DNA of 64,000 nucleotides from assembly GCA_037576195.1 (NCBI GenBank), contig CM075104.1, forward strand, positions 26,490,211-26,554,210, read 5' to 3'. The notes under the pieces are model-generated. The model did no database searches. It was not told the origin of the DNA and saw nothing but the letters and a program-made list of their open reading frames with translations. The position numbers and the translations under genes were made by a program. Numbering within the stretch: position 1 is the stretch's first letter; each line of letters opens with the position of its first letter. This document shows positions 1-64,000 of the stretch, piece by piece. This DNA comes from Phytoseiulus persimilis. Lineage: Eukaryota > Arthropoda > Arachnida > Mesostigmata > Phytoseiidae.

Positions 1-2060
1 CCTAACCCACCCCTGCATACTTCTTGGACTCTTTGCCATCCGACACTCAACACTTCACTCCTCTGGAAGACGCACCAGATAAACAGCAGTTCCACACTCG
101 AGCTAACCAATCGTGTTTCGGGAGTAAATTTCAGAAACCACGGCGGCCGTTGATGACTGGGGAGCTCGGATTCAGAAGTTCAGGGTCGTGTGCAGCTGAA
201 TGAAAGCTCTCAAGCTCCGTGAGGTTCTACCCGGACATGATAGGAAGTGCGTCGCGGAGAGACTCGAGTCCCCGCGTCAGCGGTCTGCAAGAAGCCTGTT
301 GCGCTTCTTATTAGCATTCCCGAGTGGGGTGGCCGGAGAGACTGCGAACTCACTTGGAAAAGTCGAGGATCGAGTAGGCTCATACACAGTGCGTAATGAG
401 CTGGGAATAATGCGCGGAGCCATGTTTTCAGAGCGATCCAATGTTTTCAAGATATCAGGATGCTCGATGACTTCTGTCCAGCCAGCCGAAGCCAATTGTC
501 TTCCACTTCAAGTCCTCCGAAACTGTAGTTCCTGATGCTGTTGGTCAACATACGTCGCTTGAGGTCTGTCCGAGGCTCCCCATCGTGCATCCAAGCTCTG
601 CTCACGGGGAAGGCCACAGCGATGGGCAAGGGGAGCGAAGATCCGGAGGTTGAGCTCTTCTCTCGGATCGGTCTCTGATTCCCTGCATGAGGTGGTGATG
701 ACCTACAACTAGCTATACGTTCTCCTCTGTCCTCGGGAATGGTGAGTGAGTCGAAGATCTTCTCCGGCTGGCAACTCCAGGCGCCATTTGCTGGGCTCAA
801 TACAAGAGACAGGGGGTATCCGGCGCTGAGATTGTATCAGTAGCAGGTCGAGTACGACCGTCTTCAGACGGGCAATCCACTTGGATTATCCAAGCTCTGG
901 CACATGCTACATTTTCAGGTTCTTCATTATACAGGGGGGCATTCTTCAGTCGGGAATTTCCGGGCCCGATTTTACTTTGGACATAACTTCGTCGGCTCTT
1001 GGATTTTCGATAAAAGTGCTCGATAAAAGATTCAGAGTCGGTCATGTCGATTATTTTCTGAAGTGGATATGATGACCCTCGCGCACAGGAGATGGTTTTG
1101 AGGATGACCCATTTCTTTTCCGAGGTCCTCCTCAGGGTAACTGGGTCAGAAGTTAACGCCAAACTTCATCGGATCGGACTCGTGGGGAACCGATTGAGGT
1201 TATCTTTTTTGTTTTTTCACCTTATTTTTCCATTGTCGGGAGTTTGAGGAAATCCTGATCCCAATCCCTCGTTTCCTCGAGAAATGGCAACCGATCGTAT
1301 CCGAGAATGTTTCCGGTGTCGAGGGTCACTTTGGTGACCGCGAGCGGGAATGTGAATGCGGTTGATTTCCGGTGGAAATCGAAAATCGTCGAGCTGACCT
1401 TGCAGCTCAATATTCTAATGATTCGGATTGACCGCCTCGAAATCATCCGCCCATCACTCTTCGGAATTTTTGAAAGATTCGGAGAATCCAAGATTTGACG
1501 GTGTCATGGCCAAAAGAAAATCAGGCTCGACGATTCCCGACTAAAAAATGCCTATCTGTAGAGAACCTCGATATGACGAAATGCTTGCGGGACCCCTCCT
1601 CCTCTTCGTCTCCTCGTCACATCCAAGTTCAACTGAATTGACAGCTTTTGATACGAATTCAGGGCACAGACACTCCCAAGATCGACAGAGAGCTATATCA
1701 CGCGTACTGTAGAGGATGGGAAGGTATTTCATTCAGAGCAAGATTGCAGTTATCACACATAGACTTGAAGGAAGGTGACATACGATTAGAGTCAGTGGCG
1801 TAGCCAGGATTTCCCCTGGGGAGAGGCTGAATTTTCGAAGAAATGAAATGAAGAAACCTTTCCCCTGTCTTCTGCCGAGCCATCCATGGAAAAGCTATGA
1901 AATCCATCCATTTATGGAGTCCAATGAAAACGATAGGCTCGCCTTGTCAACAACAACAGGAGAGCTCACTCTAGCTCACGGTCAGCATCGTTTCTAAAGC
2001 TGTCATCGGCGTATCGGAACATGTTGTCAATTTTCTGTGGAGCAGCTTGCACTATACTGA
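1..2060. other. No recognised gene; one weak exon-like stretch
   Basis: Several short open frames overlap on both strands, as expected of non-coding DNA near 50% GC. The only stretch that looks faintly protein-like is on the minus strand at about 330-480. It reads GWTEVIEHPDILKTLD and ends at a good donor (AAGTGAGTTC). I could not connect it to other exons or to a known family, so it is not called as a gene. Confidence 0.4.
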
Positions 2061-2399
2061 TCAGAACTTTGACTGAAAGCAAGGAATATCGTCGCAGCTT
2101 GAAGAGTGTCTTCGGCTGTCTCTGGAGTGTCCCTCGTTGGTTTCGCTACAGGTCCATGCTGTGACGTTGAAGGGCTTCATCGAGCTTGTAAGGCTCGTGT
2201 TGTGGTTTTCACTACAGCTCCACGAAATGAATCTTGCCGTCTGAAGCCCTTCTCGGGGACTGCGTATCATCTCCTCGAATTTGACCTGTGAACTGCTTCG
2301 TGTCTCGTAGACGGTCCTCCACGCGCTTGTGGACACTCGAAGACGGTCTTGTGGATTCTTGAAGACGATCTCGTAGACACACGTATACGTAAGATCACC

Positions 2400-2760
2400 T
2401 CCTCAGACCCAGTAGAGTACAGTCAGATCGATCTTGGAATCACTCCCATGGACTCAGAAGAGCATGGTCAGATCGATCCCGGAGTCAGCTCGTTGGACTT
2501 CAAGAAAGATTGTCAAATCGACGACAGAATACCATCGCAGACCCAGAAAATTATGGTCAGATCGATCCCGGTGACCCAGGAAAGTGAGGTCGGATCGATC
2601 CCGATATCAGCTCCGTTAAGTCCAAAGAGTATGGTCAGATCGACCCCACATATACCGCTATAGACTCCGGAAAGCATGATAATATTCAACGTTTCGTCGA
2701 CGCCGGAATCACGTCCATATACCCTGGGAGTATGGATAGATCGACCCCGGAGTCAGCTCT
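2400..2760 (+). repeat. 45-bp tandem satellite, array 1
   Basis: The motif GGTCAGATCGATCCCGGAG or a close variant recurs with its core at about 2422, 2467, 2511, 2556, 2589 and 2634, so spacing is 44-45 bp with one 33-bp step. A looser copy (TATGGATAGATCGACCCCGG) lies near 2730. Because 45 is divisible by three, one frame stays open across the array and gives a 15-residue repeat; I take that as a by-product, not a protein. The same family occurs at 31.86-32.30 kb and 41.58-41.83 kb, with a single related unit inside the hAT MITE at 9803-10014. Confidence 0.85.
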
Positions 2761-3187
2761 GGTCAACATTCAGTAGGGCTCTGGGATTATTCCGAGATTA
2801 TTCCGGTGGAGTTCTGGTGATGATTCCAGATCGAACTGGGGATTGCTCCGGGAGAACTCGGAGATCAATTCGGGACCATCCTTTTGATGAAGATATAATA
2901 TTGCATTGGGATAATTTTGCATCGGTGCAGGGATGGTTCTAGGGAGAGTCCGAGATGAACCCGGGAGCGCTGAGATGAACCCAGAAACATCCGGCCACGA
3001 TACGGGATCAGTCAAGATACGGTCCTTGATGACTCTGGGGGGAATTAAGAATTTTTCCGCGGACGATTTCGTTCCTACATAACTTCGAGCGTGCGTTGGC
3101 ATAGAGTTGGGAGAGTTCTGGGGACAATGTCAGGCCAATGTGGGAATGGACCTAGGATGAGTTTATGACGAAGTGAAATTCCGTTGC

Positions 3188-3363
3188 TTCGTCATCCGCC
3201 AAATTCGTCCCCCGACAAGATCGTTATCTGCCGAGTTCGTCATCTAACAGGTTCGTTCTCTGCCACGTTCGTTATCTGTCAAGTGCGTTAACTGGCAGGT
3301 TCGTTGAATGTCAAGCTCGTTATACGAAAAGTCCATCATATGATGAGTTCTTCATCTACGGCA
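3188..3363 (+). repeat. 16-bp tandem satellite, array 1
   Basis: Eleven consecutive 16-bp units run without any indel, starting at 3188, 3204, 3220 and so on to 3348. The consensus is close to TTCGTTATCTGCCAAG; later units are more diverged. It lies about 430 bp beyond the 45-bp satellite. A related 16-bp array (core CGTTATCTGAGGGGTA on the opposite strand) also adjoins the 45-bp satellite in the GGCX intron. Confidence 0.85.
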
Positions 3364-4616
3364 TTTTAGGGTGCTCATCGGTGTAGTTCGTTCCTTTTTC
3401 TGAGCTTCCTCCCTATACCCGCAGTCTGAGTGCTCCTCGACGCTTTCCTCCGTCTCCGGAAGTTCCGCATCGACATGATCAATTTCTCACTGTATCATGG
3501 ACGACTCAAAATTCTCCGCATGCTGGAAGCGTTTATTACCCTTCTCTTCAATCTTTGATCCAGCAGAGGAGTCTCGGTCACGAAGAATGTTCTCGAAAAA
3601 AAGGCCTCCGACATGGCTCAACATGTCCGAGTTTCCGATCGCGTATTCATGTTCGCCAGCCTCATGTCTGCGACTTGCTTCGAAATGTTTGATTTCATTC
3701 GACGCGCATATCAGACTAAAAGGACTACGGGGGAAAAAGATCAGGCAAAACTCCTTGCTCTGCTCAATGTCTTCTCTCACACAGAAAAAGGAATAGAATC
3801 CACTCTTTGCTTGGAACGATCGTTACCTACCCGTGTGTCCCGTCATCGGATGAGAGCAGCCAACAGCCTGAAAGATCTCTCCTCGCGTGGCTGAAGGCAC
3901 AACTCTCAGAGTTTTGAGGAACACGTTTTCGTTACCCATGCCGAGCATATTTTCCCCCAAATGTGAATTTCCCCGGATAGTCAAGGAGCTCATCTCCTCT
4001 TCAGAGCCGTGAGATTGTCCGACTCGAGTGATTCACCTTTTCGCTCAGGAAGGAGAGCGAATTGTAGAGGAATTTCGGCTTTTGTTCAGAGCAATAAAAA
4101 TTCTGGGCTGGAACATCCAGAGCCGGAAAGTCCGGGCCGAAATGTCTTGATCTTGACTAGGTGGGTCCGAAGGCTTCTCCAAGATTCCTATCAGCTCTAC
4201 GAAAGACTCGCCCTCAGACTTTGACGTTGGGGCGTGGCGTCGAAGACGTGTGTGTACGTTCTATGCCGAGAACTTTCTGCGGAAATTCCGCCTCATGACA
4301 CACTCATGACATGATACACTCTCCGAGGATGCTCTCCTTTCGACAGGACCACGTAGCGAAGGTGACTGAATACGCCAACAAGTTCTCAGTACTCGTTGGG
4401 GCCGTCGACTGAGCCCGAACATGCGGGTACAAGACACTCCCACCGCTGTGTTCCGCGAGAATCTTATTGAGGGCCTTGAGAAACGTCGGAAGATCCGGTG
4501 CCACCTCGTCGACCACTCGCTTGCCTTGATCCGACATCAGGGTCCCGCGAAAGACTTAACTCAACTGCTCCGAAGTATCGTTAACCTTACTCCGGCGAGG
4601 TAAGGCTGGAATGGCT
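3364..4616. other. No recognised gene
   Basis: Short overlapping frames occur on both strands. The minus-strand frame at 4304-4537 starts with a true ATG and reads MSDQGKRVVDEVAPDLPTFL. It looks mildly protein-like, but it has no family I recognise and no convincing partner exons. Confidence 0.3.
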
Positions 4617-4998
4617 CTCAGTGACGACGAGCTTCTCCGGAGATACCGTATTTCTTCTGATGGTAATGCTAATTCTTCTTGCTGGGCGACCTATTCTTAA
4701 CGAGCACCCGAGGAGGATTGAGCAAGCAAGCGAGCATGCGCTGCTTGCAAGCGTTCTCGCGTTAACTGCCGCACGTTGTACGCTGTGACAAACCCGCAAT
4801 CGCTGTGAATTTGCGACGACACTGTCGCTGCTGGGAAGTAGGAGAAAGCGGTTTGATTGAAAACAATGGAGAAGTTGACTCCAAGAGGAGATGCTGCGCA
4901 GGATATGCAAACAAATAAGCCAGCAAGCTCCTTCTAACAGGCGTCCCGCGGAGGGTTTAAGAAATACGGTATTTCGCCAAGCTCGGAGTGGCTACGTC
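4617..4998. mobile_element. Possible MITE with inverted ends
   Basis: ATACCGTATTTCTT at 4643-4656 has an exact inverted copy at 4959-4972. Outside both copies, toward the element ends, further partial inverted matches appear (GTGACG and GAGCTT on each side). The interior of about 300 bp has no coding potential. The pattern fits a short non-autonomous TIR transposon. I could not define exact ends or a target-site duplication. Confidence 0.45.
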
Positions 4999-5566
4999 AC
5001 CAATCCTCATTGAATTTGTCATCGCAGCCGACGATGACAATCACGACCGGGAGATCTCCCCGAGCAGGCCCAGAACGGTACTAACGGCCACTGACACAAG
5101 CACGCAACAAGAAGGCTCAGAAATTTGAGAACCGAGTATGACGTTGAAGATCTCAGACTGACCAGTAATACACTAGTCAAACCAATGTGAAATATGTTCC
5201 GCAAAGAACTCAAAACGAGGGTGTGGGATATGTTGGACATCATGTGGAGACGGAAAATGGAGTCCAGATCCGCATTGAGTGTTCATGGACATTTCGAAGA
5301 GACTCGAGGTCTCGAGGAAGAATCATACGATAACTCTCGGGGAAGTCGGTTCAGTGGCGTGATGATAGTTCGTCGATAGAGTGATCAATGCAAGGTGCAA
5401 CGATCTGACTTTGCCCCTACTCTGAGGATTGCGAAGAAGGAATCTACCTGGAAGAGCTCAAGTTCTCGCATGTAACAGGCATAGAGAGGCATTCTGATGC
5501 CAGGGGCGGATCGCCCCCCCCCTTGCTACGCTACGGAGTCGGTTTCTGGCGCTACCCAGAGCAAGA

Positions 5567-6226
5567 ATGCTCAACAGCAAGAGCCGGCAAAACTCTCGGG
5601 GTCCTTCCATAGATATGAGATGCGCTCGATGTGGAGCCCCGGAAACCGACAAACATGTCATTCTGGAATGCGAGGAAGGAATATACTTCCAGACGGATTT
5701 CCCGTCCCGACTGAGACTTCACTCAGAGTCAACGGCGAGGAACCTAAGAGGGGCGATGGAAATCCTAAAGCGAAGGGAGAACAACGAGGTATTACCTGTG
5801 AACGCAATACAATTCACCCCAGAAATGGAAGGGGAAATATGTGCATATGAAAGATCCAATAAAATCAAATCAATCAGGCGTACGTTGGCCAGTGCCTCAC
5901 TGCAGCGAATCCAAGGGAAACTAAATCGGGGCAGCCTGCAGAGACGGAAGTCCATTCAGACCTCGCATGTTCCGATAATGCCAAGGATCTCAACGTCCCA
6001 GCTCCGAGTGGAGTCAACGACTACTTGTTCTCTCTCCTTCATCAAGGTAGGCGCCGCACAGAATCGCGTTTTTCTTTTGGTTGGGCACGGACATCAGAAC
6101 GTCGCTCAAGAATTCGAGGACGGCATTTCCCAGTTCATTCGTCGCTGCCTGAACCTTCTCCAGGCCCTGATGGGACGGGATCGGACTCAAACGGACCTGA
6201 TCTTGGATCCTTTTGAGTCGGAGTGA
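5567..6226 (+). mobile_element. 3' tail of a non-LTR retrotransposon ORF (zinc-knuckle end)
   Basis: An open frame of 219 codons begins at an ATG and carries the Cys-Cys-His-Cys pattern CARCGAPETDKHVILECE near its N-terminus. Knuckles of this type close the reverse-transcriptase ORF of many LINE-type elements. No reverse transcriptase or endonuclease sequence precedes it in frame, so it is a 5'-truncated fragment. About 180 residues of unknown, moderately charged sequence follow the knuckle. An unrelated small zinc protein is possible but less likely given the dense transposon debris nearby. Confidence 0.5.
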
Positions 6227-6699
6227 CTCGCAGAGGCATGAAGAGTCGCAACCCGTCGGAACTCAAAGGTGTCTGTTGGACAGAGGTATCGTCGTGGAAT
6301 TAGAGAGCTCCCACGAAACTTACACGTTTCCAAACAAACTCAGCCAGATGTGCCGTCCCCATAAAGGGCCAACCGCTAAAGCGTGAGCCAATATTTGAAG
6401 AGACTGGAGAGCATCATCAGTCGAACATGTTTTCGACTGCTCATGATACTCGTTTAGATCATAGCATAAATGATAGCTTCAACGGTTTCCTTGCGGGCCT
6501 TGTAGAAGCCATGTCGCTTTGAGCTCCAAACGTCCGTCTGAGAATGCATCGTTAATAAGGAAAGTTGTCGAAGCTCGACGTACCTTCGATTCACAACCAC
6601 TTCTAGTCAACCATCTAGCTATTCAGCTTCGTTTGACGCCTCTCGTCTTCCTGGTGAGGTTCCCATAAACCCGAGAGTAGATTCCAATGGCGCCGCTCC

Positions 6700-7640
6700 A
6701 TGGTATTATTCCAGCAGTTCCAGCGGCGGCTCGGACGGCATTCGCCCGCGCCACCTCAAGGATCTCATATGAAATGACTCTCGCCCGTTGGCGGGTGCGC
6801 CCACGAGATTCTGTGCGATGGTGATCAACGGGAGACTACTCGAATTTGTTTTGGACACGTCCTACGGAGCTGACCTCCGCCAGAACAACGGTGGGAGGCA
6901 GCCGAGGTAGCTGTCCGGAGGCTCCGGGTCCCGATTCGTGACTTGGTCGCGCCGACACAGCTCGGTTTCGCCGCGGAGGGGGGCTGCGAGGCGGTTGTTC
7001 ATGGTGCCATTGGTTTCCTCGAGGTGAACAAGGGTTCCGGAAAAGTTCTCGTCAATTTGGACTTCCCCAACGCGGTCAACACCCTCCGGAGGGATATCAT
7101 CCTTTCGACCATCCGATTCGACTCCCCAGCGCTCCACCCCATGACCCAGCAGGCTTAACGTAACCCGAGCAAGCTCTTCTGGGGAGACGAGGACATCCTG
7201 TCCAGAAACGGAGTGCAACGGGCGATGGGTGGGGACCTCCCCTCTTCTGCATCTCACTCCAGCGGCTCTTGTCCACCCTGGAATCCGAGTTCAAGCCTTG
7301 CTCTCTGGATGACGGGACGTTGGGCGGATCGGTGTTGGCTTACATCCGGAGAGTCAGGAGGTTCGCCGCAGACTCAGGCGTGCATCTTAACGACGCCAAG
7401 TGCGAAGTGGCTGTCCTTTCGGACAATGCTCAAACACGTGCTGAATGCTTCCGGAACGTATGGGACTCACTTCCTGACGCGCGGCTCCTGGGGGACTCAC
7501 AGCTCGAGCTGCTCGGACCTGAGGAGCCGGTCTGTCGCACTCGGTCAGAAGCTGGCGCTCATGGACCCATGGTGCTCCAGACTGCCCATCCCTGACGCTC
7601 AACCCGCTCTCTCTCTCTCTCTCTCTCGCTGATCCGCTGC
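6700..7640 (+). mobile_element. Broken reverse transcriptase of a non-LTR retrotransposon
   Basis: Fragments of one reverse transcriptase occur in order but in different frames. They are GGSDGIRPRHLKDL near 6720-6770; VAPTQLGFAAEGGCEAVVHG near 6944-7005; the palm motif A equivalent LVNLDFPNAVNTL near 7048-7086; and LLSTLESEFKPCSLDDGTLGG near 7262-7330, where LDDG stands for the catalytic motif C. Frame changes and internal stops separate them, so the element is dead. A (CT)n tract follows at 7607-7628. The order and motifs fix the family as non-LTR RT; I cannot name the clade with confidence. Confidence 0.8.
7607..7628. repeat. (CT)n microsatellite
   Basis: Ten or more CT dinucleotides in a row, just after the reverse transcriptase relic. 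Confidence 0.95.
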
Positions 7641-7776
7641 AGCCTCTCGGCCCCTCGCCTGTTGTAAGTGATGCGCTGTGCGGACACCAACGCTTTCCAG
7701 GGCCATCTCCAACAGCTGAACGCAAAGATTCGCTCCTGGCTGTCCTGGGTGCTCAACCTCGACCTCACATCCGTCC

Positions 7777-8333
7777 TCATTGCGTTCCACAGCTCCGAAC
7801 GAGCTCCGATCTGATTAGAACGGGAACTGCGTCGGAAGATCCTCGTCGCGGTATTATCAATCGTCTGGAGCTCTGGAACTGGGATGAACCGATAGGTAGG
7901 GCTGAGAGAAAATCGCGGAAGTCGCAGCTATAGCGGAAACCGCGACTCTTGATCCCTGCACCGATTTTTGGCCCCTTCCGCAATTTTCCGACTTTTCCGC
8001 GATCTCTGTCGTTTCCCCCATTGGCTTCATTGATAGTCGTCGAATCACTGCAGTAGCTCCCAAGTTCGACTTCGAGCATATTCCCTGGTTCGACGAAGAC
8101 GACTTGGCGGAGCTCAGAATCTTTTTGAACTCGATCAAGGACTTCAATTGCTTCAGTCACCCCGTGGACGTCTGGCTTGGCGAACGCTCCCCGAAACTTC
8201 CTCGGATAGCGCTCATTTGCTGCAGCGTTCCAGTCGGCACTGTTGCCGCGGAGCAGTGCTCCAGCATTCACTCGAAAGTATTGAGAAATGACTGCCGTAG
8301 CATCGGCATCGCTGGGCCAAATCTTCTTCAGAT
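7777..8333 (-). other. Coding-like segment of unknown identity, cut off by a hAT-like repeat
   Basis: A minus-strand frame is open for about 185 codons between 8333 and 7777 and continues into the repeat that begins at 8334. It includes LKKIWPSDADATAVISQYFR and RKFRGAFAKPDVHGVTEAIE, which look more like real protein than typical shadow frames. I recognise no domain. It may be the remains of a transposon gene or of a host gene interrupted by the repeat. No supported start or splice site was found. Confidence 0.25.
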
Positions 8334-8440
8334 CAGTGGTCCCCAACCGGGGGTCCACAGACCCGGAGCGTCCATCGAGCCTTCTGGGGGGTCCTCGAGG
8401 GTCCTCGATGAATTCAAAAGGTCCCTGATACATCCAGTTA
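8334..8440 (+). mobile_element. Truncated hAT-type repeat end
   Basis: CAGTGGTCCCCAACCGGGGG at 8334-8353 is the typical start of hAT-derived MITEs (CAGTGGT plus an internal palindromic CCCC/GGGG segment). No matching CCACTG end with an 8-bp duplication is visible downstream, so I call one end only. Confidence 0.5.
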
Positions 8441-8734
8441 AGAACTCCGTCGGAGTGAACGTGACGCACCCGACTTGCTGATGCCAGACACAGCATCCAG
8501 AACTCGCTGAGCTCTTCCACCTCCTATCGTTCGAAATTTCCATTTCACTCGTAAACTAATATTGAGAGTGAAAACTGAATTGAAATGCGATCTGACGAAC
8601 GAATGTTCTCTTTCCAACGGGAGAATCGGATACAGCAGGGCTTCGCCAGCGTGGCATTGCGCGTGACCCGTGATTATTAGGGGTTACAACGGTGTGATGG
8701 TAGCTCGCTTGCTCTTCGTGCCATGCGTCGCAGC

Positions 8735-9172
8735 TCGTGTTCTACGACATCTCAGGGGAGACCGAGAGCAGGAAAGGGCCACTACCATACGCAAATCTCA
8801 TTCATTCACAGCAACTTGACGTGCTCTCCATGGTCATCTTCATTAGCAATCTTCATCCTCAGAGATTGTGGATTCGTCGGGACTTTCACTCGGGATCGGC
8901 AAACGATGCGACGATCGTGAGGGCTGTCTTGAGTTACCCTGCTCTCGTCCCTCCGAAGACCGAGCGACGCTCTGGTCGTCGACCGTGGACTCAGAGACAC
9001 CGTGGACTCAGGGACTCCATGGACTTCATGCGAGGTCTCGAATTCCAAGTTTCCATACCAACTTTGAAAGGGAAAAGGAAGCAGTTGCCGCACAACGAAG
9101 CCAACGCCTCCCGCTAGGTGACGAAGATCCGGTGGATTTTCGAAGCAGTACACGGCCGAATGGCTGAACGGT
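8735..9172 (+). mobile_element. Dead DDE (DDE_Tnp_4 type) transposase fragment, plus copy
   Basis: Read in the frame ending at 9116, the sequence gives RKGPLPYANLIHSQQLDV, then GSANDATIVRAVLSYPAL, a frame change, DRGLRDSMDFMRGLEFQVS, and KGKRKQLPHNEANASR followed by TAG and then VTKIRWIFEAVHGRMAERF. The DRGFRD...GFxVxMP...EANxSRxVTKxRWxxE pattern is that of DDE superfamily 4 endonucleases of Harbinger/ISL2EU-like transposons. Part of the catalytic core is present, but frameshifts and the TAG kill it. An inverted partner follows at 9223-9490. Confidence 0.75.
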
Positions 9173-9222
9173 TCAACGGTATCTCCTGGTTACACAAGGA
9201 TTCGGAAGATGGTTTGGACTTT

Positions 9223-9490
9223 CGGTACGGTTCAGCGATTCGGCCGTGTTCTGCTTAAAAAATCCACCGGATATTCGTCACCTAGCGTGAGTTGTTGGCT
9301 TCGTTTTGCGGCAACTGCTTCCTCTTCTCTTTCATGGCTGGCATGGAAACCTGGAATCCAACACTCTGCATGAAATCCACGGAGTCTCTGAATCCACGGT
9401 CGACGACCAGAGCGTCGTTCGGTCTCAGGAGGGACAAGAGAGCGGGGTTCCTCAAGACGGCCCACACGATCATCGCATCGTTTGCTGATC
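9223..9490 (-). mobile_element. Dead DDE transposase fragment, inverted partner copy
   Basis: The minus strand reads SANDAMIVWAVLRNPALLS, LLRPNDALVVDRGFRDSVDF, MQSVGFQVSMPAMKEKRKQL and PQNEANNSR-TAG-VTNIRWIF, then the AEHGRIAEP region. It is the reverse complement of the plus copy at roughly 85% identity by eye. The two arms meet across a spacer of about 50 bp (9173-9222). Both copies carry TAG at the same codon after SR, where active relatives have a hydrophobic residue. Confidence 0.75.
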
Positions 9491-9802
9491 CCGAGTAAAG
9501 ATCGTAAGAAAGCGATCTCGAGGGTTGAGGACCCCTCAGGAGAAAGAATAAAGCAGGAAAAAAAAAACTCCCGGATGTTGCTCAGCGATTTTCGCAGTCA
9601 ATTGAACTTTTCACGCGCGTTTGGGTCGGATTCCTGGACTCCAAAGTCAAAGGGGGGTCTGGCCGGTTACCTACTCGGAGCAATAACTCCGAAGGCTAAG
9701 TTTAGATTTGGATGGAAGTTCTCAACTGCGAAGAGGGCACTCGGGCCTACATTCTGGTTCTCGCCGATCCTCGGCGGAGGGGGGTTCGGGAAGGGTGTAA
9801 AC

Positions 9803-10014
9803 CAGTGGTTCTCAAAGTGGTCGATATCGACCCCTGGGGGTCGATGACCGATCTCCGGTTTACAGAGTTGATGCCGGGGTGGATTTGACCATACTTCTTG
9901 GCGTCCACGCAGGTGATCAAGGGTCGACGGTCGACCTCTTGGGGGACGGCAGTCCATGAACTTCAACGAAGTCGCCTAGGGGGTCGATGGGTCAGTGGAG
10001 TTTGAGAACTACTG
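9803..10014. mobile_element. hAT MITE, 212 bp, complete with 8-bp TSD
   Basis: The left end CAGTGGTTCTCAAA (9803-9816) and right end TTTGAGAACTACTG (10001-10014) form a terminal inverted repeat with one mismatch. The 8-bp GTGTAAAC flanks the element directly on both sides (9795-9802 and 10015-10022), the target-site duplication length of hAT transposons. There is no coding capacity. Inside, GTGGATTTGACCATACTTCT at about 9881 resembles one reversed unit of the 45-bp satellite found elsewhere in the window. Confidence 0.95.
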
Positions 10015-10022
10015 GTGTAAAC

Positions 10023-10343
10023 CACCTAAATTCAGGAACTCTCGATTTTCAACGCCTTTGAAATCATGCAATCCAATCACTGGCTACATAAAAAGATAGC
10101 GCTCGGAGAGAGCTTTCCAAAAAGATGTCGTTCTCGAGATATAACGATTTTAAGCTTGCTCTCGACCATGCGGATTCGAATGAACTATTTTTGAATAATG
10201 TTGATAGATTTGGATCTAGGTAACAGAAAAGGCTGAAAACTTCGGGAGTTCGTTCTTTCACGCCGGGAACACGACCCTGCCCTTTTTAGGAGAATCCGTC
10301 GAGGTGGGGCACCTGACCGGCTAGACCCTTTGCAGCTCAACCA
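10023..10343. other. No recognised feature
   Basis: About 320 bp between the hAT MITE and the region upstream of the SLIRP-like gene; nothing identified on either strand. Confidence 0.4.
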
Positions 10344-10545
10344 ATGGGGGCTACAGTGAGTGCAACAGTTGAGGTCGAATCGAGAAGACTCAGAGCTGGA
10401 ATTTGTAGTATTGAGAACTGCCTTCGTACGTTTATAAACGCTCTAGAGCGCCACGGTTCTTCTTTGCCCCGATCAAAACAAAAACGATCCGCTATAGGCA
10501 GTCCCACGTACTCGTTTCGAGCGCCCGTGCGGCACACGGGAAGAG

Positions 10546-10563
10546 ACGACGACGACGACGACG
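10546..10563. repeat. (GAC)6 microsatellite
   Basis: About six GAC triplets lie in the leader upstream of the SLIRP-like start codon. Confidence 0.9.
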
Positions 10564-10628
10564 AAGCAGACGAAGCTGTGAGCATAACATTTACACGAGT
10601 TGCGCGATTCCTAGTGCTCTCCGACGAA

Positions 10629-10981
10629 ATGTCGAAATTTATTCAGATTTACATCAAGAACTTGCCTTGGACAGTGGGGAACACGGAACTTCGGAATCAT
10701 TTCCTGAAGGTGAGGATTCAATAGTAGTGACGGGCGAAACAACGCAGTCTTCGGAAGAACCATGAGCGAAAGGGCTTATCTAACGCTTACTTTCGCTTCA
10801 GTTCGGACCCATAGTCAACGCGTCCGTCATCTTCTGTAAAAAAACGGGAGTACATCTTGGCTACGGATTCGTGCGTTTCAGTAGACATGATTCGGCCGAG
10901 AATGCGCTCAATGATCCGAGCCCAATGCTGGACGGAAGGAGACTCGATATAAATATCGCGCGCATGAACCGGTTCACCTAG
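10629..10981 (+). CDS. SLIRP: SLIRP-like mitochondrial RNA-binding protein (single RRM)
   Basis: Two exons, 10629-10709 and 10802-10981, joined by a 92-bp GT-AG intron in phase 0, give an 86-residue protein. Almost all of it is one RNA-recognition motif: RNP2 is IYIKNLPW (residues 7-14) and RNP1 is LGYGFVRF (about 47-54). In animals SLIRP pairs with LRPPRC and stabilises mitochondrial mRNAs. Human SLIRP is 109 residues, with a longer leader and a charged tail that are missing here. I chose the ATG at 10629 because it directly precedes the RRM; an in-frame ATG at 10344 would add 95 residues including an Asp run from a GAC microsatellite, which I read as 5' leader. A different small RRM protein is possible. 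Confidence 0.75.
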
Positions 10982-11206
10982 TCGATCTCTAATTTTGTGT
11001 AATAAGAATGATATGATCCTAGCCATTAAAGCCCCGCCTCATACATCACGTCCTCTTTTTGACCTGAACTCACGACGATGGTCGAGCTGGATCGCGAATG
11101 ACAAGAATCTCGCGTTTCGACAAACCTAACGATGAACTCTTCGGTACCGACACATGCGTTGTCGTTGAATGATCATGTTCTCGACCGATCGCCGGTGTAC
11201 TCGAGC

Positions 11207-11212
11207 TTTATT
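11207..11212 (-). promoter_or_regulatory. Candidate poly(A) signal of PDXDC1
   Basis: Plus-strand TTTATT reads AATAAA on the minus strand, about 410 bp beyond the PDXDC1 stop codon. It is the nearest canonical signal I see. Confidence 0.5.
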
Positions 11213-11623
11213 GCTTTAATAGATCAGTTTGTAATACCTCGATATATATTACGTTCGTACCCAGTTCGATCTGTCCGTCTACTAGCTAAAAAGTGCATAC
11301 GCATATAACCTCCTTCTTTGGTTATCGTGATTTGTTGAGAGATTGGTCTAAAAACGTCCGACACTGAAATCGTCGGGAACGCAATCTCACTCACCGCTCA
11401 TCAACAGCAGTGATCCCTGGTTCGCCGAAGCGAGGGATCATAATGTACATTAAATTTTTCAGTGAAACTCCTCCATTCAACGAGCGGAAACTACCTAGCT
11501 CAAATCGGAACGTGAGTGGTTTCTTCGGTGATTCCAACTGTTCCGGTATTCGAATGACTTCAGGAGAAAGTCACGAAGCCCTCAAAATTCAGCAGTCTTC
11601 CGTCATATCTTGTCGCGAATAGG

Positions 11624-14600
11624 TCACTGCGAAGTCTGCGATCGTTGAGATCCCTTGAAACGTGAGAAACGATCATGGGAGAAGGGAACACATGAGCATC
11701 CGAGATCGGTTATGGACTTCACGAAACTGTACCGAATGATATTTACCTGCGAGTTGGTTCTCGAATGTAACTTGTTCTGGATTTGAATCTGCTGCGAGGG
11801 AGGCGGGGTGTTTGGTGCAGGCGCTTCACTCTTCATTTGCATATGATACTTGTACGTGTTTTCGGTTGTTTCAACCATGCCAGACGATAGGTTGAAACTT
11901 CGTCCCTGAGGAGAAAACGAGCTCAGATCACACGAGAAGTCGCGTGGAATGCAGTCGCGATTGTCGTCCTCATACATTCGTTTCGGAAGTCTTGGGCATA
12001 CCTTGATTCCTGCGCCATCATCGCTCGGTGGAGACCACCATGTGAGGAGACTTCCAACGATGGGGACGTGTTTCAAGAGTCCTTCTTGGTATATCCTTTC
12101 TTCAGTTTCTTTTTCAAGAGCAGCGTTCGCTTCCTCCACAGCTTGGCGCACCAACTCGGACATTTCTTCAAGTTTCTTCGAACTGTCCTCGATTTCTCGA
12201 CCGGCGTTTAGTACCATGTGTACGAGCTCGTCCACCAAGAGATCTTCGGAAACCATCCCAAATCGAACACAGAGGACACCGTCGGTACCTTCGCCTTAAA
12301 TTGGGAGAATACTGTGATTTCCGAAGGCTTCGTACAGAACCTTGAGATTTCGAGAGTAATCGTGGACTGCGATGACTCACCCAGGGAAAAGGCTGAATCA
12401 GAGGAACGGAGTTTCGCGACAAGTTGAGAGTTTATTTGATTGAGGTAGTCTTTCCCGCTACTCGTCAGCTGAGCCATCTGATCGGCCCAGCTCTCAGGAA
12501 CGTATCGAACGCCTCCCAAGCCAGCCCAATTGCTTATTTCAACCAAGCGGATGTTTCGCCCGAAAACTTCATGAGTTCCGTCGAGCATTTGATGCAGCTT
12601 TCTCTTTTGAATAACGGTTGCGGCCAGAATCGCCACGTGCTCTTCGAGCGTTCTGCAGAAGTTCTCCATGTCGCACAAGGTGGTACCTTGCACTGGAACG
12701 GGAAAATTTCACGAAGGTTGACCGGACCGGTTTCAGCTATACAGGCGCGGAAAAAGGAGGACTATAACCAGAAGCTAACTTACGAAGCGCACTCTCCAAG
12801 GGACTGAATTTTACACAAATTCCGTGGCCATCGATTTCGGTCAGTTCAAGCGACACGGCCGGCATCTCTCGGTGGATCATCTGACCCAACCACAGATTCA
12901 AGGTATTGATGTAACTTTCCGATAGCCGCAGGGTGGATTGTTTGCTCATCTCTGAGGGATGAACTGCTCTCAGAATACGGAGTTTGAGGACCCGACGATT
13001 ACAATCTCGGTTATATTTCTGTTACCTCTTACCTGGCTCGGTGGAGACTTGTCGGAACCGGAAAGTAACGACCGAATGTACGCTTTCGAAGAGTGCGGCG
13101 GGAGTGACGGCTCGTGCAATGTGCTCGCTCAGCGCGGCGGCACCTCCTTCAACCCCTTTAACCTTGGGGCATCCAATGACTTCCATGCAAGACCCGAGCG
13201 ACTGTAGGCTCCCAATGAGGAGCTCGTTCTGGAAGTTGATGAGTAAGATCGTCAAGCAGAGCGAACGAACGAGATCTCGAGTCAGAAAGTTTCATTCATC
13301 AACTGAATTCACCATTTTGAAGCATTGCGTGATGCGATCAGATAAACCTTTCTGACCGAGAGTCTGCAGCATTGTCCACAACGGCAGGCAGTGGAGTTTT
13401 GAATGAATATTGAATAAAGTCAAGCCAGAAATATGAGCGAGAGCCGGATTCAGGGGCCTGTACAAGGTGACATAAGGCAGGGAAGGCACACCAATCCAGG
13501 TTCCGATGGGTAAAGTCATTGAATCTCCGCATCGCATGGACTGTGAGTCAAAATTGGATCATTAGCCACTCTGAGCTTGGGAGTAGGACATCTTTCAACT
13601 CGTATCAGGGTGCTACTCACCATGTTCAAACCGGCTCCAAGGACCAAAGACGCAAGCGAATGACCTTCGAAGTGCACCCAGATGTTCTTGTCTTTACACA
13701 GCTCGGTAATTTTTTCTATGTTATCGCACTGACCACACTGCGCGGATCCAGCGGTGGCAAGGACTAGGAGGGGGACGCAACCTTTGTTCAAGTCCTGTTC
13801 GATTTGTTTTTCCAGGAGTGACACATTCTGTAAGTTGGATCAAATGCAATGAAGAACTCCTTGAACTCCCCATCATTGAGCTCCCGCGACCGTACGCGAA
13901 ACAGATGAAGGAATTATCGAGGATAGCATGCGACGCCCACTGTGCCTCAGTCTCTGTTTTCGCCCTCACCATTCTTTGATAAGAGCCGCTGTTGTTGTGA
14001 GTCGGTATGACTCGAAGACACGCTTTAGGCAGTCCCAAGGCAGAACAGAGCGCGTGGCCTATGGATGGTCTTCCGGACGGTGTTTCTTGTTCCATGGCTT
14101 GACTGACATAGATGCAAGGAGGCTTCGAATAGAGCGCTTGGTATGCTTCAACGGCATATTTTTCATACTTGAGGTGGAGGAGCATGCGAACCGTTCGCAT
14201 GAGCCCTTCGCGAGATTCATCGTGACAGAAAATCCCACTGTCGAAAAACCTTTAACCGAACGAATACGATCTGAGTCAGCATACAACGTGATAGAGCGTG
14301 GGATACTGAAGCTCCCGTTAGGGGAAGAGCGAATCTTTGGTCAGAGGTGCGGCGACGAGACGTCTCTCTAATGAAACAGCGATTTTACGGCGATTATGTC
14401 AGCAGGTGCCAGCTGCGTTCGATGCTGATAGATACCGACGTCTCATCACGAGCTCGATGGACGCTGTACAGATACATTCGTTGATCTACCTGAATGTCCT
14501 TGCGAGCCAGAAGCCGACATCAGCGACAACTCGAGCAGTCAGCTTTCGTAGAGTCCCGATGTCCAGCGTCGATACATAGGCAGCCAGAGCATGGGAGCTG

Positions 14601-15622
14601 ACTATGGCATTCCCAAGAGCGTCCAACGGCTTCAATGTGTATTGACCAGCAACGTAACGATTTTCGGCCGCCGCTTCCGACATCTTGCTCACGACGATGT
14701 GTTCCAACACCTTCCGTACTTCGTCGAAGGACTGCGAGCTAGAAAGTTCGAATGAAATCATTGCTCTCTCGGAGTGCACATATTCATAACTGGCCAGGTG
14801 GCGAGCAAGGCTCATCGAGCGAGGCGGCTGAACACAGTGTCGGTTGCTTGCGAGCAGCGATCCTCTGACGGAGGTTCGAGGTTACTCACTCTATATTGAG
14901 CATCTGCGGCAAGTAGCGCTCCGTCGAGTCCTCGTTCTGCGGGAGTTCTCCATCTTCGCCCCCGTCTGCTTTGCTTGAGTCACGATTTTCTGAGTTCAAG
15001 GCTTGAATTTGATTGATGGTCTTCTCGGAGTCTGACAAAGCTGCTTGGACAGGGAGAGGCTGCAACAGAAGTCAGATATGAAGTTGAAAGGTCTCGAACA
15101 GATCGCGAAATTCCACAGAGATATGAGCCACAAGAACCCAGCAAAGGAAAAGATATCCTCGATGACGGCTGTCACACTGATGCCGGTCTGTGCCAGGCCA
15201 GAACAGATATCTGATGCAGGGTTCCGAGGGCACAGAGTGCACGAACTAGCACAATTCATATAAAGGGGCCTGACAGACTGGCAGCCGGGACAGAAGAGAG
15301 CAGGAGATCCTGGGGAGACCCCTCTGACGGAGGTCGCATTCGCGTTGGACTGGCCTAGGGAGTCCTCCTCGGACGTGGACGTCATTCAGATACAGTTACG
15401 AGAGTCCATTCACTGACGTCTGGGTATAGTACTCGTCGGGGCTGCCACACTGCAGAACTGTCTTTTGGCTTTCATTTACCTGACCAAGATTCTGAGGCCC
15501 TGGATTGGCCTGAGGCTCATTCTGCGCGCTGGGAGCTTCCATCGAATCTACTCCGACACTCATATTTTCTTCCACCACTAGCAGTTCCAATAGCGCTTTG
15601 TTTACCACCACGTCGTTGACAG
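11624..15622 (-). CDS. PDXDC1: PDXDC1, pyridoxal-dependent decarboxylase domain protein 1
   Basis: Twelve minus-strand coding exons could be placed, with phases that agree at every junction: 15622-15480, 15059-14890, 14738-14490, 14249-13970, 13827-13621, 13540-13313, 13228-13033, 12951-12784, 12692-12381, 12294-12002, 11905-11747 and 11653-11624 (stop). They give about 810 residues; human PDXDC1 has 788. Matching stretches include AAYVSTLDIGTLRKLTARVV, EKITELCKDKNIWVHFEGHS, GDSMTLPIGTWIGVPSLPYV, HKHVPIVGSLLTWWSP-like sequence and GRSFNLSSGMVETTE. The fold is that of group II PLP decarboxylases, but the usual PLP-lysine motif (NPHKW) reads LPIGTW, with no lysine at the aligned site. The first exon here opens in phase 1, so the start codon is either in an unplaced exon upstream (about 15.7-16.0 kb) or an internal ATG in this exon. 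The gene is divergent from TBCD. Confidence 0.9.
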
Positions 15623-16151
15623 CTAGCGGATGGATGCATTGAGTGCATGAAGCTTGCTGCGGGCATCTGGGATCCCTTCCTTCTGGAGTTCATATCGACG
15701 AATACCTCACGGAAACTCCCTACGAAGGGCGGAAGAGGCACATGGAAAACCCCTCTTGTCTTCGGCTATTGGCCATATCGAAAGCGTCGAGCGCCATCCG
15801 CCATGGCTCCACCGGTTTCGAAAGTACCGCCAACAAGTGAGGTCCAGCCTCTGTTGTAATGAGAGAGATTCCTGCTTTGCCGGTTCATTATGCGCGTTCG
15901 CTCGATGAATAATAAGCCAAAGAGCGAGTGCCCTCGATCGCAGAGCCTGGGATCTCGCCACACCTCGAGGCACACGCGGCAGTGCTTCAGGGTGGATCCG
16001 AACAGCTGATCTTCGAAGCGGCGCTCAGATCCGCTGTCTAACATGTGTAGTTGTTGTTGTGGTTACTGCCGTGGCCCATACGAGTGACTGATCCCGTGGA
16101 GTGCCAATCCAGAACCGACATCTCCCTGAGACTCCCCGGTCTCTCGCGAAT
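15623..16151. promoter_or_regulatory. Shared upstream region of PDXDC1 (-) and TBCD (+)
   Basis: About 530 bp separate the first placed PDXDC1 exon from the TBCD start, and the genes are head to head. The region must hold both promoters and the missing PDXDC1 5' exon. Minus-strand ATGs near 15800 open only short frames, so none could be chosen. No TATA box is obvious. Confidence 0.5.
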
Positions 16152-19100
16152 ATGTCCGCCGCGGATACTGAGGAGGAAATCCCGGTAGGGTTGGCGTGCG
16201 CGCTGGATGGATTCGCAGATGCCGACTATGTGAAAGAAACCATTCGCCGGCTAGCGGACAATGACGTCAAAGTGCAGAGCGCCGAGTTCGATGGTATCTA
16301 CGAGAAATTCAAGACTGTTACCGACCAATACCATGAACAGCCCCATCTGATGGATAAGGAGCTACCCGCTATCATGAAGCAATGCATCGATATTCTCTAT
16401 TCGAATCCGCCCACAAGTGATCGTTTCCGAGGAACTTGTCGTTTACTTTGCCTCATCACAAAAACCAGAGGTTATAAAGTTGTTCGTAATCTGTTCCCAC
16501 ACGAAGTCCCAGACATCGAGAAAGTCCTCGGCTACATGAAAGCTCAGGAACCCGATGATTGCGCTAATTGGGAGACACAGTACATCATCCTGCTATGGCT
16601 GTCGATACTTGCAACGGTGCCCTTCACTCTATCGCGATTCGACGGCACCGGTGATCAGGAAACGGTGACCGAACGCTTCCTAAACATCTGCAGAACATTC
16701 GTCAGGAGCAGGCTCAAGTGCAACGTGATCGCAGCCTACATGACGGGCTGCTTTCTGTCGAGACCCGATATCCATGGACGCTACATGAAGCCTTACCTTT
16801 TTTGGGTCGAAGAAGAGCTGTCCACGTTGAAGGATCCCACCAAGGAATTCGTGAGAGTCGCCATACTTCTATCCGCCTGCAGTATATTCAAGATGGCCAA
16901 GCGCGAAGTCCTTCAGGAGCACTCCTCGATCGCCCTGAACATTGCTTTGAAGAGTGCGAGCAGCCAACAAGAATTCGAGCGGAAATTAGCTCTGAAACTC
17001 TTGCAGCGCATCGGTCTGTGTCAGTTGTCGCCGAACTTAGCCCCGTGGAGGTACTTGATGACAAAGAGGGGCCTGCTCGGAAGGAGCCTCACCGACGACG
17101 CCCAACAAGATAAATGTGAGGATGTGGAAGTTCCAGAAATCATCGAGAGCATCGTGGATTCGCTTTTGACCGGACTCGGCGACCGCGTGCTCATAGTTCG
17201 CTGGTCGGCGGCCAAGGGCATGGCTCGCATAGCATCGAGACTTCCGAAAGACTTCGCGATTGAAGTTGTGAATTCGGTATTCGGGATTTTCGAGGAGAAA
17301 GATCGAGAGGGACTCTGGCAAGGAGGCAGCATGGCACTGGCAGAGCTCGGCCGAAGAGGTGTCTTGCTCCCTGTCCATCTCCCGGAGGTTGTCAAAATTC
17401 TGGTGCAAGCCTTTGTGTACGATGAGCTCCGAGGCAGCTATTCAGTCGGGAGCAGTGTGAGAGATACCGCCTGTTATCTGGCCTGGACACTGGGTCGTTC
17501 GTACGAGCCGATCATAGTCGAGCCGTTCGTCGTTGAGCTGGCGGGCCAGTTACTGTGTCTGGCTTGCTTTGATCGAGAAGTGAATGTGAGGCGTGCTGCC
17601 AGTGCAGCTTTTCAAGAGTGCGTGGGTCGATTGGGGAATTTCCCGAACGGGATCGATCTTGTGCGCATCGCTGACTACGTCAGCGTGGGCAAGCGTAGCA
17701 GAGCGTTCTTGGAAGTTGGTGTGGAAGTTGCCTCTTACAAAGAGTACACTCAGCCTCTCATTGAGCATCTGATATACCGGAAAGTCTCTCATTGGGACAA
17801 AGCGGTTCGCGAACTAGCAGCCGAAACCTTGGGACGGATAGCCCGCCAGAATCCGGCGCACTTCTCCAGCAAAGTTTTCGAAGAGCTTCTGGAGTACAGC
17901 ACCTGCATAGACATTCATATGCGCCTGGGTTCGCTTCTGGCGCTCGGACAAATCGTTCTTGCGCTCTCCCGCCGAGCTTCGCCCATTCCAGAAACGATCA
18001 CAGGAAATTTATTGAGCCTATGCGGCGTGTACGAACAGAAACGCTATTTCTCGACGTCCATGTCCAGTCAGACGCTGGGGAACTTTGCGCAGATGATTTC
18101 ATGCTTGGCTAAATCAAAATTCACACCAGTCCCGAGCGACGTTCTCGACAAATGGTGGAGCGTTGGGCAGCGATGTCTGGAGAGTCCCGAAAGCGCGATA
18201 CAGGTTCAAGGCGCAGAATGTATTTCGGCGCTTCTGGAGTTCAGCGTGTCAACTGAGGGGAGCCGGTCCGAAACTCTCATCAGGATGTGCTGTACGAATT
18301 TACAAAGCGAGAAGGAGGAAACGAGGTGCGGCTACGCGCGCCTCTTCAGGTATCTGGATCCTGTTCTGATCTCGCACTTCGAATTCCTTCTTTTCGAAAC
18401 CCTGAAGAGAGCGACACAGAGTCAAGGGCATGTCCATGTAGAGTCAAGGAAGGAAGCATTGATTTCGCTGCGAAAAATCGTCTGCACCGTCGTCCTTCAA
18501 AGTTCGCCCAACTCCGAACAATACCTGAAAGATCTCCTCCTCTGCATCAGAACGGCCACCGAGGACTACAGTCTCTCGGAGACTTTCTTCGACGTGGGGC
18601 TCCCTCATCGATTGGCCGCAATGAATGTTTTCAAGGACTTGATAATGCAATTGGCAGGGAAAGACGAAATATCGACGGTGGACAACGATCTCGTCATCGA
18701 TATCACCGGGAGAATCGTGAGTCAGTTAGCAGCCGCTCAGAGAGCTTCCGAGGAAGCAGCCATTTCTGTTCTGAGTGAACTCTTGGGAGCATTCCCCTCC
18801 AGAATATCGCATTCGAAAGAGCTCGCGGATGCCCTCAAAATGGACGACAGAATCGATACATTGGCTTATATCCTGGCCTGCGATCACTACAGACCGTTAC
18901 TATTGACCCAGCTCCTGATCTCTATGGGGGCGAAAACAGAGAAGGAATCCACAAAGGCTCAGCTGGCCACTTTGAAATACCTGCAAGGAATCCAAGACGA
19001 CCGCGTCGCCTTGACCGACTTCGTCTACACTCTCAGCAAGGTTTTTGAGCTGCCCCTGATTTCGAAAAACAGATTCCTGTTCCCTCCGCTGGTGCGGGGC

Positions 19101-19535
19101 ATCGGTCATCTACTGAACACGGGAGCCTTGGTCAACGCTCCCTCGGCGGAACTCGTTCGCATGACTGACTTCGTGTGGACGAACATCCGGCGCACAAAGG
19201 ATGTCAATCGAATTCTGTCATCTATTGAAATGTTATGTGAAATGCTCCAATTCGAGGAGGCCGCGAAGACTAGTCTGATAAGACTCTCTACACTCCTGGG
19301 TCACAAACACTTCCCGCAGGTTCGCATGCAGACAGCTCGGAAGCTTTACGAAACACTGTTGATGTACTCCGCCGTGGTTCCGGAGAAGAACTTCGAAGTA
19401 GTTCTAGCTTTGTTGAGCAACTCCGAGTGGGTGAATGACGATGAGACTGTTTTCGAAGAGCTCCGATCTGCTCGGAATCTCTTCTGCGATCTTGTTGATA
19501 TTCCAAAGCCTATAATCACGAAATCGACAGGGTGA
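16152..19535 (+). CDS. TBCD: TBCD, tubulin-folding cofactor D, with no introns
   Basis: A single uninterrupted frame of 1127 codons (human TBCD is 1192). TBCD binds beta-tubulin with the small GTPase ARL2 and TBCE in tubulin heterodimer assembly. It is an all-helical HEAT/armadillo protein, and this product is helical-repeat-like throughout. Diagnostic stretches near the N-terminus are QYHEQPHLMDKELP, TKTRGYKVVRNLFPHEVPDI and NWETQYIILLWLSI; the middle has VRWSAAKGMARIASRLP and DREVNVRRAASAAFQECVGR. The frame is open 51 bp further upstream but only to a GTG, so I chose the ATG at 16152, which gives MSAADTEEE, an acidic start like that of other TBCDs. Complete lack of introns is odd, since most multi-exon neighbours here have 5-11 introns. 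A poly(A) signal follows at 19589. Confidence 0.95.
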   Translation: MSAADTEEEIPVGLACALDGFADADYVKETIRRLADNDVKVQSAEFDGIYEKFKTVTDQYHEQPHLMDKELPAIMKQCIDILYSNPPTSDRFRGTCRLLCLITKTRGYKVVRNLFPHEVPDIEKVLGYMKAQEPDDCANWETQYIILLWLSILATVPFTLSRFDGTGDQETVTERFLNICRTFVRSRLKCNVIAAYMTGCFLSRPDIHGRYMKPYLFWVEEELSTLKDPTKEFVRVAILLSACSIFKMAKREVLQEHSSIALNIALKSASSQQEFERKLALKLLQRIGLCQLSPNLAPWRYLMTKRGLLGRSLTDDAQQDKCEDVEVPEIIESIVDSLLTGLGDRVLIVRWSAAKGMARIASRLPKDFAIEVVNSVFGIFEEKDREGLWQGGSMALAELGRRGVLLPVHLPEVVKILVQAFVYDELRGSYSVGSSVRDTACYLAWTLGRSYEPIIVEPFVVELAGQLLCLACFDREVNVRRAASAAFQECVGRLGNFPNGIDLVRIADYVSVGKRSRAFLEVGVEVASYKEYTQPLIEHLIYRKVSHWDKAVRELAAETLGRIARQNPAHFSSKVFEELLEYSTCIDIHMRLGSLLALGQIVLALSRRASPIPETITGNLLSLCGVYEQKRYFSTSMSSQTLGNFAQMISCLAKSKFTPVPSDVLDKWWSVGQRCLESPESAIQVQGAECISALLEFSVSTEGSRSETLIRMCCTNLQSEKEETRCGYARLFRYLDPVLISHFEFLLFETLKRATQSQGHVHVESRKEALISLRKIVCTVVLQSSPNSEQYLKDLLLCIRTATEDYSLSETFFDVGLPHRLAAMNVFKDLIMQLAGKDEISTVDNDLVIDITGRIVSQLAAAQRASEEAAISVLSELLGAFPSRISHSKELADALKMDDRIDTLAYILACDHYRPLLLTQLLISMGAKTEKESTKAQLATLKYLQGIQDDRVALTDFVYTLSKVFELPLISKNRFLFPPLVRGIGHLLNTGALVNAPSAELVRMTDFVWTNIRRTKDVNRILSSIEMLCEMLQFEEAAKTSLIRLSTLLGHKHFPQVRMQTARKLYETLLMYSAVVPEKNFEVVLALLSNSEWVNDDETVFEELRSARNLFCDLVDIPKPIITKSTG

Positions 19536-19588
19536 GATGCTGGTGTTTCTTTTCCACGATCCAGGACTCGACTTGGAAGCGGAGATTC

Positions 19589-19594
19589 AATAAA
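19589..19594 (+). promoter_or_regulatory. Poly(A) signal of TBCD
   Basis: AATAAA, 54 bp after the TBCD stop codon. Confidence 0.7.
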
Positions 19595-19735
19595 TATGAT
19601 GTTGCTAGGTCAATCGTTGCATTCTGACTTAAACTTCACACGTGCGTAGCGTGATCACAGTGCAAGGTGTGGAGCGTCCCGGAGCCTCGCCGTTTGAATT
19701 TAATACGGAATCATCATTCAAGAGATAAAGCTGTT

Positions 19736-20587
19736 TTTATTCAGGTTCAAACGTTGTACTCTGCAAAAGGAAACTCTGGTGCCTCGTCGGACATCAAAAC
19801 GTAGGAACTCAGAACACGATGGGTCTCAACGGAACAGCTGGTCAACCTCGAAAATGAACATAGAACCTCTGAACTCACTCAACATTCACAAAATAGATCG
19901 ACAGTGGACACCAAGTTTCGCGCGATAATAACTTAGAACAAAATAGATCTCCCCGACCAAAAACTGTGACAGGAAATCGTTGAAGGCCTGGAGTCAGATT
20001 TCCTTCGCTCACCCCGGACACTGAAGTTCAGGCTGATAGGTCTCTGTTTCTCATTGCATGACTGTATACTGTCTCATGAAAACGGAAAAATGGAAGGATT
20101 CGCACCGAGGAACGAAACATGGAGCCATTATTTGATGAGAACTATGGTGAAGAGATGGTTGACGATCCTCTGCTCTCACTATTCGGTCAACGTTAACCTT
20201 GAGAGTTTATCTCGACTACCATCGATCTAGTAGTACGCACGGCAACGATTTTGTGACAGACGGGTGTTGCCGGGAAAACTCACCCATCTCTCGATACCGT
20301 AACAGAGCATTACGCTAAAAGTGTTGTACGCACAGGTAAAAATTGATCTAAACGATAGATTCTATCGCTATCGAGTTGACTGACCTTTGCATAGCAAGGT
20401 AGACGTCAGAATGGAGAAAACAAACTAATTTCTGCTCGAATGCAACCAGGCTGGAAATATCTTGTCCATGGGTGTGCTCGACGCGGCCAGGATTGGAACT
20501 CCTCGGATTGGTGCTCTAAATCTTCGAAGCTTCAAGCTTGAACCGTTTTTCTCTCGGATGCTTGCCATATCAGCAGTATGATCTCGC
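19736..20587 (-). other. Probable 3' untranslated region of ACSL
   Basis: No coding signal in about 850 bp. On the minus strand an AATAAA lies at 19741-19736, so the acyl-CoA synthetase transcript could end there, about 140 bp from the TBCD poly(A) signal on the other strand (convergent genes). Confidence 0.45.
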
Positions 20588-23126
20588 CTAGTCCAGATTA
20601 TGGTACATCTCCTCTATCTGAGCGGCATACCTGGCCCTTGCGTCAGCTCGTTTTGTTTTCAGAGTCGGGGTGAGGAGCTCATTCTCCACAGAGAACGGTT
20701 CACTCTCCAGGTAGAGATCCTTCATCTAGGAACAAGAGCGGAACGGATTAATTTCCCTCAAAACTGAGTCCAAACAATAATCAGGTGGGTTTCGCATGCG
20801 TCTGCGGTCGATCGATTCGAGGGTTCGAGATTTATTAACTGGCTAACAAACATGAAGCTTGAGTCGCGAATCGTTCGTGTACTTACGAGTTCGAAGGACT
20901 TCAGATCATTCTGTTTGCCAGCAAGCATCAAGTCGTCGAGAATCGATTTCTTAACCACTTTGTTGGCGCAAAGTTCCTCATAAGTTCCGCCAATACGGTT
21001 TTGGGAAGCCCACTTCAACAAATACTCAGGGTCGGGCACCACTACGGCCACCAGGCATGACTGAAAGGGGTAAAAAATTATTCGAATCGATTTGGACATC
21101 ATGCGAACAGTGTTCGGCGAGATGAAGCCAGGGTAGGTTGGAAACTCGTCCCTCTTACCTTCAAACTGTCCCCATGAATGAAGATTTGCATGACGAATGG
21201 AGATCTTATGAGGATATTCTCAATCTTCTCCGGGGCGATATACTCGCCTTGGGCCAACTTGAAAATGTGTTTTAGACGATCTATGATTTTCAGAGTCCCG
21301 TTTTCCAACCATTTACCGATGTCCCCTGTGTGCAGCCAGCCCTGTGCATCAAGAGCTTCGTGCGTTCTCTCAGGATCTTTGAAATACCCCGCGAAAACAG
21401 AACTCCCTTTAACACAAACTTCCCCTTCGCCATTACAGGCATAATAGTTCATCTCTGGCACGTCGACTACTTTGATTTCACAACAGGCGAGAGGCGGGCC
21501 GACATGACTTGCGAGGATGTCTCCGGGAAAGGTGAGCGTGCAAGGAGCCGTGCACTCGGTCTGGCCATATCCTTCGACGATGATACAACCAAGAGCGCAT
21601 CTCACTACGTTCAGAACGTTGGAAGCCAGCGGCGCGGAACCGACAACGAAAAGTCGGATCCGACCTCCGAATTTCTGCTGCACCTTGTTGAACACGAACC
21701 GATCCCAGACGGGATGATTGTTCCGGATCAGGAAGCTGCAACGATGGAAGGACAATGCTCAGAGTTAAGTGATCTAACCGCGCAACTCGGGTCCGGAATA
21801 AAATTCAGTCTATTCAACAGATACTCACTTCTCCACTTCACTCTGTTTCGCTTTCAACGCTTGATGAAGAACGAAAGTCGCTATTTTCGAGCCCTGGGCC
21901 GCCGTCATTATGCTGTCGTGTATTCGATTCAGCAGCCGGGGCACCATGGGGGCTATGGTGGGTTTCAATGCTTGCATATCCTCCATGAGACCGCGAATAT
22001 CTCCGGAATAGAAGCCAACTGCTCCTCCGACCATGTACACTGCCATCTCACAACACCTTTCGAACATATGGGCTAACGGCAGGAACGACAGCATCACATC
22101 ATTGCCGTTCGGTGCCCACTCCCCCATTTGGAACATAACAGCACTGAGATTGGCGATGATGTTCTTGTGAGTTAGCATAACGCCCTTCGGATTGCCTGTG
22201 GTTCCTGATGTGTAACATATGGTTGCAAGCTGTTCCTTGTTCGGGGGAACCGGATGTTTGAGGTTCTTTTCGCCGATCGATTCCACCTGGGAAAATTGGA
22301 ACAGCTCCACCTGAACCTCGCCGGCCCTGAGCTGCAACTCCTCGACGATAGGTTTCATCATGATGATGCGTCTCAGAGCCGGACATTCCTTCTTGAGCTC
22401 CAGCAGGACGTTGGCCTGGGTGAGGAAAAAAACGTTTTCTCTTTGTTAGTGAAATGTTCGAAACGAGACGGAGCCTCGGAGGGCTTACGCTTCCGTTATG
22501 CACCGAGGACTTCCGATTCTTACTCTGTCGACGGTATCGCAGATCGCAGTTTCGATGTTAGCCTGCTCGACAATATAGCTGACCGACTGCAGACCCATGG
22601 AATCATACAACGGAACGAGCACCATGCTGAAGTAGTAGCAACCCATTTCGGCTATAATGCATTCTGGAGAATTCGTTGCGAAAATCCCGATATGCGTAGA
22701 GTTGCCAGGCACGACTCCTATTGCTTGGAGGCCACACGCGAAATTGCGGTTTCTGTCGAGAACCTGGTTGTAATGTATCCATGCGAATTCGGAGCTCCCC
22801 GGCTCTCGGTAGCCGAGACACGGGCCGTTCTTCGAAACTCTGGCCCCGCGGAACATGACGTCGTGAAGGGTACGAGCGTCTTCGTAGAGATGATCGAGCT
22901 TCTTATTCGGTGGAACCAGCCGTGACATCCTGACACGCTCGCCGACGCTGACAATCTCGCGCGACTGGTTGTCCAAATTCACCACCGGGAGTACGGGTTT
23001 CTTATTGGAGAACATGTATTGGAGCGCGAGTCCCGCAACCCCTGTTGCCGCGAGTGCACCGTAGGTCGCGTATCCCATTTCATTCTTCGTGACGGTCTGG
23101 TTTGCTGCAAGAGCCATATTGTACAT
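20588..23126 (-). CDS. ACSL: Long-chain fatty-acid-CoA ligase (ACSL1/5/6 type)
   Basis: Five minus-strand exons (23126-22524, 22415-21829, 21735-21159, 21060-20887, 20725-20588) join in consistent phases to 692 residues; human ACSL1 is 698. The enzyme activates long-chain fatty acids to acyl-CoA through an acyl-AMP. The N-terminus has one membrane segment (about residues 20-40, YGALAATGVAGLALQYMF), as in ACSLs anchored in ER or outer mitochondrial membrane. Motifs in order are the AMP-binding loop YTSGTTGNPKG, YGQTECTAPCT, GWLHTGDIGKWLENGTLKII and HIFKLAQGEYIAPEKIEN. The last exon has ENELLTPTLKTKRAD. The ATG at 23126 is followed three codons later by another (23117); either could serve. The membrane anchor and length favour the ACSL1/5/6 branch over ACSL3/4. 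Confidence 0.95.
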
Positions 23127-26100
23127 CAGTCACCACAAATAATTCTAATGTTCGATCAGCTGCGGAAGGATCTCTCTCTGGAGAACTCTCCCAACTCCTC
23201 ACCGAAATCACCTCCCTAGCTCATGCACAACCCTCGGTCCAAGCCACTGGCTCTAACTTCGTTGTAAGGGCGAGTGAACGGAGTTAACAATCGTTGTTTC
23301 CCGCATGAGAAACAGTCTCCACGCAACCCGCACGTGAAGCTCATTTTCGTTGGTCTTGGGAGGCTGAGCGAAGTCGAAATGTCACTTTCTTCGTGATAGT
23401 GAAAGTCGAGATGATCATCACTTTACATCTCCGTTTCTTTTCCCGCCCATGACCTCGAGGTAAGAAGCCGAAACCGATGCTAGGTTCAGTGTGTCTGCGG
23501 CGGGGAAACTGTCCGGATCTGCTCGATCCAAGTGAAAGCTCGTTCTTTTTTCAGCTCTCTCGCCGATCTCTCGTCAATTGAAAGGTCGGGCAGAGGATCG
23601 GGACAGACTTGTTCGGCCCATGCAACTGTATGAGATTCTGGTCCGACTCCAGCGGACTAAGATCGAGAACTGGCCGGAAAGGCGCAAGAGCGGGCAGCTG
23701 AAGAAGCCTTCGGAGTATATATTTGAACAGCTCTACTTCGGTGCGATTCCAAACAGTGACATATACTCGGTCAGCTGCACCACTCATAATCGGAATACCC
23801 GTTGATCGAACGATTACGGACGATATGGGTGATATGAGCTCTCTTGGATTCGATGAAGCCAAAATGGGGGTGCAGAGTAGACTTTCTATTACAATGAGAG
23901 ATTTGGAAACAGCATCGCTCGAAAGCGAGAAGCTCATCAGGGCCTCTGTCAGCGGAGGATGGTCATGGCATGGCGTGAAAATTGAACAACTGGTTACTCG
24001 GAACCTACGTCAACACTAGTCGACGCATGAAAGATCGTAATGTTCGCGATACAGGCAGCCTCACAGTAGATTGGATGAGTGCTTCCGAGCTGTCTTCCTG
24101 AGTGTCGGTATCACAAGCGAGCTCTTAAGGAGGCGCCGAATTCTCATTCTTACACCCGTTTGCATTCGCGCTCGGAGGTCGAAGTTTGCTCATTTATCAT
24201 CTCCCCAAGCAGAGCCTCGCGTAGGAGCCACAATATCAGGATTTCTTTCATCATCGCCTTCGCTCAGAATCGGGGATCAGTACGTCGCGCACCGACGGTT
24301 GATTTATGAATGGAAACTCGGCATCGATTCAGTCGGGCGCCAACGATCGGAATAGAACCAGAACCGGGATACTTCAGATTCTGTGGTTCGCAGGGAGTCC
24401 TTTGCACGATAGCGTGTGCACTTCACAGTCGGAGCTTCAAAATGCTCACTTTTACACCCACAGCTGCTCGAGAGTGAGTGGGGAGGCAGAAGAACAGGAA
24501 CGCGGTCCTTCACTGACTCGTGACATTCGGACTCAGGGCCACTCGACCGATGTGCTCCGGCCCGTCCGAGCACGGAGAAAATAACGGCGAATCCTCGCTG
24601 ATGTCGCCCACTGATCACACTCCCCGATTCGTTCCCACCGGATATCCCATGGATTTATTCTGAGCGCAACTATGGACAACCGAAGCGGCATCGGCTCTTG
24701 GCATTCGATAAACCTCGACATTATTGATTGATACTGCTCGATTCGGGCTCGGCATAGCTCTTGAGCTCAGCTCAGACTTCTACGATTTTGTTCGCTGTGA
24801 GCGCGTTCGAGGAACAGAAACCCGATCTGAGAGAGCGAGAAACGCAGATTGGTGTCCGAGCAACTGAAGCGGTCATTCGATAAAGAGTGATTCCAAATAA
24901 ATCCGAGAATTGAATATGCAAACCTGATTGCGACGTTGCATCGATTCGTTCCACGAGATCCCCCATCGCTCTGACTGTTTCCCGGCGACGCAGTTTTGGG
25001 GCACGAACAAAGCTATGAGAGCGGAAACTTTCTTTCTGTCAGTCGTTGACGGAAAACGCTTTCGAGCGTCACTAAGAGACTTGAGAGAAGGCTCTCGGGG
25101 AGAAGGATTTTTACTCAGCTGGACTGGAACACACTGAGCAGCGATCGAAGCCTGCACTGTGGCACCCTGGAAGCGCGTACAAAAGGCTCCATTCCTTGTG
25201 AAAATTTGTTGGCTTCAATCCTCTGGGTACGACACAGTTGAAATAAATACACGGGGACTAGGTACGAATCCAACCGCCTAATCCAGGAGCGATAGATGGT
25301 TCGAAAGAGTGTGGTAGGTCACAGCCTGGTCAAAGTCACGGATAATGCCACGAGTTCCCCTAATCATCGCGTTGAGGACGATCGAAAGAAGTGAGCTCAC
25401 TCAGTTGTTCTCGCAAAATGTCGACATCCCTCCGGAGGTCACTCGGCTCAATGGCATAGTGGGAGATGCGCGGATTCGACGGGCCTAACGGAAGTACCTC
25501 AGGAACGCTCAAAATCTTCACTCACGGGGTGTCTCAGCCATTGTGTACGGAGAATATTCCGATGGCTTACTGTCTCACTCAACAAAACTCAATACAAGCA
25601 GCCGGGAAAGAGAGCTGTGAAGTCTGCTCCGCTCCGAGTCGAAACACTGGTCCGCTGCGGCCAACTCAACTCAGGAGGCTCTGCAGCCGGGACATCGGAG
25701 CGAGAGGGAGGATGGGGTCCACGTGGGTTGACTAACGGAGCCTTTCAGGTCATGGAGCGTATCGCTCACTCAAAGGCCTTCACATCTCGCGTTCGATTGC
25801 TTCCTTCGATTACACAATCACACCGAATCGTCGCCCCGAAGCCTGCGTTTTCATTGGCATTACTTCCGATTGGGCTTTGGGGCTGACGAAGGGTTTCTCT
25901 GTAACATCGTTCATGGGGGAGCGTATCGGAAGGCGGTGGAGGAATTCACCGCAGGATGGCGTGTCTGTTGATCCAAATTCATATGAACATATGTTTTGTT
26001 CTCTTCACGAACGCAGATAATCAGCCCCACGTGTCAGTCGCGAGTTCTCTCAGCAGATCGGTAGCCCACTCCTCCTTCGTAGGTCTGTCGCGTTTTATGC

Positions 26101-29100
26101 TTCCGCGTCGAGTCCGAGACGGCACAGAAGTTATTTCTCCATGGAGCAGACGTCGTTGTGTTCCGAGATAGCGTATTTTGTCGTTTCATGTGTTCGTGTC
26201 CGAGGTTCAGAACCATGCGTGGAATGCTCAAGTGCCGGAACCATCGGTTTCAGTGAATAGTCAGCTGTATGAGTATTGAGCCAAATGAGTTGAACTTTCC
26301 ATGAATCAGTTCTGAAAGGCGAAGTTTTGGATGCAAGTATAAGATATATCGGCCTCGGCTGAGACGAGACGAGATAACAGCAGGAACGTGAATGCCACGA
26401 CAAGACTTGCTAAACGATTGTATGCTGGGAGGAGCACCTCTGCATAGGGCAGCAACACACTCCTCCCTTTCGTGACTCGTGCTGTGAGATTCGAAAAAAT
26501 CACACTGCCATGAAACACGTAGTTCAGCGAATCACCCGCCTCGATGTAGTCATCCTTCAGCCCCCATTCCTGTTCGGAGGTCCCTTCGTAATTCAATGAC
26601 GGAAAAACACTCGCTGGATTTGAGATCGATCGCCGATTCGAGAATCGAAACAGCTCATGATACCTCAGCGGTGGAAACAAAGGCCGAGAACGGGACGCGG
26701 TGATCGATTCAATATTTGCTCATCAATTCTCCAGCATTTTCTCCAAACAGCTCTCGTTCAAGCAGCACGCAAAGTTTCAGGAATTCTCCGCTGGCTCGGG
26801 AGGGGCCCACGAGAAACCTTCATGGAACTCGACTTTTCAGTTCTGTCTGCTGGGTCCACTGGAAGCACGCCGATCATGGACGAGGTTCAGTTTTCCATCG
26901 ATGCACCGGAATCCGGATCTGAGATAGGGAAGAAGTCGATACCGTCTTCGATTCACATCCGACCCGAGAATGGTCAATCGAAACTTCAGAGGAGTTAATC
27001 GAGTCCCGGGAGAAGGAGCTCCTGAGTCTGAACCATCAAGCAAGTTCGTTATGCCCGTCCCCTTAAGAAGACATTGCATCAAATCCTAAGAGAACTATCA
27101 TCATTCGAAGGGAATCAGTTTAAACATGAACCCTCACCCGCCAAACATAGGATGAAGGTCGCTTCAAACAATGGTGCCAGCCCTGCCCATTCCAGTTCTA
27201 GCTGTGGGGAGGCATCGAAGGGATTCTGAGTCTGTCCCCCAAGTACTCAGGGGACACACTCCCTTGGGTGACACGCACCTGCTGCGAAGAACCAGTGAGC
27301 TCGACTCGCTGCTCGGTGCCAATGAGAGTCCCAAGCAGGTTACAGACTCATTGAGGTGGTTCGGGAGCACCGATACGTGACATCACCGAGCCGTCTGGTT
27401 CACTGAATCACTTGTTGACCACGGAGTACACCGGCCCTCGATGGCTTCGACGATTCACTTCCAGACAGCGGAGCAATCGCTAATCGATTCAGGTTTTGGC
27501 TTTCCGGTGGGAAAGAACAAGGTGTTGTAACAGCGTATTTTGCGAATTCGCACTAGAGCTGGAGGTGAAGGTTCCTCATCAGTTCTAGCAAGTTGACCTC
27601 GGAAACTTCAAGATTCGCGTTCAGCAGATTGCTTCCTGTAGCAGCTACACCTTCGCTCAGTTCGAACAGGGGACCGTAGATGCGGAACAGCGAGGACGTA
27701 AGCGAGGCAGAAGAAGTAGGTAGGCTGAGCGCAACGAAGCTGCAATTGCTCCCCGCTAAGCCAGTCCCGACCGGTCCGCTGTTGGGAGAGGAGGTTTCCG
27801 GCTTCACTCTCTTCGGATTCATGCTTTTCGGCTTCATGCATTTCGGGCTCGATTTCTCGGAATCCAGGGTATACACCCGTTTGATTGCTCTCAGACCTCG
27901 ACGGATCTAGAGCTATTCTTGCTCTGCGAGACTGCGCGAGGGTTTCCGGGCCCAAAAGCATGAGAAAGGCAGGACTCATCTATATTTCCCAGAAACCAGT
28001 TCGCCAGTCTCTGACCGGACCGAAACGACGTTCCTTGGCAGCATCCTTCCAGCGGCACGAATATCAGTTCTGCGAAAAGTGGGGATCTGCTCCTCAAGCG
28101 ATCGGCGAGGATTCGGATGATCTTGCAGAGTCTCAACTGCAGATCATCGAGATGGACGAGGAATTCAAGGTTCCCGGATCCAAATACATCGGAAGCTGGG
28201 CTGTGGTGCTTGGGTCGGAGAGACGGATTGCCAGATACTGAATGACAGATATTTTTGGGAAGTTAGTATCCGCGCGAGATGTCCTCGACACAGTCCGCTG
28301 TGAAAAAAGGCGGGAGCGAATGTCCTCGTCGAACAGTAGGACATACCGGTTTTTCGGATCTCATGCGCGATTCAATGTTGGTCTAATTCTCGAAGGCCGG
28401 CAATGAAATCGGGAGTAATGTTCAATGAAGCGCCGAGTATATCCCGACTTCGAGTCAGCCGGGAGATGTTCAGCCGTGCTCTGCTCCTCGCCACGGTCCG
28501 CTCTCGTGAACACTGCCAGTGGAGACCGGGTCCGAGCCTCGGACGGAGCACATCTTGCTCCCGGCTGCGAGCGCTCGACCGACCAGGTGCATACCCGTTG
28601 CCATTCTCCATCCTCTGTTCGATCATTCCAGGTCGATACTCTGAGCCTATATAGGAGTGTACACATACGTCCAACCTGGATTTCCGCCTCACGCAAAATC
28701 TGTAACTCGGTTCGGAATTTATTCCTCGTTCAGGGAGTAAGACGTTGTTGATTGGTTCCACGCTCCCCAAGTTTCGGCCTCCATGGCGAGAAGCTGTGAC
28801 AGGACGCTGTATTCGAACTCGTTGACTCTTCGTTGGCGCCGGCTTCCCTGTCCATGAATATCTCACTATGATACCCTCATCTGTTCCTCGGAGCAAGCAC
28901 CGTCAGAAACGTCAGGGTAGGAGCCAACGTTCTCCCTCCCCATACGTTTTGGTTGCGGATTTGTTATTCAAGTGTGTACAATGACACTACGAATGCGAGG
29001 ATTGGACGCTTTCGATTGTGAGCCAAAGGCTGTTAAACTAGCTGCAGGCAGACAAGCTGTAATCCTCAAGAAGATCAATTGCTTTCAAATGACAACTACA

Positions 29101-29259
29101 CAACCTCGTTCCTCTTGATGCTCTTTTGTGATCCTTGCGAAACTCATGCTCTAGCAGCACCAACTATGCTCAACTCGACGCTCTCGAGCCTTCGCTCGAA
29201 GTGAAGAGCAGACATACGGAGTGAATATACTCGCAGTTGCTCTTAGTGCCCCTGCTGCA
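23127..29259. other. 6-kb stretch with no recognised gene
   Basis: Many medium open frames overlap on both strands (for example at 27.55-28.24 kb and 28.37-28.90 kb), none with a domain I know. One minus-strand frame at 26306-26680 has a hydrophobic run (LASLVVAFTFLLLSRLVSAEA) like a signal peptide or anchor, but without a convincing start or neighbouring exons. The region may contain the ACSL and GGCX promoters and non-coding or fast-evolving genes that I cannot see. Confidence 0.4.
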
Positions 29260-32200
29260 ATGCACGTCCTCAAATCGTTCTACCAAAAGGCTCACCAATG
29301 GTACAACGCTTTCACCGACGAGGTTCCCGGCGCGAGTTTGGGATTCACCAGGATCTGTTTCGGTAAACTAACTGAGCCCCCGAGAGTCTGTGAATGTCCC
29401 CAGTGACCGCCCATATGAGACTGATAGCGCTCTTCCAACAGGTTTACTCATGTTGGCGGACTTGCAAGAAGAGCGCGGAATGTCCATCGTGGACGAGCGT
29501 TTCGGAGATCCTCTCGAGTGTCGTTTTCCGTTGTTTGAGCTCTTGAAACCACTGCGTCTGCAGTACATGGTTCTATTGTACTTGGCCATGATGTGCGGTG
29601 AGTCGTAATTTCGAATTTTTGGGCTACGTGAAGGTTTTCCGTGCTTCGAAACCCCTCTTGCTTCCAGCTCTCGTCTGCGTCGTTCTCGGTGTTGTGTATA
29701 AGTCTGCTCTCACCATCTACATAATCATCTATTGGTATATTTTCCTCGGTGATAAGACTCGGTGGAATAACCACAGCTACTTGTACGGTCTCCTCTCCAT
29801 TATCCTTCTCAGCTGTTCTGCTGATAATTGTCTGTAAGTGGACGAGAAGACGGATCCGCATTGGGCGCTGCGGCTCCTTGATCTGCGTGACGAGAGATTC
29901 TTCGCTTTCCAGTAGCTGGGTGGCACCTTCGATCTCCAACACTGTCCCTCGCTGGAATTATCTCTTTCTGAGACTGCAAATCTTCCTGGTGTATTTCTAC
30001 GCTGGCTTGAAGAAGCTTGACTATGACTGGCTCTGCGGGTATTCGATGCGGGGCTTGGGACACCACTGGGTGTGGACTCCCCTGAGGTCAGTCGGCATCG
30101 AGTCGCTTCAAGGATGGCCGAACACCATCGGGCGATCTCGAAGTCAATTATCTACTACGCAGGGACATTGACTTTCCAGGGTCTTCTTCCCAGTCCACCT
30201 CATCGAGCATCTTGTGATACACGTCGCAGGTTTCCTGTTCGATCTCCTCGTGGGCTTCATCATCCTCTGGAAGCCGCTTCGACCAATTGGAGCCTTTTTG
30301 ACAGTCGTTTTCAATGGCCTTAATTCTCGTATGTTTTCCATCGGTATGTTTCCCTATGTCATGATCGCGATGGTGCCCATTTTCTTCGACTACGACTGGC
30401 CCCTGAAACTGATGAGAAAATTCTCAACGCCTATCGATCGATGCGCTACGAGAAGGAAGAATCAGCCTGCGAAGAGAGTACGTTAGATTTTCAGCGCTCG
30501 GATTCTCCTAGGAAGTTGCGGCCTGTTTCCAGGGCTTCTTATCCGCTTCATTCCAGCGCGTGGCTCTGACAATGAGAATCTTCATCGCTCTTTTCATCGG
30601 TGTCCAAATCGCACTGCCGTTCGTGTCGTCGAAGTTGTTCCCTGGCTACGACACGTGGACAGGCGGTCTTTACGGTCATCAGTGGAACATGATGGTACAT
30701 AACTGGAACCACGGACAGATTAAAATCTCTGTCAGAGACAGAATAAATGGTAACACAATGTATATCGACCACAAGGTGAGATCAGTGCTCAAGACTCCTG
30801 GGAACTCCCTAGAACAACGCTTCCCTCCTCCTCCCCACCCCAACGAGACTTAATAGACTCTCGTCTGTCCCGATATGACCACCGGGGTACCCAGAATGTC
30901 GCCATGGACACTCGGGGGCCCGTTTGGGCCATTTGGATAAGCCAAGCGCTACTGATACAGTGCCTTCTCGAAAACCGAGGCAATGTTGGAATTTTCGTCA
31001 CAATCGCGATCTGCTCTAGAAAATGACCAAGCGCGGGCGCTGGTTCCAACAAGCGGATATGGTTTGGCAGTTCGTTCGTTGTGTCCAACGGAGGCTGGAG
31101 CATGAACTCAATCTGACGGATGTCGAAATAAACGCGGACGTGTGGATGTCTCTCAATTCGAGAGTCACGCAAAGGTGAATGGGCTCTGGGGCTGGGACGG
31201 GGGATCAACGAAACAGAGCCTCTGTAGGATAAATCCAACTCGAGCATTCTCCCTGTAGGATATTCGATCCGCGCGTCGACTTGACTCGAGCTGAATGGAG
31301 TCCATTCAAACGCCCGTCCTGGATTTTCGAGGTCCAACGTGACTTCGATAACCTGCGGCCCACCATGGTGAGCGCTGCCGCCTCGCAAGCACGTTCAATG
31401 AGGGCGACGCACGTGGATTTCCTGCTAGACTTTCCAGGTGAGCTGGAACCGTCCTTATCCCAGAATGAAACCACATGCAGAAACTCTGCATCCTCAAGGG
31501 CTCTCCTCGAACTGTACTCCTGAAACTACGCTTGTTTCCTCCAGGTCTCAGCGTTACAAACTACATTCCGACAGAACTCGAGGGCGTCTACTTATCGATT
31601 CTGGAAGGCCGAACCGTTCTGCAAATAGGGACTCATGAGAGACTGCTGACGAAGGGAGAGCGCGCCATGGTGAGCACCAACTCGGACAGGACACTCGCGA
31701 GCTCGAGTTACCCTTAAATCCCGAATAACGGATCCTTTAGATCACTGACCCCTCAGATGACTTACCCCTCAGATGAGGGACTCCTCAGATGACGTACCCC
31801 CCAGATAACGGACTCCTCAATTAGCGTACCCCTCACATAACGGACTCCTCGGATAACTTTCTTCCGGGGGTAATTTCGGAATAATACGGGGGTGATTTCG
31901 GGATCGATCTGACCATACTTTTGGGGGTTTATGATCGATTTCCCTTCGATCCTTGGTTCCTCCAACGAATCGCACTTGAGTCTCAGGTGATAGCATGCAG
32001 GCCTGCGATCCCGTTATTTGAGGGGAGCGTTATTGAAAGGATTCCAGGGTATTTGGGACAATGGTACCAGCTTCCGTGGACTTTGGATTCACCTGCAAGG
32101 ACCCCTCAGAAATATGGTCAAATCGACCTCGGAATCACTTTGACGGACTCCGAGAAGCATGGTCAGATCGAGCCCGAAATAACCTCCGTTCGGCTTCATT

Positions 32201-32813
32201 CGGTATGAACCTGCCCCCAGAAATGTGGTCAAGTCGATGATGGAATCACCTCCATGGACTTCGACAAGCATGGTCGAATCGATCCCGAAATCACGGATGT
32301 TCGCGGCTCCCTGTTTCCTCCAACGATACTCACTTCAAATTCCCATTCACATGACACAGGCTTGCGACATGAAGTTTGTTATCTGAGGTGTCCGTTATCC
32401 GAGGGATAATTTGGCGAAATGAAGGGTCGCTTATCTGAGGGATTCTAGGGCAAATGTTTTCCTCGGAGAACTTTCTTCATTTCGATCATTCCATTACAAT
32501 CCGAAGATCCCGAGTGGGAGAATTCATCACATCTCAAATGTCGGGGATCGCGTCTCGCTAATGATGTACGCATATCTCAACCGAACCGAGGATGTCCTCA
32601 ATCAGGAACCCGGAAAAAATGCATCCGCTGCGATCAGGAGTATCGACCGACACATCAGGATGTGGATCGACAGGTAGGCGGAACCGTTTTCTCGAGAGGC
32701 ATCAATTGAGATCGGAGCAGGAATGTTACTACCGGTGGCTGTAATCTTTCAGCCTCAGGCTCGTGGCGTGGGCTTTGAAGGAGATGTTAACGGACGCTGC
32801 AGGACTGTTCTGA
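29260..32813 (+). CDS. GGCX: GGCX, vitamin K-dependent gamma-glutamyl carboxylase
   Basis: Eleven exons: 29260-29362, 29442-29597, 29668-29833, 29913-30086 (or 30090), 30181-30477, 30557-30775, 31020-31174, 31259-31437, 31545-31669, 32507-32673 and 32753-32813. The product is about 601 residues; human GGCX has 758, so the C-terminal tail is short. GGCX is an ER membrane enzyme that turns Glu into gamma-carboxy-Glu while oxidising vitamin K hydroquinone. Visible signatures are LECRFPLFELL, GDKTRWNNHSYLYGLL, YAGLKKLDYDW (holding the lysine equivalent to human Lys218), NSRMFSIGMFPYVM, WTGGLYGHQWNMMVHNW and IFDPRVDLTRAEWSPFKRPSW. Both cysteines of the human disulfide (C99, C450) have counterparts. 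Hydrophobic segments run through exons 3-6. The strong donor at the end of exon 4 (GAG|GTCAGT) leaves a phase that does not match exon 5; a weaker donor 4 bp on does. The tenth intron contains a fold-back satellite array. Confidence 0.93.
31716..32460. repeat. Fold-back compound satellite in the GGCX intron
   Basis: 16-bp units run at 31747-31858 (GACTCCTCAGATAACG alternating with TACCCCTCAGATAACG, seven in perfect register plus diverged ones before). Then come one reversed 45-bp unit near 31885-31920, a central segment, four forward 45-bp units at about 32114, 32161, 32227 and 32271, and forward 16-bp-like units near 32375-32450 (TTTGTTATCTGAGGTG, CGTTATCCGAGGG). The two sides are in opposite orientation, so the whole could fold back. 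Segments around CTCCAACGA at 31967 and 32329 also repeat directly. It sits between GGCX exons 9 and 10 and makes that intron by far the largest of the gene. Confidence 0.8.
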
Positions 32814-33122
32814 AAACCCTGACGCGCATTGTTCACGATGTTAGCGGGATCGAGGACCATCTAAGGAGTTGATCCTTTGTTGTCATTGTTCACTGATCCG
32901 AGAAATCTACATTCCCTGCCCTACTTACCCGACTCGGACACTCCAAAGGCGAATGTGCTCTTAGGTCGCGCGTCTTAACGAATAACAAAGCAGGATTACG
33001 CCACAGGAGTTTCTTTTATAAGATATATTAGAAACAGTAAAAGGTAATCACTACACAAGCCGATTGCCAGGATCGACGGTCTCATATTTGAGCTCTTTCG
33101 TGACTTTGCGAAAGAATGGTCG
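32814..33122. other. 3' regions of the convergent genes GGCX and PRIM2
   Basis: About 310 bp separate the two stop codons. I see no canonical AATAAA for either gene here and no other feature. Confidence 0.4.
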
Positions 33123-35311
33123 TTACACATCTTCTATTCCATCAAAATCGAAGGCGTCATCGTCGCTCACGGTTTCTTCTTTTTTGACTTTCTTATACGT
33201 TTTCACAATTGTCTTCTCAATTTTGTTCTCCTGGGATTGCAATTGGGAGGTTCCCTGGAGCACCTTGAGGCTTTCTTCGTAGAACTGATTCGGATGCACG
33301 ATCACGGTGTTGAGAGTCACATTGCATCGAGACTCGAAAACCTGAGAAATTGGCGGAAGCTCTGTATTTAGAATGTATCTAAAGCGAGGAGCATTCATAA
33401 CTTCCCATGGCTTCTTTCCGCAGCACCGGGAAGGGAGGAGAAAAAGTTCCTCCAAGCTCACTTACCTTCGTGCAGGCTGCCATATAGTTTGAATTTTTCA
33501 CGTCGGTCATCACATCGTTGATGACGCCGGCGGTGACATTGCAGCTGCGCAAACGAACTTTCAGGGCGTCGGGGTCCAAGACCTTGTAGGGACATCCGTG
33601 ACACTCGACACCGGACGGATTGTGAAGATTCACGATCTTCATGCAGTTGTAGGGTCGGTAGTCAGCACGCTTCCCCTCTTTACCATACGAGTGACGAATC
33701 GCATATGCGTACTCCTTGCTAAACTTGTCGGGTCCGATCGATTTGGCAAACTCTTGACCGAAAAACTTCATAGAATCGTCCAAGGACAGACCGATTCCTT
33801 TGAGGAATAGCGTGTAAGCTAGCCGGCCGGTGTGCTTCAGATGGTGTTTCTCGCGCAAACGCTCGTGCATCATAGACATGCACATAGGGAATGCGTCTTT
33901 CGAGAGCTGGTCCAAGTCGGCAGGGCTGACAGAGCCTTCTTCCCGGAAGGTTCGCTCAGCTTGAATTTGTCGCCGAGCCAGGAGTTTCATAAGAGGAGCA
34001 ATCTGCCAAAGAGGATTCTCTCAACGACTCGAAATCCATCTGATCGGAGTTCACTTGCGATGGTAACTCAGCTAGTGTCGCGGCTGCCGTTTCTCCACAC
34101 TCGGCGTTCCAATACCTTACTCGGAGTAGTTTTCTCACCTGATCGTCTTTGAGGTAGATGTTAGAGCAAGTTGAAAGCTTTGTTAGGACTCGGGAGAGGT
34201 AAGACCTGAACTCCGCCACCACTATACTTTTGGTGTCATCAGGTAGCAGATAAGCCATTCCTTTATCCACATAAACTTTTCTTCTCGCAACCATGTCGGG
34301 CACCATGGAGAAGTGAACTTTGAGGAGGGGGTTTGAATCGATCACCTGTCAAGGGTTTCGGAGGGCTTCTTTTAGACCTGGAGATTGGAATCCTCCCTGC
34401 GTCCCATCACGAATGACGCACAACCTCGAGGCGAAGAACAGGCTCGGCATACCGTCACGGGAATTTCAGGCCGAGCGGAAGCTATGGAACCCATAACGCG
34501 AAGTTTTTCCTCGACCTCGACTGGATCAAATGTAAGACCCCACTGTTCTTGGAAAGCACGTCTTCCTTCGGCTGATTCTCGTCCAAGGCGCAAGCGGAAA
34601 AGCTCTGTTTCCCACTGCAGGAACCATCGTCTCGATTCCTCACTTTGACAGAAAGCCAACCGGAGGGTGAAGTGAGAAATCAGATCCATCTGTAATCAAT
34701 GTCAGCATGCGAATGGGCTGAAGGCTCACCGATCGCGACTTGGAGCCGATTTCTCAACTCAAGTTCAATGATCTTTCACTAAACATCTCGGACGTGTAAA
34801 ATTTTAGCATGTTAGAACCTTCTTGATGTCTCGTGATTCTTCATCATCTCTGCCCACAGCCTGTTGTTGTTGTACCGTTGCATTGACCCATCGCCGCAGG
34901 CCTTTCGATTTCAAATTCGCCAGAAGTGTGTCTTCGAAGTCTTTCTCAGCTCGCGACATTTTTCCGCTCAGTTCTTCTATGCATTGGAGAATTTGCAATC
35001 GTTTATATGCCGCGTCATAGAAATATTCGATGTTACAGAAGTCAGGCAAGCTATCTGAAAGAATATTTTGATTCAGTCCAGTCATTCTACTCTCATCCGC
35101 AGCATCCGAGCTCTTCTCAGGCATCCAACTCCACCATGACCAACTTGATTCGACCGGTGCGATAGGAAATTTTCCGTGAGTTCTCTCCGCGAGAGAGAAC
35201 GAGAGTTCTCTTGGACTTACCCGCTGCGCTCTCGTACATGTCCAGGAGCCTGATTTTATCTCTACTCAACCGAGATATTTTCTCGAGTCTCTTCCTGCTG
35301 TTGAACTCCAT
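33123..35311 (-). CDS. PRIM2: PRIM2, DNA primase large subunit
   Basis: Six minus-strand exons (35311-35221, 35054-34819, 34689-34453, 34345-34139, 34002-33466, 33341-33123) give 508 residues; human PRIM2 has 509. The large subunit holds the iron-sulfur cluster of the pol alpha-primase complex and helps the catalytic PRIM1 start RNA primers. The four cluster cysteines are all visible, in FPMCMSMM, YNCMKIV, CHGCPY and AACTK. Other strong matches are MDLISHFTLRLAFCQSEESR, RRKVYVDKGMAYLLP, EKHHLKHTGRLAYTLFLKGI and RHSYGKEGKRADYRPYN. The start MEFNSRK matches human MEFSGRK. The tail is acidic (DDDAFDFDGIEDV), as in relatives. The intron after exon 2 uses an unusual donor (AAG|GTTCTA). Exon 1 and part of intron 1 were duplicated to 39.5-39.75 kb. 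Head to head with PDRG1. Confidence 0.96.
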
Positions 35312-35731
35312 TATAGCCTTTCGGTTCGAACACACATATACAGTCCAATCCAGTTGACCGCGCCTGAAATTCAGGAGGACCTACTTGGCGCCAAGAAAAC
35401 AAAACAAGCTGCCGCTAAAATCTGAGCGTCCACGATTGTAGCGCTCGGAGTCGAGTCTTACCAGAGAGCTGAACTCGAACAGCTGAAGCCGGCCAGAGTG
35501 AAGAGCGGAGAAGTGAAGGAGATCTAGACAGGTTCGTGACGTTGTTCCGAGTTGCTGCTTCAGCAGAAAGCCTTGTGCGCTCCTCGAGTTTTGAGGGCTA
35601 CATTTCACCCATAGCGTTGGCATCTCGTGCTCTTGACCGTACGTGGAAGGTACCGAGTTGAGAACCGGCGTTCTCGTGAAGACTCGAACTATTCCAAGTC
35701 TTGAAGCAGTGAAGTGTTATTCTGGACCAAC
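35312..35731. promoter_or_regulatory. Bidirectional promoter region PRIM2 / PDRG1, copy A
   Basis: About 420 bp between the PRIM2 start (-) and the former PDRG1 start (+). It is closely related to 39752-40180 in copy B. It must still drive PRIM2. CACATATA-like sequence occurs near 35331 and 39788 in the two copies. Confidence 0.6.
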
Positions 35732-36166
35732 ATAAGTTCGCCCGGGTTTCTGGAGAGATATCTCGTTTCGGAGAAAATCTTTAGTATTATGAAGCATATG
35801 GAGCTCCTGACTGAAGACATCCTCGCAGACAGGCGGAAAATGATTGAGCTTGACAAGGGGCGACCGAAGAACCGAGAGGCTCTGAGAGCTCTCAAGAAGG
35901 CTGATGAAATGTCCAGTGCTTCATCGCGGGTTTGGCATGTCCGCGGCAGCAGTTTCGTGCGTACAGACAATGACGCGGCTGAAACAAGTGATTCAGCGGA
36001 GCAAGCTGAAATCGAGAACGAACTGAAGGTCTTACGGAAGCGAATTAAAGAGACTGTGCAGGAACTCCGGTCGCTTGAAAGTAACAAGGGGATCAGAGGC
36101 TGCGATCTCGAACCACTCAGTAAGGAGGAGAGAGATGCGGTTCACAAAATAATAGGAGGCTCATAG
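35732..36166 (+). pseudogene. PDRG1: PDRG1 copy A, start codon lost
   Basis: The reading frame of p53 and DNA-damage-regulated protein 1 is open to its stop at 36164-36166, with conserved ILADRRKMIELDKGRPKNRE, LRALKKADE and GIRGCDLEPLSKEERDAVHK. At the position of the ATG used in copy B (40181) this copy has ATA (35732). The first downstream in-frame ATG is at 35789 and would remove 19 residues of the first helix. The AATAAA that follows copy B is also destroyed here (ATCAAATG against ATCAATAAATG). Human PDRG1 is 133 residues, a prefoldin-like subunit of the R2TP/PAQosome complex. No internal stop has appeared, so the loss is either recent or a shortened 125-residue protein is still made. Confidence 0.8.
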
Positions 36167-36388
36167 GATTTCATGTATGCATGGTACGATGTATTATCAA
36201 ATGTTCATGTTTGGAGCTCTCGAGCCTACTGAAGATTCAAGCTGAATGATTTCGCCCACACTCTCCGTTGGCTCTTTTCTCATCGAGATAAATCATGGGC
36301 GGGCTTACCAGCACTTTACGAACTCTTCCACAGAATCACTCCCAATTCCACGCTGCTGGTCACGTACTTGTTTTACAGGGCAATAAAA

Positions 36389-37894
36389 ATGATGCGAGGA
36401 ATCCTCGTCAAGGCGTTGGGAGGTCCAGAAGTTATGAAGCTGGTTGAGATTCCTCATCCGAAAATTTCGACGGAGGAAGTGAGTTCTTAAATATAATGTC
36501 GTCTGTATCCGAATCTTTTGAGTCCTGAAGGCAGTTGCGGACCGACTGCGTATGGTTTCTGTCCGATGATTCCAGTCGCGAATGATGTTTGCCATTCCGC
36601 TAGGTTCTGATTCGTGTGGACTACGCTGGTGTGAATCCGGTGGATACGTATATCAGGTCCGGCACGTTGGGTAGAGAACCGATCTTACCGTACACGCCAG
36701 GAAAAGACGGCGCTGGTACAGTTGAGGGAGTCGGCGGTGACGTTCGGCATGTCAAAGTGAGTGTCAGTGTATCTAGTGTATTGTTCCTTGAGCAAGTGCA
36801 AGAATAGAATCATGGTGAAGAATCCAGACTCGATAGGCCACCCCTAACCCCCTTCCCCCAAGTCGTTTCATTCCATGTGAATCACTGAATTTCAGCCCGG
36901 CGATAAGGTTTTCTTCTGTGCGATGTTCGGCAAAGGAATTCACGGATCATATGCTGAATTAGCCGTGGCTCATAAAGGAGAGGTTTGGCCCCTACCTGGT
37001 GGGGACTCGATGGTAGGAGCTGCCCTGGGAACGCCATACTTCATGGCCTACAGGGCCTTGATCACAAAGTCAGTGTCTGATGTTGAATGATGTGTATTTC
37101 TCCTCAATTAATTCGTGATCCTCCATCTAATTATTATACGGTAACAGGGGACAAGCTGCCCAGGGTAAGAGTGTTCTGATCCATGGTGGCACCGGCGCCG
37201 TTGGTCAGGCCTGCGTTCAAATTGCCAAGAAAGAAGGGATGCGAGTGTTCGCTACCGCCGGAAGTGCCGTTGGGAAGGAGATTCTCAAAAAACTGGGAGC
37301 CGATTGCGTCCTAGACCATGGACAAGCAGAAGAAAGTAGGATCGCTGAACTGAAGAAGAACGCACCTGGTGGGCTGGATGTCATCGTTGAGATGCGAGCC
37401 GACCTCAATCTCGGAACGGATTGTCAGGTCATAGGGAAGAATGGGAAAATCTTGGTACGTTCTGACTGATCACTCGAAGGCGAACAATCTGAGAGCGGTA
37501 CTGACTGAGTGCAACGCTTGAGAGCCTCGCTTCGGATTCTAGGTGGTCGGCAACCGAGGAAGCACCAAGTTTGATGCGAGGTTCCTGATGTTCCCAGAGG
37601 CGTCGATAACAGGAGTGGCTCTCAGGGCCTCTACAGAGGTAAAATTCTCGGTTTTGATCTCGCGTATCTCCTTCCGTCCGGATCGCGTCATCATCAAGCG
37701 AAATAAACTACTCATTCATACAGGAAGAGTTCCAAAATGCTGCGACTTATGTGAGCCGGGGGGTTGAAGAGGGCTGGATACGTCCTAACATCTCGAAAAT
37801 CTACCCTCTGGAGTCGGCACCGGATGCACACGTGGACATCATCGGAGCCAAGGATGGTTCCACAGGGAAGCTGTTGATCAAAGTGAGCCCTTGA
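36389..37894 (+). CDS. CRYZ: CRYZ copy A, zeta-crystallin/NADPH:quinone oxidoreductase
   Basis: Six exons (36389-36478, 36604-36756, 36896-37068, 37148-37454, 37543-37638, 37724-37894) in matching phases give 329 residues, the length of human CRYZ. This is a zinc-free medium-chain dehydrogenase that reduces quinones with NADPH; some family members also bind RNA. The substrate domain has [16 protein letters not shown] and [17 protein letters not shown]; the nucleotide fold has [19 protein letters not shown] (GxGxxG-like), then GADCVLDHG and GGLDVIVEM. It ends [17 protein letters not shown]. There are two adjacent ATGs (36389 and 36392). A TTTTACAG just upstream suggests a spliced 5' leader. 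Poly(A) signal at 37907. Confidence 0.95.
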
Positions 37895-37906
37895 GAACGT
37901 GAATCG

Positions 37907-37912
37907 AATAAA
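37907..37912 (+). promoter_or_regulatory. Poly(A) signal of CRYZ copy A
   Basis: AATAAA, 13 bp after the stop codon; conserved in copy B at 45195. Confidence 0.6.
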
Positions 37913-39660
37913 TGTGTTCAGGTGAACTCGGAGCGGAATCAGTATTCAATTTGTGTCTCAGAGCGCTTCATTCCCCCAACGGCGTGATCTGGACAGTTCT
38001 GAGTCTACGACACGTTTGAAGAGAGGAATGGAGAAACCCGATCGTTCGAGGGGATGAGGGAGCGGAAAACGCATGACATAGAATCTCGTCCGCAGAACGT
38101 CTGTCCAAGGAACGGAAAATCGTGCCAAATAAACCGATGAGAGGGAGGTGGACTAAGAACTGAAAACAAACCTCCTCTGACCCGCGCTTCGAAGAAATCG
38201 CATTGAGAACGATTCTCTACCCTGACGAGGTCACCGTTGGCTCTCGGCCATGATCCGGCCGAGAAATCTGGGTTGACAGCGTTTTCGATTGAATTTCCGC
38301 TTGGAGGCATCTCTCTGTCGGGCGGAGATCAGCTTCTTTGATCTGAAAGCCGGCGGAAGTCGAGACCGAAAGCTGCCTCGGACCTGATTGGACGACCTAT
38401 GAAGCCAAATGGAAGCCAAGCGACGGACCCAATCAGATCTGTGATCCTGTTGTCCAGGTATGACGAGATCAAGCAGGATATTTTTCGGATCGACTGGCGA
38501 TCGCAACGATCTTGTGACCCTGCGATTAAATCGCAATTGGAATATGCATTCGTGGAGCCACGATTTCAAGAGACCACGATACGAATTCAAAGCAAATTTC
38601 GTGCGAACAGGTAAACAGTTCTGACTCGTCTAAGAATCCGCATGGCGGCGATGGTGCGCTGTCGTGGGAACAACTGGAGCATAATCAAATCCTACGTCTG
38701 AGTCAGCTCTTCATCTCCTACTTCGTTGCTGATGCTAAGAGAATTCCAGCCTCAGATGGTCCACAATCAAGGCTGCGCTGCAAGTTCTTTGTCAGGGACT
38801 TTTAGAATCGATCGAGTAGTCAGAGGAGTGGGATTCGCAACCGATTCCCACCTGTGAGCGCTCTTTCTGGGTCTGAACATGCTTGGCGAACCTCGCAACT
38901 CCGGCCGCGTTCATCGTCGAGCTTCCAAACTCGGATACTCCGTCTATTTGTTGAAGCACGACGTCTCGGGCGTGGTTCGGAGTTGGCGGCCAACTGAATT
39001 CAAACGGTTGACCTCTCCCACGACTCTGTCTCCGACAATCGTGAGCGCGTGTCATGTTTCTCCTCCGTCTCGATGGTTAACGTTGGTGTGTGGTGCGTTC
39101 AGCCCAGTTCAGCATTTAGCTCTATTGTAATTCGTGTGTAGGTCCATGACCATTTATGGGTCCCATGGTTTACCAGAAAGGGACCGTTCCAAAACTCGGG
39201 TGGATTCTCTTCCATCACTGCCACTACTCTTGCCGCGGTCGCTGCCTCCCGAGCGTTCCTTGCTGGGACGGGAAGGTTCTACTGCCTGCCAATGATGGGG
39301 ACTTCACACAGATCTAGGGTTGATCCAGTCCTGCCGTTGCCGAGGCCTGGAAACTGTGTGGGGGTGGACGGACGAACTTTGAATAAACTTTGGAAGATGA
39401 ACAAAGATCGGAGGTCGAGAGTTAACGAGGGTCGGACCCTGGTAGCGCCAGTCGCCACCAGTGTGGGCTTTGTGGGAGGCTCTCTGTCTCCTGGTTTCTC
39501 AGAATATTCCAACATAGTGTTGGCGTTCTACTCTCATTCGCAGAATCCGAGCTCTCCTTAGCCCTCCAACTCCAACATGATCAACTTGATCTGACGGGTG
39601 CGGTAGAAAACTTTTCGTGAGCCTATCCGCGGTATAGAACAAGACTTTTCTTGGACATAC

Positions 39661-39751
39661 CCGCTTTGCTCTCGTACATGTCCAGAAGCCTGATTTTAAC
39701 CCTACTAAACCGAGATACTTTCCCGAGTCCCTTCCCACTGTTGAACTCCAC
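39661..39751 (-). pseudogene. PRIM2: Orphan PRIM2 exon 1 in copy B
   Basis: 91 bp equivalent to PRIM2 exon 1 (35221-35311), still ending at a donor-like GCGG|GTATGT. The start ATG is now GTG, and several residues differ (EFNSGKGLGKVSRFSRVKIR). No further PRIM2 exons follow, since the duplication boundary lies in intron 1. The fragment cannot make PRIM2. Confidence 0.85.
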
Positions 39752-40180
39752 TATAGCCCTTCCGTTCGAGCCTGCAACTGATCTGCCACATATATAGTTC
39801 AATCCAGTTGTACGCGCCTGAAATTCAGGGGGACCTACTTGGCGCCAAGAAAACTAAGCAGGCCGCCGCTAAAAGCTGAACGTCCACGATTGTAGCGCTC
39901 GGAGTCGAGTCCCACCATAAAGCTAAATTCGAACAGCTGAAGCCGACCTGATCGAAGAGCAGAGAAGTGAAGGAGATCTTGACAGGTTCGTGAATAGGAT
40001 TCCCAGTTGCTGCTTCAGCAGGAAGCCTTGTTCGCTTCTCGAGGTTTGAGGGCTCCATCCTACCCAGAGCGTTGGCATCTCGCGCTTATAGTAGGAAGGT
40101 ACCGGGTTGAGAACCGGCGTTCTCGTGAAGACTCGAACTATCCCAAGTCTCGGAGCAGTGAGGTGTTATCCTGGACCAAC
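39752..40180. promoter_or_regulatory. PDRG1 promoter region, copy B
   Basis: Counterpart of 35312-35731. Here only the PDRG1 direction still leads to an intact start codon. Confidence 0.6.
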
Positions 40181-40615
40181 ATGAGTTCGCCCGAGTTTCC
40201 GGAGGGATATCTCGTTTCGGAGAAAATCTTCAGTATTATGAAGCAAATGGAGCTTCTGGCTGAAGACATCCTCGCAGACAGGCGGAAAATGATTGAGCTT
40301 GACAAGAGGCGACAGAAGAACCGAGAGGCTCTGAGAGCTCTCAAGAAGGCTGATGAAACGTCGAGTGCTGCTCCGAGGGTTTGGCATGTCCACGGCAGCA
40401 GTTTTGTGCGTACAGACAAAGGCGTTGCTGAAACAGCTATCTCGGCGGAGCAAGCTGAAATCGAGAACGAACTGGAGGTCTTACGGAAACGAATTAAAAA
40501 GACCATGCAGGAACTCCGGTCGCTTGAAGGTAACAAAGGGATCCGAGGCTTCGATCTCGAACCACTCAGCAAGCAGGAGAGAGATGCGATTCACAAAATA
40601 ATAGGAGTATCATAG
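40181..40615 (+). CDS. PDRG1: PDRG1 copy B, prefoldin-like subunit (intact)
   Basis: A single-exon gene of 144 residues. The ATG at 40181 gives MSSPEFPEGYLVSEKIFSIM, then the first long helix ELLAEDILADRRKMIELDKR, then QKNREALRALKK. A second coiled-coil helix (EQAEIENELEVLRKRIKKTM) leads to GFDLEPLSKQERDAIHKII. Human PDRG1 (133 residues) shows EVLADKRQIVDLDTKRNQNR, REGLRALQK and GFNLNPLNQDELKAL at the same places. PDRG1 is part of the prefoldin-like module of the R2TP/PAQosome chaperone machine. This is the copy with a normal start codon and a poly(A) signal (40645). It reads away from the orphan PRIM2 exon. Confidence 0.92.
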   Translation: MSSPEFPEGYLVSEKIFSIMKQMELLAEDILADRRKMIELDKRRQKNREALRALKKADETSSAAPRVWHVHGSSFVRTDKGVAETAISAEQAEIENELEVLRKRIKKTMQELRSLEGNKGIRGFDLEPLSKQERDAIHKIIGVS

Positions 40616-40644
40616 GGTTTCATGTATGCATGGTAAGATGTATC

Positions 40645-40650
40645 AATAAA
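40645..40650 (+). promoter_or_regulatory. Poly(A) signal of PDRG1 copy B
   Basis: AATAAA 30 bp after the stop; the equivalent site in copy A is mutated. Confidence 0.65.
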
Positions 40651-40672
40651 TGTTCATGTTAAATATCGTTGA

Positions 40673-42858
40673 CTAGCACTACCCGTTTCGGCAGTATTGA
40701 ATAGGGCGTGGGGAGCGCGATGTCTGATACGTCTCTTCACCGGAACGTGGCGGTCGTTTGACCTTATTCAGGTAGAAATCCTCGAAATTATTCTTCAGTA
40801 GATTGTTCGCTGTTCTTGAGGCGATAAGATAACCGGGAGAATCCGCCGACGGAAGCGGCTACGCGAGCGGTTCAAAGGAGTGCTGGCGCTCCGAAGGTGC
40901 CTTGGAGGACTCCTCGGAGTTGTTTCTCACTGCTACTAGCGAATTCGTTGGGGTCTTCGATGGAGGGTCCAGCGTCGCCTGAAATTATCCATTGAGCGTC
41001 GATTTTGGATTTCTTTTGGGAATGAGATCATGATGATCTGGACCGAGTTGCGTCTCTTGGGAAGATCTTGGGTTTCTCTGTGGACCCGATTCTTGAGAGA
41101 GTAGTGAAGTGATTTGGCGATCGATGAATGAGTCAGGACGGCCGTATTCCCGAACATAGGTCATCGCATCTTGTGCATCTTCATGCATGTGGCGCGGACT
41201 TCCCCCAGACGTCACTGGCAGCATGACTCTCTCCCCAACCTCGTACGGATTCACGTCCCCATCAGCCGCAACTGCATCACCCAAGTCTATATACTGTTCA
41301 GCACGAAGGTCTCTCTGATGCGTCCGAATGTGTAACAACATTTCGGTCTAGATTTTCGCATAAACATCAACAACGTATTGTTGAAACAATTTCCGACATT
41401 TCAAGATGTGATTCTCCATGTTGAAACGGACCATCAATCGATATCCATAATAGTTCATCCCACTGACGCAGAGGTCGTCAGAGTTTCCCGACATTGGCAC
41501 CCCAGGGTGTCGAAAGGTGCCGCAGCGATGAACTCGTCGAGAAGGTGCCAAAGGTTACCTAATGTGGTTCTTACCGCACTTGAAAGATGCTTCCGTCTCG
41601 ATCTGACCATATTTCTGGGGATCTATTGAGGTAATTCCGGGATGGATCTGACCATACTCTTCGGAGTCGATGGAAGGGATTCCGTGGTCGATGTGACCCC
41701 CGGAAATATGTTCAGATCGAACCCGGAATCACCTCCATAACACCTTAGAAGGATGGTCGGATCGCTCTCTGAATCACCCGCATGGAATCTCAACGAGTAT
41801 TGCGGAGTCATTACCGAAGTATGGTCAGAACGGAAGAAGACGTCGTTTGTCGTCATAAGACGCCCCTTGTCCCTTGACCACTCTTCGCTCTTCGGCACCC
41901 AGCGACACCCTTAACACCCTCGACACCCCGCGACCCTGGTGTGTCGGAACACAGTTTGACGACCTCTGCGCTGACGTTTTCCTCCGGGTATTGATCCATA
42001 CGAGGGTCCCTCATCTTGATATCAATATGATTCCCATCTTGACCTTCCCAATGAATCAACGGATATTGCAACGCATCATAAGCGTGATGCGTTTCACATA
42101 TAATCTCCAGGTCTCCATTCATAATCTTGGTCGCCTCAAAAAAAAGTCATTTGGAAGCATGCATGATACTCACGAATATTTTCCACGAAATGGTTCGATT
42201 CTATCAAGAAAAAATCTGAAATTTCCATCCCTAATGTCCTCGATCGTAGGATCGTCAGAGTCTGAGCCTGAGGAACCAAAGAGCTGTGCGACTGTAAATA
42301 TAACCGCAGACCAGTTCAGAGGAAGTCCCAAGGGAAACAGTTCAACTTTTCCATCCCAACAACACATACCTGCGGACTCACCCCTGTATTACAATGCGTG
42401 ACAATAGACACACACCTTATCCATGTTCCCGAAAAAACGCTCGGGGGACTTCCATAGTCATACTGAGGACTGTACTGGTACGCAACACCGCTCAGCCCAC
42501 AGACCCTTGATCGACGCACTCGATTCATCCGCTCTCTGTTACTCTAACGTCTTAGGTGCCTTTGCTCTCCTGTCTCTGAGAGGCGACTCGCTTCGTGTCG
42601 TCCGCGATCGACTTCCAAATTTATTTGTCTTTGTTCTTCCGCCGCTGAATTACGAACACAGTTCAGTACTAAAATGCCCTGCAGTCTCGCTTGTCTTTCG
42701 CCCTGCGTCTCTTGATCTCGTCGTCCAGCTATGCGTCCCCGCTCGATTTCCAACCGAGCCATTCGCACATCATCGCTCACTTCTACGCGTGCCCTCCTCA
42801 AACGTTTCGCTCCTGGTGTCACTCGCCCAAAACGGAGACGTTTCGGTAGCATCTTCAC
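40673..42858 (-). mobile_element. Defective Helitron (N-terminal Rep fragment plus 3' end)
   Basis: On the minus strand, pieces of a Helitron replicase occur in the usual order. They are an Arg-rich N-terminal region (42858-42544), CCWDGKVELFPLGLP (near 42360), HAYDALQYPLIHWEGQDGNH (near 42090), MNYYGYRLMVRFNMENHILK and KLFQQYVVDVYAKI (41463-41348), an in-frame TAG, HQRDLRAEQYIDLGDAV, and GGSPRHMHEDAQDAMTYVRE...GRPDSFI (41215-41110). The Rep nuclease HUH-Y motifs and the helicase are missing. The minus strand ends with a hairpin (ACTGCC-GAAACG-GGTAGT) and GCTAG followed by T, as expected of a Helitron 3' terminus (CTAG at 40676-40673). The 5' end is not defined. Confidence 0.8.
41467..41970. 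mobile_element. 504-bp TIR element with TCAG target duplication, nested in the Helitron
   Basis: The ends CGCAGAGGTCGTCA (41467-41480) and TGACGACCTCTGCG (41957-41970) are exact inverted repeats, with weaker symmetry for some 30 bp further in. CTGA (TCAG on the minus strand) flanks both sides at 41463-41466 and 41971-41974. Dropping the element and one TCAG joins the Helitron protein in frame across ENVS|GMNYY, so the boundaries are firm. The interior holds 45-bp satellite units in both orientations (reverse at about 41597 and 41645, forward at about 41709 and 41754). No coding capacity. Confidence 0.9.
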
Positions 42859-43405
42859 TAGATTACAACTGCTGAAGAAACTACCGACCCGCGAAGTTGG
42901 ACTTCGATATCCGAAGTCGGAATCTCGCCACCATTCCGAACCCCATATAACTGATAGTGCAAACGAGGAAGTTCAATTTTTTTCCGGTTTTTCCGCTACA
43001 GTAATCTGAGGCGTGTACCACTAACGACCGAACCGACACTATGGTAAAACCCAGCGCAGACGCTCTTCGACACTCTCCTGAAATTCCACGTTCAACGCTT
43101 TCCTCCCCACTAAGTTCATCGGGCACTAACTCACAGACGAACATTGCCTTTTATAGTTATGGATGTTTCACTCTGAATACAAGCGCCGTTGTGATAAGCT
43201 CTCCTCCTCTTCCGTTGAGAGGAAGCATCTTGTGTCGAAGAGAGAAGGAGTGTGCGAATGTGACTTCGCGAGAATCGTAACCACGAGCTCGTGCGTGTTT
43301 TTTTCTTCATCTCCCGAAAAGTTGTCGAGGCAGTCTCGATCGTCGGTGCCCTTTGAACATTTCCCGGGTTCCCAATCTCCCCAATCACCTTTCGTGGTCA
43401 ACAGT
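42859..43405. other. Remainder of the block inserted in copy B
   Basis: This 550 bp has no counterpart in copy A. It probably holds the 5' part of the Helitron or flanking captured DNA. Short frames on both strands are not recognisable. Homology to copy A resumes at about 43405 (TTTGGAGCTCT). Confidence 0.5.
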
Positions 43406-43589
43406 TCGCGTTTGGAGCTCTGAAACCAAGTGATGATTCCAGCTGAATCATTTTGCTCACACTCTCCACCAGTCCTGTCCTCCTCGAGATAAATCATGGG
43501 CGGGCCTACGAGCGCTCGATGAACTCTGCCGCAGAATCACTCCAAATTCCACGTTGCTGGTCACGTACGTGTTTTACAGGGCAATAACA

Positions 43590-45182
43590 ATGATGCGTGG
43601 AATCCTCGTCAAGGCGTTGGGAGGTCCGCAAGTTATGAAGCTGGCTGAGATTCCTCATCCGAAAATTTCGAGGAAGGAAGTTAGTTTCCAAAATGGTGTC
43701 GTCTTTACACGAATCTTTTAAGCCCTGAAGGCAGTTGTTCACCGACTGCTTATAATTTCTGTCTGATGACTCTGTCGCGAAAGATGTTCGCCATCCTCGT
43801 CTAGGTTCTGATTCGTGTGGACTACGCTGGTGTGAATCCGGTGGATACGTATATCAGGGCCGGCACGTTTGGTAGAGCACCGACCTTACCGTACACTCCA
43901 GGCAAAGACGGCGCTGGCACAATTGAGCGAGTCGGCGATCAGGTCGAGCGTGTCAAGGTGAGTGTCAATGTATCCAGTGTACTGTGTCACCTATAAAATG
44001 CAAGAATAGAAACATGGTGGAGCATCCAGACTCGACGCCCCCCACGTCGTTTGATTCCATGTGAATCACTGGATTACAGCCTGGCGACAAGGTTTTCTTC
44101 TGTTCGATATTCGGCAAAGGAATGCACGGATCGTATGCTGAATTGGCCGTGGCTGATGAAAGTGAGGTTTGGCCTCTACCTGGTGGAGACTCGATGGTAG
44201 GAGCTGCCCTAGGAACGCCATACTTGACGGCCTACAGAGCCTTGATCATGAAGTCAGTATTTGATGTTGCATAATGACTCGAGCCTGGAAGTTCCGGCAG
44301 TTTTTCGAAATCATCCACTCATCGCAATGGATCAATCCCGTGATCCCGCCTGAACTTCCAGGCTCCAATGATGACCAATTCTCTTCGATGGATTTGTGAT
44401 CCTCCGATCTAAACATCAATCGAAAACAGGGGACAAGTGACCCAGGGTGAGAGTGTTCTGATCCATGGTGGCAGCGGAGCCGTTGGTCAGGCCTGCGTTC
44501 AGATTGCCAAGAAAGAAGGGATGCGAGTGTTCGCTACGGCCGGAAGCGCCGCTGGGAAGGAGATTCTCGGAAAACTGGGAGCCGATTTTATCCTGGATCA
44601 TGGACAAGCGGAAGAAAGTTTAATCGCTGAGCTGAAAAATAACGCACCCGGTGGGCTGGACGTCATTGTTGAGATGCGAGCCGACCTCAATCTCGGAACA
44701 GATAGCCAGGTCATAGGGAAGAATGGGAGAATCCTGGTACGTTCTGGCTGATGATTCGAAGGCGAAAAAGGAACGTTCTGAGAACAGTTCTGACGGGTGC
44801 AACGCTTGAGAGCCTCACTTCGGATTGCAGGTGGTCGGCAATCGAGGAAGAACCAAGCTCGATGCGAGGTTCCTGATGTTCCCAGAGGCGTCGATAACAG
44901 GAGTGGCTCTCATGGCCTACTCGGAGGTGAAATTCTCGGAAATTATCTCGCGTGTCCCCGTCTGCCCGGGTCGCATCATTATCAAGCGAAATAAACTACT
45001 CATTCATACAGGAAGAGTTCCAAGATGCTGCGATTTATGTGAGCCGGGGGGTTAAAGAGGGCTGGATACGTCCCAACATCTCGAAAATCTACCCTCTGGA
45101 GTCGGCGCCGGAATCACACGTGGACATTATCGGAGCTACGAAAGGGTCCACAGGCAAGCTGTTGATCAAAGTGGGCCCCTGA
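43590..45182 (+). CDS. CRYZ: CRYZ copy B, zeta-crystallin/NADPH:quinone oxidoreductase
   Basis: Six exons of exactly the same lengths as copy A (43590-43679, 43805-43957, 44080-44252, 44430-44736, 44831-44926, 45012-45182) give 329 residues with no stop or frameshift. The NADPH loop [19 protein letters not shown] is intact. Substitutions against copy A are spread through the protein, for example AGTFGRAPT for [19 protein letters not shown] for [10 protein letters not shown], and VTQGES for AAQGKS. The first donor is GTTAGT rather than GTGAGT. The retained frame argues that it is still functional. Intron 3 carries an 85-bp TIR insertion. Poly(A) signal at 45195. Confidence 0.94.
44281..44365. 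mobile_element. 85-bp TIR insertion in CRYZ-B intron 3
   Basis: GAGCCTGGAAGTTC at 44281-44294 has an exact inverted copy GAACTTCCAGGCTC at 44352-44365. The segment is absent from the same intron of copy A, so it arrived in copy B after the duplication. Target-site duplication is unclear. Confidence 0.7.
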
Positions 45183-45194
45183 GAACGTGAAGCG

Positions 45195-45200
45195 AATAAA
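45195..45200 (+). promoter_or_regulatory. Poly(A) signal of CRYZ copy B
   Basis: AATAAA, 13 bp after the stop codon, as in copy A. Confidence 0.6.
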
Positions 45201-46412
45201 TGTTTCCAGCTGAGCTTGGAGTGGAATCAGTATTCATTGTGTCTCGGAGCGTTTCATTCCCCCATCGGCGTGATCTGGGCAATCTTGAGCTCACGAGGCA
45301 TTTTAAAAGAGGTACAGAGAAACCTGATCGTTTGAGGCGATGGGATAACGGAAAACGCATGAAATTAAATTCTGTCTGCAGAAGATAAGAGCTCGTCTGT
45401 CCAAGGAACGGGGAGCCGTCCCGTACGAACCGATCAGAGGGAACGGGAGTGAGAACTGAAAATAGGTAAACCTCCTCCTGACAAATATGGTGCGTTGTCG
45501 GACACGGAAGCAACGGGAGCATAATCGAATCCTACGTCTGAGTGAGCGCTTCATCTCCCGCTCCGAAGCCGATGCTAGGAGGAAAGCACGCTGCCTCCGT
45601 GTCGAATAGTTCCAGCCTCAGATGGTCCACGATTAAGGCTGGGCTGCAAGTTTTTCGTCAGGGACTCTTAGAATCGATCGAATAGCTTGAGGAATGGGAT
45701 TCGCCGTCGGTTTCCATCTGTGAGCGCTCTGTTTGGGTCCGAACATGCTCGGCGAACTCCGGTAGAACGTGGCTCGTAGTTGGCGGGCAACTGAATTCAA
45801 ACGGTGGACCTCTCCCAAGACTCTTTCTCCGGCAATCGTGAGCGCGTGTGATGTTTCTCCTCCGTCTTGATGGCTGGCGTTGGTGTGTGGTGCGTTCAGC
45901 CCAGTTCAGCTTTTAGCTCTAGTGTAAATTGTGTGTAGGTCTATGACCATTTATGGTTCCCATGGTTCACTAGAAAGAGACCGTTCGTGGGAAAACGAAA
46001 CGTGGGGTCCGCCTATCGGACGTCGTGATCAGGCTCCTTTCGAGTGCATTTGGGAATAAACTGTGTTTTCGCTCTTCCAGGGTAAGTTTCGAAACTTGGG
46101 TGGAGTTTCTTCCATCACTGCCACTACTCTTGCCGCGGTCGCTGCTGCTGCCTGTTGACTGTTCCTCGCTCGTATGAAAAGGTCCTACTGCTCGTCAACG
46201 ATCGAGGCTTCACAGAGATCCAGTGTGGATCCAGTCCTGCCGGTACCGAGGCCTGGGAACGGTGTGGGGGTGGACAGACGAACTTTGAATAAACTTTGGA
46301 AGATAAACAAAGATCAGAGGCCGAGAGTTAACGAGGGTCGGACCCTAGTGGCGCCAGTCGCGACCAGTGTAGGGTTTGTGGGAGGTTCTCTGTCTTCTTG
46401 GAATATTCCAAC

Positions 46413-48966
46413 ACCGTTTCGGCCAGTGTGCGGGTGTGATCTTGATAACGAAAACTTTCTGTCGAGAATATTAGGAGACTCAGTTAGAGTGAAACTTATT
46501 TCTGCGAAACTCTGATGCGTTTTCGGAAGTAACCCTCGGCCTATGATTGAGATGATCACCAGCTGCCTGTGATAACTTCTCGATCGTTTCGTCTAGAGTC
46601 CTGATAACGGAAAGGGGTGAGTTGTCGTTGATGAGCGATCCGCTTTGATTCGGAGTCTTGGAACTCGATGCGATTCTCGCAGCGGGAAAGCTCGCAGGCC
46701 GGACAAAGTTCGACTGATTCTCCAATCGAACGGGGCATTTCCTCGATGGCCAGTCGTGTCTCTGCGAGACATCCGAACCTCTATGAATTTCCCTCGGAGG
46801 GTTTATCGAGAAAATATTCGTCCTTGACTCGCCACCACTAACCTTATTTGGGTTTAGCTGGCCGACTAAGTGACAGGCAGACTGACGAATGGATTGTCGG
46901 ACAAATTCATGTGAGAATATCGCGGCGCTCGTTGTCTATGTTTACGTGTCAAACAGCTTTGTTTGAAGACGGGAATGTCGCCAGCGATTCGGTGACACCT
47001 CGTTTTATACCGAGGATCTTGTCGGAATTCCGATGAAATTCCAAGATCTGCATGACTCACGCCATCTGATGTGAAGCACATTCTTGACGAGTGACTATTA
47101 TCCTCGAGATGAAGTTCCTCAGAGAAAACCCCTTCGAGCGCATAGTCCTGTTGATGATTGTGATGGGATTAGAGGCTCGCAGGTCTGAGCTGGTGTCCCT
47201 AACCGATCCGAAATTCTGTCTCCGTGTCAGTGCATGCGAGTGATATCGCATCGAAGCGAGCCTTCCGTGGATTATATCAGGCTTTCATCGGTGATCAGAC
47301 GGAAGCGAATCGGCGCGGTCTGCTTTGGAAGTGTACGGGGGCGTGAAGCTTGGCCGGTGCAAGTCGGCGAATTCCATTTTAAGCAAGACGAGAGAGTTGA
47401 TCGTGGTCACGGGAGAAAAGTCAGCCTACGCTTTTTCTTTGTGCCAAACGAACCCGGCCATCAATGGTAGACTCTTCTAGTATCGTGAATGAACGTACAA
47501 GTCGAATTCGTGTCCATCATCCCTAGTTCTTGGAAAGCAACAGCCCTATGGGTGCGTGAGTGCAGGAGAACCAGTGTTGGGTTCCCACCGCGATTCCCGT
47601 GGGACCGAACGCGTCGGTCTCCGACGGAGTTACTTGTGGGGTGTTATTGCTCCATAGTTGGTGCTCATACTTGCGGTAAAAGCTCCCGTTGCCCCATTTC
47701 TTCGGGCCCACGAGAGATGAAGTCGTGGTTGGTTAAGGAGCCTCGACGACCGAACGGGATTCAGAGAGGTATACCGATTCTTCGCTCATAAGTGTCATGA
47801 ACTGCCCGTTCAGCGGCAGTTACCGTCAACCACATCTCTGGGGACGGATGCCACACCCTGAGTCCTGCGTCGGCTCTCGAATTCAGGACCCAGTCCTCAC
47901 GACGTTCAAGCAGTGATGTTTGCATTCTATATCTCGCGAAATCGGGCGCTGAACAGAGCCGTGCCAGATCTGATATTCGCCGTTTGAGTACTCCTTATTA
48001 GCTCCGTCGAATCGAGCTCACCACTATTCAAACATCGAGTGGTCTCTCAGAGGAACAACAAAGTCGTGAATGTTTTGACTAGATCGTTGCGGCTGCTACG
48101 GGGTCCGATGTTTCATTGACAGAATGATTCGGGGACGACAGTGCCGCCCGAGCGCCGGGTGGCGGCTGCAGCATGAAATCACTCAACATATCTAGAGATA
48201 CTCAACTCAAAAGGGGAGCATGGCGATATTGCCTCGAGTCGGTGCTTTCGAGACAGACGCTCTATCGCCACCGTGGCGCTGTTGTTTTAGATTGGCTGAG
48301 CACTTTACTGCCATGTTCTGCAGTTTTCATTCAGCGGAGCAAAATCGGACTCTACTCCGAAACATTTCCCGCCACACTCCCATTCAGGACTCGGTCGAGT
48401 TGGCTGTCAAAGTCGACTACTACTTCATGGAGCGCATCACCATGAATGTGAGCCCTTCATCCCGCACGAAACTCGAACCCGGGTGAAGCCGTCCTGCACC
48501 CAGGCGCCGCGGATCACGATGATTTCGACTCCTTAAGCGTACTCTATGAATAACGAGGCCTCTACGTAGCAGAGTGAGAGAGGGAGATAGTTCAATCGAT
48601 TCAAGTAGCGTGCCCGACGGTCTTTTGGCTAACGAATTCGACAGAAATCTGAGTCGTAGAGCTTCGTCGTGATCTTGGATGTAGCCGTTGTGGTCACGTC
48701 ACTCGTGGAACGGCCTTGGCGTCGTTTCTTTCTCTTGAAATCCATCGGATGAGTGTTGCCAGCTCCTTGCGACCTTGGTAGCAAAAACCTAGCCTCATAT
48801 CACTACGAGAACATCGAGTTCCGAACTCAACTCCTTAACAGTCGATGATAATGAAAGAACTTATCGAATATCTCTTCTACTTCCAGCTCCGTTGAATACA
48901 AACGAAACTTGTGACTTTCCTTCGGGTGCTCTTCGCGATTCCGTTGCGAAGTCTGCCCGCGACAGT
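46413..48966. other. Region without a recognised gene; one exon-like stretch
   Basis: Between the duplication and kindlin I see no known protein. At about 48333-48450 (+) a stretch preceded by TTCTGCAG and followed by AAT|GTGAGCC reads SAEQNRTLLRNISRHTPIQD, then SVELAVKVDYYFMERITMN. It looks like a real internal exon but I do not recognise the protein and found no partner exons. It could belong to an unknown gene. Confidence 0.4.
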
Positions 48967-51900
48967 ATGTTCACAAACGGCATAAAAATCGACGGATCAT
49001 GGGAGCTACAAATCTACGTAACAGACCTCAAGCTCGAACGGCGTCTTCGAGTTATGGGCGATCTCCATATTGGGGGCGTCATGCTCAAACTCGTCGAAAC
49101 GCTGAGTGAGTATCAGTTTACTCTATTCTCAATGACTCCAATATGTTGGCTGGATTATCCTCGTAGGAGACTGTCTTTCTTTCGAAAATATCAGTTACTC
49201 CCAACCGACACGAGACAGCGCAAAATCTGTCAATCATTAACTGCATCTATCAGTGGGAGTGATGAAGAGCGACTGACTGTCTGAGTGCGGAAGTGCCATC
49301 CGTCGATTATGCCGGGGCGACATCTCGTTTATGAGTAGCGAGCGCTTCCACCAAGTTGGGTCGCTGAATGAGGGATATTCTTCGTTGATTCGACGCCTGC
49401 TGAGAGCACACGCGCTTCACGCGTGGTCTTTCGCTCGGTGGTGGTGGTTGCCAAAGAGGAGTCCTCTTGCGTTCGCAGCGGGCATCGCTCATAGAGTTCG
49501 TTGTCTTCGGATATCAGTCGAGTCTGTCTTCCTTCTTGACCTAGTCTCGTCTCCTTATTGACTTCTTTTTTTTTGTCCATGCTTCGCACTGAGCTGCCAC
49601 CCGTAAAGGGCTGCGGCAGCTGCCGTTGCTGTGGTGGCCACAGCGCTCTTTTCCGACCACAATCTAAACAGAGCCTGGTCTTCTACGAGACTCGGAGAGG
49701 ACCGGAGAAGTGTGTGAGCAGGCGGCTGGCTGACTGGTGTGCAACAACAAGGTCTCCTCGTTCGAGTGTCCTTCCACCGCAACGACTGGCTGCTTGGCCG
49801 CCCGCCTGTCCGTCCTTCCTCTCTCCTTCCTTCGCTACATCCTTCCTTGGCTTCTCTTTCCGTTATCCCAGTGTGTCTCGGCTGTGGGTCTTACCCGTAG
49901 CTGGTCTGCACCTTGTTCACTCGATGATCTGTTTCTCCTCTAAACCGGCGTCGCCGTCGTCCCACGCTCTAGACCGACAGATGGACATTAGACCAACACA
50001 CCGACCTACGGACGAACCGACCGGCGAATAAACCCTCCACCCGGCGAGCCAGCCGCCTGTTTGACTGAAAGCGTTGGTCGCCGCGGCGAGGCGCCTTATT
50101 AAGGGTCAAAAGAAACTGGGGAAGCTCAGGAGTCTACGGAAGATAAATTGACAGAGAGACAAATTGATGCTCACGCCTGTACGTCAGCCCATGTGTTTTT
50201 CGTTCACGCTGTCTGTCTGCGTAGCTGTGGTTCAGCCGACCGACGACGAACAGCTTGGCTAGGTTCTGCCACGTTTGTACTGTGGGCCTTGCCTGGTTCC
50301 GGTTTGTCATCAATGATATCCTGAGTAAACATGGGACGCCGCTCAAATGAACTCGTAGAGAGGTCTCTTGGTTTGATCTCGCCATTCGTCCACGGATAGT
50401 CGAAACGCCGAAGCTGGTTTCATGTATCAATAGATTCATTTTCCTTTTATCGAAACGGAGAAACGCATTGAATTCTATACTGTATCCAGAGTTGAAATCG
50501 CCCATCACTGAGAAAGGAAAATGTCATTGATTCCCTGTCATTGCTTCCAGATGTCCCCAACGATTGGTCTGATCACGCCTTGTGGTGGCCAGACAAAAAT
50601 CAGTGGCTTTCACGGTCCCGATCCACCCTAGATCAATATGGCGTGCAGGCCGACGCCGTTCTACATTTCACACCCATGCATAAAGTTTTGAAAGTGCAAT
50701 TTCCAGATTTGAGAATACTTGATTGTAGAGTGGACTTCTGTGTAAAAGCCTTCTCCGCGGTTGTGAAATTGTGCAAGGTAAGTCCGAGAGCTGACCGTAG
50801 CGATGTTCTCCACATAGGAGCAGACTCTGACATTCGCATCTGACCATTCCAGGAACTCGGTATCCGACATCCAGAGGAACTGGGTTTCTGTCGACCTATC
50901 AGTCAGGATCACTTGAAAAAAAACTACCGACACGTTGGTGTTCCGCCGCGTCAGCGAACCATCGCCGGTCAAGGAGTCCTGAATTTGGAGAAGCAGAATC
51001 TGAGCACACAGAACGGACACGACAAAACTCTGTTGAATTCATCGTTGAATTCGACCGCTTGCTCGTTCAATAACTCAGCCTATCTTGAAAGTAATTACTT
51101 GGCGCAGTATCAACACCCTTTGGCCTTGCCGTACAAGCCACCAAATGACATAAGGGCTGCTCAGCCGAGACCCAAGAACCTTGTCGAGCGCGCGAGACTG
51201 AACTCGGGATGGCTGGACTCGTCGTTATCGCTCCTCGAACAGAACGTTCTCGAATACGATGTGCTTTTGTTGAAGTTCAAATTCGTGTCGTTCTACGATT
51301 TGAATCCAAAGAAAGACGCCATTCGAATCAACCAAATTTATGAGCAAGCGCGTTGGTCTCTGTTGCAAGAGGAAATCGACTGCACAGAAGCCGAGATGTC
51401 CCTTTTTGGAGCACTCCAACTCCAAATCAATCTACAGGTGGGTTGAAGCAAGGGGAATCGATGCGAAAACTTGGTCGACAGCTCCTCGGGATCGATTGAC
51501 CGACACATAGCCTCGTTGGAATCGAAGTTATCTCTTTGGTACTTGAAACGATTCGTCTCGCTTTTTAGACTGCCGCCGGGAATTGTCCGCTCTCGGGCAA
51601 CCAAGCAAAGGAGGATGATATCGACGCAGCCCTCGACGATCTTCAGATCTCTTTAGAAGGTACCACCCTGAACAAGGATAATACGGATGCCATGCAGATT
51701 ACACAAGTTCCTCAGCTCTCATCCTACATTCGTTTCCTCAAGTGAGTACGAGCGTTGGTCTCACGCCCCTGAAATATGAAATCACTCGGTTGAGTCAAGG
51801 TGCCCAATCTGGAATCGCTCAAAGGAATCCGGTTGACCTTATGTAGACGGAAGTAGATTATGAAGGGAAATAATGAGTAGGTTCGAGAGAAGAAGCCATG

Positions 51901-53676
51901 AAAATATCCAAGTTCTCCCTACCGTCAGACCCCGCGAAGAGGGATGCTGTTACCGGTGCTGTTATTGTTGCTGCTGTTGCTGTTGTTGCCGTCCGTAAGT
52001 TCGCGGTATCGGGTGCGAAATGTGTGATTTTGGCAAGCACATGACCCCGCCCTGTCCTGACGTAGCTTGAGCGTTCAAATGACAGAATGGCAGCTGACCC
52101 TCGTTTGCTCCCTTGCGACAATGCCGTTCAACCTGGGAAGCACGAAAGTTATTCCCGAATCAAAATAACTTCGAACCCGATAACCCGAATCCCGAGTTTG
52201 TGTGGTGTTCCGCCCGAACCAGGCGAGAGCTGTGAACGCGTCGACGGACCCGTGAATAATCAAGACTTCTAACAACAACATCCTGTCTCGTTTAGGCCCA
52301 GGAAATTCACGCTGAAAGCCTTCCAACAGCGGTACTTCGTGTTCAGAGACACAACGCTATCAATGTACAAAAACCGAGAAGCCGCAAACTCGAACGCGCC
52401 GGCGGCGCTGGTGATGAGTTTGAGAGGAGCCGAAGTGGCTCCGGACGTGAATGTCTCACAAGCCAAATACGGGATCCGTCTTGAAGTTCCCAGCTCGGAA
52501 GGCATGACCGAGTATTGGCTCCGGTACGTATTCGCGGCCAATCCGTGGTTTTTCGCCACCTTTCTCCGAATCGGGCTTCTCAAAAAATCCTTAAACCCTC
52601 CCCAGGTTCGACAGCGAAGAGCTGTATTCAAACTGGATGGCTGCCTTCCGGTTGGCCACCAAAGGCAAAACGATGGCCGATGTGAGCTATGACCAGGAGG
52701 TGAAAAGTTTGCAACAGTTTCTGAGAATGCAGAAACCCGTGTCCAATCCTAGCATGGCCGTGCAAACGAGCGTAAGTACACCGATCTCTGATCTGCTGCC
52801 GGCTTTACGGAGCGATCGATGTTCTCATCGCTTGCTTTCGTCATTTTCGGACAAACTTTATGACTGATAACAATGTTTCAGAGCGATATCGTTGTGGAAG
52901 ATTTCTGTTCGCCTCGATACATCCGTAAACGAGGAGCTTCGTCCGTACAGCGAAGTATCCTCATGGCGCATTCGAACGTCAAGGACCTCTCGCTGGCCAG
53001 TGCGAAGTTACAATTCATCACCTCGTGGCAGGCCCTGCCCGATTTCGGCATATCGTTGTTCTTGGTGCGATTCTCCCAAAACCCCAAGAAAGATGAGGTT
53101 CTGGGTGTCGCCATCAATCGCTTGCTGAGGATCGACTCGTCGTCAGGTGAGTTCTCCGGCCGAAACCTCTAGCTCGAAATTCCAAAATTTGACTGATGCA
53201 CAACTCCTGTACGGTCCTCATGAACGAAGATCGTGAGACAATTTCACGGCGACGGGCGGTGTTGACCGAGGATGGGATAGCCGCCGACATCGAGACGGCT
53301 CACTGAGGCTATTCATCACATATTACAGGTGATCATCTCAAGACGTGGCGCTACACAACCATGAAGGCCTGGGATGTCAATTGGGAAGTCAAACAGTTGC
53401 GCTTGCAATTCGAGGAAGAGGATTTCCAGGTGAGGAAATGTTGGCACGACTCCTTCTTTGGTGCGCTCTATGACTCAAGCTCTATCGACAGCCAAATGAA
53501 CGAAGCGGTGGAATAAAATGAAGCCCTTCTCTTCGCAGGTTTCGCCGCTGTCGGCAGATTGCAAAACGATTCACGAGTTCATCGGGGGATACATTTTTGT
53601 ATCAATGCGATCAAAAGAGCAGAACCAAGCTCTGAACGAAGAACTTTTCCATAAATTAACTGGAGGCTGGAACTGA
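48967..53676 (+). CDS. FERMT: Kindlin (fermitin family), integrin activator
   Basis: Nine exons (48967-49105, 50551-50777, 50853-51437, 51569-51741, 52296-52523, 52606-52771, 52882-53146, 53329-53429, 53539-53676) in consistent phases give 673 residues; human kindlin-2 has 680. Kindlins bind integrin beta tails with talin and build focal adhesions. The F0 domain has [20 protein letters not shown] and [17 protein letters not shown]1 has [17 protein letters not shown]2 has [40 protein letters not shown] and [13 protein letters not shown], and is interrupted by a PH domain ([20 protein letters not shown]...[20 protein letters not shown]). F3 ends [18 protein letters not shown]. The F3 integrin-contact motif that reads KQW in vertebrate kindlins reads KAW here ([15 protein letters not shown]). 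The ATG at 48967 gives [10 protein letters not shown]; the frame is open upstream without another ATG. Confidence 0.96.
51957..51990. repeat. Imperfect (GTT/GCT)n trinucleotide tract
   Basis: A run of GCTGTTATTGTTGCTGCTGT type triplets inside kindlin intron 4. Confidence 0.85.
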
Positions 53677-56600
53677 TTTCCCACTGTTCTAACAGTTATG
53701 TGTTTATTTTATTGCCTTTGAATAACATGTCTGTGCAGTAAAAAGAGCTCGAGAAAACGCGTTTCTCTTAAATGTCCCAGAAATTGTACTCTGATCGCCG
53801 GCCGGTACACTCTCAGCGCACATCGGAAGCCTCGACAACCTTCGCGAGTCTAGATCATAACACGAGAGAGACATGTGGGGGAGGTTGTTTTCTCTGCTCT
53901 TTTGGAAATCGACAGAAAGCCGCCAGTTGATCATGATGACAAGCCGCGGTTCATTCCGCCGGTGCAGCCTCTGGTGAAGTCATGCGATTCTGAACTGTCA
54001 GCCGGCGCAAACCACCTCGGTATCGGGAGCGCGTCTGTCTGTACGGCTAGGTCAGCAAAAGAGGGAATATCCTTCGGTTGGCGTTGTACTGCCGGAGAAA
54101 TTCTCGTAACTAAGATTGTATGTAGCTGAGATCAAGGAGCTGAGGGTCGTTGATGATCACAGCAGGACACAACAGATGCACCTTTCGACTGAGCCGAACA
54201 ATGTGAAATGAGAGTTGGTATATAATGTTACGCCCTTTGTAGCCAGGAAACGGGGCTCGGAACTGAGTTAGATCGAAGTGCGAATAAAAAGCGTTGTGTC
54301 TCGGGGTTTTCGTCAAGTTCTCCTGATGTACTTCCGAGAATCGTTTGGCGAGGATTTGTGATTGATTTCTCTGAAATTACTAAAACAATAAACACGTTTC
54401 TGATCGAAGAGGTCAATTTAGAAGAATCGCTTGTTTCCGGGGTCGTGCCATCCCATTTCAAGGAAAGCATGAGACCGCGATGGTCTCCATTAAAGAAGGG
54501 CAGGGTTTTGCACAATCTTCAGTATACTTCCGTCGATCTCTGTCGTTCCATCTCTGATAGATGGGCAGACTCAGGAACCTTAACTCGGATACCCCACCGT
54601 GGCTCCCGGAGTCGTGAATCCACGCACTGTGCACGTCATAAAGCTATGAAATCACTACCTCAGTGAGCTTGTGATCCCCGGATTCAAATGTATGTAGATA
54701 AACTCGGGAGATTCTCCGACATCGTGGCAATGAAGTTTGACAATATACAGGATGGGATCCGCGATGCAGTGCCTTTCCCATGAAGTGCCGACGAGCGTCC
54801 CCAATGCGTTCAGCCCCCACGTGTTCCGGGACCTCACTGCCACACAGCTGGAATATTTTTCCCCCGAACGCTGATCCTACAGCGCGGCCTCTTGACCGCC
54901 CCTCACCGAGCTCAGGTGGATGAGTGTATTCAATGAAACACGTGCGGCAGACGCGATTCTTGAGAGCAGGAGCACGCCGCCGGGAACCGCCAGCAAATGC
55001 CAGCTGAAGGAACGAGAGATATGAAAATCCAGATAATGATCGGTATAGACGCCGATCCTACTTCTGCTTGACAGTTTTAGTATCGGGACTGTGCCGCGGA
55101 GCTTGAAGACGGTACGCGTATTTCATTGGATGACCGCAGAGTGCCACTCCTCGAGGACACTGCGAAATCAGTTCTCAGAGAACTTCGATCGACGGGAACC
55201 ACGTTCGGAAGTTTACCTCTTCTCTCCAGTTGCCGTTGAGATTTATCCCTGATATCACTCGCGTCGACATCATTGTACAAAATTAACCTCCTCACTGTTT
55301 TTGACCTGCTCAAGAACCCAATCCTCAACCGTCTTTCCACGAATCCAAAAAAAAAACTCTCGAGAATGTGTTCTTCTTGGTTGCGAGCTGAGAGAACAAT
55401 TCCAGAGTCAGTGTGGTAGGGTGTCCTTTTCTTCAGCATCTTCCATCTGTTATCCGGGCCTTTCTGCTTCCTGGGTTTCCCAAAACACCGAAGCTTCCTC
55501 GGGCTCTTACAAACTCTGGTTCACCTGTCCTGGTGTAAAAATCGCTCCATACTCCGCCTGCTTCGACCTTAAACTCGATTTCCAACCATCGCATGGAGGT
55601 TGTCTATGAAGATACACTGGGACCTGGTCGAAGATGTATCTGGGATGCCGATGTCTCCGCGTGCTCCCCAACTTCTTGTATATTCTTCATCAGTGCGGCT
55701 CTGAACCGAAATGATTTCTGATCCCGCAATGAGCTCGAACCGATTCCCGACCGTGCTCTCTGCTCCTAGACACCGGAAACTGTCCTTTCGAGAAGCTGTC
55801 TCAATGAGTTCACATTCAACACCAATATGTACGGAGACGGTTCGGGTGATCCGGTTTCCCCATTGGAATATGTTTCTGAAGCCGCATGGGACATTCCCGG
55901 GAAGGAAGTCATCGAGGTCCATCGAGTTCGCACAACAACACCCTTTATTAAAATCAAAGAATCTCGCTTCCTCTGACCGAAGACCATCCGTGAAGGTACA
56001 CGTTCACACGGGTGTATTACCTCCTCACTGGTGTGGAGAGAGGACGAAACGAGCGTGAAGACACGAATGGGTTTCCCCGAAGTTTCGATCCGAAGTAGAT
56101 GAAGAAACGACCGTGGATTTCGACCTTCTCTCGATTCGCCCCCTTCACCTCGTTTCCTTCACGTTCCCGCCCGGGAGCCCTGGCGAGGAGACTCCAGTCT
56201 GCGTTCTGTTCTCCGAAATCCGATCTTGAGCGCACGAGATGTGGACGTGATTTGACAGCCTCGGCGCTTTGAAATTGGAACCATCTCGCCAAAGCACCTG
56301 TTATGCGGAATCTCCGATGACTACTCGTGACTTTCTAGCCGGGATGTGAACGTTCCGGCCGGAAGGGGTTTTTTGTGCATGATGCTGCGCATGGGTCTCA
56401 TGATTTCATGCCGATAACCCATCATTAGGATTCCCCCGTTACCGATTCTCATCACGATACTTATGTAATTAGCAATCCAACTTGAGCGCATGCGACTATC
56501 ACACGAGGCCGGCATGTCCGAGGCTGAGAGTCCCGAGGCCGAATTGTCTCGGGACCGAAAACTCGGGAAGCTTTAGAGTCGCGAGACAGAAGAGTCATGC

Positions 56601-59600
56601 AGCTCTCCTGCCTGAGAACAAAGTTTTCGCGAGACATACGCGGATCGGATCCCGTGCACTTCGCGTTCCAGGCCCGATGAACGACACATTCTACTGATAC
56701 TTCCGTGACTTGACATCCCCCGCAACAACAGTCTTTCATTCGAACAGGTCACTTCTCTGGATGCGCATACATCTATGCAATATTTGCGAATCATCCTTAC
56801 GCACGTTGCGCACCTAACAGATTCAGTTGATTAAGCCTGTTCAGTTGACCGGACGGAGCGATGACAGATCGAGCCGATGGGAGCTGATCGAGTGAGAAAA
56901 AAAGCACTGCTGAGCCCTCAGTGCTGTGCGGTGACTGGAACGCCCGAATTTCAGGAGTCCAAACCCTGAATATCCCCACCGGTCTTGACGTGCTTTTTCG
57001 GTTCAAATGTTGGTTTGGAGCTCGTCGCCGTCATTCAATCCTCAATCTCCGTACATTGCGCGAGAACAGTTCCTCTGCCATTTGATGGCGCTTCACGAAT
57101 GGAATTCAGGAGAAATTCCCAAAGTTGTCGATGTAGCGGGGAAAAGTCACGGAATTCTGCAACGATGGATCGAACGAGAGCGATTTTTGAAAGACTAGGA
57201 CCTTCGCATCCCATGAATACCCCCACTTGATCACCCTCGGAAACTCTCTTGCATTCTTTATCATCCCACTTGAAAGAAACCAGCCCAGCCTTCATAGTCT
57301 CATCCAGATTCGCTCGACGCGCCTCGTAGGTTCATACATCCTACTGGAAGACAGGCTGCAGCCTTCATCAATGAATGGAAACTCGGCGGGAGCCTCTGCG
57401 CTTTCCTCTGCTACGTTTCCTGGCAAACTCTCCGAATTGGCGGAATTCGGAGGTTGGTGAACACCAAAGGAATACCTCCGACATCATACATGATACCTGA
57501 TCCAAGGATTACTAATCTCTATCTTTGTCATCCACGCCTCTGTTTTCGAGCTGGAATTCTCTGATGAATGGCGGGCGAGGATTTAATGCGAGCACGGTGG
57601 GGTTTGTGTTAGGGCGTCGCTGCTGTTACATCGGCTGCTGTTGGCGATGAAACTGAAGTGAGTGAAAGTGGACGACGTGATCGTTGGGCGTCCCTTCAAC
57701 CAACGAAGACTCCTCCTCCCCAGTCCGCCCAATGCGTCTGTGTGAGACGACCACTCCACTGACGGAGCTGACCACGAATACGAATGTACTTCGCTCGTCG
57801 GGATTCCATGATGCGCGAACTGACATGTCAGTCGTTTCCCTGACTGTTACGGCCGGTGAGAGTCGATACCGAGTAGTATTGTCCAACGAGGTTTTGACCT
57901 GTTGAGCAACCCTCCTCTCGAGGATTGTTCTTTCCAAGCTTAAGCGGAAACCGAATGAACGGCTGAGAGTTGTCCGAAACGATGACTCGATGGGTCGCTG
58001 AACGCCGAGGTTAGGTAACGCTGGAGAGGATTACGGAGAATCGGGAGAACAATTTGCCGAATCCGACCTTTATTGTTGATTCATCGCCGAATACGATTCT
58101 GACAGACTTACTGGGATATATGATGGGGCAGTGATGGTAGCCAACGAGTGTACCCGAAAGCCGCAGCTTATCGGAGGACATTTTCGGCAAATAATGAACG
58201 TACACCGTGTCAGCCATCCAGGACGCGCAGTTCTGCAAACTATGTATGCGGTCAGTGTTTGTTAGAGATCATGAACTCCCCGACGAATCGTATTTGAATG
58301 ATCCTTCCCGAACGTAGCCGTCGGCAACGAGAAAGAACCTGCGGCACTGGCGTTGGGGATCTGATAGAAATCACTCGAGAACATTTGGATGAGCACGCTG
58401 GGTCACGCAAAATGTCTTTTGGAGAACAATTCATGTTCAATCGTCTGAATCCTGCTCTGAGCGTCACTGAAAGATCTGTGGCCGTAATCATCCGGCTCGG
58501 ACAGAGCACGACGGAGCAATTAGGAGTTACCATCAAGATATGTTCGCTGCCAGTGGAATACAGTTTCGATGCGGTTTCATTGTTAGCCTGTTCTCGGAGA
58601 AAACAGCGAACACGACCTCTGAATTATGGAAGTTGTTGGCTCTGCCGCCGCTGCTCCGGTAACTGGTACTTGGGCCGCTGCTTTGAAGAACATCGAATCG
58701 CTGTGAGCTCACAGACATGAACTGGGTGGCGCATATGTGTCGTCGCTGGAACCTCGCTCACACTGGTCCCAATATCGTAAGGAGCTCGGGAATGAATATC
58801 GTGACTGAGTCATGCAGGGAGACGAGAGCACTCACTCGTTATGATGGTACGATGGTTATTTCGGACGTTTTCCGATGCGCACCTATTCCTTTGGTTAGGC
58901 CGTCAAAACTGAGCTCGATGAGCTGAGAGAATACGATGAAACGAAATAATGAAATCCTACAGAGGCCTCTGTCTCGTTCACCTGCTGTACGGTGGGATAA
59001 AATCCTCGTTTTCCCATCGTGTATAAATTCGAGGATTGGCCGCCGTCCAACTTGATATCCAACGGGAGCAGCCTGACGGAAATTACTCGAACTCGGGGTG
59101 TGGCGAACTGATTTCGCATGTAGACTTGCGGGGAAACTTGCGATAACCTGTGCCTGGACTTTACCTTCCAACCAACTCAATATCGCGCTTCCGAAGTCAA
59201 AGCATTGAGCTTGCACGATTTCGCACATGCGGCGATTCTGATGCGGAACGCCGAAGAATCTTCGCATCACAGCCGAGCGATCAGGCATCGAGTCGCAAGA
59301 TTCTCAAGAATCCAAGTACTGCTTGAACTCTTCACGATCAGTTCAAGAACAGAAGTAGGAATGAGGTTCGGAGGCTGCGATCTGTGATCAAAATTGCCAA
59401 GTTAGTAATCTGATACTATACGAAGAACTCCCACTGAAACGAGATGTCTTTCTCCGATTCCGCTCCATTGGCTCCTCGATAGAGACCTGTGCCTACATTC
59501 GCTCCAAGATGAGCTGTTTGGGGCCTCAGCGATAGCTGCCGAAAAGCAACACTTATCAAAGTCAGTTGAAGCTCAATGGAAGAGCCGGGTGCAAACGTGG

Positions 59601-62600
59601 GCCGATGAATCCAAACTGTTCCACTGAAGATTGGATGATTGGGACGAAACTGGAACTCTAAGGTAGCGGCTGCCCTCCAGACGACAAACGATCCGACTTT
59701 AGATGATAGGGGCCGACATTTGAACGGGAATTCCACGGATGGGATCGATGAATATCTCGAATCGAATGAACGGAATGATTGGAGGATGCGCCCTCGGAAG
59801 TTCTAATGGAGTTCGGAGCCGAGTTTCCCAGCCGTACCCGTAGTGCACATTCTCGTAATTTTGAGACGCCGTGTGCCAACTGACCCTCATTGCCAAGTTT
59901 CTGTCACGGGTCTACCGAATACTGCCATCCTGAGCGCAGTGCGGAATGGTTTCAGCTTCCTTTAATCTCTATCATACTGGAGAAGACCTCCAAGAGAGCG
60001 CTCGCTCGGAATTGAAAACAGCATCCGCACCCTATCATCTCCAATTGAGGCGAATCCGAAGTAGATGCGAGGGTTTGCTCTGTTTCATTTTTCCTAACTT
60101 GTGTTCCTGTCCAGCATACGGCAACCTCATTCAGGATGGAGAACGTGAATAGCAGAGCTCGGATGAGATTGAGCCCTCGCAAAAACGCCGGAAACCAGGG
60201 TCGCCGAAGTCACTGAAGAACTGTTCTGAACGTTGCTGATATCGGCATTCAGCTTGAAACCCGAAGCCATTAAAATGGAGAACAAGGAGTCTGGCCTCAT
60301 GTGAATCATAGAGGACCCCAGTAATTATGGCTCGAATGAATTTGGATCGATCGTACGATGGAACGAGCAGAATCCAACCCAGAGTCGAAAGACTGGACTT
60401 CACGAAGCGATCATGGTCTGAGATGTGTGAGAAGACGGCATTTCCGATGGTTTCGGCCGAAGACCGCACTTTGAACGCGGTTCTGCTTTCAGAGCCGTTG
60501 GGTTTCATGGAGTTCCTCGGCCGCTTGCTCACCCAGTCGACGAACAGCTCGCAAACAGTTGAACTGGAACTCCTCAGAGCATTCTTCATCCGAAAGGAGT
60601 CAAAAGGTCAACTTATTCTCTCATCCGAACCGAAGAGCAAACCAGTGAACACGTTTACGCGTCAACTCGTTCATCGCCTCGTTGTTCGAGGAAGACATAA
60701 CGGGGTCATCGTCGGTCTCATGTTGTTCCTTTTTCTCTGCGTGCTGTTGGAGCAATGCGCAACGCCTCTTTCGTTTAATCGAATGTCAATCAAGCATACA
60801 TCAAAATTCTGCTGCCGTCGCTGCTCCTGCCACCGAGCGGCACAACGCCGGACTGAACCACCTCCAACCTCACGACACACATATCAACTTCGATGATACG
60901 TTCCTCAAATTGGAAATCAACGAGACCCCATCAAAAAAGCTATTCGTGCTAGTCTGACAACTACGCTGACGGAGGTAGACTGACGCTGATATGCTGTCCA
61001 ACATGTTCTAGAATCGGTTTGTCGGGTCCGACAGCGAAATTACATTTCGCACTGTTTGCCAAAGATTTTGATGAGATTCAAAACGAGACTTCAGAACTCG
61101 TTTCTCTCTGTGGTTGTGGAAGAATGTAGCGTGCTGTCGAATCTTGCGTCAAGCCAACATTTTCGCGAACATCAAAGCTCCTATCCGAATGATTTCGTTC
61201 TGCTGTGGACGTCCTTTGAAGCACTCCCGGTTATATATTTAGCTTCGGAGAAAATGTCCCCTCCCCGAACTCGTCGCAAAATGCTTGTCAACGATCCGGC
61301 ATCGAGCATTTCGATCAATCACAGATCTGCAGAATGCCCAGCAGCGAGTTCACATTTGATAGCGTCTCCTGCAATGTTAAATTTGCATTCGCTCCCAGCG
61401 CTCCAAAGCGCCCTATCATCAACTTGATACATGATCTGAAAGTGTGTAATTTTTCCTTGTTTTGCGTGATTTACTTTCTTTCTCCACCCATTAAGCGACG
61501 TGCCTCGCGCTTTCCCGAGAAACCCAGTTAACACCTTGTGTGGAAGGAACCCCACGAAGAACAGTGAAATGCGTGGAATGAACGGCTCTTCGATCGCACC
61601 ATATTTCCCGAAGGATGTTCATGGAACCGATCGAAAGTTTCGAACGGGGCCTCCGTGGGGAACTTCTCAACGCATCCTTGCTCTCCTGATTTGTTCCCGA
61701 GCACAGAACTCAGTTGCTCCCGAAGCACTGTCCCGGGGAATATTCGTGAGATCGAAAACAATTTCGATGCGAAACTGGGGATTTTTCTGAAAAGCAGAGA
61801 GCCTGGTTCAGGCGTTTCAACGACGTTCTCAATCACGCGGTAGGCACTGAAGGAAGACTGCATCAGGCTGGCTTTTGACGGGCCTCCTTTGCGTTGTTTT
61901 ATGATTCGTCTGTTCATCAAATTCTTCTTTCTTCTCGTGTTTCTGTGAAAAGAAACCGCGCGCTTCAATCGCCAAGATTGTATCTCTCTCCATATAAACG
62001 TGCCGTTGGAGCTTTGAGCTGTGGTGGATCGCGGTGCAAACTCACAGCCCCGATGTGCTGTATTCAGTTAACTGCAACACGAATAAAAACAACTTGGGGC
62101 TATGGTTCCGAAGTCTTTCCGAACCTTCGTTACAGTGAATCCTTTTCGCTCGGCAACTATCCGCCAGGAACGCGACGCCATCAGTGGGTTGGCGAGAGAA
62201 TGTGAGCACCGAGCGTTCGATTAGAAGGATCAAAGGAAAAGTTTAGCTTCTACAAAATTGGTTTCTGTTGCATTATCAGACGAAATTGGGCTGAGCTTCT
62301 GGTTGAGGGACACAGCCTCGATTCATTCAGTGCTGTCGATTAGATGTGGCTCCTGCTCCTTCCGCTGGTGGGTTTTGATGTAATTTTTTCCTCGCCATGA
62401 AACTCACAGACTCGCTGCGTCTTCGGCGAGCATCTTTCGGTTGGCTACCGGGAGTGGTCAAGGGTCCGTTCGTCGAGTCGGTCAGTCAGTTGCCTCGAGG
62501 CTTCTGTGCGTTCCTCTCAGCGCTCCCCGATTTGGTTTGACGTCTGCGGCCGATGACGTTTCGATCAAGTTCAGTAGTGAAGGAAGACAAAACATTTTGC

Positions 62601-63999
62601 GCCACTCCGTTGAACAACAGGCCTGTCGAGGGGACAGCGAGGGATTGCGAACACGCCAGCTAAAAGTTTCGATTCGTTTGAGAAGGACCTGATACGGGTT
62701 CGGGGTGTTCCGAATCCAGAGCATCGGAAACGCCAAAACTTGGCTCGAACTGTCGGTTGTACAGAACGTGAAGCTCGACCGGTCGCCAGTCTACACCTAG
62801 TCGAGCCGGCGAGCCGCAGAAACGACCGACGAACCGCCGTCGCAGTGCTCTAATGAAAATCGTGCTGCGGCAGTCCGGGCTGAGTTCAAAAGTGGGGACA
62901 GACTCGAAACTTCAAGAGCCGTGCAAAACGCCATTAACCGAAGATGAGCTGGTTTGTCGGACCCTGTGCGGGTCCGTCGGTCGGTCCGTGAGCTCGGCGA
63001 CAGACAGACACCGGGTCAGACTGGCCGACACAGAGAAGGTCCGTCCATCCGGTCGCCTGACCGAACGCGACCGAGGGACGCACCGACCCTGACGCACGTC
63101 CTCGTGCTCGTGATATATGCACAGTTTGGAGCATCGCTCAGCTATAATTCGATTAATTAGAGTAATCTATTCGCGTCCATTCGGCCGCCAGCTACGTTCG
63201 CTGCGCGGTGTTCTATAAGTGTGGGTGCGCGTATGTGCGCGCGCGCGCGCGACTGTAGATGAGTCCTAGGTCCGGGTAGGTTGGCAGGGAGGGAGGCGAC
63301 GGCGAGAGGCTGGATATTCGCCGTTATTCAATGTATGAAATGAACGCACTGGAAGTTGTCCTGAGTCCGGGTAAACGGTCGAGACCTCGACGTGTCGTCA
63401 AACCCAGAGCTCGCAGTAATTATTGTACTCGACGAGCGAATTCTCGGGAGGCAGTACACTCACGTAGTCCAAATACGGCTGGCTAAATTAGGGGAGCAAA
63501 CATACAATCGGGTGCCGACGCAGAGAGTCAGGCCAGAGGGGGACAGGCCGTCAGTCAGCCAGGCGGTCGGGCAGGCCTTTACAGATCCGACCGAGCACAG
63601 TCATCAACATAATGTTGAGCTGTGGGTCCATTTCTCAGTGGCCTGCCAAGCGAAATACGACCGAGCGAGCTGCCGGCCGGCATAATCGCTTCAATTACGT
63701 CTGGCCGCCGCCGCTGCAGCCATCCTCGTCGCTTTTTGAGAGCTGTACTCGGGCTACTGGGCGACGACCAATCCAATGTGGGAGGTTCTTTAGCTTCACT
63801 CGCACTGAGTTCAGACCGAAAACGGGAAGCCTCCGGGATGACGTTTCTTTAGCTGCTCTGAATACTGTTGTTGGTCATTTCATTGGAACACATCCAATCG
63901 TAGCTCATTGCTCCAGAAGCATAGCGAGCGCACGAGGTATGCGAGCATGACGTACGTTATGCCAGCTTCGGTTCGAGCCTGTACAGTCATCGGTGGCGG
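53677..63999. other. 10-kb stretch with no supported gene
   Basis: Many short frames overlap on both strands; none shows a domain I can defend. A frame at 57007-57198 contains AREQFLCHLMALHEWNSGEI and PKVVDVAGK, which faintly recalls an ARID start, but no acceptor, donor or second half was found. The 190-codon frame at 60327-60896 is matched by an equally open antisense frame and has no known motif. From about 62.8 kb on the DNA is rich in CpG and in GTCGGTCGGTCCGTG-like simple sequence, which may be upstream DNA of a gene beyond the window. Confidence 0.4.
63230..63252. repeat. (GC)n dinucleotide tract
   Basis: ATGTGCGCGCGCGCGCGCGA, an alternating purine-pyrimidine run in a CpG-rich stretch. 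Confidence 0.9.
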
Positions 64000-64000
64000 T

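Follow-up and report, generated by a model that had tools for sequence, protein, structure and literature searches.

At a locus of the Phytoseiulus persimilis genome, lying within the 64,000-nucleotide stretch of contig CM075104.1 analysed here (hereafter the window), the intact PRIM2 and the intact PDRG1 now adjoin different copies of a formerly shared, head-to-head intergenic region, raising the question of how the pair came to be divided. The initial annotation had proposed a tandem duplication resolved by reciprocal gene loss, with PRIM2 intact and PDRG1 bearing ATA for ATG in copy A, and PDRG1 intact and PRIM2 reduced to exon 1, with GTG for ATG, in copy B. The duplication, the state of each gene copy and the finding that each intergenic copy adjoins one intact member of the pair (PRIM2 at A, PDRG1 at B) were all confirmed. 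Reciprocal loss was not, as the duplicated unit excludes PRIM2 exons 2–6 and the searches found these exons once only. We consider it roughly 75% probable that one duplication cut off PRIM2-B and copied PDRG1 whole, and that PDRG1-A then lost its start codon.

Unit A of the duplication spans positions 35061..39514 (≈4.45 kb), as delimited by self-BLAST, an ungapped repeat and a shared word, and unit B spans positions 39502..46413, including a 2.7-kb insertion. The two copies are adjacent, in direct orientation and with edges in common: the 13 bases of the junction (GAATATTCCAACA, 39502..39514) recur at the right edge (46401–46413), and the left edge at 35061 has GAATATT alone in common with both. 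At the left, the self-BLAST match begins at 35085 and the ungapped repeat (79% identity) at 35060, which places the edge of unit A somewhere in 35061–35085, at the very end of PRIM2 intron 1. The longest match between the copies (1142 bp, 86%, E = 0) is far beyond chance, and the intergenic stretch of copy A, used as query against the 181-Mb assembly, retrieved no place beyond units A and B. A single duplication event of ≈4.45 kb would be the simplest reading of these edges. Noncoding differences between the units amount to 13–18% (325 of 1944 aligned columns outside the intergenic region, with 19 indels alongside). Such divergence, an insertion that unit A lacks and a junction interrupting PRIM2 within an intron led us to reject as extremely unlikely an assembly artefact in which two haplotypes were set in tandem; both units, moreover, belong to the same contig, which exceeds 26.5 Mb.

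The insertion (40660..43398) is restricted to unit B and is repetitive, with at least 70 matches, the window itself included, when 40 of 426 candidates were scored. It contains a Helitron_like_N fragment (frame 41347–40985; 44.1 bits, E = 3.4e-11), and no clear target-site duplication was found at its ends. The duplicated unit also holds, whole, a third gene that was absent from the initial annotation. This quinone oxidoreductase-like gene is intact on the + strand in both copies (36389..37894 in A, 43590..45182 in B), each having six exons, 329 aa and a PF00107 match in the frame of exon 4 (49.6 and 47.4 bits, respectively); the two proteins are identical at 281 of 329 residues, with a dN/dS of 0.36 (NG86) or 0.45 (YN00).

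PRIM2, coding for the DNA primase large subunit, is complete at copy A on the − strand (33123..35311), where a model of six exons (35311–35221, 35054–34819, 34689–34453, 34345–34139, 34002–33466 and 33341–33123) starting with ATG at 35311 encodes 508 aa without internal stop. Its identity is given by the full gene and by the frame containing exon 5, which matches DNA_primase_lrg (PF04104, 198.1 bits) and primase large subunits in the PDB. Copy B holds exon 1 (39661..39751, − strand; GTG at 39751, donor GTATGT, 12 of 91 bases different from copy A) and nearly all of intron 1. Exon 2 begins at 35054, just outside the unit, and a protein search of positions 36200–64000 of the window found exon 1 only, with no remnant of exons 2–6. 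In the whole assembly, all seven matches to the 508 residues were accounted for by the gene (six) and the exon 1 stub. Since homology stops inside the gene, where the breakpoint falls just before the end of intron 1, PRIM2-B has the form of a partial gene duplicate, most likely truncated from birth, its exons 2–6 never having been copied.

Both genes complete in both copies, followed by different losses, is thus not what the locus displays, and true loss can be considered for PDRG1-A alone, whose frame is still open over 143 codons. Copying of all of PRIM2 with a subsequent deletion of exons 2–6 in copy B would lead to an identical end state; such a deletion, however, would need to terminate at the junction, where the units stop at the same 13 bases, and this history, very improbable also for the intronic position of the left edge and the missing exon 2–6 remnant, was rejected.

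PDRG1-B (40181..40615, + strand) is an intact single-exon gene of 144 aa with ATG at 40181 and an AATAAA at 40645..40650. PDRG1-A (35732..36166, + strand) has ATA at 35732, and its codons 2–144 are open without stop or indel; both 144-codon frames end with TAG. Besides the start codon, 24 other residues differ, 25 in total. The name PDRG1 comes from alignment with a human sequence that we take to be that of PDRG1 and to which PDRG1-B is identical at 46 of 133 aligned residues. Searching the assembly for PDRG1 returned the two places and one match at E 7.6. Among solved structures no PDRG1 chain was retrieved, the three weak matches being named RNA polymerase, hexon-interlacing protein and PIX. 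The match of the PDRG1 protein to Prefoldin_2 (PF01920) is itself a weak one. PDRG1-B reaches 29.8 bits, above the gathering cut-off of 27.6, and PDRG1-A remains below it at 20.4 bits. Copy A was also said to have lost its AATAAA. The signal is indeed absent, there being no counterpart of that at 40645 and no AATAAA before 36382, where one lies just 5′ of the oxidoreductase ATG (36389), and a GATAAA occurs at 36287; the difference is unpolarised, and a loss from copy A would be one way to interpret it.

The ATA is a disabling mutation of the kind expected in an unprocessed pseudogene, even though codon 20 offers an in-frame ATG, and we read PDRG1-A as a probable pseudogene, in decay and perhaps of recent origin. 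When the A residues at all 25 differing sites were put into PDRG1-B in five blocks, each block lowered the Prefoldin_2 score of the unaltered protein (to 27.2, 27.7, 24.5, 28.8 and 29.3 bits), the largest drop, 5.3 bits, coming from residues 80–87, outside the best conserved stretch. The pair shows no third-position excess, its differences at the three codon positions being 15/11/15 versus 25/20/54 in the oxidoreductase pair (Fisher p = 0.064, which misses p = 0.05), and its dN/dS is 0.47 (NG86) or 0.77 (YN00). Two radical changes in PDRG1-A, R43G and Q45P, stand where the human protein presumably has K and N. In the alignment with the human sequence, which covers 23 of the 25 differing sites (start codon included) and whose middle, with several of these sites (60–87), is poorly aligned, B is closer at 13 sites, A at 8 and 2 are tied; B is identical at 7 sites and A at 3, with alignment scores of 196.5 and 166.5. 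The comparison leans towards faster change in PDRG1-A than in B, as a lead and not as a test.

Some constraint on PDRG1-A is also suggested. In a simulation of neutrality along its entire branch, to which half of the divergence was assigned, an intact frame since the duplication had a probability of only 0.03–0.05, so that PDRG1-A was probably constrained during part of its history. Codon positions 1 and 2 of the pair differ less than noncoding sequence (26/286 versus 325/1944, p = 0.0007), a deficit that could stem from copy B alone. It is conceivable, if unlikely, that PDRG1-A is alive, translated from the ATG at codon 20 (35789) or codon 23 (35798) under a promoter still shared with PRIM2, its 125- or 122-aa product keeping the Prefoldin_2-matched stretch. 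Consistent with this, these are the first two ATGs from position 35600 on, both are in frame, and the frame runs to its normal stop without indel, as neutrality would rarely leave it. The score under the family cut-off, the two radical changes, the lack of an AATAAA before 36382 and of a third-position excess, and ATG contexts that both look weak, argue against it, and a shortened protein appears less likely than a pseudogene.

An assembly error or a polymorphism might also account for the single ATA base. Were that base miscalled, or a minor allele, both PDRG1 copies would be functional and the locus would simply carry an extra PDRG1. One base decides this and the frame is otherwise intact; nevertheless, the lowered score and radical changes of copy A are independent of that base, and we regard such an explanation as improbable.

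The putative bidirectional promoter measures 420 bp between start codons in copy A (35312..35731) and occupies positions 39752..40180 in copy B. Aligned with each other, the two copies differ at 55 of 414 columns and show 3 gaps; they are only slightly less diverged than the other noncoding sequence (325/1944, p = 0.09). The motif TTGGCGCCAA, which we take to be an E2F-type site, occurs exactly twice in the window (expected 0.03), at the same place in both copies (35385 and 39839); as the copies are homologous, the two occurrences count as one site. Compared with shuffled mismatches, no excess was found for the longest identical run (36 bases, 35657–35692; p = 0.25), for the third longest (24 bases, 35377–35400, containing TTGGCGCCAA; p = 0.20) or for the best 45-base window (p = 0.37). 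Given this lack of conserved blocks and the near-background divergence, the sequence holds no evidence for selection on both promoters. PRIM2 and PDRG1 are presumably each driven by their own intergenic copy. Going further, the split might have released the two genes, with the promoter copies specialised, for replication-phase control of PRIM2 and for another programme of PDRG1, and PDRG1-A persisting as an N-terminally shortened isoform coupled to PRIM2; we hold this to be quite improbable.

In the history that we favour, a ≈4.45-kb duplication with breakpoints at the very end of PRIM2 intron 1 (left) and downstream of the oxidoreductase gene (right) would have copied the intergenic region, PDRG1 and the oxidoreductase gene in full, and of PRIM2 only exon 1. 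Because the left breakpoint falls in intron 1, PRIM2-B would have been dead on arrival, and PDRG1, once duplicated, redundant. The PDRG1 beside the intact PRIM2 would then have lost its start codon, and that beside the stub would have stayed intact; which copy changed, and when, is our inference. With PRIM2-B cut off, either PDRG1 copy could be lost; the loss of copy A would be one of two outcomes, requiring no selective benefit of the split.

The locus illustrates how a duplication breakpoint can be mistaken for gene loss. If expression agrees, it would also offer a small natural experiment, with a ≈420-bp head-to-head region present twice in one genome, each copy beside one intact gene, in which one can ask whether the unused direction decays.

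Duplication followed by pseudogenisation of one copy is known as nonfunctionalisation. PDRG1 resembles it in having two complete copies, of which one shows a broken start codon and a reduced family score; it departs from it in that the broken copy retains an open frame and adjoins the intact PRIM2. According to a figure legend in the review PMC3449122, an intronic breakpoint can leave the derived copy truncated, retaining the 5′ flank, the leading exons and a portion of an intron. PRIM2-B, in which exon 1 and most of intron 1 are present, is of this type, whereas here the same event also copied two whole neighbouring genes and the head-to-head intergenic region. Divergent pairs with bidirectional promoters have start sites within 1,000 bp according to PMC2670823, the available parts of which discuss tandem duplication as an origin of such pairs and not of their separation. 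PRIM2 and PDRG1, head to head at 420 bp (a spacing between start codons), are similar, except that tandem duplication separates them; in the titles and abstract openings of a part of the literature, we found no description of this route to separating a bidirectional pair. The PRIM2/PDRG1 split is a neat but ordinary outcome of duplication, for which no new mechanism is needed.

Self-comparison of the window matched 35085–36211 with 39526–40660 (86%), 36197–37092 with 43398–44276 (84%) and 37086–38181 with 44367–45482 (84%), three more matching pieces reaching 39514 and 46413. As read from the sequence, the matching pieces make up one ≈4.45-kb segment repeated in tandem (unit A, 35061–39514; unit B, 39502–46413), and a 2.7-kb insertion makes unit B the longer of the two. 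When the whole assembly (181 Mb, 127 contigs; the window lies on contig C4) was searched, the intergenic region of unit A matched at the two tandem copies only, and the oxidoreductase part of the unit gave six rows, all within the window. A 460-bp stretch of unit A (≈38171–38630) has no counterpart in unit B, being either an insertion in A or a deletion in B.

The composite repetitive insertion of unit B (40660–43398), directly 3' of the PDRG1-B AATAAA, carries a Helitron_like_N fragment; it gave at least 70 match rows in the assembly, window included (40 of 426 candidates scored), with pieces at many places on contigs C1–C4. A repeat of ≈45 bp around GATCTGACCAT was also seen, in both orientations, in clusters at 31886–32294, 41585–41783 and 2422–2529. 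Two haplotypes misplaced in tandem are expected to differ less than units A and B do: noncoding divergence reaches 0.15–0.21 substitutions per site, depending on class, indels are many and the repetitive insertion occurs in one copy only. Such an artefact is thus unlikely, and the position of the junction within PRIM2 is consistent with a genuine tandem array.

PRIM2 (DNA primase large subunit; minus strand, 33123–35311) is complete, with 508 aa in six exons and no internal stop; its exon 5 frame hits DNA_primase_lrg (198.1 bits) and matches primase large subunits in PDB. All 508 residues, searched against the assembly, gave seven matches, six lying within PRIM2 itself and the seventh hitting the unit B exon 1 stub (PRIM2-B, 39661–39751), where ATG is changed to GTG, 12 of 91 bases differ and the donor reads GTATGT. 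Homology between the units stops between 35061 and 35085, at the last bases of PRIM2 intron 1 (exon 2 starts at 35054). GAATATT occurs at the left edge (35061), the junction (39502) and the right edge (46401), and an identical 13 bases close both units. One duplication with two breakpoints, at the end of PRIM2 intron 1 and at the right edge, would account for all edges; since, in addition, no remnant of exons 2–6 was found by protein search in 36200–64000, PRIM2-B was most likely truncated at birth. A later deletion of these exons from unit B was discarded, as it would need a coincidental end at the junction. The reciprocal gene loss proposed in the initial annotation is therefore not what we find.

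PDRG1, a prefoldin-like gene on the plus strand, is one exon of 144 codons in either unit (A, 35732–36166; B, 40181–40615), and protein search of the assembly returned both copies plus one match at E 7.6. PDRG1-A starts with ATA, no AATAAA follows it before 36382, and 36 codons differ from PDRG1-B, 25 with a residue change (start included). Against Prefoldin_2, a model weak on PDRG1 and spanning about residues 35–117, PDRG1-B scores 29.8 bits and PDRG1-A 20.4, below the 27.6 cut-off; swapping PDRG1-A residues into PDRG1-B lowered the score in all five blocks, by 0.5–5.3 bits, most strongly for residues 80–87. Differences per codon position (15/11/15, start codon excluded, against 25/20/54 in the oxidoreductase pair; p = 0.064) likewise point to decay. 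Against a long decay, 143 codons remain without stop or indel, as in only 3–5% of neutral simulation runs over half of the divergence, or 20% if neutral for half the branch only (indel rate from noncoding columns: 19 events beside 1944 columns, 16 of 19 frame-breaking). These probabilities would rise if the local clock were slow or reset by conversion between the copies, as may be the case given the low third-position divergence (15/143 versus 325/1944 noncoding; p = 0.06). Moreover, the first ATGs from 35600 onward (35789 and 35798) are both in frame, so that start loss alone might shorten the protein, not abolish it. On balance, PDRG1-A is probably decaying.

Aligned with each other, the intergenic copies, putative bidirectional promoters (A, 35312–35731; B, 39752–40180), show 55 mismatches over 414 columns, plus three gaps, and their conserved blocks cluster no more than expected by chance. 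Both contain TTGGCGCCAA (at 35385 and 39839), which we take to resemble an E2F site, fitting for a replication gene. It is a reasonable inference that each gene would now be driven by its own intergenic copy.

The gene of which both copies were kept, absent from the initial annotation, is a quinone oxidoreductase-like gene (36389–37894 and 43590–45182), intact in each unit with 329 aa, 281 of them identical, GT and AG at each modelled intron, and a dN/dS of 0.36 (NG86) or 0.45 (YN00). Intron 3 of copy B holds a 97-bp insertion (44270–44372; inverted arms 44274–44298 and 44348–44372), absent in copy A, that looks like a small terminal-inverted-repeat element.

The duplication and its end state thus stand as first described; the route is simpler, PRIM2-B most likely having been cut off by the breakpoint, with PDRG1 probably decaying at one copy. 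Duplication separating a divergent pair did not appear in the literature searched, whose coverage was incomplete. PMC2670823 treats tandem duplication as one way in which divergently arranged gene pairs arise. Partial duplicates whose breakpoint falls in an intron are already recognized as a class (PMC3449122), and PRIM2-B resembles the partial duplicates described there in having its breakpoint in an intron.
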